A stretch of 46,019 nt of DNA, from assembly GCA_030950375.1 (NCBI GenBank), contig JAUZRN010000039.1, positions 1-46,019 of the forward strand, written 5' to 3'. A model generated the notes under the pieces. That model did no database searches. It saw only the letters and a program-made list of their open reading frames with translations, and was not told the DNA's origin. Position 1 is the first letter of the stretch. Each line of letters starts with the position of its first letter. Of the stretch, positions 1 through 46,019 are shown one piece after another. The stretch is from Rhodothermus sp. (GTDB lineage Bacteria > Bacteroidota > Rhodothermia > Rhodothermales > Rhodothermaceae). The position numbers and the translations under genes are program-made.

Positions 1-167
1 CCTCCTCCGCCGCCCTGGTCTTTGCATTGTTCACTGGGCTTCAAGGTCGATGGGCATTCTTCCTTATTTTTGTCCGGATGATTCGGGGAGGGAAAAGGCC
101 GCTGTCCATAGGCGTCGTAATGCATTCCTCCGATCCATACCAGTAAGCATAGGATACGAGCCCACAT
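1..167 (-). CDS. Small secreted Cys-containing peptide, partial at the window edge
   Basis: An open frame starts at an ATG on the minus strand (165-167) and runs off the left end after 55 codons. It is preceded in frame by a stop, so the start is well fixed if the gene is real. The N-terminus (MWARILCLLVWIGG) looks like a signal peptide ending near AYGQ. The mature part is Pro, Lys and Glu rich with two cysteines (EEC, EQC) and begins a glycine run at the cut end. No family is recognised. It resembles in layout the small secreted Cys peptides at 16108 and 41491, which precede propeller genes. What lies downstream is outside the window. It could be a chance frame, because it is short. Confidence 0.5.
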   Translation of the reverse strand, partial: MWARILCLLVWIGGMHYDAYGQRPFPSPNHPDKNKEECPSTLKPSEQCKDQGGGG

Positions 168-262
168 GGCGCTTCTTCGACTTGGTCATATCATGAAGTA
201 CCGAAATGATTCGGGGGTAAATTTCTCTCTCTCTTCCCTGTCAAGCGACAGACTTTAAAGAC

Positions 263-1537
263 TCAATGAATCATCTCCGCCACGCTACCGGCCACTACAG
301 TGTGCAGGGCTTCCGGATGCAGATAGCGCTGCACGGCCTCGTTGACCTGCTGCCGGGTGACAGCGCGAATTTCTTCTGGATAGCGGTCCAGGTAGCCCGG
401 ACCAAAGCCACGTTCGATGTTAATCAGCAGAGCTGTGGCCAGCCCCGAGGTCGTGCTCAGGCCCGTCTGAAACAGGCCAGTCAGCGACTCTTTCTTTTCA
501 GCCAGCTCCTCCTCGGTAACCCCTTCGTCCACAAAACGTTGCACCTGTTCCAACGTGGCCTTGAGGCCCTGTTCCAGACGATCCTGGCTGAGCGTTACCT
601 CAATTTCAAAATGGCCATCGTGCTCGGTGGAAATGCCTTCAAGCGCGGCATGGATGCCATAGGTCAATCCCTGCTCGTCGCGCACGGTCGCCATCAGGCG
701 AGCGGAAAAGTTGCCGCCCAGAACATAGGTACCTACATAGAGGGGTATATAATCGGGGTGCTGGCGCCGTAGTGCCACGGCATGGCCCATGAGCACATCC
801 AGGTTCTGGCGGTCGGGTACCTGGATCGTCACACGATCCGGTGGTTGCGGTGCTGCCTCGGCAGCGAAGCATGGGGTAACCCGATGGGGGGCCCAATCAG
901 CAAACGCCGCCCGCACCAATGGTTCGGCCACCTCTGGCTGCACGTTGCCCACCAGCACCAGCACCAGCTCGTTCGCTCCGAAGTGGGCGGCATGATAGGC
1001 CTGTACGTCCTCCAGTGTCAGCGAAGCCAGCCGCTCCAATTCGGCCGCTGGATCGCGCCGGTAGTTCGGATGTGCAGAGGGATAGAGCCGCTGGCTCAGA
1101 GCAATGCGGGCGCGGGTACTCGTCTGCTCCAGTTGCTGCTGAAGCTGCGCTTGCACGTGCAGTCGGGCTTTTTCGAATTCGCCGGGGTCGAATCGGGGTT
1201 CGCGGAGTTGTTCAGCCAGCAGCGGTAGTACGTCCGCCAGGTGCCGTCGGAGCATACGTCCAGCAAACTCGACGCGTGATCCTTTGCTGGTGAAGCTCAG
1301 ATGCGCCCCGCGGTCTTCCAGCAGTCGTGCCAGCTCGAAGCGATCACGGCGCCGCGTACCTCGATCCAGCATAGCGACAACAAGCCGCTGCACAAGCGTT
1401 TCCCCCGCGGCAAAGTCCGGCCAGGTGCGCAGGGAGCCACGCAGAGTTACGACCTGCTCCACAGGCACTGGCAGCACATAAAGCCGGCAGGGGCCGGCAG
1501 TTATCTCTACGACACGTTCAGCGAATGTTCGACGCAT
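263..1537 (-). CDS. M16 family peptidase-like protein, probably non-catalytic subunit
   Basis: A 424-residue protein with the two-lobed M16 (insulinase/mitochondrial processing peptidase) layout. The N-terminal lobe occupies about residues 15-200 and the C-terminal lobe about 205-420. The zinc motif HxxEH is absent: where it should be, the sequence reads LVVAMLDRGTRRRDRFE. The later R/Y region of the C-terminal lobe (DEQGLTYGIHA) is present. Bacterial M16 proteins often form heterodimers of one active and one inactive subunit, and the gene just upstream, 6 bp away in the same operon, carries the intact motif. I infer this is the inactive partner. No signal peptide is visible, so the pair is probably cytoplasmic or exported by an unseen route. 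Confidence 0.9.
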   Translation of the reverse strand: MRRTFAERVVEITAGPCRLYVLPVPVEQVVTLRGSLRTWPDFAAGETLVQRLVVAMLDRGTRRRDRFELARLLEDRGAHLSFTSKGSRVEFAGRMLRRHLADVLPLLAEQLREPRFDPGEFEKARLHVQAQLQQQLEQTSTRARIALSQRLYPSAHPNYRRDPAAELERLASLTLEDVQAYHAAHFGANELVLVLVGNVQPEVAEPLVRAAFADWAPHRVTPCFAAEAAPQPPDRVTIQVPDRQNLDVLMGHAVALRRQHPDYIPLYVGTYVLGGNFSARLMATVRDEQGLTYGIHAALEGISTEHDGHFEIEVTLSQDRLEQGLKATLEQVQRFVDEGVTEEELAEKKESLTGLFQTGLSTTSGLATALLINIERGFGPGYLDRYPEEIRAVTRQQVNEAVQRYLHPEALHTVVAGSVAEMIH

Positions 1538-1543
1538 GGTACT

Positions 1544-2863
1544 TCACGGGTTTCGGGGAACATACCATCCCACTGTACGCGCCGCTTCAATCAGGTAGGT
1601 CTGGGCCACGCGCTGCACATCGTCCGGGGTAACACGGGCGATTCGATCCAGATAGGTGGCGTAGAGTTTCCAGTCGCCCAGCGCAATGGCTTCGTTGAGT
1701 TGGGCCGCAATCGCAAACGGCCCATCGCGCCCGTACGCTTCGAGCGCAGTCAGTTGCTCTCGGGCACGGACCACTTCCTCCTCGGCAACGCCCTCGTGCG
1801 CCACACGCTCCAGTTCCTCCAAAAGCACTGTTTCCACCTCGGCATGCGTCTTACCGGGAGCCAGGCGAGCCACTACGTAAAACAGACTGGGATCGCAATG
1901 GCGTTCGTTCGCGGCTACCACCAGAGTGGTCAGACCGGCATCCGTCAGCCGACGGTATAGACGGCTGTTGCGTCCCTGAGAAAGTAGCGTAGCCAGCACA
2001 TCAAGTGCATCAGCATCTGGCTCCAGTCCAGCAGGCGCCTTGAACGCGATCATGACCAGTCCGAGCTGTCCGGCCTGTTGTACCGTTACACGGCGTTCAC
2101 CTCGCTGTACCGGCTCGCGCGTCCACACCGGTGGAATTGGTTGAGGAGCTCGTGGAATAGAGCCAAAGTGCTCCCGCACTAATGTCAGTGCCGTCTCCGG
2201 GTCGAAGTCGCCAATGATAGAGACGGTGGCGTTGTTTGGCCAGTAGTAGGTATCGTAGAAATGGCGAAGGGCCTCGGCTGTCATGTGCTCAACATCGCTC
2301 CGCCAGCCAATGGTAGGGTGGCGATAGGGATGCGCCACAAAGGCCACACTCCAGACGGCATGATAAAGGTTACGCAGCGGATCATTTTCGCCCCGATCCA
2401 TTTCATTCAGGATCACGGTACGTTCGGCCTCCACATCTTCTGGCCGTATCAACGCACCTCGCATGCGATCCGCCTCAATTTCAACGGCCAGTGCCAGATG
2501 CTCCCGAGGCAGCAGCGCGTAGTAGTTCGTACGGTCCAGCCAGGTCGTTGCATTTACCTGAGCCCCCACGCGTTGCAACACCTGAAAGACCGACGTTCCC
2601 CGTGTCTTATTAAAGCGTTCGGTTCCCTTAAACATCAGATGCTCCAGCATGTGCGTGGCGCCGGTCAGACCGGTAGGTTCATTCCGGCTTCCTACATGGT
2701 AGGTGATCATAAAGGCAACGACCGGCACCACGTTCTGGGGCATCAGCAGCACCTGCAGATCGTTGGTGTCCAGGCGATACGCCTCAATGCCACCAGCAGC
2801 TTCCACGAAGGTAAAGTCCTTGACCTGGCGGCCTGTCGTTGAGAACACTTCGGGTATAGCCAT
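1544..2863 (-). CDS. M16 family zinc metallopeptidase, active subunit
   Basis: A 439-residue M16 peptidase. The inverted zinc motif HMLEH is in the N-terminal lobe (about residue 88) within THMLEHLMFKGTERFN, and the downstream glutamate region (EIEADRMRGALI) supplies the third ligand. The C-terminal lobe contains the family's R/Y region (GRNSRLYRRLTDAG). The start is taken at the ATG ending at 2863; a GTG lies one codon upstream. It is translated just before the inactive paralogue at 263-1537, with only 6 bp between them, as expected for a heterodimer. It likely degrades peptides or processes proteins. No signal peptide is seen. The divergence between the two genes is large, so they are old paralogues rather than a recent duplication. 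Confidence 0.93.
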   Translation of the reverse strand: MAIPEVFSTTGRQVKDFTFVEAAGGIEAYRLDTNDLQVLLMPQNVVPVVAFMITYHVGSRNEPTGLTGATHMLEHLMFKGTERFNKTRGTSVFQVLQRVGAQVNATTWLDRTNYYALLPREHLALAVEIEADRMRGALIRPEDVEAERTVILNEMDRGENDPLRNLYHAVWSVAFVAHPYRHPTIGWRSDVEHMTAEALRHFYDTYYWPNNATVSIIGDFDPETALTLVREHFGSIPRAPQPIPPVWTREPVQRGERRVTVQQAGQLGLVMIAFKAPAGLEPDADALDVLATLLSQGRNSRLYRRLTDAGLTTLVVAANERHCDPSLFYVVARLAPGKTHAEVETVLLEELERVAHEGVAEEEVVRAREQLTALEAYGRDGPFAIAAQLNEAIALGDWKLYATYLDRIARVTPDDVQRVAQTYLIEAARTVGWYVPRNP

Positions 2864-2889
2864 CACGTATACTCCACGGTGTATGTTTT

Positions 2890-5664
2890 TCAGTGGGCAT
2901 CCAGCCAGTTATCGCCCACGCCGACCTCTATTTCAACAGGGACTCCTTCGAGCGGAAGCGCCCGGGTCATCTCTTCTGTAATCAACTGACGCACTGGTTC
3001 GACTTCTTCGGGTGGCATTTCGAAGACCAGCTCGTCATGCACCTGCAGCAGCATTTTGGCCTGGTAGCCTTCTCGCTGGAGTCGGTGGTAAATGTGCACC
3101 ATGGCCAGCTTGATCATATCGGCCTGTGTGCCCTGGATGGGCATGTTGACAGCGATACGCTCGGCCATGGAGCGTTCTGCCCGATTCCGGGCATTGATGC
3201 TGGGTACATAGCGACGGCGTCCCAGCAGCGTTTCGACGTAGCCTTTCTGGCGAGCTTCTTCGATCACGCGATGCAGAAAGCGAGTCACGCCCGGAAAAGC
3301 CCGCTGATATTCTTCAATGAGCTGCTGGGCCTCACGCGTCGAGCACCGCAGCCGCTGGGCCAGTCCCCAGGCCGAAATGCCATAGGGAATCCCATAGTTG
3401 ACCATTTTGGCGCGTCGGCGCTGTTCGGGAGTCACTTTTTCGGGAGGCACCTTGAAGACCCGGGCAGCGGTTGCCGTGTGGATATCCTCGCCTTCCAGAA
3501 AGGCCCGGCGTAGTGCTTCGTCACCACTCAGAGCGGCCAGAATGCGCAGCTCGATCTGCACATAGTCGGCCGAAAGTAGTTTCCAGCCCGGACGGGGTAC
3601 AAAAGCGCGGCGGATTTCACGTCCCACCTCGGTGCGCACCGGAATGTTCTGCAAATTTGGATTACTGGACGAAAGCCGTCCGGTGGCTGTCACGGTCTGA
3701 TTGAAGGTGGTATGGATACGGCCGGTTTCCGGATGAATGAGCGGCTCAAGCCCATCGACATAGGTACTTTTGAGCTTGGCCAGGTGTCGCCAGTCAAGGA
3801 TCAGGCCTGGAAGCGGATGCTGGGTCGCCAGTTCCTGTAGCACGCTTTCTCGAGTAGAAGGTCGACCGGTGCTGGTTCGCGCCCGGGGCTTCAGTCCCAG
3901 CCGCTGGAACAACACTTCGGCCAGTTGCTGTGGCGAGCCGATCTTGAAGGTAACGCCAGCGATTTCGTAGATCTTCGCTTCCAGTTCATGAAGTTCTTGC
4001 TCAAGCTGGTCGCCGATTTCTCGAAGCACCTTGCGATCAATGCAGATGCCCGTTCGCTCCATGTCGGCCAGCACCTCAATGAGCGGAAATTCCATCTTTT
4101 CAGCGATAGACCGAAGCCCGAGCCGGTCCAGCTCTTCGGCCAGCACGTCTGCCAGCTGTAGCGCGATATCGGTATCCTCACAGGCATACGGTCCGACTTC
4201 ATCAATCGCTACATCACGCATGGACTTCTGGTCCCGGCCCGAGCCAATCAGCTCCGAAATCGAAACCATCTGATAGCGCAGATACTGGCGGGCCAGCACC
4301 TCCAGGTTGTGTGGCTCTTCAGGCGCAATCAGATAGTGGGCCACCATGGTGTCAAAGTAGGGCGGCGGCATTTCCACGCCATGGCGGGCCAGTACGACCA
4401 GATCGTATTTCAGATGTTGTCCGATCTTACAGCGAGCATGCTGAAGAATCGGCGCCAACCGTTCGAGAACGGTTTCCGTTGGCGTCCCATCGGGCAGCGG
4501 CGTCGGCACGTAATAGCCCTGGCCTTTTTCCCAGGAAAATGCAATCCCTACCAGCGAGGCCCACATGGCCTCGGTCGAGGTTGTCTCTGTGTCGATCGCC
4601 AGCCGCTCACATTGCCTCAGATGCGCAATCAACTCCTCCAGCTGTTGCTGATTACGCACAATCCGGTAGTCTGCCTTTTCCGGATCATAGACCTGAAGCG
4701 GCTCGTAGGGACCAAAATCGAAATCCGGCTCGGTCACCTCCTCGATGGTTTCGGTCCGTTCTCCTTCACCGTCTGCCACGCCCGTCAGCCCTCCTTCCCG
4801 GAGGCGTCGCACCAGCGAATCGAATTCCAGCTCCTGGAAAAGCTGCAAGAGACGAGGCAGATTGGGCTGCGCCCGATGGAACGTCTCCCAGCGGATACGT
4901 AGCGGCACATCGGTCCGGATCGTAACCAGCCGTTTGGACAGCAGCGCTTCCTCGCGGTGATGCAGCAATCCTTCGCGGGCTCGTTTTCCCTTCACCTCCT
5001 CGGCATGAGCCAGCAGGTTTTCTACCGAACCATACTGGCGGATAAGCTGAACAGCCGTTTTTTCACCAATGCCAGGCACCCCGGGCACGTTATCGCTCGG
5101 ATCACCCATAAGCGCCAGCACGTCGATGAACTGTGGAGGCTCCAGGCCATAGGTCTCGCGAAACGTCTCGATCGTAATCAGGTCGAAGGCTTCCCCGCGT
5201 CGTGCAGGCTTATAAATGGAGATATGGGAGCTTAGCAGTTGCAGGAAGTCTTTGTCGGGCGAGACGATCACCACATCAATGCCATGCGCTTCGGCCCGCC
5301 GCGCCAGCGTACCGATCACATCATCTGCTTCCACACCAGGCTCCTCGATAACCGGAATGTCCAGCGCCCGCACAATCTCCTTGATCCAGGGCAGATTGGT
5401 CAGCAGATCATCCGGCGGAGGTTCCCGATGGGCCTTATAGGCTTCATAGATAGCTTCACGAAAGGTCCCTTCTTCCCCAGCAGCATCAAAGACCACGGCC
5501 ATGTATTCCATACCATGGTCTTCGATCAACTTCAGCAACGAAACCGTAAAACCATAGGCCGCTGAAGTGTTCTGGCCTTTTGTGTTGACCAGCGGCCGGC
5601 CAATAAACACATAATGCGCCCGATAGGCCAGCGCCATTGCATCGATCAGATAAAGACGCTGCAT
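2890..5664 (-). CDS. polA: DNA polymerase I
   Basis: About 924 residues, the full three-domain Pol I. The 5'-3' exonuclease covers roughly residues 1-290 (YLIDAMALAYRAHY, then GVEADDVIGTLA). The 3'-5' exonuclease covers about 330-510 with all acidic motifs visible: AIDTETTS, HLKYDLVVLA and YACEDTDIAL, so proofreading should be intact, unlike Taq polymerase. The polymerase domain has motif A (SADYVQIELRILA), motif B (RRRAKMVNYGIPYG) and motif C (QVHDELVFEM). Motif B carries Tyr where E. coli has Phe762, the sugar-selectivity position. I chose the ATG ending at 5664 because MQRLYLIDAMAL is the usual N-terminus; a TTG at 5748 would add 28 unusual residues. It acts in replication (Okazaki processing) and repair. 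Confidence 0.97.
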   Translation of the reverse strand: MQRLYLIDAMALAYRAHYVFIGRPLVNTKGQNTSAAYGFTVSLLKLIEDHGMEYMAVVFDAAGEEGTFREAIYEAYKAHREPPPDDLLTNLPWIKEIVRALDIPVIEEPGVEADDVIGTLARRAEAHGIDVVIVSPDKDFLQLLSSHISIYKPARRGEAFDLITIETFRETYGLEPPQFIDVLALMGDPSDNVPGVPGIGEKTAVQLIRQYGSVENLLAHAEEVKGKRAREGLLHHREEALLSKRLVTIRTDVPLRIRWETFHRAQPNLPRLLQLFQELEFDSLVRRLREGGLTGVADGEGERTETIEEVTEPDFDFGPYEPLQVYDPEKADYRIVRNQQQLEELIAHLRQCERLAIDTETTSTEAMWASLVGIAFSWEKGQGYYVPTPLPDGTPTETVLERLAPILQHARCKIGQHLKYDLVVLARHGVEMPPPYFDTMVAHYLIAPEEPHNLEVLARQYLRYQMVSISELIGSGRDQKSMRDVAIDEVGPYACEDTDIALQLADVLAEELDRLGLRSIAEKMEFPLIEVLADMERTGICIDRKVLREIGDQLEQELHELEAKIYEIAGVTFKIGSPQQLAEVLFQRLGLKPRARTSTGRPSTRESVLQELATQHPLPGLILDWRHLAKLKSTYVDGLEPLIHPETGRIHTTFNQTVTATGRLSSSNPNLQNIPVRTEVGREIRRAFVPRPGWKLLSADYVQIELRILAALSGDEALRRAFLEGEDIHTATAARVFKVPPEKVTPEQRRRAKMVNYGIPYGISAWGLAQRLRCSTREAQQLIEEYQRAFPGVTRFLHRVIEEARQKGYVETLLGRRRYVPSINARNRAERSMAERIAVNMPIQGTQADMIKLAMVHIYHRLQREGYQAKMLLQVHDELVFEMPPEEVEPVRQLITEEMTRALPLEGVPVEIEVGVGDNWLDAH

Positions 5665-5852
5665 ATCGGACGGTGGCCGATTCGCTTCCTGCTCAGCAAA
5701 CAGATGGAGCTGGTCCTTTTTTTGCACGGGCCCTCTGCGTCGATGCAATCCGGAAAATACATTGCCAAAAGTTAAAAAGGTCGGGGAAAGTTAGTTCCTC
5801 GTGTTGCGTTATATTGAAGCTGATTTTCTGGGACACATAGAAGCAAGACAGC

Positions 5853-6944
5853 ATGTCGCGGCAAACACCACCTGTTATCCATAAGCCGGAGGTCGTTCTG
5901 GTGACCGGAGGAGCCGGCTTTATTGGGTCGAATTTTCTACTGTACATGGTGCCCCGCTATCCCTCTGTGCAGTTCATTAACCTGGACAGCCTGACCTACG
6001 CGGGCAACCTGCTCAACCTGCGGGATATCGAAGAGGCCCCGAATTATCGGTTCGTGCGGGGCGATGTAGCCGACGCGCCCCTGGTGGAGCGGCTGTTTCG
6101 GGAGTATGGTATTACGACGGTAGTACATCTGGCTGCTGAAAGCCATGTAGATCGCTCCATCATGACGCCCCTGTCGTTCGTGCTTACGAATACGGTGGGG
6201 ACGGTCACCCTGCTCGAAGCGGCTCGTAAGGCATGGGGTAACCATGCCGACCCCGAACGCTTTCGCTTCTATCATATCTCCACCGACGAAGTGTTCGGCA
6301 GTCTGGGACCAGAGGGCTACTTTACCGAATCGACTCCTTACAACCCACGCTCGCCGTATGCCGCCTCCAAGGCTGCCAGCGATCACTTCGTGCGGGCTTA
6401 CTGGCACACCTATGGTCTGCCCGTGGTCCTGTCGAACTGCTCGAATAATTACGGGCCTTACCAGTTTCCTGAAAAACTCATCCCCCTGGTTCTCCTGAAT
6501 GCCCTGGAGAACCGCCCCATCCCGATTTATGGAAAAGGCGAAAATGTCCGCGACTGGCTTTACGTGCGCGACCACTGCACAGCGATCGAACGCATTCTGT
6601 TTTCTGGACAGCCGGGCCAGACCTATCTGGTCAGTGCAGGTTGTGAGCGCAAGAACCTGGAGCTGGTCCGGCAATTGCTGGATCTGATTGACGAAGCGCT
6701 GGGACGGCCGATAGGACAATCACGCCAGCTCATCACCTTTGTCAAGGATCGTCCCGGACACGACTTTCGCTATGCGCTGGATGCTTCCCGGTTGCGTCAG
6801 GAGCTGGGCTGGGAACCGGCCTATACGCTCGAGGAAGGGCTGCGTGAAACCGTCCACTGGTATCTGACGCACCGGGACTGGCTGGAAGCTGTCACGGACG
6901 CTTCTTACCGTTCGTATTACGAAAAACAGTATGTTTTGCGTTAA
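5853..6944 (+). CDS. rmlB: dTDP-glucose 4,6-dehydratase
   Basis: A 363-residue extended short-chain dehydrogenase. The Rossmann motif is at about residues 18-27 (VTGGAGFIGSN), the STDEVFGS segment follows, and the YAASK catalytic Tyr-Lys pair is near residue 170. This is the RmlB pattern, with NNYGPYQFPEKLIPL and KGENVRDWLYVRDHC also visible. It converts dTDP-glucose to dTDP-4-keto-6-deoxyglucose in the cytoplasm. It is the first gene of a three-gene operon: the rmlA start codon follows the stop with no gap. It diverges from polA across about 190 bp, where a promoter must lie. Confidence 0.96.
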   Translation: MSRQTPPVIHKPEVVLVTGGAGFIGSNFLLYMVPRYPSVQFINLDSLTYAGNLLNLRDIEEAPNYRFVRGDVADAPLVERLFREYGITTVVHLAAESHVDRSIMTPLSFVLTNTVGTVTLLEAARKAWGNHADPERFRFYHISTDEVFGSLGPEGYFTESTPYNPRSPYAASKAASDHFVRAYWHTYGLPVVLSNCSNNYGPYQFPEKLIPLVLLNALENRPIPIYGKGENVRDWLYVRDHCTAIERILFSGQPGQTYLVSAGCERKNLELVRQLLDLIDEALGRPIGQSRQLITFVKDRPGHDFRYALDASRLRQELGWEPAYTLEEGLRETVHWYLTHRDWLEAVTDASYRSYYEKQYVLR

Positions 6945-7718
6945 ATGAGCCGTCCACTCAAGGGTATCGTATTGGCTGGCGGGACCGGCAGCCGCCTCTA
7001 CCCGTTGACCAAGGTTACCAACAAACACCTGCTTCCCGTCGGTCGCTATCCCATGATCTATCATCCATTGATCCGGATGCGCCGCGTAGGCATCCGTGAG
7101 GTGGCCGTCGTCACCAGCCCCGAACACATGGGCGACGTGGTCAACCTGCTGGGCAGCGGCCGTGATTTCGGCCTGGATCTGACCTATCGCGTGCAGGATG
7201 AGCCGGGCGGCATTGCCCAGGCTATCGGACTGTGCGAACGCTTTATCGACGGCGACCCGTTTCTGGTCATTCTCGGCGATAATATTCTCTCGGAAGACCT
7301 GCACGATGAGGTGGCTGCCTACCAGGAACAGCTTCGACGCCACGGGGGCGGTGCCCGCGTTCTACTCAAGGAAGTACCTGATCCGGAGCGCTACGGCGTC
7401 CCCCGCATCGAAGGCGATCGCATCGTCGAAATCATCGAAAAACCAGCCCGCCCCCCCAGTCGCTATGCCGTTACAGGCATCTACTTCTACGATGCCTATG
7501 CTTTCGAAGTGATCCGTCACCTCAAACCCAGCGCCCGTGGCGAACTGGAAGTAAGTGACGTAAGCAATGCCTACATTGCCCGCGGTCAGCTCTCCTATGG
7601 CATCCTGCAAGGCTGGTGGGGGGATGCCGGCACCATCGAAGGCTGGCATGAAGCCAACCGACTGGCCCGTGATCTGGTGTACGAAGAGCTGGAAAACTTT
7701 CGCAATAACCGGCGATGA
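6945..7718 (+). CDS. rmlA: Glucose-1-phosphate thymidylyltransferase, short form
   Basis: A 257-residue nucleotidyltransferase. The signature LAGGTGSRLYPLTKVTNKHL is at the N-terminus, ILGDNI carries the metal-binding Asp, and EKPARPPSRYAVTGIYFYD and GWWGDAGTIEGWHEANRL are typical of the RmlA group. It makes dTDP-glucose from dTTP and glucose 1-phosphate, feeding RmlB. At 257 residues it is shorter than the roughly 290-residue enterobacterial enzymes and lacks their C-terminal extension, like the short forms of Gram-positives and archaea. The start codon directly abuts the rmlB stop and the gene end overlaps the next gene by 4 bp, so all three are probably translationally coupled. It may use other sugar 1-phosphates. 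Confidence 0.92.
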   Translation: MSRPLKGIVLAGGTGSRLYPLTKVTNKHLLPVGRYPMIYHPLIRMRRVGIREVAVVTSPEHMGDVVNLLGSGRDFGLDLTYRVQDEPGGIAQAIGLCERFIDGDPFLVILGDNILSEDLHDEVAAYQEQLRRHGGGARVLLKEVPDPERYGVPRIEGDRIVEIIEKPARPPSRYAVTGIYFYDAYAFEVIRHLKPSARGELEVSDVSNAYIARGQLSYGILQGWWGDAGTIEGWHEANRLARDLVYEELENFRNNRR

Positions 7719-8188
7719 ACTGGAAGGAAGGTCCGATTGAAGGCGTGATCGTTCGGCCCCTTAAACGCTACGAAGACACACGGGGCTGGCTGGCCGAGTT
7801 TTTTCGCCAGGATGAACTGGATCCTTCCGTCTATCCCGTCATGGGCTACGTCTCGCTCACTCATCCTGGCATCACGCGTGGCCCTCACGAACACCGCGAG
7901 CAGACCGACCTGTTTGTGTTTTTCCATGGTCGGCTCCGCATGTATCTCTGGGATGCCCGATCCGATTCCCCCACTTATGGCTATCGCCAGGTCCTTGACG
8001 TGGGCGAGGCCCATCCAGTAACCGTGCTGGTGCCACCCGGGGTGGTCCATGCCTATCGGAATATCGGCGACAGACCGGCGTTGCTGGTCAACTGTCCCAA
8101 CCGCCTGTATGCCGGCTGGGGCCGCCAGGAACCTGTTGATGAAATCCGCCACGAAAATCGCCCCGATCATCCCTTCCATATGGACTGA
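7715..8188 (+). CDS. dTDP-4-keto-6-deoxyhexose 3,5-epimerase-like cupin
   Basis: A 157-residue cupin of the RmlC superfamily overlapping the end of rmlA by an ATGA junction. Visible features are RPLKRYEDTRGWLAEFF near the N-terminus, a RGPHEHREQTD segment corresponding to the RmlC catalytic-histidine loop, and VPPGVVHAYRNIG. It is about 25 residues shorter than typical RmlC, and the loop reads RGPHEH rather than the usual RGLHYQ-like form. By position it should act on the RmlB product, as a 3,5-epimerase or a related sugar isomerase. No rmlD reductase follows, so the final sugar is uncertain. A weak hairpin with a T run (8188-8211) follows and may terminate the operon. Confidence 0.82.
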   Translation: MNWKEGPIEGVIVRPLKRYEDTRGWLAEFFRQDELDPSVYPVMGYVSLTHPGITRGPHEHREQTDLFVFFHGRLRMYLWDARSDSPTYGYRQVLDVGEAHPVTVLVPPGVVHAYRNIGDRPALLVNCPNRLYAGWGRQEPVDEIRHENRPDHPFHMD

Positions 8189-8294
8189 CACGTTCGGCAC
8201 GTTTTTTTCTGAGGAAATCTGCTGTTTTGGTCGAACCCGCAACCAGGGCGAACGTTCGGCCTCGGGATAGTTGTTGAATCATTCGTAAGCGCCC

Positions 8295-9005
8295 GTGTAT
8301 CTGCTGCTGTTCGACATCGACGGGACCCTGATCCGCACCCACGGTCTGGGACGCCAGACCATGGAAAACGCCCTGTCAGCGTGGCTGGGACGGCCTGTAA
8401 CAACTCAGGGCGTTGATTTTGCCGGTCGTACAGATCCGGCTATTCTACTGGATATTCTGACAGTTAGTGGCCTGCCCGAACACGTGGCGCGCCATCTACT
8501 GCCTGAAGCTCTGGCGGTTTACAGCCAGGCGATGCTCCGGCGGCTTCGCACAGAACACCTTGAGGTATTGCCCGGGGTCACGATGCTACTGGAAGAACTG
8601 TGCGAGTGGCCCGACGTCTATCTGGGCCTGGTGACAGGCAACCTGCGTTCAGTGGCCTTCCACAAGTTATCCCTGGCAGGCCTGGCCGGCTACTTTGGTG
8701 AAGGAGCTTTCGGATGCGACCATGCCAACCGCAACGAACTCCCACCGATCGCTGTCAAGCGAGTTCGGGAAGCTACAGGCTATCCATTTACCGGCGCCGA
8801 AACCATCATCATTGGCGACACCCCTCATGATATAGCCTGTGCCCGACATGCGGGTGCCTCCGTGGTTGCTGTCTGCACCGGAGGCTATACGCGAGATGCG
8901 CTGGCGACCTATCGGCCCGACCTGCTGCTGGAAGACCTGAGTAATCCGGAGCCTTTTTTCGAATGGCTGAGCGCACAACGTGCCCTTTCAGGCAAAGCGT
9001 CGTAG
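8295..9005 (+). CDS. HAD superfamily phosphatase, phosphoglycolate phosphatase-like
   Basis: A 236-residue HAD hydrolase starting at GTG. Motif I is FDIDGTL (residues 6-12), motif II is GLVTGN near residue 115, and motif IV is IIGDTPHDIACARHAG near residue 175. A helical cap of about 70 residues sits between motifs I and II, as in the phosphoglycolate phosphatase/beta-phosphoglucomutase subgroup. The substrate cannot be read from sequence. It lies between a sugar-nucleotide operon and a deglycation pair, so a sugar phosphate is plausible. Its last 18 bp overlap the 3' end of the convergent fructosamine kinase gene. Confidence 0.88.
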   Translation: MYLLLFDIDGTLIRTHGLGRQTMENALSAWLGRPVTTQGVDFAGRTDPAILLDILTVSGLPEHVARHLLPEALAVYSQAMLRRLRTEHLEVLPGVTMLLEELCEWPDVYLGLVTGNLRSVAFHKLSLAGLAGYFGEGAFGCDHANRNELPPIAVKRVREATGYPFTGAETIIIGDTPHDIACARHAGASVVAVCTGGYTRDALATYRPDLLLEDLSNPEPFFEWLSAQRALSGKAS

Positions 9006-9863
9006 CGTCCGCGCAACGCCAGCCGCATAGCTACCGCCGAATAGATTGAGGTGGTTAATCAGGTGGTACAGGTTATACAGCTCACGGCGCTCTTCGTACC
9101 CGGGTTCGAGGGGCCAGGCTGCACGATAAGCGGCATAAAAACGCGTATCAAAGCCTCCGAACAGTTCGGTCATTGCCAGATCGGTTTCCCGATCCCCATA
9201 GTAAACAGCTGGATCAATCAGGGCAGCGCGTCCGTCGAACGTCACCATGAAATTACCACTCCACAGATCACCGTGCAGCAGCGAAGCCGGCGGGCGGGCC
9301 GGTAGCAATTCGGGAAGTCGTTTTTCCAGCCGTTCCAGCCATCGATCCCAGTCACGCTCCCAGTGTCCCTGCTGACGCGCCCAACGTACCTGCGGTGCAA
9401 GGCGATGCTGCCAGAAAAACGTCGGCCAGTCATCCTCCCATGCGTTCTCTTGAGGCATACGCCCGATAAAGTTGTCCTGCGTGAAACCGTAACGTGGCCC
9501 CTGCACTTGGTGCAGGTGGGCCAGCCCTTCGCCAAAGTGCTCCCAGAAGTGCGGCCCCGGCCGGCCGGGCTCGATCCACTCCAGCACCAGAAAGCCGGGG
9601 CGATCCGACTGCGCTTCGCCCAACGCCACAACCTCCGGAATTACCAGAGGGCTTTTAGCCGCACGTAGCGCACGCAACCCGACCGCTTCAGCCTTAAACG
9701 TATGAGCTACCTCAGCAGGCCCCCACTTTAAAAAGTAAACCCCACGATCCGTCTCCAGACGACACGCCCGGGCAATGCAGCCTCCACCCACAGGCGCTAT
9801 GTGCCGCACCGAGCACCTAAACACCGCCGTCAGGGCCTTCAGGAGCTCCGCGGGCAACGTCAT
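8988..9863 (-). CDS. Fructosamine/ketosamine-3-kinase family protein
   Basis: A 291-residue kinase of the aminoglycoside-phosphotransferase fold. The catalytic loop LLHGDLWSGNFMVT is near residue 200, and the metal-binding Asp lies in ALIDPAVYYGDRETDLAMTELFGGF, a stretch typical of FN3K proteins. Family members phosphorylate ketoamine adducts on glycated protein lysines, which then fall off; bacterial members often prefer ribulosamines or erythrulosamines. The gene overlaps the upstream LMW phosphatase gene by 4 bp (TCAT on the plus strand), so the two are coupled. The pairing makes sense as a two-enzyme deglycation route (phosphatase removes a 5-phosphate, kinase adds a 3-phosphate). A heat-loving host would face fast glycation. 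Activity is inferred. Confidence 0.9.
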   Translation of the reverse strand: MTLPAELLKALTAVFRCSVRHIAPVGGGCIARACRLETDRGVYFLKWGPAEVAHTFKAEAVGLRALRAAKSPLVIPEVVALGEAQSDRPGFLVLEWIEPGRPGPHFWEHFGEGLAHLHQVQGPRYGFTQDNFIGRMPQENAWEDDWPTFFWQHRLAPQVRWARQQGHWERDWDRWLERLEKRLPELLPARPPASLLHGDLWSGNFMVTFDGRAALIDPAVYYGDRETDLAMTELFGGFDTRFYAAYRAAWPLEPGYEERRELYNLYHLINHLNLFGGSYAAGVARTLRRFA

Positions 9864-10384
9864 CGCGATAACCCGACCGTTTCTTTCAGGCCATGCGCGG
9901 CCAGAAGATGCTGCAGCAGGCGCCGCGCCGTGCGTTCGACAATCTGATAAACCATTTCAAAGCCTCGCTCTCCGCCATAGTAGGGATCCGGCACCTCGCC
10001 GTTGCCCGGCTCCGGATCAAAGGATCGAAAGAGTTGCACCTTGCCCCGAAAGCGTCCTTCGTGATCCAGGTGAAGGACGTCTTCAAGGTTTTCCCGATCC
10101 ATTACGAAGATGTAGTCGTAATGGGCCAGATCTTCCTGGCTGAGCTGACGTGCGACGTGGTTGCTCAGGTCCACGCCATGCCGCAGGGCCGTGCGCTGCA
10201 TGCGCCGATCGGCCGGTTCGCCCACATGCCAGGGACCGGTTCCGGCCGAGTCAATCTCAAAGTGTGCGGAAAGCCCGGCTTCGTCCACCAGCTTACGAAA
10301 TACGCCTTCAGCCAGTGGACTCCGGCAGATATTGCCAAGGCAAACGAACAGTACCCGAATCGGTTGATGAAGGGTCGGCGGCAT
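9860..10384 (-). CDS. Low-molecular-weight protein tyrosine phosphatase family
   Basis: A 174-residue LMW-PTP. The P-loop CLGNICRS is at residues 15-22 with the nucleophilic Cys and Arg of the CX5R motif, and the general acid is in VPDPYYGGERGFE. The usual length is about 150-160; extra residues are at both ends. Its stop overlaps the start of the fructosamine kinase gene. Human LMW-PTP-A has been shown to act as a protein-ribulosamine-5-phosphatase, which fits a joint role with the kinase in repairing sugar-phosphate adducts on proteins. The alternative is a regulator of tyrosine phosphorylation linked to polysaccharide export, but no BY-kinase or Wza-like gene is seen nearby. Confidence 0.93.
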   Translation of the reverse strand: MPPTLHQPIRVLFVCLGNICRSPLAEGVFRKLVDEAGLSAHFEIDSAGTGPWHVGEPADRRMQRTALRHGVDLSNHVARQLSQEDLAHYDYIFVMDRENLEDVLHLDHEGRFRGKVQLFRSFDPEPGNGEVPDPYYGGERGFEMVYQIVERTARRLLQHLLAAHGLKETVGLSR

Positions 10385-10525
10385 AAGCGCGCTGCAGTTA
10401 TCCGTCTGTAAAAATGGAGGAAAGTTCTGAACGTCTGTCTTCCAATAAAAGTGCCCTACCTGACGAAAAATTGAGACGTTCTTGATTGGGAGGTCGCTCC
10501 ATTGTTTCTTTTATCGTCAAACGAT

Positions 10526-11758
10526 ATGTTCCGACGCGTAATGCAACAGCCTTTATTTGAGGACGAACCACACGTCTGGCGGGTTGGTGAATTAGCCCGC
10601 GCGCTTCGGGAAACGGTTGAAACGCTGTACGACGAGCTGATTGTTGAAGGAGAGCTGTCCAATTTTCGGCAACACCGCCAAAGTGGCCACTGCTACTTTA
10701 CATTGCAGGACGATCAGGGGCAGTTGCAGTGCGTGATGTGGGCCCGTAAAGCCCAGCAGCTCTTTTTTCAACCTGAGGATGGCCACCAGGTGCGCGTTCA
10801 GGGGCACCTGACGTTCTACGAGCCACGCGGCACCCTGCAGTTGATTGTTGAGACCATGACGCTGGCCGGTGCCGGTGCCCGCCAGCAAGCCCTTGAGGCG
10901 CTCAAACGTCGGCTGGCTGCCGAGGGGCTGTTCGATTCCGCCCGCAAACGGCCCCTTCCTCGCTTTCCCCAGCGCATCGGCGTTGTCACTTCTGATAGTG
11001 GGGCGGCATTGCGCGACATCCTCAGCGTTTTGCGGCGTCGCTTTCCAATCGTTGAGGTGCTGTTGTGTCCGGTCCATGTACAGGGATGGCAGGCTGCCTC
11101 GGCCATTGCCCGGGCCATTCGCCTGTTGAACCAACTGCCAGAGCGTCAGCGCCCTGACGTGCTCATTGTAGGCCGTGGCGGCGGTTCGGTCGAAGACCTC
11201 TGGGCCTTTAACGAGGAAATGGTGGCCCGTGCAATTTTTGCATCCCATATTCCCGTCATCAGTGCCGTAGGCCACGAAACAGACGAATCGATCGCCGATC
11301 TGGTAGCCGACCGTCGGGCCGCCACGCCTTCTATGGCAGCCGAGATTGCCGTCCCCGATCGAAACGAGTTGGAAGCCGAGCTGATACGCATGGTGAAAGG
11401 TATGCGACAACACCTCCTGCTATCCCTCAAACGCCGGCGCCAGCAAGTAGATACGCTGCTCCATCACTATGGCCTACGCCGCATCCCAGATCGGCTGGAT
11501 CGCCTGAAGGCCGATACGCTTCAGCTGAAAGTGCGTCTGCACCAGGGCATCCACCAGCTTCTGGATCGGCGTCGGCAGAGCCTCCTCCTGCTGGAGAGTC
11601 GTCTGGCCGCTTTCGACCCCAAACGTCCTTTGCAGCGGGGATACGTACGCGTGTACCATAATGGCCACCTGGCTACCCAGGCCCATCAGTTACAACCCGG
11701 CGATGAGGTCTCGCTCGAGTTTTACGACGGCCGACACACAGCCCGTATCACGCGTTAG
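10526..11758 (+). CDS. xseA: Exodeoxyribonuclease VII large subunit
   Basis: About 410 residues. An N-terminal OB fold (residues about 10-115: VWRVGELARALRETVE, GELSNFRQHRQSGHCYFTL, VMWARKA) is followed by the nuclease domain with RIGVVTSDSGAALRDIL, the GRGGGSVEDLWAFNEE motif and SAVGHETDESIADLVADRRAATPS. A coiled-coil region and a short C-terminal beta segment (RGYVRVYHNGH) follow. It degrades single-stranded DNA together with the small subunit XseB, which is not in this window. I chose the ATG at 10526; a TTG at 10502 and an ATG at 10541 are alternatives. The stop overlaps the stop of the convergent serine hydrolase gene (TTAG). Confidence 0.95.
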   Translation: MFRRVMQQPLFEDEPHVWRVGELARALRETVETLYDELIVEGELSNFRQHRQSGHCYFTLQDDQGQLQCVMWARKAQQLFFQPEDGHQVRVQGHLTFYEPRGTLQLIVETMTLAGAGARQQALEALKRRLAAEGLFDSARKRPLPRFPQRIGVVTSDSGAALRDILSVLRRRFPIVEVLLCPVHVQGWQAASAIARAIRLLNQLPERQRPDVLIVGRGGGSVEDLWAFNEEMVARAIFASHIPVISAVGHETDESIADLVADRRAATPSMAAEIAVPDRNELEAELIRMVKGMRQHLLLSLKRRRQQVDTLLHHYGLRRIPDRLDRLKADTLQLKVRLHQGIHQLLDRRRQSLLLLESRLAAFDPKRPLQRGYVRVYHNGHLATQAHQLQPGDEVSLEFYDGRHTARITR

Positions 11759-12891
11759 GGGGTCCCTGCACCCGTTCTTACAGCCATGTACTGTGCTACC
11801 CGATCAGCTATCCAGAAGCCCAGAGGAGCCAACCGCACACCCTGCAGGTTTGCAATCAGCGCAACGACCACCCGCTCCTCAGGAAGGAGCACCAGCACCG
11901 AGCTTCCTCCCACGGCACCGCCGGTGTGCCAGACAAAGTGACGCCCCCCTTGCTCGCCTACGCGCCATCCCAATCCATAGCCCGTCTCCTCTCCGGACGC
12001 GGTGCGCTGAGACGTAAACAGCAGATGCACCGTCTCGGACTTGAGCAATCGTCCGGTCAATAGTCCATTACCAAAACGTACCAGATCTGAAGCCGTCGAA
12101 AGGAATCCGCCACCAGCCCATTTGACGCTGTTATCCACGTAAGGCGCGTTCATCAGCAGGCTATCCCGATACACATAGAACCGAGCACGATGCATAATCA
12201 AGCTGTCGACATGCTCGGCAACCGTATGATACATTCCCAATGGATCAAAAACATAACGGCGCATAAACTGCAGAAATGGCATGCCGGCTGCCCCTTCGAT
12301 GACGGCACTGATCAGATTCCAACCGTAACTGGAATAGGAAAAGCGGGTGTCCGGTCGAAAAAGTAGCGTATCGTCCTTGAACACCTCCAGCGCCTCCAGA
12401 ACCGAATCATAATGCCGGGTACTGTAGAATTCCTGATCCCGGTAATGCCGAATCCCTGCCAGGTGCCCGGCCAATTGCCGGGTGGTAATCGGCCAGCGTT
12501 TCTTTGGAAACGAAGGCACATAGCGCTGCACCGGAGCATCCAGGTCCAGCCTGCCCTGTTCTATCAGCAGGCCCAGCGCGGCCGAGGTGAGCGACTTAGA
12601 TACACTGGCCACCCGCAGCTTGGTCTGCGGAAGCATCGGAACGCGGTTTTCCACATCGGCATAGCCAAAGCCTTCGGCCCAGATAAGCTCCCCTTTTGCC
12701 CCGATGGCAGCCGAAAGTCCAGGAATCCCATAGCGATGCATCAGGGCATCAATAGAGTCCCGAACCTGCATAAGGAGCGCAGCATGCGCAGGGGCAGGAG
12801 CAAGGGCATAGCGCGGTGCCTGCTGCGCCTTCAGCGTTGGCACGATCGCCAGCAGTATGAGCAGCAGCCCAGAAGCCTTCGATCGCCACAT
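11755..12891 (-). CDS. Secreted serine hydrolase, class C beta-lactamase/DD-peptidase fold
   Basis: About 378 residues. The ATG ending at 12891 gives a clean signal peptide (MWRSKASGLLLILLAIVPTLKAQ). The active-site serine is in ASVSKSLTSAAL (SxxK), the second motif is YSSYGWN (YxS in place of YxN), and the third is HTGG in VWHTGGAVGGSS. This is the serine beta-lactamase-like, Pfam Beta-lactamase (AmpC-type) family, which contains esterases, D-aminopeptidases and penicillin-binding enzymes as well as beta-lactamases. The substrate is unknown. It diverges from a D-amino-acid deacylase gene, with 79 bp between starts, which hints at work on D-amino-acid containing material such as peptidoglycan fragments. 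Confidence 0.9.
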   Translation of the reverse strand: MWRSKASGLLLILLAIVPTLKAQQAPRYALAPAPAHAALLMQVRDSIDALMHRYGIPGLSAAIGAKGELIWAEGFGYADVENRVPMLPQTKLRVASVSKSLTSAALGLLIEQGRLDLDAPVQRYVPSFPKKRWPITTRQLAGHLAGIRHYRDQEFYSTRHYDSVLEALEVFKDDTLLFRPDTRFSYSSYGWNLISAVIEGAAGMPFLQFMRRYVFDPLGMYHTVAEHVDSLIMHRARFYVYRDSLLMNAPYVDNSVKWAGGGFLSTASDLVRFGNGLLTGRLLKSETVHLLFTSQRTASGEETGYGLGWRVGEQGGRHFVWHTGGAVGGSSVLVLLPEERVVVALIANLQGVRLAPLGFWIADRVAQYMAVRTGAGTP

Positions 12892-12970
12892 GGCTTTTTC
12901 CAATGATTTTTTGGAACGTAGGCTATTATCTTTTGGAAGTACAGATAAATCTAAAACCCTGCGAGGTACT

Positions 12971-14578
12971 ATGCTGGGGGTACTTCTGACGTTGTGCCTC
13001 TGGGGCATAACCGGCACAGTTGGGACACAACCCGATACGATCTATACCGTCATTCTGGAAGGAGGCACCATCTATGATGGCACCGGAGCGCCCCCTTTTG
13101 TAGCCGATGTGGGCCTGCTGGGCGATCGCATCGTAGCTATTGGTGATCTGACAGAAGCACGCGCAGCCCTACGGCTGAACGTCGAAGGCCTTGTAGTAGC
13201 CCCGGGCTTCATTGATATTCATAGCCATGCCGTCCGAGGTGGCCCGGAGACCAGTGGCATCTTTCGTCATCCGCTGGCCGAGAACTATATCCGCCAGGGC
13301 GTTACCACGGTATTTGCCGGACAGGATGGTTCCTCCCCTCTTCCCATTGGAGAATTTCTGGCTCGCTTCGAGCTGACGCCGGCGGCCATCAACCTGGGCC
13401 TGTTTGTGGGGCATGGGAGCGTTCGCCGTGCGGTGATGGGCAATGAAAACCGTGCTCCTACCCCCAACGAACTGGAACAGATGAAGGCCCTGGTGGCCCA
13501 AGCCATGGAAGAAGGAGCCTGGGGACTGTCCTCGGGCTTAAAGTACGTCCCGGGAGCCTATGCGCACACTGAAGAGGTGATCGCTCTGGCCCAGGTGGCT
13601 GCCCGCTATGGAGGCATTTACATCACCCACATGCGGGACGAAGGGCTGCGGGTGCTGGAAAGCGTAAAAGAGACCATTCGGATCGGACGCGAGGGCGGCC
13701 TGCCGGCACAAATCACCCATACCAAAATTATCGGCCCGCGCATGTGGGGGAAAAGCCGGGAGCTGCTTCGCCTGGTGGACGAAGCGCTACAGGCGGGCAT
13801 TGACGTCTCCATGGACCAGTACCCCTATACAGCCTCCAGCACAGGCATCAGCGTGCTATTCCCTTCCTGGGCGCTCGAAGGCGATCGGGAAGCCCTCCTG
13901 GCCCGCCTGCAGGATCCCGCAACCCGGCGCAAAATCAAAGAGGCTGTTCTCTTCAACCTGCGTGAGGATCGGGGCGGTGGCGACCCTTCGCGTGTTCAGC
14001 TGGCATTCTGCGCCTGGGATACGACGTTGAACGGTAAAAACCTGGCACAGGTGCTCCAGGAGCAGGGGCGTCCAGTTACCGTCGAAGCAGCAGCCGAACT
14101 GGTCCTGGAAATTCAGGAGCGCGGGGGCTGCACCGGGATCTTTCATGCCATGAGCGAAGATGACGTAGCGCGCATCATGCAGCATCCGCGCACGATGATC
14201 TGCTCAGACGGGGGGATTCCTGATCCTGGCGTAGGCGTACCACACCCTCGCAATTATGGGGCTTTCGCTCGCGTGCTGGCCCGCTACGTACGCGAACGTA
14301 GCCTGCTTACACCTGAAGTCGCTATTCACAAAATGACCGGGCTACCGGCCTGGCGTCTGAATCTGAAAGACCGGGGCGTGCTGCGCGCTGGCGCCTATGC
14401 CGACGTGGTTGTCCTGGACCTGAACCGCATGCAGGACCACGCTACTTTTACGCATCCCCATCAGTATGCCGAAGGCATCGTACATGTGTTTGTAAATGGC
14501 CAGGCTGTACTACTTCATGGCAAGCTCACAGGAGCACGTCCCGGCCGCGTTCTGCGCAAAGGACAGGATGAGGTATGA
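12971..14578 (+). CDS. N-acyl-D-amino-acid deacylase family amidohydrolase, secreted
   Basis: About 535 residues. The ATG at 12971 gives a signal peptide (MLGVLLTLCLWGITGTVGTQ); an upstream in-frame ATG at 12857 would overlap the divergent gene and is rejected. The amidohydrolase fold shows VILEGGTIYDGTGAPPF, the metal motif APGFIDIHSHAVRG, GLSSGLKYVPGAYAHTEEV, YITHMRDEG, THTKIIGP and ICSDGG. These match D-aminoacylases, which release D-amino acids from N-acyl forms, and the imidazolonepropionase/dihydroorotase-like relatives. Export to the periplasm is unusual for the classic enzyme but common in related annotations. It could act on D-amino-acid dipeptides. The gene ends just before a strong bidirectional terminator. 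Confidence 0.9.
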   Translation: MLGVLLTLCLWGITGTVGTQPDTIYTVILEGGTIYDGTGAPPFVADVGLLGDRIVAIGDLTEARAALRLNVEGLVVAPGFIDIHSHAVRGGPETSGIFRHPLAENYIRQGVTTVFAGQDGSSPLPIGEFLARFELTPAAINLGLFVGHGSVRRAVMGNENRAPTPNELEQMKALVAQAMEEGAWGLSSGLKYVPGAYAHTEEVIALAQVAARYGGIYITHMRDEGLRVLESVKETIRIGREGGLPAQITHTKIIGPRMWGKSRELLRLVDEALQAGIDVSMDQYPYTASSTGISVLFPSWALEGDREALLARLQDPATRRKIKEAVLFNLREDRGGGDPSRVQLAFCAWDTTLNGKNLAQVLQEQGRPVTVEAAAELVLEIQERGGCTGIFHAMSEDDVARIMQHPRTMICSDGGIPDPGVGVPHPRNYGAFARVLARYVRERSLLTPEVAIHKMTGLPAWRLNLKDRGVLRAGAYADVVVLDLNRMQDHATFTHPHQYAEGIVHVFVNGQAVLLHGKLTGARPGRVLRKGQDEV

Positions 14579-14615
14579 GTTATCCGTGTGCCCCGACGCA
14601 TCAGTTCCTGCTGAC

Positions 14616-14664
14616 GAAAAAAGCGGAGGCACCTCGCTGGCAACGAGCATGCCTCCGCTTTTCT
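14616..14664. terminator. Bidirectional rho-independent terminator
   Basis: A perfect 10-bp inverted repeat (AAGCGGAGGC at 14621-14630 and GCCTCCGCTT at 14651-14660) with an inner CTCG/CGAG pairing. It has an A run on the left and a T run on the right, so it can stop transcription from both directions. It serves the deacylase gene on the plus strand and the lipoprotein gene arriving on the minus strand. Confidence 0.85.
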
Positions 14665-14953
14665 GTATCCCCCGGGGAATGGGGGCTTGCCATCAAGCAA
14701 GCTTACGCAGACAAAGGGATTCCCTTGTCCGCGCAGCCATCCTATACACAGGGCTGTCGTTAGGCCCAGAAAGGCCCTCTGGCCTGGACAGAATGCAATC
14801 CAGACCGCTCGGGCCACGTACAGCAAAGATAGCGCAAGGCCACTTCTTCCGTCTGCCTTCCGTCTATCCCTGCAAAACGGCCCGTGTTACTACCACACGT
14901 CTCCATCCTTCATACGCTACGTCAGGACCGTCGTAAAACGATCCTTCGTTTGC
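14665..14953. other. Gene-free stretch between convergent genes
   Basis: Nothing recognisable as a coding gene. Several short self-complementary segments occur, for example CTGGA/TCCAG around 14785-14805 and a GGCC-rich region at 14764-14785, but none matches tmRNA, SRP RNA, RNase P or 6S signatures that I could recognise. It may be the 3' untranslated tail of the minus-strand lipoprotein mRNA. Confidence 0.4.
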
Positions 14954-15151
14954 TTACATGGTGTCATCAGCTGCTGCCGCTGTGTCTGGTGCAGCCATTA
15001 CGGTATCCTGCTGTAGCGTATCCACAGCAGCCGGCGCTTCTTCCTGTTCCATTGCCGGTTGCTCTGGCTGCTGCTCAGCTGCGCGCTGCCCACAGGCACT
15101 TACTGCTGTCATAAATAGCAGTGCAAACAGAACATAGACGAAACGACGCAT
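14954..15151 (-). CDS. Small acidic lipoprotein
   Basis: A 65-residue protein starting at the ATG ending at 15151. The N-terminus MRRFVYVLFALLFMTAVSAC is a lipoprotein signal peptide with lipobox VSAC. The mature part is a low-complexity Gln/Glu/Ala/Asp chain (for example QQPEQPAMEQEEAP) with no cysteines beyond the lipid anchor. No function is recognised. The terminator at 14616-14664 lies downstream of it, separated by a 290-bp tail. Short disordered lipoproteins like this are common in Bacteroidota-type cell envelopes. Confidence 0.75.
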   Translation of the reverse strand: MRRFVYVLFALLFMTAVSACGQRAAEQQPEQPAMEQEEAPAAVDTLQQDTVMAAPDTAAAADDTM

Positions 15152-15288
15152 GGCTCCTGGATGTTGGTTAGTGGGTGAGCTTGACGATAGCTTGAAATAT
15201 ACAGCTTTTCTCTGGTAAAAAAAGAGGAGATTTACATTTTTTAGAAGCTCCGACAAGCAAACCGCAACCCGCACAATCAATCCACCTG

Positions 15289-15993
15289 ATGTCTACTCCG
15301 ATTCTGGTTTCCTGGAGCGGCGGTAAAGACAGCGCCCTGGCACTCTACCGTATCCTGCAAGATCCTTCCTGGCAGGTGGTGGGTCTGCTGTGCACGATCA
15401 GTCAGCCTTACAACCGGATCACCATGCACGGGGTGCGGCGTGCACTGCTTGAACAGCAGATCGCAGCCATCGACTGTGCCCCGGTGATTCCCATCTTGCT
15501 GCCCCCCGATGCCTCCAATGAGCGCTATGAAGCCGCCTGGGCCGCCGCATTGCACCCTTTTGTTGAGCAGGGAGTCCAGCACGTAGCGTTCGGGGACATC
15601 TTTCTGGAGGACATTCGCGCCTATCGCGAGCAGCAACTGACCAGACTGGGGATGACCCCGGTCTTTCCGATCTGGACCGGTAGTCGCCGACGCACCGACA
15701 GTCTGGCCCTGCTCGACGCCTTCTGGCAGGCCGGCTTCCGCACGCGCATCGTGTGCGTCGACAGCCGCCACCTCAGCCCAGAATGGGCCGGTCGCGAGCT
15801 AACGCCGGAAGCCCTGCAGGAACTACCGGAAACCGTCGACCCCTGCGGCGAAAATGGGGAGTTTCACACGTTCGTCTTCGACGGACCTTTATTTCAACAC
15901 CCTGTCCGCCATCGGCTCGGCCGCCGCGTCACCCGCCGTGGCTTTCACTTCCGCGACCTCCTGCCCGCATGCCCTGCCTCCCCTCCAACATAG
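15289..15993 (+). CDS. Dph6-like PP-loop ATP pyrophosphatase
   Basis: A 234-residue adenine nucleotide alpha hydrolase-fold protein. The PP-loop SWSGGKDSALALYRIL is at residues 8-23, with later motifs HVAFGDIFLEDIRAYREQQL, FPIWTG and ELPETVDPCGENGEFHTFVFDGPLF, the last being characteristic of the diphthine-ammonia ligase family. In archaea and eukaryotes Dph6 completes diphthamide on elongation factor 2. Bacteria lack diphthamide, so the bacterial role is not established; it may amidate or activate a small carboxylate. It stands alone, transcribed away from the lipoprotein gene. Confidence 0.85.
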   Translation: MSTPILVSWSGGKDSALALYRILQDPSWQVVGLLCTISQPYNRITMHGVRRALLEQQIAAIDCAPVIPILLPPDASNERYEAAWAAALHPFVEQGVQHVAFGDIFLEDIRAYREQQLTRLGMTPVFPIWTGSRRRTDSLALLDAFWQAGFRTRIVCVDSRHLSPEWAGRELTPEALQELPETVDPCGENGEFHTFVFDGPLFQHPVRHRLGRRVTRRGFHFRDLLPACPASPPT

Positions 15994-16107
15994 CGGCTTT
16001 AAATCTTGATAGTGTGTGTAATATTTCAGCCAGATTGGCTGCCTGGCCCGCACCCCCAACAGCCGATCCGAGCAACCGGGTGCGATAAAATCCGTGGAAA
16101 TGGCGTC

Positions 16108-16368
16108 ATGAAACATCGCATGCGCTACATCAGTGCCCTACTGCTCCCGACCTCTCTGAGCGCGGGCATACTGACACAGGTTGATTACTGCGCCGCCCCT
16201 TCCTGGCTACAAACGCTGATTCCCGAAGCGCTGGCCAATCACAGAGCCTGTGAGGGCTACTGTGAGATCTTCTATCCAGAATGCGGGGATGGTACAGCCA
16301 TCTGCCATGTCCCTGCCTGCTACGACGAGGAAGGATGGTATTTTTGTTACACCCTGCCGCCGCATTAA
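16108..16368 (+). CDS. Small secreted Cys-rich peptide
   Basis: An 86-residue protein if the ATG at 16108 is used; an ATG at 16120 is an alternative. The N-terminus (MRYISALLLPTSLSAGILTQ) is signal-like. The mature part has six or more cysteines (DYC, ACEGYC, PEC, AIC, PAC, WYFC) and is rich in aromatics, ending FCYTLPPH. This spacing suggests a disulfide-bonded fold. No family is recognised. It sits 10 bp upstream of a propeller lipoprotein gene, the same order as at 41491-42901. In Bacteroides, small NVEALA-type peptides occur beside 6-bladed propeller proteins; the similarity here is in layout only, not in sequence as far as I can see. Confidence 0.7.
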   Translation: MKHRMRYISALLLPTSLSAGILTQVDYCAAPSWLQTLIPEALANHRACEGYCEIFYPECGDGTAICHVPACYDEEGWYFCYTLPPH

Positions 16369-16378
16369 GCGTAGAAGG

Positions 16379-17431
16379 ATGACGAAGTCTGGAGCAATTA
16401 CGTCAAGACAGCAGTACGCGATCGCACTGATCGCGTACTGCCTCTCTGTAGTGGTCGGATGCAGGCAGGCCCCTCCTGCATCTCAACCAGCCGTACCGCT
16501 CATCACGCAATCTCAGACAGAGCGTCTCTGGGAAACGCCAGCTTTTACCGAATTGCCTGGCTCACGCACGTTCTCCGGGTATCATCTGGTAGGGCCCTAT
16601 CAGTACCGCAAACAGGGGGTGTACGTAATCGACCTGGGTGACCTTTCCGTCAAACGGATCGGACTCGATGGGCGCCTGCAGGTCGTCTACGGCAAAGGAC
16701 CGGGCGAAGGCCCCGGTGAACTACAGGCCCTTCAAGATTTTTACGTTCATCCCCGGGGCGACGTCTTTATCGTAAGTGGCAACCAGCGATTGCTGACCCA
16801 TTTCACCGCCCGGGGCGAATTTGTCGCCCGCTATCCTTTGGAAGCCTGCCATCCCCACCGTATTGCGGGTCTGGATGTGGCCCATCTGGCCATCTGGTGT
16901 CTGCATCCGCAGCAACCCAATCCAATGTTTCTAAAACTTACGCTGGATGCCCAGCCCACAGGTCGCTTTGGTACCCTGATCGATGTCTCCATTCCCATGG
17001 CTTTCTTCGCCTACGAAGGCTGGATGGTGGACCGCCCGGAAGGTGGCTTTGTGTTTGTCCCCATGCGGGCCAGCTATCTGTACTTTTTTGACGCAGCTGG
17101 CCGCCTGGAGCGCATCATCCAGACCATCGATCGCCTGGAATATCCTCTGGATCGACTCCAAGCCAGCAATCGCATTACGTTTCGCGAACTTTCCCAACCG
17201 GTCCACCAGTTTCTTCTATCTTTTACCGAAAGAACTTTTTTCGTCACCGTAGGCATCCAGAAGCCTCAGGGTGGACGCTTGATGGCTCTGGACAGTTATG
17301 ACCGCGCGACAGGACAATACAGGTACTCTGCACGATTGCCGGTAAACGGGATGGCCCTGGTAGCCGATGAGTATGTGTTCATCAACGTCGGCGATACTAC
17401 GCTGGCCATCTATCAGGTGCACTGGCCGTGA
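16379..17431 (+). CDS. 6-bladed beta-propeller lipoprotein
   Basis: A 350-residue protein. The start at 16379 gives a lipoprotein signal peptide with lipobox VVVGC (C near residue 28). The body shows repeated blade-like strands: YVIDLGDLSVKRI, the family signature GKGPGEGPGELQALQDFYV near residue 110, then DVFIVSGNQRLLTHFTARGEF and YLYFFDAAGRLERII. This is the 6-bladed beta-propeller family abundant in Bacteroidota, usually of unknown function. It would be anchored in the outer or inner membrane facing the periplasm or surface. The first gene of the pair encodes a Cys-rich peptide 10 bp upstream, so a ligand or scaffold relation is possible. Confidence 0.82.
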   Translation: MTKSGAITSRQQYAIALIAYCLSVVVGCRQAPPASQPAVPLITQSQTERLWETPAFTELPGSRTFSGYHLVGPYQYRKQGVYVIDLGDLSVKRIGLDGRLQVVYGKGPGEGPGELQALQDFYVHPRGDVFIVSGNQRLLTHFTARGEFVARYPLEACHPHRIAGLDVAHLAIWCLHPQQPNPMFLKLTLDAQPTGRFGTLIDVSIPMAFFAYEGWMVDRPEGGFVFVPMRASYLYFFDAAGRLERIIQTIDRLEYPLDRLQASNRITFRELSQPVHQFLLSFTERTFFVTVGIQKPQGGRLMALDSYDRATGQYRYSARLPVNGMALVADEYVFINVGDTTLAIYQVHWP

Positions 17432-17535
17432 AGACAATGCCAGTCTTACCTTTCTACCGATAATCTTGGCTGGAGCTTTCAGCGTATCACGCGTATATTT
17501 CCGACACACTCTCTCTTCAAAATACTCAGAAGACG

Positions 17536-17973
17536 ATGGAAGCAGTCGTTCAGGATCGGACCCGAGAAACCCGTACTTTGCTGACCACTGCCCTGCAGGA
17601 ACTGCAACAGGCGCGTCAGGCGCTGGAAACCCAGCCGACCGACTATCGAAGCCTGCTCGACCACACCCTGGAAGCGCTGAAAGCTGCTTTTCGAGGCTTT
17701 CTGACCTGGCATGACGTCCCCATTCCCGCAGATGCCTCGCTCCATCTAATGGCCCGTCCATGCACCGATCTGGCCAGCAGCCTGCGGTTGTACGTTGACC
17801 TGCTGCTTCCGCTGGAAGCCGAAGCGCCGGCCTTGCTCCAGAAAGAGGCGCTTTCGGTCGGCGAACGGGAACGCATTCGCAACGCTTACTTCACTGCCCG
17901 GAACGCTATCGCAACCGTGCTGGGCGAACTGCCGGCTTCCCTCCGTCCTATCCCTGAAGGCTATACGGTCTGA
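17536..17973 (+). CDS. Helical protein of unknown function, possibly HEPN-like
   Basis: A 145-residue, mainly helical protein without signal peptide or membrane segment. The first 35 residues form a likely coiled coil (TALQELQQARQALETQ). The rest (LLDHTLEALKAAFRGFLTWHDVPIP, then SLRLYVDLLLPLEAEA and RIRNAYFTARNAIATVLGEL) has the rhythm of HEPN domains, helical bundles linked to nucleotidyltransferases or RNases. The Rx4-6H RNase motif is not seen and no nucleotidyltransferase gene is adjacent. Its 3' end overlaps the convergent hemN by 13 bp. Assignment to HEPN is tentative. Confidence 0.7.
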   Translation: MEAVVQDRTRETRTLLTTALQELQQARQALETQPTDYRSLLDHTLEALKAAFRGFLTWHDVPIPADASLHLMARPCTDLASSLRLYVDLLLPLEAEAPALLQKEALSVGERERIRNAYFTARNAIATVLGELPASLRPIPEGYTV

Positions 17974-19337
17974 GAGTACAGGGGACGGCCGGTTGAGGCC
18001 GACAGGTAAGCGTCGAAGGCCATCGCCACGTTCCGGATAAAGAACCGTCCCAACTCAGTAACAGTGATTGTCTCGGGCGTGCGCACGACCAGCCCATCGG
18101 CTTCCATTTCTCGAAGCTGTGTCAGCGTGTCCGCAAAATGTACCTTGAAGTCGATGCCAAAACGCTGTTCGACTTCGGGAATGTTCAGGCGGAAGTGACA
18201 CATAAGCGACATGATTACATAGCGTCGAAGCCGATCCTCGTCGGTTAGCAGGTAGCCCCTCCCCACCGGCAACCGTTCTTTCTCCAGCGCCGCATAGTAT
18301 TCGGGCAGCGTCAGCACATTCTGCACATAAGCATCGCGCAACTGACTGATGGCCGAAATGCCAAACGCGTACAGTTCGGTGCCACCATGCGTGGAGTAGC
18401 CCTGAAAGTTGCGCTGGAGCGTGCCTTCGTCGAGGGCCCGACTGAGGGGATCCTCCGGACGGGCAAAGTGATCCATGCCGATGTACCGGTAGCCGCCTTC
18501 AGTGGTCAGCAGTTCAACAGCCCGCAAAAAGAGCTGCAGCTTTTCGGCCGGACGGGGGAGCCACTCCTCGCGGATAAGCCGTTGGTGCTTCTTTTTCCAG
18601 GGCACATGCGCGTAGCTAAACAGAGAGATGCGGTCGGGTCCCAGGGCAATAACCTGCCGGATTGTCTGCTCGAATTGCGGCAGATGCTGATGAGGCAGCC
18701 CGTAAATCAGGTCATAGCTGATACTTTCAAAGCCCAGCTCCCGCGCCCAGCGCGTAACCTCGGCCACCTGCTCGTAAGGCTGGATACGGTTGATCGCCTG
18801 CTGGACGACCGGATCCAGGTCCTGCACCCCTAAGCTGATGCGGTTGAAGCCAGCTTCCCGGGCGGCCTCCAGGTGGGCACGCGTCAGGCCACGCGGATCT
18901 GCCTCGATGCCGATCTCGGCATCAGGCGCAATGTCAAAATGCTGGCGGAGCAGATCCATCAGCGCAACAATCTGCTCCGGCGCCAGATAGGTCGGAGTGC
19001 CTCCTCCCCAGTGAAGCTGCACGACCGGACGGTCGGGAGCGACCCATCGGCTGACCTGTGCCATTTCTCGGGCGAGATAGTCCAGATAGCGGGCAATCTT
19101 CTCCGGCCGGTGTGTAACGATCATGTGGCAGCCGCAGTAGTAGCAGAGCGAACGACAGAAGGGCAAATGGACATACAGGGAGAGCGGCTCCAGGTCGGGC
19201 CGTTGGTTGTCTGCCTGCAGCAGAGCAGCCGCCTGTTCCGGCGGAAAGCCGGCACGAAAATGGGGTGCGGGCGGATAGCTCGTGTAGCGGGGCCCCGGAC
19301 GGTTATACTTCTGGATGAGTTCGGCAGAAACCTGCAT
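17961..19337 (-). CDS. hemN: Oxygen-independent coproporphyrinogen III oxidase
   Basis: A 458-residue radical SAM enzyme. The start is taken at the ATG ending at 19337 (MQVSAELIQKYNRPGPRYTSYPPAP), which gives the usual HemN length; the longer frame upstream has no similarity to the family. The cluster motif CRSLCYYCGC is near residue 60, followed by HWGGGTPTYLAPEQ, SLGVQDLDPVVQQAINRIQP and the C-terminal GYSTHGGTELYAFGISAISQL. It decarboxylates coproporphyrinogen III to protoporphyrinogen IX in anaerobic heme synthesis. It stands alone here; a c-type cytochrome gene at 24.2 kb is one heme user in the window. Confidence 0.95.
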   Translation of the reverse strand: MQVSAELIQKYNRPGPRYTSYPPAPHFRAGFPPEQAAALLQADNQRPDLEPLSLYVHLPFCRSLCYYCGCHMIVTHRPEKIARYLDYLAREMAQVSRWVAPDRPVVQLHWGGGTPTYLAPEQIVALMDLLRQHFDIAPDAEIGIEADPRGLTRAHLEAAREAGFNRISLGVQDLDPVVQQAINRIQPYEQVAEVTRWARELGFESISYDLIYGLPHQHLPQFEQTIRQVIALGPDRISLFSYAHVPWKKKHQRLIREEWLPRPAEKLQLFLRAVELLTTEGGYRYIGMDHFARPEDPLSRALDEGTLQRNFQGYSTHGGTELYAFGISAISQLRDAYVQNVLTLPEYYAALEKERLPVGRGYLLTDEDRLRRYVIMSLMCHFRLNIPEVEQRFGIDFKVHFADTLTQLREMEADGLVVRTPETITVTELGRFFIRNVAMAFDAYLSASTGRPLYSQTV

Positions 19338-19431
19338 GCTCTGATTGTGACGGTCGTTGCTGTTTAAATTCTCTTTTATCTGAAAAGAAGAAACGTGCGC
19401 CTTTTCTGCTGGTGCCCTCCTTGCCTGAAAT

Positions 19432-19940
19432 TCATCCGTCCGCGCGCTGGCACCGTGCTCGTTCCCACCGATCCAGCGGATCAAAAAGGATGCAGGGTGC
19501 GATGCGGGGTGCTTGCGACCGACGGCGGAGGTTGTCCCAGACTGTACTCTCGCAACCAATATATCCCAACCAGGCGGCCAGAAGTAGTTCAATGCCCAGG
19601 ACACCCTGGGCGCTCAGAGCCAGTCCATAGAGTACGGTAGCCAGGGGTGTTGCCCACCAGTGACCGTAGTGCAGCAGGTCCAAGATTACAGCACCTCTGA
19701 CCATCATTCCCAGAACAGCCCATCGCCGCCGTTTTTTTTCAACAGCGGAATCAAAGAGCCCAGCGCATGGCTATGGATTCCGATCAGAGCCCAGAGATAC
19801 AGCGCCAGGTTTCCGGGATGCACGATCTCGGCACGATGCGTAACGAATCAGTACAGAAACCAGAGAAACATTCCACCCAGAGCCGCTCGAGCCAGTCGTC
19901 CGATGGGGCCGGCCTGCAGATCCATGCTGGCCTGATTCAT
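19432..19940 (-). pseudogene. Broken integral membrane protein gene
   Basis: Read on the minus strand from the ATG at 19938-19940, the frame gives MNQASMDLQAGPIGRLARAA and GMFLWFLY, then a TGA at 19848-19850, and continues with FVTHRAEIVHPGNLALYLWALIG. A run of eight A (19733-19740 as T on the plus strand) then shifts the frame into ILDLLHYGHWWATPLATVLYGL and LAAWLGYIGCESTVWDNL, ending CILFDPLDRWER. Put together this is one small protein of about 165 residues with four hydrophobic segments and a conserved-looking GYIGCE motif. One nonsense change (TGG to TGA would fit) and one homopolymer slip break it. The original function is unknown. Confidence 0.72.
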
Positions 19941-19987
19941 AGGCAAGCAAAGCTGGGGATTTTCGAAAAGGTGTACGTTCCCCTCGC

Positions 19988-20019
19988 CTGGTGGTTGCAC
20001 TTCAGGGAGGGATGTCACC
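19988..20019. repeat. 32-bp direct repeat, copy 1 (CRISPR-like)
   Basis: A 32-bp unit beginning CTGGTGGTTGCACTTCAGGG and ending GGATGTCACC, identical to copy 2. The copies are 35 bp apart, the geometry of one CRISPR spacer. The ends are weakly inverted (GGTG/CACC). No cas gene is in the window and I saw no third copy. Confidence 0.75.
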
Positions 20020-20054
20020 TGGCATAAGCTGCGCTGGCTCCTTGGACCCTGTCG

Positions 20055-20086
20055 CTGGTGGTTGCACTTCAGGGAGGGATGTCACC
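20055..20086. repeat. 32-bp direct repeat, copy 2 (CRISPR-like)
   Basis: Identical to copy 1. Its right end overlaps the stop codon (20082-20084) of the glycosyltransferase gene that arrives on the minus strand. The 35-bp segment between the two copies (20020-20054) is unique in the window. It may be a degenerate or minimal CRISPR array, or a local duplication of the gene's tail. Confidence 0.75.
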
Positions 20087-22397
20087 CCGCGGAGGCAGCT
20101 GGCTGAAGCGATTCTGCGGCTCTGGGCTCAACGCCTCGCTGTTGTAGGGGCAGGTAGGCTTCGACCAGACGCATCTCCAGCAGCGACATCAGAAAGGCCA
20201 GCGTCGATTCCGCCCCCTGGTTTTCGTTGACCCCGTTGGGCTGGAGCCCATCGCAGCAACCACCGGTGGATGGATCGTAGAGCGGTAGGCCCAGCTGGTT
20301 ACGTCCCAGGAACCACTCGAAGGCCCGACGCGCCTCCTGGTACCAGAACGCATCGTTCGTAATGCGAAACGCCTCCAAGCAGGCCGAAACGGTTGCGTGC
20401 GCCTCAATAGGCTGCTGATCGAAATGGGGCCGCTTTTTGCCCCTCCGATAGAAGCCATCGTTTCCAATGGGCACGAAGTGTCCCTGCCTGTCCTGTTGTA
20501 CATCTATCAGCCAGCGCAATGATTCCAGTCCGGCTTCCAACCATTCCTGGCGGCCGGTCCAGTAACCGGCCATCATCAATGCATGCGGTAACCGTGCGTT
20601 GGCATAGGTGAGTCGGTCTTCGAACCAGCGCCAGTCGTCTTGTCGTCTTTTCTGGTAAAGCTCATAGAGCCGCTTTGCCAGCGTTTCGCGGGTCCGCAGG
20701 GCCGAGCGATCTCCGTAGAAGCGGCGCAGATACTCTTGTATGCCCAGAATCGTAAAAGCCCAAGCACGTGGGCTAACAAAGTGAAGCACAGCCGGTAAGG
20801 CATCTTCAAATAGGCGGCCTGCCAGTTTCCAGAGACCTGGACGGCGCGAGCGTCCGACCACATAGCCTAGTCCCCAGAGTGCCCGGGCGTGACTGTCTTC
20901 GGAGCCTACTGTTTCGAGCCAGTGGCGATTGTAGTCCATAAAGTTGCGGAAGCGCCCGGTCTCTGGATTAAACGCATGCCAGAGAAAGGCCAGGTAGCGC
21001 GTGGCCAGTTCGGGCGCTTCACGTCCCATCTTTCCGCCTAACTCCTCAAGCAACACAGCCACGATCAGCGCGCGCGCATTGTCGTCGGTGGTATATCCCT
21101 CGTTATAGTTAGGTACTGTATAGGTAGCATGCTGCAGGATACCTGTGTCGTCGGTCAGACGCTTGAGATGGTCCAGTTTAAGCACCGGCAGTTCAACTGG
21201 CCGTTGATTGAGCGTTGGAATTGCCATGCGCGTGCGGGGAGTGCTGGTCGCCCGTGCTCGTACAAAGCTCTCCAGGTAGCGCTGCGCCACTACTGGCCAG
21301 ATCATCTGACGGCCATACAGATATGCCCGTTTGCGGATTGCATGACGTTCCGCCTCATCATCCAGCAGTCGGTTAATGGCCTCAGCGATTGCCCGGGCAT
21401 CTCGGAACGGTACCAGCAGTCCACGCCCGTTGGCCAGCAGCTCCTCAGCGTGCCAGTACGGCGTTGAAATCACTGCTTTGCCACAACCAACCGTGTAGGC
21501 CAGCGTGCCCGAGGTGATCTGCTCTCGGTTCAGATAGGGGGTCAGGTAAATATCCGCCGCACCGATGAATTCGACGAGCTCTTCCATGCTAACGAATCGA
21601 TTATGGAAAATCACATGCGCCTCAATACCCAGCTCCCGCACACGTCGTTGTAGAAAAAGTCGGTAGCTCTCGCCTTCCACCTGGCGCACATGGGGGTGCG
21701 TAGCGCCCAGTACGAGATAGACGACGTTCGGATGCCGCTCCAGCACAGCGGGCAGAGCTTCAATGACATACTCAATCCCCTTGTTACGCGAAAGCAATCC
21801 GAAGGTCAGGAGTACGATTTTCCCCTCCACCCCAAAGCGATCCTTGTAGAAGTTCGGGTCCACAAACGGCACATCGGGAATACCATGTGGAATCAGGTCT
21901 ATTTTGTTTTCCGGTACCCCGTAGATCGTCTGTAGAAATTCCTTCCCACGCTGCGTCATGGTAACCACACGGTCTGAGAGCGCTACCAGCTCCTCAAGCA
22001 CAGCCCGCTGTTCGGCGTTCGGCTCTCGTAGAATCGTGTGCAGCGTGGTAACGACGGGCGCACGTAGTTCGCGCACAAGGGTCAGTACATGGCTACCGGC
22101 CGGCCCCCCAAAAATGCCATATTCATGTTGCAAGCAAACGACATCCACGTCGTTGATATTCAAAAATTCAGCAGCCCGGCGGTAGGCGGTCAGATCCTCT
22201 TCGGGAATTTCAAAGCGAACCCGCGGCGGGTAGGCATATCCTTCGGACCGGTCGTTGATCGGCACTGCAAAGCAGGTGGCCTCGGGAGCAGCCGCCGCAA
22301 CGGCCTCACACAGATCCGTCGTGAACGTAGCAATACCACACTGGCGGGGTAGATAGTTACCGACAAAAGCTATGCGCCGTATGCGAGCCCCCTCCAT
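20082..22397 (-). CDS. Two-domain glycosyltransferase: GT4 plus alpha/alpha-barrel domain
   Basis: A 771-residue protein from the ATG ending at 22397. Residues about 1-390 are a GT-B glycosyltransferase of family GT4: GNYLPRQCGIATFTTDL at the N-terminus, LQHEYGIFGG, LLTFGLLSRNKGIEYVIEALP, and a donor-site region with TSGTLAYTVGCGKAVISTPYWHAEE. Residues about 410-750 form an (alpha/alpha)-toroid-like domain with YNEGYTTDDNARALIVA and NRHWLETVGSEDSHARALWGLGY, resembling glycoside hydrolase or phosphorylase helical barrels. The TTDDNARAL motif recurs in fused or neighbouring proteins of mannan/mannoside metabolism, so a mannose-type sugar is possible. No signal peptide; cytoplasmic. Confidence 0.85.
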   Translation of the reverse strand: MEGARIRRIAFVGNYLPRQCGIATFTTDLCEAVAAAAPEATCFAVPINDRSEGYAYPPRVRFEIPEEDLTAYRRAAEFLNINDVDVVCLQHEYGIFGGPAGSHVLTLVRELRAPVVTTLHTILREPNAEQRAVLEELVALSDRVVTMTQRGKEFLQTIYGVPENKIDLIPHGIPDVPFVDPNFYKDRFGVEGKIVLLTFGLLSRNKGIEYVIEALPAVLERHPNVVYLVLGATHPHVRQVEGESYRLFLQRRVRELGIEAHVIFHNRFVSMEELVEFIGAADIYLTPYLNREQITSGTLAYTVGCGKAVISTPYWHAEELLANGRGLLVPFRDARAIAEAINRLLDDEAERHAIRKRAYLYGRQMIWPVVAQRYLESFVRARATSTPRTRMAIPTLNQRPVELPVLKLDHLKRLTDDTGILQHATYTVPNYNEGYTTDDNARALIVAVLLEELGGKMGREAPELATRYLAFLWHAFNPETGRFRNFMDYNRHWLETVGSEDSHARALWGLGYVVGRSRRPGLWKLAGRLFEDALPAVLHFVSPRAWAFTILGIQEYLRRFYGDRSALRTRETLAKRLYELYQKRRQDDWRWFEDRLTYANARLPHALMMAGYWTGRQEWLEAGLESLRWLIDVQQDRQGHFVPIGNDGFYRRGKKRPHFDQQPIEAHATVSACLEAFRITNDAFWYQEARRAFEWFLGRNQLGLPLYDPSTGGCCDGLQPNGVNENQGAESTLAFLMSLLEMRLVEAYLPLQQRGVEPRAAESLQPAASAG

Positions 22398-22479
22398 AGA
22401 AGCCAAGCTTGGATGGTTGTCAGCAAAGAGCAGAAGGCGTACGGAGAAGAGATCGCCTGCTCGTCATAAACGTTCCTGA

Positions 22480-22520
22480 AAAAATGGCAAAACGGTTGGC
22501 CTGAAGGCCAACCGTTGCCG
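22480..22520 (-). terminator. Rho-independent terminator of the OsmC gene
   Basis: A perfect 11-bp stem (AACGGTTGGCC at 22491-22501 with GGCCAACCGTT at 22506-22516) around a TGAA loop, extended by GGC/GCC. On the minus strand it is followed by a T-rich tract (A run at 22479-22484 on the plus strand), so it ends transcripts from the OsmC gene. Confidence 0.85.
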
Positions 22521-22539
22521 TATCGTAACGATGTGGGGC

Positions 22540-22962
22540 TCAGACTAACCGGGCGTGCAATTCGATGAGGGGTACAGCAGCCAGTGCTTTAGAAACCGGA
22601 CATCCCTCCTTAGCCGCCTCAGCATGCTCTCTGAATGTATCTTCATCCAATCCGGGTGCTTCTACCTCAGTGTGCAGTTCAATCTTGCTGATGCGTGGCC
22701 CATCGCCCGTCATCTCCAGATGCACGCGCGCCTCGGTCTGCACGCGTCGGGGTGTGTGGCCAGCCTGGTCCAGTCGGTGCGCCAACGCCATCGAAAAGCA
22801 GCCCGCATGTGCTGCCGCAATCAGCTCCTCTGGATTGGTTCCCTCCCCTTCTTCAAAGCGCGAGGCAAAGGAATAAGCCCCTTCAAATGTGCCAAAGGCC
22901 ATACGGCCATTTCCTTCACGCAGATTGCCGTTCCATACGGCCTGTGCTTTGCGTACGGGCAT
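22540..22962 (-). CDS. osmC: OsmC family peroxiredoxin
   Basis: A 140-residue protein of the OsmC subfamily. The two redox cysteines are visible: HAGCFSMALAHRL near residue 55 and KEGCPVSKALAAV near residue 120. EEGEGTNPEELIAAAHAGC is the classic OsmC signature. It reduces organic hydroperoxides in the cytoplasm, normally with lipoyl or thiol partners. It is a single-gene unit with its own terminator, diverging from the C26 gene across 470 bp. Confidence 0.93.
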   Translation of the reverse strand: MPVRKAQAVWNGNLREGNGRMAFGTFEGAYSFASRFEEGEGTNPEELIAAAHAGCFSMALAHRLDQAGHTPRRVQTEARVHLEMTGDGPRISKIELHTEVEAPGLDEDTFREHAEAAKEGCPVSKALAAVPLIELHARLV

Positions 22963-23431
22963 AGATCTTACGCGATTGGTTCAAGGGATGCACTTTAAGG
23001 AAGAAAATAAGCGTTCCCGGACAAAAAGCAAGGTACTCCCTGCGCATGCTGCTCCTGGACAGAAGAGAGCATGGTCCCCCCTCTTCTTTTCAGGACGCAG
23101 CGCAGCGTCGATAGCCGGAATCAGGCGGGCATTGCTGATGTAACCAAGCGCCACTGCTTTCCTTCATAGAAGCATGCTCAGGCCTATCTCTGACCGGAAC
23201 GTTCAAGCCCGGCACGATCACCAACTTGCAGCGGCCATGCATACCCACGTAGCGTCCCTCTCGGGTATCGCACACAGTGTGTCGCTTCACTGCGGAAACT
23301 ATTTACCAGCCCTGCAATTGATTGAGGCAAAGCGCGCTGGGGCTATGGGGCCTTCCATCCTGATCGATGATGGAGAGCGCATGCTGTTTGTGCCTCTTTT
23401 CACTTTTCACACGTATCGGCAACGCTGAGCC
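22963..23431. other. Gene-free stretch between divergent genes
   Basis: About 470 bp with no supportable gene. Two overlapping frames on opposite strands (23090-23290 minus, 23174-23428 plus) have no signal, motif or start context. The plus frame ends just before the C26 gene and contains LIEAKRAGAMGPSILIDDGE, which reads slightly protein-like, so a decayed gene is possible. The promoters of osmC and the C26 gene should be here. Confidence 0.4.
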
Positions 23432-24124
23432 ATGGTACGCATTGCGTTGACCACTGCTTTTGATGGCAAACGCCAGCAGCTGGCGCTTGCCTACGTAACG
23501 GCCATCGAAGCAGCCGGCGCACTCCCTGTACTGTTACCCCTCACGCAATCCAAAGCAGCTACCCGACACTTTGCACAGTTCCTGGATGGCCTTGTTGTAC
23601 CGGGCGGACCTGCCATAACCGATGGGTTGATTGGCGAGCTCCCGGATGATCTGGAGCCTCCGCAGCCCCTTCGTACTGCAAGCGATCGGCTTTATCTGCA
23701 AGCGTTTCTGGAACAGGGCAAACCGATTCTGGGCATTTGCTATGGGATGCAACTGCTGAATGCTGTGCTGGGCGGTACGCTGTATGCCGACGTGCAGCGT
23801 CAACTTCAGGGGGCCCAGGCACATAGCCCGAAACGAGGAGCCCAGAAGCATCCCATTGAGATCACACCTACCTCCCACCTGGCCCATCTACTGAACGGGA
23901 CGTCCAGGATGGTCAACACACGACATCTGCAGGCAGTTGCCACGCTCGGCCGGGGGCTTCGCGTCAGTGCCCGAGCTCCCGACGGAGTGATCGAGGCTAT
24001 TGAATCACCTGACGGCCGCCTGCTGGGCGTACAATTTCATCCAGAACGTATGGGGGCGGAGGGTCTTCCGCTGTTTCGCCATCTCGTCACCCAGGCCCAA
24101 AAACTTTCAAACAGCCATATCTGA
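23432..24124 (+). CDS. C26 gamma-glutamyl hydrolase-like glutamine amidotransferase
   Basis: A 230-residue class I glutamine amidotransferase-like protein. The nucleophile elbow GICYGMQLLNAVLGGTLYADV has the active Cys near residue 108, and the catalytic His-Glu pair is in VQFHPERMG near the C-terminus. The N-terminus (IALTTAFDGKRQQLALAYVTAIEAAGALPVLLP) and VVPGGPAITD fit the PuuD/gamma-glutamyl-GABA hydrolase group. It probably cleaves a gamma-glutamyl amide. No polyamine genes are seen next to it, so the substrate is open. Confidence 0.9.
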   Translation: MVRIALTTAFDGKRQQLALAYVTAIEAAGALPVLLPLTQSKAATRHFAQFLDGLVVPGGPAITDGLIGELPDDLEPPQPLRTASDRLYLQAFLEQGKPILGICYGMQLLNAVLGGTLYADVQRQLQGAQAHSPKRGAQKHPIEITPTSHLAHLLNGTSRMVNTRHLQAVATLGRGLRVSARAPDGVIEAIESPDGRLLGVQFHPERMGAEGLPLFRHLVTQAQKLSNSHI

Positions 24125-24229
24125 AGCGTTCAAAAATGCCCCAGCGTTGCAACGGGTGCAGTTCCAACTGATGGAATTAGCCTCACGTCTGTCTCTGGCT
24201 GCCTGAGGCATCCTGAACGACTGGCCTGC

Positions 24230-24718
24230 TCAATCGCCCGGCTTTGTCTCCGGAATCCCCGTCTGCTCCCATAGCACGGCCGGATCCCAGGGTTCTCGTT
24301 GCCGACTGGCCGCCCGCACGGCGGCTACCTCTTCAGGTGAGACGGGCTCGGCCTGGTTGCCAAAATGCTGCCGTACAAACGTCAGCACTGCGGCAATCTG
24401 TTCATCCGTCAGAAAATCATGCGCTGTCATCACATTATTGTATACTTCCTCCCCCACTTTCATCTCCCCCTGCGCACCATGTAGGATCAGCCGGATGAGC
24501 CTTCCTTTGTCGCCCTGCACCCACTCGTTCGGTGTCAAAGGAGGATAGATACCAGGCACACCCTGGCCATTGGGCTGGTGGCAGGTGGCACAGTAATTCT
24601 GGTACACCCGCTGGCCCAGTTGCATAAACTGCGTTTCTGCATCCGTCGGGAGCGTTTGCTGCTCGAAACGGCAGGCGGCCAGCACCAACAGGCCGGCAAG
24701 CAACAGGAATGCACGCAT
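24230..24718 (-). CDS. c-type cytochrome lipoprotein
   Basis: A 162-residue protein. The start at the ATG ending at 24718 gives a lipoprotein signal peptide (MRAFLLLAGLLVLAAC). One heme site CATCH sits in YQNYCATCHQPNGQGVPGIYPPL near residue 45, and a distal Met is likely in the downstream segment (GEMKVGEEVYNNVMTAHDFL). It looks like a cytochrome c of the cbb3/alternative-complex style accessory type, an electron carrier on the periplasmic face. It may be cotranscribed with the MOSC gene, which ends 13 bp upstream of this gene's start. Confidence 0.9.
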   Translation of the reverse strand: MRAFLLLAGLLVLAACRFEQQTLPTDAETQFMQLGQRVYQNYCATCHQPNGQGVPGIYPPLTPNEWVQGDKGRLIRLILHGAQGEMKVGEEVYNNVMTAHDFLTDEQIAAVLTFVRQHFGNQAEPVSPEEVAAVRAASRQREPWDPAVLWEQTGIPETKPGD

Positions 24719-24731
24719 ACAACCGTACAAT

Positions 24732-25232
24732 TTACAGCTTACGGACCGGATTGCCTACATGAACGACACCGCCCTTGCGCACCATGAACAGCGCACCGCG
24801 TAGCCCTGTTTGGGCAACCGCTTTAAATGCTGCTGGATCTGTGCGTGCCCGGAACGTGGCACATGGATGATGAGGCCGATCGCTGCGCTCCAGCACCACG
24901 TCGCCCACCAGCAGCCGATCACCAGGTTGGAGCGTCCGCAGGTCGATCCCTTCCAGGATCAGGTTGTCACCCGGCACCTCCGGCCGTACCCCTAACACGC
25001 GCAGCACTTCCAGGCTCATGGCACTTACCTCACGACCCGGCGTGTGCCGACGGGCATGATCCCCCGGACATCCTACCCCCACTTCCAACGTCAATGCTGC
25101 CCGCAACAGGTGTATGCCCGGTGCCGGGCTTTCCACCAGATAGGCTACGCGACCAATCGGCTCAAACTGGAGCGCCTCCAGCGCCTGCAGGTAGGTGGCA
25201 AGTAGCGTGTCGTCCATGGCCATGGCAAGCAT
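24732..25232 (-). CDS. MOSC domain protein
   Basis: About 166 residues from an internal ATG ending at 25232; an earlier ATG at 25283 adds a 17-residue lead that would overlap the divergent reading frame. The MOSC beta-barrel pattern is visible as VGCPGDHARRHTPGREVSAMSLEVL, PGDNLILEGIDLRTLQPGDRLLVGDVVLE and the conserved Cys in RPHHPCATF. MOSC domains are thought to carry sulfur or molybdenum-cofactor related chemistry. This is a stand-alone form, with no molybdoenzyme nearby. The exact start among several Met codons (25232, 25223, 25217) is unclear. Confidence 0.82.
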   Translation of the reverse strand: MLAMAMDDTLLATYLQALEALQFEPIGRVAYLVESPAPGIHLLRAALTLEVGVGCPGDHARRHTPGREVSAMSLEVLRVLGVRPEVPGDNLILEGIDLRTLQPGDRLLVGDVVLERSDRPHHPCATFRARTDPAAFKAVAQTGLRGALFMVRKGGVVHVGNPVRKL

Positions 25233-25341
25233 TTGCAGGTAATGTAGGATGCAAGGAGAATTGACGGACCCGGGCAGCGGCATTTTCTCGAATTGTTTAA
25301 TTTGGGCGCGCTGTTACTCAACAAGTTGCCAGAGGGGTAAC

Positions 25342-26571
25342 GTGACCGCACGGGTCTTATTGCCACCGGCTTTCTGTCAACCTGCCGATCCCTGGATCCC
25401 CGAGCCGTTAACCAATCCGCCCGTGATTGCCTGTGCGGCGGGTTTCGAAGCCGTCGTCGCAGCCGAGCTAAAGGAACTGGGCTATACCGCCTGCTATCTG
25501 AAGCCGGCCAAACTGGTCCTGCCCACCGCACTTCCGGAAGCTTGCCTGCCCCTGAATTTTTTCGGCCGCACGCTGCACCGCGTTTACCTGCTGCTGGGAA
25601 TGGGACAGGCTGCTACGCTACGAGAAGTGCGGGAGCTGGCGCAGGCGGTGCCTTTTCATGCGTATCTGCAGCCAGAGCAACGCTTTGCCGTACGCGCGCA
25701 GCGTCATGGCGTTCACGACTTCACTTCCATGGACGTTGCCCGCGAGGTCGGATCGGCTGTTGTCGATCGCTTGCAGACCCACACGGGGCGTCGCATTCGC
25801 GCGGACCTGGAATCGCCTGATGTGGAAGTCATGGTTGAGCTGAGCGATGACCGGCTATTGTTGCTGCTGAACACGTCAGGCCCACCGCTACATCGCCGCC
25901 ATCGCCGGGTTTTTCAACACTTTGCACCGCTGCTGCCTACGCTGGCGGCTGCTCTGTTGCGTCTTTCCTCCTTTCCGCAAGCCGCTGATCTGCTCATCGA
26001 TCCGATGGCTGGTGGCGGCACCATTCCGATCGAAGCAGCGCTCATGGCCCGCAACATAGCTCCCGGACTATTGTTGGCTGAAAAACAACTTGCCTGCTTT
26101 CGTCTTCCTTTTCTTGATCACACGCGCTGGCATCGGTTGCGCCAGCAGGCCGAATCCCACACGCATCGCCGTTCGCCCGTCCCAATTCTGGCAGCCGATC
26201 GCTTCACACGAAGCATTAAGGGCATGCAAGCCAATCTGGAGGCGATGGGTGTCGCGGCTGATGTAACGGTCTATGCTGGCCGGGCCGAACGTATGGCTTA
26301 CCTGAACCGCCAACCACCGGGCCGTTGGACCGTGGTTACGAATCCTCCTTACGGGCTACGGCTGGGCGACCCCCGTCGCATTGATCGACTCTATCATGAC
26401 TTTGCCCGAGCCTGTGCCCACCATTGCATTATGGAAGTCGTAGCGCTCACTCCTCGCCACGAAACCTGGCTCGAGGCCTTCACGCAGGCAGGCTATCGTC
26501 CCGTGCTGAAACAACCCGTACGTTACGGTCGTCTGGAGGCTTTCGCTCTACATGTGGTGGCCGCCTCCTGA
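25342..26571 (+). CDS. THUMP-domain RNA guanine-N2 methyltransferase
   Basis: About 409 residues. The start is taken at GTG 25342 because AGAGGGG lies 7 bases upstream and it avoids overlap with the MOSC gene; the longer frame begins at 25249. An N-terminal THUMP domain (residues about 25-160) is followed by a Rossmann methyltransferase domain with IDPMAGGGTIPIEAAL as motif I and the catalytic TNPPYGLRLGD. This is the RlmL-N/TrmN group that makes m2G in 23S rRNA or tRNA. The methyltransferase of E. coli RlmL is fused to a second domain (RlmK), which is absent here. The target RNA cannot be read from sequence. Confidence 0.9.
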   Translation: MTARVLLPPAFCQPADPWIPEPLTNPPVIACAAGFEAVVAAELKELGYTACYLKPAKLVLPTALPEACLPLNFFGRTLHRVYLLLGMGQAATLREVRELAQAVPFHAYLQPEQRFAVRAQRHGVHDFTSMDVAREVGSAVVDRLQTHTGRRIRADLESPDVEVMVELSDDRLLLLLNTSGPPLHRRHRRVFQHFAPLLPTLAAALLRLSSFPQAADLLIDPMAGGGTIPIEAALMARNIAPGLLLAEKQLACFRLPFLDHTRWHRLRQQAESHTHRRSPVPILAADRFTRSIKGMQANLEAMGVAADVTVYAGRAERMAYLNRQPPGRWTVVTNPPYGLRLGDPRRIDRLYHDFARACAHHCIMEVVALTPRHETWLEAFTQAGYRPVLKQPVRYGRLEAFALHVVAAS

Positions 26572-26572
26572 A

Positions 26573-28003
26573 TTACAGCACCGGAACCGGACAGGCGGGC
26601 CAGTATACTTCAAATGTGCTGCCTTTGCCAGGCCCTGGACTCCAGGCCCGCACCGAGCCGCCACTGGCTTCCATAATAGCGCGCACGATGGCCAGTCCGA
26701 GCCCTGATCCTGGCTTTCCTTCTGCCGAGCGTCCCCGGTAGAAGCGATCAAAGAGATGCGCTGCTTCTTCCGGGGCAAAGCCTATTCCGCTATCTGAGAC
26801 GCGCAGACGAATCTGGCCGTTCAACCGATGCACCTCCAGACGCACCCGTCCGCCTGGTGGTGTATACTTGCAGGCGTTCGACAGGAGATTATCAATCACT
26901 TCATCCAGGTATTCCGGTACTACACAGACCCAGGCACTTTCGGGCAAGACGGTTTCAAAACGCAGCCCTGCCCGTTCCAATCGGTGTTGCCAGTCTTTCA
27001 GGCGAGACTGGCAGCGTTCAACCAGGTCTGTGGGACGCGCGCGCTCATGCGCGTCGGTGCGTTCCAGGCGGGCCAGATGCAGCAGACCACGGACCGTCTC
27101 CGTCATGCGCTCAACGTCGCGCAATGCCTCTTCCAGCACTTCACGGTAGTAGGCAGCCTGTCGGGGACGCCGTAGAGCCACTTCCAGCTCGCTACGCAGC
27201 GCCGAAAGGGGCGTGAGTAGCTCATGGGCGGCATTGTCTGTAAAGCGCCGTTCACGCTCCAGCGAATCGGCCAGCCGCGCCAGCAGATCATTGAAGGTCT
27301 CGGCCAGCTCCGTCAGTTCGTCCTGCACGCCGTTGGGAATGGGCAGCCGCGCCTCCAGGTTATCGGCGCCCATCTGTCGGGCTGTGGCCGTCAGCAGCGC
27401 TACTGGCTGCAGGGCTCGGCGGGCCAGCCAGTATCCCCCGGCAGCCGCTAACAACACACTCAGCACAATGCCCACGCCCAGCACCAGCCCCAGATGATGC
27501 AACTCCCGGTGCAACGACCACTCAAAGCCGGTCACCTCCAGCCAGCCAAACAGACGACCGTCTTCACGAAAGAGTGGCGTATAGCGCGTACGCGCAGGTT
27601 TCCCTTCCCACCTGTGACTGTAGACCTGCACGTCCTGAACAGGCTGCACGCGCACGGGCAACGGATCATGCCGGGCAAAGTTAGGACTCTCATAAATGAC
27701 CTGACCGTCAGGGCGTAATAGACGCACATAGGTGCCATAGATTCCATCCGTCTGATATGCCACCGAGCGCAGCGTGTCGAGCGCTACAAAAACGGGAACT
27801 CCCGACCGTTCCCGTACAAACGGCATAAGCTGGCGCGTCTCATGAATCAGATGCTGGTCGAAGTCCCGATGCCGGGCCATATGAAAGGTCACATAGCTGA
27901 AGGCGGCAAATAGCCCCAGCAGCACCACCAACGTGATCACATACCAGAGCGTCAGGCGGACAGAGATAGACCAGCGATTCGGTAGGTGACGAAACCGCGT
28001 CAT
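26573..28003 (-). CDS. Sensor histidine kinase, CusS-like
   Basis: A 476-residue membrane kinase. There are two transmembrane helices (about residues 12-36 and 175-198) with a periplasmic sensor loop of about 140 residues. Then follow a HAMP domain (ALLTATARQMGADNLEARLP), HisKA with NAAHELLTPLSALRSELE, and HATPase_c with DNLLSNACKYTPPGG, VSDSGIGFAPEEA and GSGLGLAIVRAIMEASGG. It overlaps the response regulator gene by 4 bp. Its divergence from a copper oxidase operon points to copper sensing, as in CusS and CopS, but metal binding is not evident in the loop. Its stop lies 1 bp from the convergent methyltransferase gene. Confidence 0.93.
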   Translation of the reverse strand: MTRFRHLPNRWSISVRLTLWYVITLVVLLGLFAAFSYVTFHMARHRDFDQHLIHETRQLMPFVRERSGVPVFVALDTLRSVAYQTDGIYGTYVRLLRPDGQVIYESPNFARHDPLPVRVQPVQDVQVYSHRWEGKPARTRYTPLFREDGRLFGWLEVTGFEWSLHRELHHLGLVLGVGIVLSVLLAAAGGYWLARRALQPVALLTATARQMGADNLEARLPIPNGVQDELTELAETFNDLLARLADSLERERRFTDNAAHELLTPLSALRSELEVALRRPRQAAYYREVLEEALRDVERMTETVRGLLHLARLERTDAHERARPTDLVERCQSRLKDWQHRLERAGLRFETVLPESAWVCVVPEYLDEVIDNLLSNACKYTPPGGRVRLEVHRLNGQIRLRVSDSGIGFAPEEAAHLFDRFYRGRSAEGKPGSGLGLAIVRAIMEASGGSVRAWSPGPGKGSTFEVYWPACPVPVL

Positions 28004-28695
28004 AGGGTTTCGGTGGCTGTAGGTTCAAGCCGCAGCGCGTAGCCAACCCCCCGAACCGTCTCAATCTGGAGGGCATGGGTAGCCTCGCCCAGTTTCTGGC
28101 GCAGCCCCGACACAGTTACATCGATCGTGTTATCACTTACGTAGAACGGATCGCCCCAGACTTGCTCGGCAATACGGGTGCGCGAAACCACTTCACCCGG
28201 ATGACGCGCCAGAAAGCGCAACAGATCGTACTCCTTGGGCCGCAGTGGTAGGAGCTGGTGCCCCACACGCGCCTGGCGACGCCGCTCATTGATCTCCAGC
28301 GGCCCCAGACGAATTACGTCGGTAGCCTGCCAGACAGGCGGTCGACGTAACAACGCCCGCAAGCGCGCCAGCAATTCTTCAAAAGCAAAGGGCTTGCCCA
28401 GATAGTCGTCAGCTCCGGCATCCAACCCGGCCACCCGGTGTTCCAGGTCGTCCAGCGCCGTCAGCATCAAAATCGGCATCTGGTACCCTGCCTCTCGAAG
28501 GCGCCGCACCAGGGTTTGCCCATCCATACGGGGCAACCGCCAGTCCACGATCAGCGCATCGTAGGTACCAGCCGCCACCCGGGTTTCAGCCTCCATGCCG
28601 TCGGCTACCCGATCCACCTGATATCCTTCTTCTCGCAGACCGCGCGACAGGGCCCGTGCCAGACGCTCATCGTCTTCTACCAGTAGGATCAACAT
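28000..28695 (-). CDS. OmpR-family response regulator, CusR-like
   Basis: A 231-residue two-domain regulator. The receiver has the acidic pair E7-D8-D9, the phosphorylated Asp51 (LIVDWRLPRMDG), Thr in LMLTALDD and Lys in YLGKPFAF. The C-terminal winged helix has LRPKEYDLLRFLARHPGEVVSRTRIAEQVW and NTIDVTVSGLRQKLG, ending RGVGYALRLE. It should be phosphorylated by the adjacent kinase and act on the 163-bp intergenic region shared with the copper operon. A Cus/Cop-type operator could not be singled out by eye. Confidence 0.94.
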   Translation of the reverse strand: MLILLVEDDERLARALSRGLREEGYQVDRVADGMEAETRVAAGTYDALIVDWRLPRMDGQTLVRRLREAGYQMPILMLTALDDLEHRVAGLDAGADDYLGKPFAFEELLARLRALLRRPPVWQATDVIRLGPLEINERRRQARVGHQLLPLRPKEYDLLRFLARHPGEVVSRTRIAEQVWGDPFYVSDNTIDVTVSGLRQKLGEATHALQIETVRGVGYALRLEPTATETL

Positions 28696-28858
28696 GGCTA
28701 CTTTGTCTTACATAAGTTATCCTTCAAAATAAAGACCCGTCAGAAATTTCAGTTTCTTCCTTAAAAAGTTTTAAGCCTTGCCCCAGATCTATTTTAGCCT
28801 GCGTCTTACAGATTGAAGCCTGTGCTCGACCTATTATCAACCAACCATTAGGGGAGGC

Positions 28859-30685
28859 ATGCGGAATTTTTCGCGTCGCGACTTTCTGCAGGCATTGGCT
28901 GTGCTGGGCATTACGACAGGGATTGAGGCGTTGCTTCCAGCCTATGCACGGCCCCGGCCGCGTGTACCCGTGGCTCGGAAGCCCGCAAAAGGCCCTGTAA
29001 CATACGACCTGACCATTGCGGAAACGCCCATTCGTATTGGCGGACGTAAGGCAACGGCGACGACCATCAACGGAACAGTACCTGGGCCGTTGCTGCGCTT
29101 TCGGGAGGGGGATGAAGTGATCCTGCGCGTCACCAACCGCCTCCGTGAGGATACCTCCATCCACTGGCACGGCCTCCTCGTTCCGTTCGATATGGACGGC
29201 GTGCCCGGCGTCAGCTTTCCAGGTATCAAGCCCGGCGAAACGTTTGAATATCGGTTTCGCATTCGCCAGCATGGTACTTACTGGTACCATAGCCACAGCT
29301 TCCTGCAGGAACAAACCGGGGTTTATGGCCCGCTCATTATTGACCCGGCCGAGGAGCCCTATCCCTACGACCGAGAGTACGTAATCGTTCTGAGCGACTG
29401 GACCTTTGAGAATCCTTACCGGGTACTGGCCAACCTGCGCAAATACCCCGGCTACTACAACTTTCAACGTCGTACCCTGACCAATCTGTTTAAGGAAGCC
29501 CGCGAAATGGGCTTCTGGAATGCCATAAAAGATCGGTTGAGCTGGGGACGCATGCGCATGGGGGCTTCGGACATCGTCGATATTACAGGCGCAACCTATA
29601 CCTACCTTATGAACGGCCTCGCCCCCGAGGACAACTGGACCGGCCTGTTCCGGCCAGGCGAACGCGTACGTCTCCGGTTTATTAACGCCGCAGCGGGGAG
29701 CTTCTTTGACGTGCGCATTCCTGGTTTACCGATGACGGTGATCCAGGCCGACGGTCAATATGTGCAGCCTGTCACCGTCGACGAATTTCGCATCGGGATT
29801 GCCGAAACCTACGACGTCATTGTGGAGCCCAAAGAAGAAAAAGCTTACACGATCTTCGCCGAATCGATGGACCGTAGCGGCTATGCGCGCGGCACGCTGG
29901 CTCCCCGTGAAGGAATGGAAGGGCCCATTCCGCCTCGCCGTAAACCTCCGCTACGCACCCATGCCGACATGGGTATGGTGCACGGCGAGGGAGGCCATGG
30001 TGGTATGCAACATGGCAATATGTCGCAGCACGAGGGCATGGGCCACCAGCAGCACCAGAACATGTCCCATGACCAGCATGGCGCCATGATGGCGGGCATG
30101 ATGGCCGGTGTTGGGCAAGCTCCAGGTATGCCTCCCGAACCCCAGCCCCATAACAAGGATACCCATGGACCGGGTAATGCGGCCATTCCCATGGTCACGC
30201 GTAGCCGCCTCCATGAACCCGGGGTAGGGCTGGGCGAGGATGGCTGGCGTGTGCTGGTCTATACAGACCTGAAAAGCCTCCATCCCCGCAAAGACTTTCG
30301 TCCGCCTACCCGTGAGATTGAGCTGCACCTGACGGGCAATATGGAGCGCTTCCTGTGGAGCATTGATGGCAAGACCTATTCCGAAGCGCCCGAACCTATC
30401 CGCATTCGCTATGGTGAACGGGTGCGGCTCATTCTTGTCAATGATACCATGATGGAGCATCCCATGCATCTACACGGGATGTGGATGGAGCTTGAGAATG
30501 GCCACGGACGGCATATTCCACTCAAGCACACCATCCTTGTCAAACCGGCGGAGCGGGTATCGGTGCTGATCACACCCGACGAGCCTGGTCCGTGGGCCTT
30601 CCACTGCCACATCCTGTATCATATGGACATGGGCATGTTTCGGGTCTTTGAAGTTGTTGAACCAGAAACTGCAGCGAAGACGTGA
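28859..30685 (+). CDS. copA: Multicopper oxidase, CopA-type copper resistance
   Basis: A 608-residue periplasmic oxidase with a twin-arginine signal (SRRDFLQ at residues 5-11). All four copper motifs are present: SIHWHGLL, WYHSHSFL, HPMHLHGMW and FHCHILYHMDMGM. A Met/His-rich insert (29967-30140, residues about 370-427) contains repeats such as MGMVHGEGGHGGMQHGN and is typical of CopA/PcoA, where it binds Cu(I). The enzyme oxidises Cu(I) to the less toxic Cu(II) and may oxidise phenols or siderophores. A ribosome-binding site AGGGGAGG sits directly before the ATG. It starts an operon with copB and diverges from the two-component genes. Confidence 0.94.
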   Translation: MRNFSRRDFLQALAVLGITTGIEALLPAYARPRPRVPVARKPAKGPVTYDLTIAETPIRIGGRKATATTINGTVPGPLLRFREGDEVILRVTNRLREDTSIHWHGLLVPFDMDGVPGVSFPGIKPGETFEYRFRIRQHGTYWYHSHSFLQEQTGVYGPLIIDPAEEPYPYDREYVIVLSDWTFENPYRVLANLRKYPGYYNFQRRTLTNLFKEAREMGFWNAIKDRLSWGRMRMGASDIVDITGATYTYLMNGLAPEDNWTGLFRPGERVRLRFINAAAGSFFDVRIPGLPMTVIQADGQYVQPVTVDEFRIGIAETYDVIVEPKEEKAYTIFAESMDRSGYARGTLAPREGMEGPIPPRRKPPLRTHADMGMVHGEGGHGGMQHGNMSQHEGMGHQQHQNMSHDQHGAMMAGMMAGVGQAPGMPPEPQPHNKDTHGPGNAAIPMVTRSRLHEPGVGLGEDGWRVLVYTDLKSLHPRKDFRPPTREIELHLTGNMERFLWSIDGKTYSEAPEPIRIRYGERVRLILVNDTMMEHPMHLHGMWMELENGHGRHIPLKHTILVKPAERVSVLITPDEPGPWAFHCHILYHMDMGMFRVFEVVEPETAAKT

Positions 30686-30687
30686 TC

Positions 30688-31428
30688 ATGATGCACCGGC
30701 TTTTTTCCCTGATATTGATCATTGGCCTGGGCGTCTCGGGACGTTCCTTGTGGGCGCAACCCAGGCCCCTGATCCACTTTGCCAACGAAAACACTCTTGC
30801 GTTTTTCCTTTTTGATCTGCTGGAAACCCAGCCCCGGCTGGAGGGCCGCCCTGTACAATGGGATCTGGATGCCTGGGTAGGCAAAATGTATAACCGGCTC
30901 TGGATCCGAAGTGAGGGCGAGCTCCTGACAAACCAGCAGGCGGGCGAATTCGAACTGCAGGCACTCTACAGCCGGGTAATTGCGCCTTTCTGGGACCTGC
31001 AGATAGGCGTCCGCGTGGACGTCGCCTATGGCGAAGAGACGCGCACCCGAGCCCACCTCGTCTTCGGCCTTGAAGGGCTGGCCCCATACTGGTTCGAATT
31101 GGAGCCGCTTTTTTACCTGAGTCAGGACGGCGACTTTGCCGCCTCGCTCGTTGCCTCACACGACCTGTTCGTTACCCAGCGGCTTATTCTCCAGCCACGC
31201 CTTGAAATGCTGGCCTCCGCCCAGCAGGTGGCTGCATGGGGTATCGGGCGTGGGCTAAATCGTATCGATTTTGGACTGCGGCTACGTTTTGAGCTGGCCC
31301 GCGAATTCGCACCCTACATTGGCTTCAACTGGAGCCGCCTCTATGGCAGCACTGCAGATTTAGCCCGTGCCGAAGGAGAAGCTGCCCGGACTTCCGGGAT
31401 AGTAGCTGGCGTGCGTCTCTGGTATTGA
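30688..31428 (+). CDS. copB: Copper resistance protein B, outer membrane
   Basis: A 246-residue protein with a signal peptide (MMHRLFSLILIIGLGVSGRSLWAQ). Alternating hydrophobic strands with WDLDAWVGKMYNRLWIRSEGEL, LYSRVIAPFWDLQIGVRVD and a terminal aromatic residue (VAGVRLWY) match CopB/PcoB, a small outer membrane beta-barrel. It follows the oxidase gene at once; a GTG at 30682 would give a 4-bp overlap, and the ATG at 30688 is used here. CopB works with CopA in export or sequestration of copper. It lacks the His/Met-rich N-terminal region of the Pseudomonas form. A strong terminator follows. Confidence 0.9.
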   Translation: MMHRLFSLILIIGLGVSGRSLWAQPRPLIHFANENTLAFFLFDLLETQPRLEGRPVQWDLDAWVGKMYNRLWIRSEGELLTNQQAGEFELQALYSRVIAPFWDLQIGVRVDVAYGEETRTRAHLVFGLEGLAPYWFELEPLFYLSQDGDFAASLVASHDLFVTQRLILQPRLEMLASAQQVAAWGIGRGLNRIDFGLRLRFELAREFAPYIGFNWSRLYGSTADLARAEGEAARTSGIVAGVRLWY

Positions 31429-31442
31429 TATCTGGTTGAAAA

Positions 31443-31497
31443 ACGGTCAAGGCCGGGAGCATCCCCCGGCCTTGACCGTATTGATGACGTTTTTTGT
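31443..31497 (+). terminator. Rho-independent terminator of the copAB operon
   Basis: A 15-bp inverted repeat (ACGGTCAAGGCCGGG at 31443-31457 paired with CCCGGCCTTGACCGT at 31465-31479), loop of 7, followed after a short gap by a run of six T at 31491-31496. Confidence 0.88.
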
Positions 31498-31519
31498 TTC
31501 ATGCTAACCCAAAGCATTT

Positions 31520-32005
31520 ATGCAGATTACCCGTAAAACCTACCTGCTGGGCTTTTTGCTTGGTGCTGCCGTAACCGCTATTGGCTTACTGATCTACAAC
31601 GGTCGGCAACAGGCTGCGGCCCAACCCACATTGACCGTCTTCAAGAGTCCCACCTGCGGTTGCTGCACGAAGTGGGTAGACCATATGAAGGCTGCTGGTT
31701 TTACGGTGCGTGTCGAGGATTTGCAGAACCTAAGTACGATCAAAGCCCGCTTTCGCGTGCCTGGATCTCTCCATTCTTGCCACACGGCCATCGTCGAAGG
31801 GTATGTAATTGAAGGCCATGTGCCAGCGGCCGATGTGTGGCGCCTGCTGCAGGAAAAACCTGACGTGACCGGCCTGGCAGTGCCGGGCATGCCCATTGGC
31901 TCGCCGGGTATGGAACAGGGATTCCGTGTAGATCCCTACGAAGTGCTGGCCTTCACAACGGATGGTCGCACACGTGTTTTTGCCCGCTATGGTCCACAGG
32001 AATAA
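31520..32005 (+). CDS. DUF411 (CopG-like) metal-binding protein
   Basis: A 161-residue protein with an N-terminal membrane helix or signal anchor (LLGFLLGAAVTAIGLLIYN). The DUF411 domain starts with FKSPTCGCCTKWVDHMKAAGF, a CxCC metal-binding motif, and continues with LHSCHTAIVEGYVIEGHVPA, which adds a Cys-His pair, and VPGMPIGSPGMEQG, which adds Met ligands. DUF411 proteins (CopG) accompany CopA/CopB in many resistance clusters and bind Cu(I)/Cu(II). It starts a new unit after the copAB terminator and is followed 3 bp later by the thioredoxin gene. Confidence 0.9.
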   Translation: MQITRKTYLLGFLLGAAVTAIGLLIYNGRQQAAAQPTLTVFKSPTCGCCTKWVDHMKAAGFTVRVEDLQNLSTIKARFRVPGSLHSCHTAIVEGYVIEGHVPAADVWRLLQEKPDVTGLAVPGMPIGSPGMEQGFRVDPYEVLAFTTDGRTRVFARYGPQE

Positions 32006-32008
32006 GCC

Positions 32009-32671
32009 ATGCAGGAGAGCTTACCGATCAGTCCCTCCCTGTTGTACGTGCTGGCCGGAGTGCTGACGGTTGGCGGACTGGTACTGATCTGGCTGGCTCC
32101 CCGGCTCAGCCCTGATCGACGCCTTAAGGGAGCGGCTGCCTGGAGTGGTGCACTATTTGGCGGGGTGATCGTGTTATCGGGTCTGGCTCTGGGCCTGCTG
32201 GCCTACCTGCGTCAACAACAGCCTGAGATCGTTCAGTCGCCTGGCGTCGTCGGCCGGCCGGCTCCGGAATTGACCTTTCGACTGGTAGAAACCGACGAAC
32301 CCCGCACCCTGTCTGCCTATCGAGGCCAGGTGATTCTGCTGAATCTATGGGCCACCTGGTGTCCCCCATGCCTGGCGGAAATTCCTGAACTCAACCGTTT
32401 CCAGCAGGTGTATCGGGACCAGGGAGTGGTGGTGATCATGATCTCCGATGAGCCCCGCCAGACCATCCTGGAATTCATGAAAAAACGTCCCCTGGAGGCT
32501 GTCAGCGGATATCTGCCCGAAGATACTCGATGGCCCTGGCCATACAACCGCGTTGAACAGGCACGGCCCACCACGTTCGTAATCGACCGTGACGGCATCA
32601 TCCGCGAGACCTGGCCCGGTGCGGCCAACTTTTCCCAGTTCGAAGCAGCCGTCCTACCCTATCTGGAATAA
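32009..32671 (+). CDS. TlpA-like membrane-anchored thioredoxin
   Basis: A 220-residue protein with two N-terminal membrane helices (about residues 12-30 and 45-67) and a periplasmic thioredoxin domain. The active site WATWCPPC is near residue 120, with PTTFVIDRDG supplying the cis-Pro region. It belongs to the TlpA/ResA redoxin group, reducing disulfides in periplasmic proteins such as cytochrome c apoproteins or copper chaperones. Being cotranscribed with the DUF411 protein (3-bp gap), it probably keeps the copper-binding cysteines reduced. It could also serve the cytochromes. Confidence 0.9.
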   Translation: MQESLPISPSLLYVLAGVLTVGGLVLIWLAPRLSPDRRLKGAAAWSGALFGGVIVLSGLALGLLAYLRQQQPEIVQSPGVVGRPAPELTFRLVETDEPRTLSAYRGQVILLNLWATWCPPCLAEIPELNRFQQVYRDQGVVVIMISDEPRQTILEFMKKRPLEAVSGYLPEDTRWPWPYNRVEQARPTTFVIDRDGIIRETWPGAANFSQFEAAVLPYLE

Positions 32672-32684
32672 CCCGAAACCCATT

Positions 32685-33110
32685 TTACAAGGGCGTGACC
32701 GATGTTTCCTTCAATTGAAACATCGCCACGTGGGGTATATCCGTATCCTTCGAGTGCCCCCTATCGCCGTCTAATACATAAAGCCGCCCCTGCCGATCAA
32801 TTGCCAGTCGCTCAAGTTCGCCTGGTCCTTCCCCAGCGCTCCCAATCGTGAACAAGTAGTTCCCTGCGCTATCAAAAAAACGCACCGCCCCATTGGCAAA
32901 ATCCAACACCGCTGTGCCTCCCTGGAGATCAATCTCAGCACCCATAACGCATCCCAACAGATACTCAGGCCTTTTTTTTTTTCTCTGTGCCAATGTGCAG
33001 CGCTAAACGTGCCTGTACGGGCCCCACCGTTCAGGCGCATTACGGCTCAGCCCGTAGTCGAACGGTCCTTCCAATCGATCCTGCAACGGATAGAACACCT
33101 CCGTGCTTCA
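32685..33110 (-). pseudogene. Remnant of a 6-bladed beta-propeller gene
   Basis: The minus-strand frame contains RPEYLLGCVMGAEIDLQGG, then RFFDSAGNYLFTIGSAGEGP with GELERLAIDRQGRLYVLDG, a clear first blade of the same propeller family as at 16379 with its GEGPGE signature. It has no proper start. Upstream in frame are a run of 11 A (32972-32982 as T) and a stop codon, and before it the fragment FYPLQDRLEGPFDYGLS. After the blade it jumps to DTDIPHVAMFQLKETS, which looks like a C-terminal strand, then stops. I read this as an internally deleted, dead copy. A small protein of about 100 residues cannot be wholly excluded. Confidence 0.7.
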
Positions 33111-33362
33111 ATGAGAACGATAGCTAACAGGTACGAGCAAGCTTAATATTCCGACAAACCGATAGGTCATAGTCACTTGCGATGTAGCTGAATATCACTG
33201 CTTAAACTGACCATGACAACTATAGCAAGACAAGACAAAAAGGGATCGTAACCGTGTCGTTACGTCGCTTAAAGGCCTTTCAGGATCATCTAAGCTACAC
33301 GTATTTTCATTTGCATAGGTTAGCACAGGAAACAACATGAGAACACAAACCGAGAAACTGTC
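33111..33362. other. Intergenic region before the Met-rich gene
   Basis: No gene is supported here. It is AT-richer than its surroundings and should contain the promoter of the Met-rich protein gene at 33363, for example around TTTGCATAGGTTAG (33309-33322). No defined operator was recognised. Confidence 0.35.
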
Positions 33363-34097
33363 ATGAAGAAGCATGGGACAATTCTGGCCCTGAGCCTGTT
33401 GCTGATGCTGCCGGTGTTTGGACAACCACACCGCCACCAGATGAATCAGCCCGATACGGCCCGTGGCATGATGCAGGGCCCCATGATGATGATGCAGATG
33501 ATGCCCCGCATGATGGGCATGATGCAGCAGGGGATGATGATGCCAAACCCGCTGCATCGGGCTACCATGATGGCATTTGTGCTGCCGGCCATGGCCGACT
33601 CGCTGGGGCTTTCTGACCAGCAACAGCAACAGCTCCGCGAGCTTAAGCAAGGTATGATCCAGCAGCATCGGGCGCGTCAGCAGGAAGTGCGTCAGCATCG
33701 ACAGGCGCTCCAGGCACTTTTCAAAGAAAACCAGTCTCCTGAACCGGCGGCAGTCCGAGAACATCTCCAGGCGATAGCCCGCCTGGAAGTTGACGACCGG
33801 GTAGCGCCCTACGAGACCTTCCGCCAGATGCTGAACGTGCTGAACGAAACCCAGCGTGCCCGGTTGCGCGAGCTAAAGCAGCGCCAGATGATGCACTACA
33901 TGATGCGGCTGCCCATGATGGAAATGATGCAGATGATGCACATGATGCACGGCCGCGAAGGCATGATGCGCATGATGAGGCATGGCGGTGGGATGATGGG
34001 CCAGCAGGGAATGATGCCCATGAATCAGGGAGGCATGATGATGCGCCATCGCCAACAACAGGGACAAGGCGGCGGCCATCGTCATAATAATTACTAA
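33363..34097 (+). CDS. Met/His-rich Spy/CpxP-like periplasmic protein
   Basis: A 244-residue protein with a signal peptide (MKKHGTILALSLLLMLPVFG). The core (residues about 70-180) is helical and Spy/CpxP-like, with LGLSDQQQQQLRELKQG and LNETQRARLRELKQRQ standing where LTxxQ motifs usually occur. It is flanked by Met-rich blocks (residues 35-60 and 178-232); by my count about 47 of 244 residues are Met, along with many His. Such MMxMM arrays bind Cu(I) and Ag(I) softly. I infer a periplasmic copper buffer or metal-stress chaperone. It heads a run of four genes (SHOCT, methyltransferase, DUF302) within the copper island. The high GC content is kept despite the biased composition. Confidence 0.85.
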   Translation: MKKHGTILALSLLLMLPVFGQPHRHQMNQPDTARGMMQGPMMMMQMMPRMMGMMQQGMMMPNPLHRATMMAFVLPAMADSLGLSDQQQQQLRELKQGMIQQHRARQQEVRQHRQALQALFKENQSPEPAAVREHLQAIARLEVDDRVAPYETFRQMLNVLNETQRARLRELKQRQMMHYMMRLPMMEMMQMMHMMHGREGMMRMMRHGGGMMGQQGMMPMNQGGMMMRHRQQQGQGGGHRHNNY

Positions 34098-34126
34098 TCG
34101 CGTTCATTCCTAAAGCTCAGTAGACC

Positions 34127-34360
34127 ATGTACGGACCGCATATGGTATGGGGTATGCACTGGGGCTGGTGGATCTTCTGGATCGTCGTGATCATTGCGTT
34201 GGTCTGGCTATTCAGCCAGCAACGCCGCTCCAGCGAGCCACCTCGCCCCCCACGCGAATCCCCCCTGGAATTGCTACAGCGGCGCTATGCCGCCGGCGAA
34301 ATTTCGACCGAAGAATATGAGGAGCGTCGGGCTCGTCTCGAACGTGACCGGCTGACATGA
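34127..34360 (+). CDS. SHOCT-domain small membrane protein
   Basis: A 77-residue protein. A single transmembrane helix (HWGWWIFWIVVIIALVWLFS) is preceded by a Met/His/Trp-rich external start (MYGPHMVWGMHWGWW) and followed by a cytoplasmic SHOCT motif (ESPLELLQRRYAAGEISTEE). SHOCT is a short C-terminal oligomerisation segment in many small bacterial membrane proteins, and such proteins recur in copper and silver resistance clusters. It overlaps the methyltransferase gene by 4 bp (ATGA). The function is unknown. Confidence 0.85.
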   Translation: MYGPHMVWGMHWGWWIFWIVVIIALVWLFSQQRRSSEPPRPPRESPLELLQRRYAAGEISTEEYEERRARLERDRLT

Positions 34361-35025
34361 GCACGATCCTTCAAAACCAGACGCGTTCCCCTGACCCAGA
34401 GGCGACCGCCTTTGCCCGAAAGGCTTACGACCGGCTGGCCGGCCGCTATGATCTGCTGGAGCTGCCGATGGAGTGGTTAGCCTTTCGGCGATGGCGACAA
34501 CGCCTCTGGGGCCGGGTAAAAGGCCCCAGCGTGCTCGAAATCGGTGTAGGTACTGGAAAAAACATTCCGTTCTATCCACCCGATGTAGCAGTTACAGCTA
34601 TCGATCTGTCACCGCGAATGCTGGAACGGGCCCGACGCCGCGCCACCCGATACCCGGAGCGCTCCATTGAGCTCCTGGAAATGGATGCACAGGCACTGGA
34701 CTTTCCTGAGGATACGTTCGACGACGCTGTCGCCACTTTCGTCTTCTGCTCCGTGCCTGATCCCGTACTGGGGCTTCAGGAAGCCCTTCGTGTTGTACGG
34801 CCGGGCAGCCGCCTGCATCTACTTGAGCACATGCGCGTGCGCCAGGAGCGTATCGGCCGGTGGATGGACCGACTCGATCCCTTAATCTCTCGCCTCACCG
34901 GTGTGCATATTGCCCGCCGTACCGTCGATAATGTGCAACGGGCCGGCTGGGTGCTAGAAGAGGTTGCCGACCTGGCACCCGGTGGCCTGGTGCGCCATAT
35001 CGTCGCCCGCAAACCACAACTTTAA
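34357..35025 (+). CDS. Class I SAM-dependent methyltransferase
   Basis: A 222-residue Rossmann methyltransferase. Motif I is VLEIGVGTGKNIPFYP (residue about 55), followed by TAIDLSPRMLERARRRA and the acidic DAQALDFPEDTFDDAVATFVFCSVPDP. The overall type is UbiE/phospholipid N-methyltransferase-like (Methyltransf_11). Its translation is coupled with the SHOCT protein. Related methyltransferases next to SHOCT and DUF302 genes are found in metal- and sulfur-linked clusters. It may modify a membrane lipid or a quinone; the substrate is not evident. Confidence 0.88.
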   Translation: MSTILQNQTRSPDPEATAFARKAYDRLAGRYDLLELPMEWLAFRRWRQRLWGRVKGPSVLEIGVGTGKNIPFYPPDVAVTAIDLSPRMLERARRRATRYPERSIELLEMDAQALDFPEDTFDDAVATFVFCSVPDPVLGLQEALRVVRPGSRLHLLEHMRVRQERIGRWMDRLDPLISRLTGVHIARRTVDNVQRAGWVLEEVADLAPGGLVRHIVARKPQL

Positions 35026-35041
35026 AAAATGGTCAACAGCT

Positions 35042-35443
35042 ATGAACACGGTCAAAACTGCTTACTACTTCGCCCGCACGCTGTCCGTGCCTCTTGAAGA
35101 AGCCGAAGCCCGCGTGCGCGAACTACTGCAGGAAGAAGGCTTCGGCGTGCTCACCGAGATCGACGTGCAGGCCACGCTGAAGAAGAAGCTGGACGTCGAG
35201 GTGCGGCCTTACAAGATCCTGGGTGCCTGTAACCCCCACTTCGCCCACCAGGCGCTGCAGGCCGAGCCCCATATCGGCACTATGCTGCCCTGCAACGTGA
35301 TCGTCCGCCAGACAGAAGACGGCCAGACCGAAGTGGCTGCCATTGATCCGGTCGCTTCGATGCAGGCTGTCGACAATCCGGCACTACGCCCGATCGCCGA
35401 GCAGGTGCGGGAGCGGCTTAAGGGGATCATCGAAAAACTCTAA
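35042..35443 (+). CDS. DUF302 domain protein
   Basis: A 133-residue cytosolic protein using the ATG at 35042. The DUF302 fold is seen in VPLEEAEARVRELLQEEGFGVLTEIDVQ, KILGACNPHFAHQALQAEPH and LPCNVIVRQTEDGQTEVAAIDP. The conserved CNP and LPCNV segments carry two cysteines. DUF302 proteins have no agreed function and often lie with redox or metal genes. It follows the methyltransferase after 16 bp and should belong to the same transcript. Confidence 0.9.
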   Translation: MNTVKTAYYFARTLSVPLEEAEARVRELLQEEGFGVLTEIDVQATLKKKLDVEVRPYKILGACNPHFAHQALQAEPHIGTMLPCNVIVRQTEDGQTEVAAIDPVASMQAVDNPALRPIAEQVRERLKGIIEKL

Positions 35444-35463
35444 CGATTGTCAGACGCCACGCC

Positions 35464-36414
35464 ATGCGACTCCGTACAGCTGGGCCGATCGTCTTGCTGT
35501 TCGGCCGGATCGGGGGATGTGCGCCTGCTTCACCCACCGCTGATGCGCCGGTTTACGTTACCCTTTCAGCTCAGCAGGCGATCGGGATCTTAGGCCACCA
35601 GGTTTCCTGGCCAGCCGGTCAGCAGATGACCTATGTTGCAGTGGATCCGACCGGCCGGATTGTACTGGCTACCAGCAGTAGAGAAAACCGCGTCTATGCC
35701 TATGACGCTCCAAGTGGACGTCTCCTGAAACGCATCCCAGTGGGCCGGACCCCCAAGGGGGTTAAGATCGACCATGCTGGCCAACAAGCGGTAGTCGCCA
35801 ATGAGGGGGATGGAACCGTGTCGCTCATTGATCTGGAAACGTTAAAGGTAACCGACACCATCCATGTAGGCCCTATCCCCCACAACAGCATCTTTGCCCC
35901 AGATGATCGCTTGCTGTACGTAACCCTCCAAGGCGACAGCAGTGTGGCTGTGGTGGACCTGAGCCAACGCACCGTAATCGATCGGCTACCGGCCGGGCAG
36001 GCTCCACACAACGTCGATATCTCTCCTGAGGGACGTTACCTGTACGTCTCCAATATTGGGAGTCGTGACCTAACGGTTATCGACCTTTCAACGCGGCGTA
36101 TCATCCGCCGCATTCCACTCACTGCACCGCACTACGGGGTGGATGCGACACCGGATGGTCGGTATGTATTAATCACAGGAATCGCCGATTCCATCGTCAC
36201 GATCGTGGACGCACGTAACTTTGAGGTCGTCAAGCAGCTTGTGGTAGGCATCGGCCTGCATGGAATACGAGCCAGCCGAAACAGCCAGATGGCCTACGTA
36301 GCCCTGGTACCACAAAATCGCGTGGCCGTCCTTGATCTAACAACCCTGACCGTGGATCATTACCTCCAACCTGGTAAAGGGCCGTTCTGGATCGCAATCC
36401 CCGGCAATCCCTGA
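35464..36414 (+). CDS. YVTN-type beta-propeller lipoprotein
   Basis: A 316-residue protein whose N-terminus (LLFGRIGGCAPAS) is lipoprotein-like, with a Cys after IGG. It contains about six to seven YVTN repeats, for example RIVLATSSRENRVYAYDAPS, QAVVANEGDGTVSLIDLETL, RYLYVSNIGSRDLTVIDLST and VLITGIADSIVTIVDARN. Such propellers are surface or periplasmic scaffolds, some with electron-transfer or metal-related partners. It precedes the second multicopper oxidase by 12 bp and is probably cotranscribed with it, suggesting a partner role. It is unrelated to the 6-bladed family of the peptide pairs. Confidence 0.88.
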   Translation: MRLRTAGPIVLLFGRIGGCAPASPTADAPVYVTLSAQQAIGILGHQVSWPAGQQMTYVAVDPTGRIVLATSSRENRVYAYDAPSGRLLKRIPVGRTPKGVKIDHAGQQAVVANEGDGTVSLIDLETLKVTDTIHVGPIPHNSIFAPDDRLLYVTLQGDSSVAVVDLSQRTVIDRLPAGQAPHNVDISPEGRYLYVSNIGSRDLTVIDLSTRRIIRRIPLTAPHYGVDATPDGRYVLITGIADSIVTIVDARNFEVVKQLVVGIGLHGIRASRNSQMAYVALVPQNRVAVLDLTTLTVDHYLQPGKGPFWIAIPGNP

Positions 36415-36426
36415 GATATTCCGGCC

Positions 36427-37860
36427 ATGCCCGATCGACGTACTTTTCTGAAAACGCTACTGGGTTCAACCGCTGCGCTGGCAGTGCCTGGACTGTGGAC
36501 AGGCGGCTGCCGCCAGGAAACGACCGATCAGGCCGAAGCCGCACCCTCATTGCGCCGCACTACCCCTACCGGTCCTACCCGCACGATACATCTACGGGTT
36601 GAACCTGTTGAGGTCGAGGTAGCCCCGGGCCGTATCTACCGTACCTGGGGCTATAATGGAGGCTTTCCCGGACCGGAATTGCGCGTGCGCGAAGGCGAAC
36701 AACTACAGGTTGTGGTGGAAAACCGCCTCCCGGAGGGTACGACCATTCACTGGCACGGCGTACCGGTCCCCAATGCTATGGACGGGGTTCCCGGTCTGAC
36801 GCAGGATCCTATTGCACCGGGCGCAACCTTCACCTACACGTTCGTGGCCTCTCCCTCCGGTAGCTATCTGTACCACAGCCATGTAGGTCTGCAGCTCGAT
36901 CGCGGCCTGCTGGGGGCCCTGATCATTGAAGAAACTACCCCCCATGTATCCTATGATCGCGAGTATACCCTGGTGCTGGATGACTTCCTGCCCGAAGCCC
37001 CACAGCCGCTTCCGGCTGGCGCGCCCGGCATGCGGGGCCGGGGTATGATGGGCCGGGGCATGATGGGTGGCATGATGCGTATGCAGGTGCCTCCATATGC
37101 TGGCTCGCTGATCAATGGTCGCCTTCCCGAAGCGGCGCCGGTCTTTGAGGTACGACGCGGCGAACGCATACGGCTGCGTCTTCTCAATCCCTCCGGCGCC
37201 AGCACCTTCCGTTTTGCAATCGCCGGCCATCCACTACTGATCACGCATGCCGATGGCCGTCCTGTTGAGCCCGTGCAGGTAGATAACCTGCTCATTGGAA
37301 TGGGCGAACGCTACGACGCCGTGATCGAAGCCAACAATCCCGGTCGCTGGGCTATTGTAGCCATTCCCGTCGAGGGGACACACCCCCCCGCCCGTGCGGT
37401 GCTGCATTATCGCGAGAGCCGCTCGCGCGGGCTGCCTTCTGGACTGCCAGAGACCCTCCGGGGGCGCACCCTTGACTACAGCGACCTGAAAGGCCTCGAA
37501 ATGCTCCCGGTCCGACGACCGGACCGCACCTTCAATCTTGTACTTTCGGGCGGCATGATGAGTCCACGCTGGACCATCAACGGACAGGCCTATCCGCATG
37601 CTGATCCATTGGAAATTGCACAGGGAGAACGCGTGCGTTTCCGCATGGTCAATCACAGCATGATGCTGCATCCCATGCACCTGCACGGCCACTTTTTCCG
37701 GGTGGGAGATGTGCTGAAGGATACGGTGCTCGTACTCCCACACATGGGCCGAATCGTGTTCGATTTTGTGGCAGACAACCCCGGCCGCTGGTTCTTCCAC
37801 TGCCACAACCTTTACCACCTCGAAAGTGGCATGGCACGTGAAGTGCGCTACCGCGACTGA
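36427..37860 (+). CDS. Multicopper oxidase, CueO/laccase-type
   Basis: A 477-residue oxidase with a twin-arginine signal (DRRTFLK at residues 3-9). Copper motifs are TIHWHGVPV, YLYHSHVGL, LHPMHLHGHFF and FHCHNLYHLESGM, so type 1, 2 and 3 sites are all present. A short Met-rich segment (RGMMGRGMMGGMMRMQ, residue about 205) may bind Cu(I) as in CueO. It differs clearly from the CopA-type enzyme at 28859 and is shorter by 130 residues. It would oxidise Cu(I), or phenolic compounds, in the periplasm. Its stop codon directly abuts the stop codon of the convergent VOC gene. Confidence 0.94.
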   Translation: MPDRRTFLKTLLGSTAALAVPGLWTGGCRQETTDQAEAAPSLRRTTPTGPTRTIHLRVEPVEVEVAPGRIYRTWGYNGGFPGPELRVREGEQLQVVVENRLPEGTTIHWHGVPVPNAMDGVPGLTQDPIAPGATFTYTFVASPSGSYLYHSHVGLQLDRGLLGALIIEETTPHVSYDREYTLVLDDFLPEAPQPLPAGAPGMRGRGMMGRGMMGGMMRMQVPPYAGSLINGRLPEAAPVFEVRRGERIRLRLLNPSGASTFRFAIAGHPLLITHADGRPVEPVQVDNLLIGMGERYDAVIEANNPGRWAIVAIPVEGTHPPARAVLHYRESRSRGLPSGLPETLRGRTLDYSDLKGLEMLPVRRPDRTFNLVLSGGMMSPRWTINGQAYPHADPLEIAQGERVRFRMVNHSMMLHPMHLHGHFFRVGDVLKDTVLVLPHMGRIVFDFVADNPGRWFFHCHNLYHLESGMAREVRYRD

Positions 37861-38814
37861 TCATTTCCACGCAGCCCGCTCGGGCAACTGTAGTGGTGGC
37901 AGCGCCGCTTCAAGGACTGCCCGACGCGATTCCAGCCCGGGAGGCAGTACCAGCTTTTCCCCCAGACGTGCCGGATCTTCATCTCTGGTAAAACCGGGAC
38001 CATCGGTGGCCAGTTCAAAAAGTACACCACCAGGCTCCCGAAAGTAAACCGAAGTAAACCAGAAGCGATCGATTAACCCGGTAGGCCGAAGCCCGCCTTC
38101 GGCCAAGACGCGCCGTAGCTGATCTGCTGCTGCCACATCACGCGTACGCCAGGCCACGTGATGTACGCCACCTCGTCCATCTCGCCCCGACATGGCCTCG
38201 GGCAGCACCTGCACGTCCACCAGCTGTCCGAGCGCCCCCGCCTCAACAGCATACCGATACCAGGCCCCTTCCTGCGCGATACGCCGAAACCCCAGCCATT
38301 CCGTCAATACCTGCTCGGTAGGCGCCAGGGTTCGCTCCCAGAGCTGTACCGCATAAAATCCACGCAACTGATGCGCTGGCGGTACCGGACTGTCTGCCCA
38401 GGGAACAAACGGCCGCTCCTGCGTGGTCGCTACCAGAGCCACCCTGAGCCCATGGGGATCCTGAAAGCGAAGTACCGTCTCCCCAAAGGGCGAAGTAGCC
38501 GGCTCAGGTGCCACACCATAACGCGCCAGACGCCGCTGCCAGTAGTCCAGACTCTCAGGCTGCACGGCAAATGCCACCTCCGCGACACACCCCGTGCCTG
38601 CCCGAGCAGGCGGCAGTTCTGGCCACGGAAAAAACGTCAGATCGGTGCCCGGCGTCCCCACACCATCCGCATAGAACAGATGGTAGGTCGTGGGATCGTC
38701 CTGATTGACCGAACGCTTAACAAGCCGCAGCCCTAACACGCCCACGTAAAAATTTAAATTCTCCTGTGCTTCCCCACAAATCGCCGTTACATGATGAATC
38801 CCATGAATCTTCAT
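37861..38814 (-). CDS. VOC-family ring-cleaving dioxygenase (glyoxalase fold)
   Basis: A 317-residue protein from the ATG ending at 38814, preceded by a GGTGAGGG ribosome-binding site; the longer upstream frame is not family-like. It contains two VOC modules (about residues 1-150 and 160-310), with metal-ligand regions GIHHVTAICG and GGVHHVAWRTRD and EPGGVLFELATDGPGF. This is the ring-cleaving dioxygenase/MhqO-like group, which opens hydroquinone-type rings using Fe(II). Quinones and catechols are plausible products of the neighbouring multicopper oxidase, so a detoxification link is possible. The cupin gene lies upstream on the same strand, 140 bp away. Confidence 0.9.
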   Translation of the reverse strand: MKIHGIHHVTAICGEAQENLNFYVGVLGLRLVKRSVNQDDPTTYHLFYADGVGTPGTDLTFFPWPELPPARAGTGCVAEVAFAVQPESLDYWQRRLARYGVAPEPATSPFGETVLRFQDPHGLRVALVATTQERPFVPWADSPVPPAHQLRGFYAVQLWERTLAPTEQVLTEWLGFRRIAQEGAWYRYAVEAGALGQLVDVQVLPEAMSGRDGRGGVHHVAWRTRDVAAADQLRRVLAEGGLRPTGLIDRFWFTSVYFREPGGVLFELATDGPGFTRDEDPARLGEKLVLPPGLESRRAVLEAALPPLQLPERAAWK

Positions 38815-38954
38815 GGTGCCCTCACCGCGCCGTCGCTGTTTAAAACGGCGGCCCAACTTGTTATAACAAAAAAAATAGTCTGAGCTGACCGGCTCCAACC
38901 GTCCTTTGCCCTTCCCCTGTCCGCACGAAACGCGACACGCTTGCACCACACGGT

Positions 38955-39395
38955 TCAGGTCGCAGCCGTGCTGGTCCAGGAAGGCGGATCACTGGCCGGA
39001 AACGACGCCCGTCCTGCTTCTTCTACTTCATCCAGCAGCTCGCTATCCGGTACGGTTACCAGCAAAGCGCGAAACACCGTTGTCCCGGGAATACGCAAGG
39101 AATGGCTGCTTCCGGATGTAGTCTCAAAAAGGACGACGTTCCCGGGGCCAAAGCGCCGGGGCTCGTGTCCTGACACCATGACCTCAACCTCGCCTTCCAG
39201 TACCACCAACAGCTGTCGCTCGCCTACCGTATGCCAGTCATAGGCATGGCCTGGAGGCGACTCAAGAAACTGGATATGTCCGGCCGTCCATCGTTTTGAA
39301 AGCAATCCGTAAGGAGCTACATCCTGGAGTCTTAGCTCCCACCGGCCAAAAACAACCCGTCCATCTGGACCTGCATAAATCCGCGTAATCTGCAT
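38955..39395 (-). CDS. Cupin-domain protein
   Basis: A 146-residue protein with a single cupin barrel in the middle (ESPPGHAYDWHTVGERQLLVV and FGPGNVVLFETTSGSSHSLR). The His and Glu metal-ligand positions are visible (HAYDWH, ERQ, and a later SSHS). It lacks a signal peptide. No specific substrate can be named. It is encoded upstream of the VOC gene in the same direction, so the two may share a role in aromatic or quinone detoxification. A Leu/Asp-rich tail of about 30 residues follows the barrel. Confidence 0.8.
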   Translation of the reverse strand: MQITRIYAGPDGRVVFGRWELRLQDVAPYGLLSKRWTAGHIQFLESPPGHAYDWHTVGERQLLVVLEGEVEVMVSGHEPRRFGPGNVVLFETTSGSSHSLRIPGTTVFRALLVTVPDSELLDEVEEAGRASFPASDPPSWTSTAAT

Positions 39396-39471
39396 AATGC
39401 TTCACCGTAGCTGGCTTTTGCAAGAAAGATAAGCCTGCAGCTCGATCGTATCTGTTACCAATTGGGAACGG

Positions 39472-41356
39472 TCATTCGTAGGTCCGTCGTAGCGGATGTT
39501 CGGGCACGAACCAGGTGACCCCCAGTCCGGCTACCACAAGCACCAGCACAAAGCGGTAAATGCGCCCGATAGCTTTAGCAAAGACCTGGCGCAGCTGCTC
39601 GAGCACCTGTCGCCGTGCACGGTCGATTTCGTGACGGATCAGCGTCTGCGCGACAGAAGCCTCGTAATGGGCTGCCGCTCTCAGCCGTGCCTTTATAGCC
39701 AGTGGCAAAGGTGCCATTTGAAGTGCTTGCTCCAGCATGCTGTCGTCGTGGGCGGTCAGCGCAGCATCAAGGCGCACTGCCAACGAATCAAAGCGCGCCT
39801 GCAACGCTTCCAGTCCCCCGCGGTGTCCTTCCCGGAAGCTAAATTCTGAATTTTCTGGAACGTGCGCCGATAGCGAAAGAGCCAGCACCGTGCCCATCAC
39901 AGCCGTTCCCATTACGCCTCCGATCTGCCGAAACAGCATGGCTGCGCTGGTGGCCTGTCCCAGCTTTCGCACATCCACCGCGTTCTGGATAGCCAGTGGA
40001 AACAGCGGCATCGTGGGTCCCAGACCCAGTCCGCACAGGAACAGCTAAAGCGCAACCTGCCATGGTGGCGTCTCGGGTGTGAGCGTCGTTAGCAATCCTA
40101 CGGCGAGCAGTAGCAGGAGCTCACCGCCCAGTATGAACCGCCGGTAGCGCCCGAAGCAAGCGACCAGCTGACCTGAGACGGTCGATCCCGTAGCTACCCC
40201 CAGCGAAAACGGAATCATGCTCAGTCCAGCCACGGTGGCTCTGACGCCGCTCGCGCTCGTCAGAAACAGCGGGACAAACAACACGACGCTTAAAAATACC
40301 GCCCCATCAGCACCAGCGCCAGCACTGAAGTGGTGAAAACGCGCTCATGAAACAGCCCCAGATCCAGGACGGGCTAAGGTGAACGCCGCGCCTGTCGTAC
40401 AAACAGAAGCAGCAGCAATGCGGCCAGCGCAAACAGCCCGATCGTTTCCGGTGCATCCCACGGATGCGCTACGCGATCGAGTTGCAATGCCAGCCCCAGG
40501 GCTGTCAGCGCTCCGGAAAAAAGCAGCATCGAGCATCCATCCAGCACGCGATGCGTAACCGGCGGGTGCAGGGGAGGCATTTTGCGCCAGATAAAACCAA
40601 GTGCCAGCAGACCAGGCGGCAGATTCACGTAGAAGACCCAGCGCCAGCCTTCAATGCCCGGCACCAGCAGAGCACCATGGTCGGAAACCGCGCCGCCAAT
40701 AAAAAACCCGAGTACGCTTGCCAGCGCAAAAACGGCTTCCACCAGTCCCTGATAGCGCCCCGCTCAGCTGGCGGAAAAAGATCCGCAATGATAATGAAAG
40801 CCAGTGCGAAAAGCCCGCCCCCTCCGATTCCCTGAAAAGCCCGAAATACGATGAGCTGATTCATGCCATCGCCCAGGATCGGCAGCGAACCGAATTCCCC
40901 CGCCAGCCCGCACAGAAACGATCCACTCAGGAAAAAACTGATAGCTATCAGTACAATGGTTTTGCGACTCTGCAGATCAGCCAGCTTGCCGTAAACAGGC
41001 GTCGCGACCGTAAAGGTAAGCAAATAGGCGGTAACAACCCAGGCGTAGCGATCCAGTCCCTGTAGATCAGCTACCATACGTGGCAGCGCAGTAGCCACAA
41101 TGGTTTGATCCAGTGCACCCAGAAACAGCGCCAGGTGCGCCCCGACCAGTGTATAGCGACGTTCAGGCGAAGCCAGCAGACGCGCAGCCCGCGTTTTCGG
41201 TTGGTTACCACCCGTCGATAAACGCCTGGGTCCAGCCGTGATTCCTCTGGACCATCTGCTCGCCCGACTTTCACGATGAATCGCTGCCTTCGAGATCTCT
41301 GGAGGCTCTCGGAAGTCCTTGAAAAAGTCGATCATCCTCAATATTGTGAAGAGCAT
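39472..41356 (-). pseudogene. DHA2-type MFS drug transporter, broken by four lesions
   Basis: The minus strand encodes a 14-helix major facilitator of the EmrB/QacA (DHA2) type in pieces. The first piece reads ALDQTIVATALPRMVADLQG and RAFQGIGGGGLFALAFIIIA. A frameshift near 40755 leads to GGAVSDHGALLVPGIEGWRW, then a TAG at 40374-40376 interrupts. The continuation GLFHERVFTTSVLALVLMG shifts again near 40300 into LFVPLFLTSASGVRATVAGL, a TAG at 40045-40047 interrupts, and the same frame goes on with LFLCGLGLGPTMPLFPLAIQ to the end. Four independent changes make decay much likelier than sequencing error. It once exported drugs or organic compounds. Confidence 0.9.
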
Positions 41357-41490
41357 GCAAATCCCACCAGAACCGGTCCGATCATACTTGACTATACTCT
41401 TTTTTTTTTATGGTTAGCACAACCAGAGCGGCCGCTCTATTGGATCGACGTCTTCTGAGACCGTTCAACCTCAAAACTGGTCAAAGTGCC

Positions 41491-41802
41491 ATGAAACGAT
41501 GGATGCTTCTGGCCTGGCTGCCTTTCCTGCTGGGCAGCGGCAACGAACGACCTACAGGGTTCGATCTGAACACAACAACTTACGGGCAGCCTCTCTGTGC
41601 ACCGGCGGCTATCGAAGATTGCAGCGATGGCATTCCCCGATTGTACTGCCGAATATGGAAAGTCCATGTCATGGGCGTCTTCGGTGCCACACTCCCCAAA
41701 ATTCATTTTCAGTGTGAAACGGGAGGCTCTTTCCGATGTGATGGCGAAGCTATTCTGGCGCTGTTGACATCAGCAGGTGGTATGAATGAAGAACCGGAGT
41801 AA
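41491..41802 (+). CDS. Small secreted Cys-containing peptide
   Basis: A 103-residue protein from the ATG at 41491, with a signal peptide (MKRWMLLAWLPFLLGSGN). The mature part has five cysteines (PLC, EDC, LYC, FQC, FRC) in two groups. There is no recognised family and no clear sequence match to the peptide at 16108, but it has the same position before a propeller gene. Its end overlaps the propeller gene by 17 bp, so the two are translated together. It is AT-richer than the surroundings, as is its partner, consistent with acquisition from elsewhere. Confidence 0.7.
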   Translation: MKRWMLLAWLPFLLGSGNERPTGFDLNTTTYGQPLCAPAAIEDCSDGIPRLYCRIWKVHVMGVFGATLPKIHFQCETGGSFRCDGEAILALLTSAGGMNEEPE

Positions 41803-42901
41803 TTGTGCACAAAAAGCCATAACGCTGCAGATGATTTCCCTTATGATTGTGTTGTTGCTGGGCCTCATCGCGTCGGCGGTGCAGGCCCAGCAACAACGCC
41901 TGCGCGTTACTTTCCGGCTGGAACGACCCATTCTGCTCAAAGAGCCCCCTGAAGCTTACATGCAAACAGTAACTTCGGTTACTCGCTTGGACTCGCTACT
42001 CTGGATCACAGGCGGCCAACCGGGTAGCACAGTGCTTTACGTCTATGACCTGAATGGCCAATTTATTCAACAGGTCGGCGAGCAGGGAGATGGTCCCCAT
42101 GCGTATCGCAGTGCTGGATTTCTACGAATTTTTCAGGATACGCTCTGGCTGTGGGACAACATGGGGCTCAGGCTACTGGGTATCGATCCGCAAACGCGAC
42201 AAGTCGTTCAACGATATGTCGACTTCAGCTTAAACTGCCAGGACTTTATCTATCGCTATCCTTTTGTGATCTTTAGTCACTCCCAGAGAACCTCACAGTT
42301 TATTACGATTTTCGATCTGCGCTACAAACGATACGTGGCAAGTTTTGGAGAAGGCCAGTATGAAGACGTAATCCTGTCCCTTATGGCGGGAACTGGGCAT
42401 TTAGCCTACGAGGATTCCCTGGTTTACTTCGCTCGACCATCGCAAGCTGCACTCTACCGACTGCATCTTCGCACGCGCCAGATTCAACGTTTCCCATTAG
42501 AAGTTCCAGGCTTTACCGCTGCTTCCTACGAGGGGCCACGTGTACCTGCCCTTACCCCGCAAGCTGTGCGCTATATCTTCACGCATTCGGTGAACCGCGG
42601 CGTCTGGCGAACTCGAACGGGTCTTGTTCTTTTAGTCGACACTGGAGCCTTTCAATTCAAGGGTTTTTCCCCGGTGAGCAACGGGAATCGCTCATTGAAT
42701 TTTGTTATAGTTGATTTCCGAACATTACAACAGATTGGCCACATTCATTTTGAAACGGACTTTATTGTAAAGAACGGTCTGAACCAGTTTGTAGGCTGGG
42801 ATCCGGAGACGACTACCTTCTATTTTTACAGCGTTCGAGAAGAAGAACCTCTACACCAGCTCACGCCGGTGCGGTTCTATCTGGAGCCGGAGGCACATTA
42901 A
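41786..42901 (+). CDS. 6-bladed beta-propeller protein, secreted
   Basis: A 371-residue protein with a long signal peptide (hydrophobic core MISLMIVLLLGLIASAVQAQ). The first blade has TVLYVYDLNGQFIQQVGEQG with DGPHAYRSAGFLRIF, which stands where the GxGPGE signature lies in the paralogues, then DTLWLWDNMGLRLLGIDPQT and TIFDLRYKRYVASFGEG. It is the second intact member of the family here. It has no lipobox, unlike the one at 16379, so it may be free in the periplasm or outside. Base composition is lower in GC than neighbouring genes. Transfer with its peptide partner is likely. Function unknown. Confidence 0.78.
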   Translation: MKNRSNCAQKAITLQMISLMIVLLLGLIASAVQAQQQRLRVTFRLERPILLKEPPEAYMQTVTSVTRLDSLLWITGGQPGSTVLYVYDLNGQFIQQVGEQGDGPHAYRSAGFLRIFQDTLWLWDNMGLRLLGIDPQTRQVVQRYVDFSLNCQDFIYRYPFVIFSHSQRTSQFITIFDLRYKRYVASFGEGQYEDVILSLMAGTGHLAYEDSLVYFARPSQAALYRLHLRTRQIQRFPLEVPGFTAASYEGPRVPALTPQAVRYIFTHSVNRGVWRTRTGLVLLVDTGAFQFKGFSPVSNGNRSLNFVIVDFRTLQQIGHIHFETDFIVKNGLNQFVGWDPETTTFYFYSVREEEPLHQLTPVRFYLEPEAH

Positions 42902-42919
42902 GCGCCGCCCGTGCTTCCT

Positions 42920-44593
42920 TCACACAGCACAGCAGCTGAGCTGGCGCACATCCTTGGAAAACCCCAGCGCGGCCAGCTTGAGCGCTTCAGACCAGGTCAG
43001 GTAGGGATGGAAGCGTCGCGCCAGCTCGGAAATCGGAATCTCGTAGCGCATGGCCAGCGATAGCTCCATCAACAGCTCGCCGCCTTCGGGGGCTACGATG
43101 CGGGCCCCCAGCAACTGATCGGTACCGGGATTGCGCAGCAACTTAACAAATCCGCGTGTGTCGCGCCCTACCAGGGCCCGCGGCACTTCGGTCAGAGGGA
43201 GCGTGGATACCTCATAGTCAAGGCCGGCTGCCTGCACCTCCCGTTCGTTCAGGCCGATCCCACCCACCTGCGGATCGGTAAAGACCACCCAGGGTAGTGC
43301 CTGATAATCCCGCGGCGTATGCTGTCCCAGCAGGGCATTTTCGGCGGCCAGCTGCCCTTCATAAGCTGCTGCATACACAAACGGGGGGTTACCAATCACA
43401 TCGCCCGCCCCCAGCACGGTCGGTACCGTCGTTCGCAGCGTTTCGTCCACCTGCAAAAAACCCTGTCGGTCGGTGGCAATACCCAACGCCTCCAGTCCCA
43501 GCTCGTCTGTGTTGCCCCGGCGACCGGTGGCTACGAGCAGATGAGTCCCTTCCAGCTGATACGTCTGTCCCTGGCGTTCGTAGGAGACCACCACACCACG
43601 TTCAGTCCACGACACCTGGACAACCCGCGCCTCCGTCTGGATGTTAATCCCCTCTGCCTGCAGATGCGCTGCCAGCACCGAAGCAACGTCGGCATCTTCC
43701 TGGGGTAGGATCTGGGGCAACAGTTCCAGCACCGTTACCCGACTGCCCAACCGGGCAAACGCCTGCGCGTTTTCCAGGCCAATGTAGCCACCGCCCAGTA
43801 CGATCAGGTGCACTGGCAGCCTATCCAGCCGATAAAGTGTTTCGTTGGTGAGATAGGGACCGTCGGCCAGTCCCGGCACGGGTGGCAGCGCCGTGCGCGA
43901 ACCGGTCGCGATCAGCACAGCCCGTCCCGAGATCGCCTCATCCCCTATCTGAATGCTGGTCGGCCCGGCCAGGCGCGCCCGTCCTTCCCGAAAGACAATA
44001 TGCTCACCATCGATCAGATCCAGGTATTTATGCTGGCGCAGCTCGTCGGTAAGCGCCCGCACCTGACCGATCAAAGCACCGAAGTCCACCACCTGACTGG
44101 TCGAGCGAATTCCAGCAAACGAATGATGTGCTGCCCGGTGATGGGCTTCGGCTGCCCGAATAAGCGCTTTCGATGGCACGCATCCGACGTTCACGCAGGT
44201 ACCTCCAGGCGGCAACCCCTCGTTGACGATCAGGCTCCGGAAACCCAGCTCACGTGCCCGTAGCGCAGCTGCAAACGCTGCAGATCCCCCTCCAATGATG
44301 AGTAAATCGAAGTCGATCCGATCCGAAGCCTCCTCGAACGGCGTTGCTTCCCCGATTTCTCGCACCACTTCCCACCGCTCCAGCCGATACCCGTGACCCG
44401 CCCGGGCTACAGCCCTCGCCAGCGCATCGGCGTCCACGGTATCCCCTTCCCAAGTGACCACAGCCCGACCACGCTGCCAGTCGAGTACCTGCACACGCAC
44501 CACACCAGACACCCGAGACAGCGCGTGCTCAATCGCACGGGCGCAATGCGCGCAGGTCATCCCGCTGATATGCAATTCAAGAAGTTTCCTCAT
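42920..44593 (-). CDS. merA: Mercuric reductase
   Basis: A 557-residue flavoenzyme. An N-terminal heavy-metal-associated domain (GMTCAHCARAIEHALSRVSG, residues about 11-70) precedes the FAD/NADPH oxidoreductase core with the redox motif GGTCVNVGCVPSKALIRAAE and NAD-binding VLGGGYIGLENAQAF. The C-terminus ends LSCCAV, the vicinal Cys pair that receives Hg(II), diagnostic for MerA among dihydrolipoamide-type enzymes. It reduces Hg(II) to volatile Hg(0) in the cytoplasm with NADPH. It overlaps the transport gene by 4 bp as the last gene of the mer operon. Confidence 0.96.
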   Translation of the reverse strand: MRKLLELHISGMTCAHCARAIEHALSRVSGVVRVQVLDWQRGRAVVTWEGDTVDADALARAVARAGHGYRLERWEVVREIGEATPFEEASDRIDFDLLIIGGGSAAFAAALRARELGFRSLIVNEGLPPGGTCVNVGCVPSKALIRAAEAHHRAAHHSFAGIRSTSQVVDFGALIGQVRALTDELRQHKYLDLIDGEHIVFREGRARLAGPTSIQIGDEAISGRAVLIATGSRTALPPVPGLADGPYLTNETLYRLDRLPVHLIVLGGGYIGLENAQAFARLGSRVTVLELLPQILPQEDADVASVLAAHLQAEGINIQTEARVVQVSWTERGVVVSYERQGQTYQLEGTHLLVATGRRGNTDELGLEALGIATDRQGFLQVDETLRTTVPTVLGAGDVIGNPPFVYAAAYEGQLAAENALLGQHTPRDYQALPWVVFTDPQVGGIGLNEREVQAAGLDYEVSTLPLTEVPRALVGRDTRGFVKLLRNPGTDQLLGARIVAPEGGELLMELSLAMRYEIPISELARRFHPYLTWSEALKLAALGFSKDVRQLSCCAV

Positions 44594-45210
44594 AGCGATG
44601 TCTCCGTTTTCAGACTGGCCTCAAATCCAGCGCTGCGGACGGCCTCCATGAGTTGTTCCACCGACACCTGCTCCGGGTTGAAGCGCACGCGCGCTTCCGG
44701 CGGCTCCAGCGTCACGATGGCGTCCTGCACTCCTTCAAGGCGTTGTAATGCATAAACCACTGCCTGGCTACAGGCCTCACAGGTCATCCCCTGCACATCC
44801 AGTATCACTTCTCGGGTCGTCCCCTCGACAACCCCATCATTCATCGTTACTGCTGCATGGGAGCGCCCGATAAGTTCTGGCGCAATCAACACCCCCAGTA
44901 CCAGTACAGTGCCCAGCCCCAGAAGCAACCGACGCGTCTTTGGAGACGTGCCTGTCTCACAGGCGCAGTCTGGATCTCGTGCACGCCGCATCTCTCGATA
45001 CCAGGCAAACCCCAGAGCCCCCAACGCCAGCGCTATAAAAAACGGCCGATACGGCTCCAGGGCCGACAACTGTCCCACCCAGGCCCCTCCTATACCGACA
45101 GCTACAGCCGCCAGTGGCCCAACGCAACAAACCGAAGCCAGCACACCGGCCCCTACAGCTGCCAGCAGGCTCGAACGAGCAACTTTATCCGGCTTTTCCG
45201 ACGCCTTCAT
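44590..45210 (-). CDS. merTP: Mercuric transport fusion MerT-MerP
   Basis: A 206-residue protein. The MerT part has three membrane helices with the Cys pair in the first (ASVCCVGPLAAVAVGIGGAW), and a loop with DPDCACETG, the second MerT pair. After helix three (LLLGLGTVLVLGVLIAPELI) comes a MerP-like heavy-metal domain with GMTCEACSQAVVYALQRLEG. Such fusions occur in Bacteroidota-type mer operons. The MerP-like domain is on the periplasmic side, so it would catch Hg(II) and pass it through the MerT helices to MerA's HMA domain. It overlaps the regulator gene by 26 bp. Confidence 0.93.
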   Translation of the reverse strand: MKASEKPDKVARSSLLAAVGAGVLASVCCVGPLAAVAVGIGGAWVGQLSALEPYRPFFIALALGALGFAWYREMRRARDPDCACETGTSPKTRRLLLGLGTVLVLGVLIAPELIGRSHAAVTMNDGVVEGTTREVILDVQGMTCEACSQAVVYALQRLEGVQDAIVTLEPPEARVRFNPEQVSVEQLMEAVRSAGFEASLKTETSL

Positions 45211-45622
45211 GACGCACCTCCTTCAGGTTGAAGGTTAACTGAATGCGATCCAGCTCCAGCTCGTCGAACAGCCGTACAAGCAAGCGAGCAAACGGATTTA
45301 CCCGACAAACCCGATAGTAGATGGTCTGCGCTTCCCGCCGCGCTTCGACCAGCGCCTTCTCGCGCAGAATCTTCAGGTGCCGTGACACAGCCGGCTGTGA
45401 AATCTCAAAAATATCGGCCAGGTCACAGACGCACAGCTCACCAGCCCGATGCAGTACGTAGAGCATCCGCAATCGCGTTTCGTTGCCGGCCGCCTGCATA
45501 AAGGCCGCCAGCGCCACCAGATGATCGTTCTGGAGCGCCTCCGCACGCAGCCGGGCCAGCTTCTCTGGATCAACAGCCACCCGCACACACGTGCGATCGG
45601 TTATCGCTTGCCGCCTTTGCAT
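45185..45622 (-). CDS. ArsR/SmtB-family repressor of the mer operon
   Basis: A 145-residue winged-helix regulator from the ATG ending at 45622. The DNA-recognition helix is ISQPAVSRHLKILREKALVE, and a metal-sensing ELCVCDL motif (helix alpha-3 site, Cys-x-Cys) sits just before it, as in ArsR and CadC. It should repress the operon until Hg(II) or another thiol-binding metal binds. The palindrome at 45626-45655 just upstream is its likely operator. Using an ArsR-type protein in place of MerR is known from several mer operons outside Proteobacteria. A TTG at 45631 is an alternative start and would lie inside the operator. Confidence 0.92.
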   Translation of the reverse strand: MQRRQAITDRTCVRVAVDPEKLARLRAEALQNDHLVALAAFMQAAGNETRLRMLYVLHRAGELCVCDLADIFEISQPAVSRHLKILREKALVEARREAQTIYYRVCRVNPFARLLVRLFDELELDRIQLTFNLKEVRHEGVGKAG

Positions 45623-45625
45623 TTT

Positions 45626-45683
45626 TAACAAAACGGTTAATTAACGGTTTTGTTATATTAATGAATTACCATGAGCCTGTCAA
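45626..45683 (-). promoter_or_regulatory. mer promoter and operator palindrome
   Basis: On the minus strand a consensus -35 TTGACA (45678-45683) and -10 TAATAT (45655-45660) are separated by 17 bp. Directly downstream lies a 30-bp palindrome (45626-45655), TAACAAAACGGTTAA facing TTAACGGTTTTGTTA with one mismatch pair, covering the likely transcription start. This is the usual place for an ArsR-type operator. Confidence 0.8.
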
Positions 45684-45790
45684 GATCCTGGAAAAGCAAT
45701 GAAAAAGGGACAACGTGCGTACCTCTCGTTAAAAAACGTGCCTGCCGCCCGTGAGGTATCAGCTTCAGCAAGAGTGCTAAACAAAACAAA

Positions 45791-45815
45791 AAACCCCGGC
45801 TTTATGCCGGGGTTT
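45791..45815 (-). terminator. Rho-independent terminator of the tRNA-Thr gene
   Basis: A 10-bp stem (AAACCCCGGC at 45791-45800 with GCCGGGGTTT at 45806-45815), loop TTTAT. On the minus strand it is followed by a TTTTTTGTTTTG tract, so it ends tRNA transcription six bases after the tRNA end. Confidence 0.88.
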
Positions 45816-45820
45816 ACGGG

Positions 45821-45893
45821 AGCCAACGGCCGGACTCGAACCGGCGACCTGCTCATTACGAGTGAGCCGCTCTACCAGCTGAGCTACGTTGGC
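45821..45893 (-). tRNA. tRNA-Thr (anticodon CGT)
   Basis: A complete cloverleaf on the minus strand: acceptor GCCAACG/CGTTGGC, D arm GCTCAGCTGGTAGAGC, anticodon arm GCTCA-CTCGTAA-TGAGC with anticodon CGT (reads ACG), and T arm GCCGGTTCGAGTCCGGC. The CCA is not fully encoded. No intron. A terminator follows at 45791-45815. Confidence 0.95.
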
Positions 45894-45909
45894 TCGATGG
45901 TGGATGCTG

Positions 45910-45939
45910 AATTTAGCGGTGTTTTTAATGCCCAGTCAA
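45910..45939 (-). promoter_or_regulatory. Probable tRNA-Thr promoter
   Basis: On the minus strand TTGACT (45934-45939) and TAAATT (45910-45915) are 18 bp apart, and the -10 lies 16 bp before the tRNA 5' end. This fits a housekeeping sigma-70 type promoter; confidence is limited because the region is short and AT-rich. Confidence 0.45.
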
Positions 45940-46019
45940 GTGACAGGATCCCATACCATCGACAGTCGCCCGGACCTTAATATTTCTTCAAGTTACGCTG
46001 CCCGGATTCATCCCACGCC

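Follow-up and report, generated by a model that had tools for sequence, protein, structure and literature searches.

The window analysed here, a stretch of 46,019 nucleotides that makes up contig 39 of a 3.03-Mb Rhodothermus genome, carries two overlapping genes that probably form a cognate exported two-gene peptide-binder system, a reading to which we give a probability of roughly 0.68. The first gene would encode a Sec-exported peptide with a mature part of about 50-80 aa, in general with 5-8 cysteines and in most cases with a C-terminal Glu, whose fold in the cell envelope is probably stabilised by disulfide bonds. The second gene often overlaps the first translationally. Its product would be an exported six-bladed NHL-type propeller, which is periplasmic in some families and lipid-anchored in others and may serve as the dedicated binding partner of the peptide, presumably with one peptide per propeller. 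The basis of this reading was observed directly: both open reading frames and their conservation, a near-obligate adjacency, the matching of peptide families to propeller clades, and swapping and turnover of the pair within the genus.

The gene pair and the propeller fold

The peptide gene, pep1 (41491-41802, forward strand), encodes an exported five-Cys peptide of 103 aa belonging to family F1. According to its reading frame, the translation begins MKRWMLLAWLPFLLGSG, with a hydrophobic and charged N-terminus, and ends ...NEEPE. The propeller gene, prop1 (41786-42901, forward strand), encodes 371 aa with a signal peptide ending ...AVQAQQQ. Its ATG at 41786 lies upstream of the pep1 stop codon TAA (41800-41802), giving the 17-bp overlap (41786-41802, forward strand) of a secreted five-Cys peptide and a secreted propeller that the first-pass annotation had described. 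An alternative prop1 start, the ATG at 41831, would abolish the overlap, and in the G005 and G006 orthologues the initial 15 residues are missing. Overall, gene overlaps of 4-38 bp recur in about 16 peptide-propeller pairs. The earlier proposal that the two genes form one unit is supported, and their association is conserved across genomes. Both genes are indeed AT-richer than their neighbours, with GC contents of 0.529 for pep1 and 0.504 for prop1 compared with 0.580 for the window. Among the 29 open reading frames of at least 200 aa in the window, prop1 has the lowest GC content, and the propeller gene at 16.3 kb has the second lowest (0.559).

That second propeller belongs to the pair at 16.1 kb which had been noted as a match to the first. 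By position the pair is real: pep2 (16108-16368, forward strand), an 86-aa open reading frame with a signal peptide and seven Cys, stands before prop2 (16379-17431, forward strand), a six-bladed lipoprotein propeller with the lipobox VVGC. The propeller profile matched prop2 at E 4e-64, prop2 itself being among the seed sequences of that profile. However, no relatives of pep2 were found in 60 genomes.

The assignment of prop1 as a six-bladed propeller was confirmed by both profile search and predicted structure. It matched Pfam DUF5128 (PF17170) at 23.9 bits, with a curated cut-off of 22.9, and its paralogues reached up to 46.8 bits, some of them falling just under the cut-off. The AlphaFold model (pLDDT 83.5, pTM 0.81) found its best structural matches among six-bladed propellers. 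The nearest solved folds were two Bacteroides propellers, 4raa (BF0058, Z 21.6) and 3s9j (BVU_1028, Z 21.3), followed by NHL domains (Z 17-19) and PAL (3fvz, Z 17.2), the latter ranking under plain NHL domains. The model of the peptide had a pLDDT of 46.7 and was left unused. The signal peptide of prop1 is cleavable and followed by no lipobox, while lipoboxes are present in many other propellers. All propellers aligned together proved too diverse to be scanned for patterns. Within the propeller alignments that were scanned, we found no invariant residues of a catalytic type, the invariant columns being Gly, Pro and one Asp. From this we infer that the propeller binds its peptide, binding being likelier than catalysis. 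To our knowledge, no function has been assigned to these six-bladed propellers, which are abundant in Bacteroidota.

Conservation and turnover within the genus

Homologues of pep1 precede homologous propellers in G003, G005 and G006 (twice in the latter) and at a paralogous locus in the window's own genome, with the conserved motif EDCSDG.PRL.C.IW...C.TGG..CD. In G007, a member of a different family, the peptide before the propeller carries the motif EDCSDG.PRL.C.IWKV....ITC.TG...KC. For comparisons with unsaturated dS, the peptide had a dN/dS of 0.18-0.39 and the propeller one of 0.09-0.14. The first-pass annotation had named a lack of conservation or a high dN/dS as grounds for doubting the peptide frame, and we found neither. 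Judged from these comparisons, pep1 is a real gene under purifying selection. Between the window and G005, dN was 0.46 for the peptide and 0.096 for the propeller. Fast peptide evolution was considered as evidence of an arms race and dropped, since this contrast was not general across pairs: the ratio of peptide to propeller rates was mostly about 1-2, and about 1.3 in most orthologous pairs, with both genes constrained. There was no sign of positive selection on the peptides, and almost every comparison gave a dN/dS well below 1. Similar rates together with the lack of positive selection argue against a strong arms race.

Some copies of the peptide gene are broken, by a TAA in G003 and, in the C46 paralogue, by an ATG that has become ATA. 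A broken or remnant peptide gene was found beside a full-length propeller at six loci (L009, L013, L018, L054, L058 and L065) and the converse, an intact peptide beside a broken propeller, at one (L017), an asymmetry that comes from seven cases in total, in draft assemblies.

The pair occupies a site with a recognisable gene order in relatives: glyoxalase, cupin, MFS transporter, pair, merA-like gene, mer gene and regulator. The site of the pair is empty in G002 and G004, where the transporter is intact; its length is 593-603 aa in G002, G004 and G006. In the window, a type A pair stands beside the transporter (39472-41356, reverse strand), which is broken into fragments in different frames and which we regard as context outside the system. 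The pair does lie beside a dead transporter, as reported earlier, but this is incidental, because in G006 the transporter that adjoins the pair is undamaged. In that genome, a type B pair precedes the beginning of a type A propeller, where the contig ends. The opposite order, A then B, is found in G003, where a type A pair is accompanied by a remnant of a type B propeller (L128:5345-5883) between the pair and merA. In G005, the type A pair lies on the other side of a remnant of the transporter. In the window, the region downstream of the pair (42920-45631, reverse strand) holds a mercury-resistance-like cluster conserved in G002-G005. Judged by eye from the sequence, it comprises two proteins with an HMA domain, one mercuric-reductase-like (with the domain at its N-terminus) and one MerT-like, and an ArsR-type regulator.

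Compared with G006 in steps of 100 bp, the window is about 71-92% identical over the flank and the signal peptide, about 50% over the mature peptide and the propeller, and 80% over the final 100 bp of the propeller. In terms of sequence, the difference between the two is a cassette swap with one junction within the peptide gene. The first-pass annotation had suggested that the pair was imported as a unit. This is supported only in part. Among members of the genus, this locus has the pair or lacks it, or shows it swapped, duplicated or moved, but homologues of the pep1 type were found only in Rhodothermales (a search covering 40 genomes of that order). For that reason, gain, loss and recombination inside the lineage would be the simpler reading.

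Adjacency and family matching across genomes

The genome of the window contains about 33 related propeller matches, many of them directly preceded by small signal-peptide open reading frames with 6-8 Cys. Propeller matches per genome vary widely in the genus, with 33 in G000, 30 in G006, 27 in G003 and 21 in G005; congeners with low counts have 5 (G002), 2 (G004) and 1 (G001). Across the sampled loci, a Cys-containing signal-peptide frame stood upstream of 43 of 105 propellers, or about 40 once doubtful calls are removed (the peptides of L063, L099 and L103 are probably spurious and were excluded from the pairing count), against 0 of 129 control frames, which were non-propeller open reading frames from the same loci. 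The commonest peptide family, F2, has the pattern CExDxC...C...C...C..T..C. Used alone against 60 Rhodothermales genomes, the F2 profile gave 29 matches, and all 29 lay upstream of an independently identified propeller on the same strand no more than about 0.9 kb away, a result that is in part by construction because the profile seeds came mostly from near propellers. Matches that were not seeds also adjoin propellers (e.g. G006:C200, two in G020, G181:C59 and the second copy in G027). The chance of lying next to a propeller was about 0.4-0.5% per match. Against 394 genomes of the phylum, F2 matches were confined to the class Rhodothermia; in G121, G150, G168 and G410 the propeller comes next, and the first three of these genomes lie outside Rhodothermales. 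The co-occurrence in related genomes on which the earlier proposal depended was therefore found, and the near-obligate placing of the peptide ahead of a propeller is a class-wide pattern.

The reverse does not hold to the same degree, as about half of the sampled propellers have no recognisable peptide. In a FastTree phylogeny of 104 propellers, which has long branches and of which only well-supported groups were used, a clade of 22 members has no upstream Cys peptide, the partner being absent or unrecognised. These many propellers without a peptide suggest that propellers can work alone. Beyond the pair, a Pfam tally of the nearest neighbours gave no recurrent operon partner. At one locus (L010:3214-3903), a DsbA-like protein of the thioredoxin fold (PF13462/PF01323) overlaps the end of a peptide-propeller pair.

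Peptide families and propeller clades matched each other. Each of the families F1, F3, F5 and F6 is confined to one supported propeller group, and none of 500 shuffles gave a value as low. The propellers of F1 and F3 group together, and the F1 and F3 peptides have a common motif. In addition, each of the five intact operons of the genus that encode two F2 peptides (L011, L014, L015, L059 and L069) also has two propellers. A C-terminal Glu ends 35 of 49 peptides and 15 of 104 propellers, a contrast inflated by the kinship of the sequences. This residue, often preceded by Pro, spans several peptide families.

Possible roles and known counterparts

Adjacency by itself is no proof of interaction, and the peptide might have an unrelated envelope role and merely be co-transcribed, hitchhiking upstream of propellers. 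The isolated pep2 would suit such an arrangement. Nevertheless, the 29 genome-wide matches included no orphan copy, peptide family matches propeller clade, and peptide and propeller were swapped and relocated jointly, so that we consider ordinary co-transcription improbable. The reading that the propeller is a maturase that modifies or clips the peptide in the manner of PAL or a cyclase is less probable still. It draws on PAL being among the structural neighbours of prop1 and on the C-terminal Glu, which could serve as a processing signal; however, with just Gly, Pro and one Asp invariant, the metal ligands of the PAL type are not conserved, and plain NHL domains ranked above PAL.

Two roles for a cognate pair are more plausible, each of them tentative. 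The one we rank first is an exported antagonistic, bacteriocin-like peptide acting against related cells, with the propeller as immunity protein or carrier in the envelope of the producer. Cassettes that are multicopy, patchy and swapped speak for such a system, as do double operons with one peptide per propeller, and the more frequent loss of the peptide than of the propeller (6 loci against 1, few cases in draft assemblies) may point the same way. On the other hand, the low dN/dS and near-equal rates of the two genes, the many propellers without a peptide and the lack of a dedicated exporter recurring among the nearest neighbours all weigh against it, and we know of no propeller that acts as an immunity protein. 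Nearly as likely is a surface or signalling module, in which the propeller would display or sense a peptide that serves as ligand, adhesin or component of the envelope. Both genes have been under steady purifying selection and have long diverged together, which favours this role, as do the lipoboxes of many propellers, seemingly including those linked to NVEALA peptides. By contrast, there was no sensor kinase or TonB partner among the neighbours, and the peptide appears to be dispensable, given the broken copies beside intact propellers. A literature search on NVEALA and DUF5128 found no paper that settles the role of the pairs.

Whichever role applies, the family-specific and near-obligate pairing turns into a concrete hypothesis for the propellers, namely binding of the adjoining peptide, and suggests that the NVEALA peptides of Bacteroides are part of a much wider phenomenon. 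More speculatively, and with slightly less than even odds in our estimate, exported six-bladed propellers across Bacteroidota could generally act as platforms for disulfide-rich peptides dedicated to them, NVEALA in Bacteroidales and F1-F6 in Rhodothermia each having their own propeller clades. They would then form a large undescribed class of peptide binders, possibly involved in antagonism between close relatives.

Among known propellers, those of the DUF5128 and DUF4221 type are the closest, as prop1 shares the fold of 4raa and 3s9j and belongs by sequence to the DUF5128 family. It differs in having only 13% and 9% identity to these two structures, respectively, and a cleavable signal peptide in place of a lipobox. 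With NHL domains and PAL, prop1 shares the six-bladed NHL-type fold, whereas the propeller family alignments have no conserved catalytic or metal-binding residues.

The first-pass annotation had held that the peptides do not look like NVEALA, and this proved correct: neither the window peptides, nor the F2 peptides, nor any Rhodothermales genome searched gave a match to PF14055, and the NVEALA motif is absent. Weak matches at L022, a lipoprotein without a propeller, and L023 were under the cut-off, and NVEALA membership of the Rhodothermales peptides was rejected. The window and F2 peptides gave nothing significant against Pfam, NCBIfam or PDB either, and by these searches the Rhodothermia peptides are undescribed in both family collections. 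The same annotation had placed NVEALA-type peptides of Bacteroides near six-bladed propellers, and the layout is indeed alike. In two genomes of the Bacteroidales type, 10 of 11 true NVEALA peptides were directly followed by a propeller-like lipoprotein, with the propellers of L130, L132 and L140 judged solely by a G/R-x-G-x-G-P-type motif, and the Rhodothermus propeller profile found a match in 8 of the 11 loci. Two NVEALA loci have a lipoprotein with a CTSC motif immediately upstream, which, together with the DsbA-like protein in one Rhodothermus operon, fits disulfide-bonded peptides. The two kinds of pair are alike in that a short peptide (about 70-90 aa), with a hydrophobic N-terminus and mostly containing Cys, stands directly upstream of a six-bladed propeller on the same strand, in several copies per genome. 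They differ in that the Rhodothermia peptides have Cys patterns of their own (CExDxC-C-C-C-xTxxC in F2) and often a C-terminal Glu, and in that gene overlaps are common in the Rhodothermia pairs. On the best reading, the Rhodothermia pairs are the equivalent, in this class, of the pairs of NVEALA peptide and propeller in Bacteroidales.
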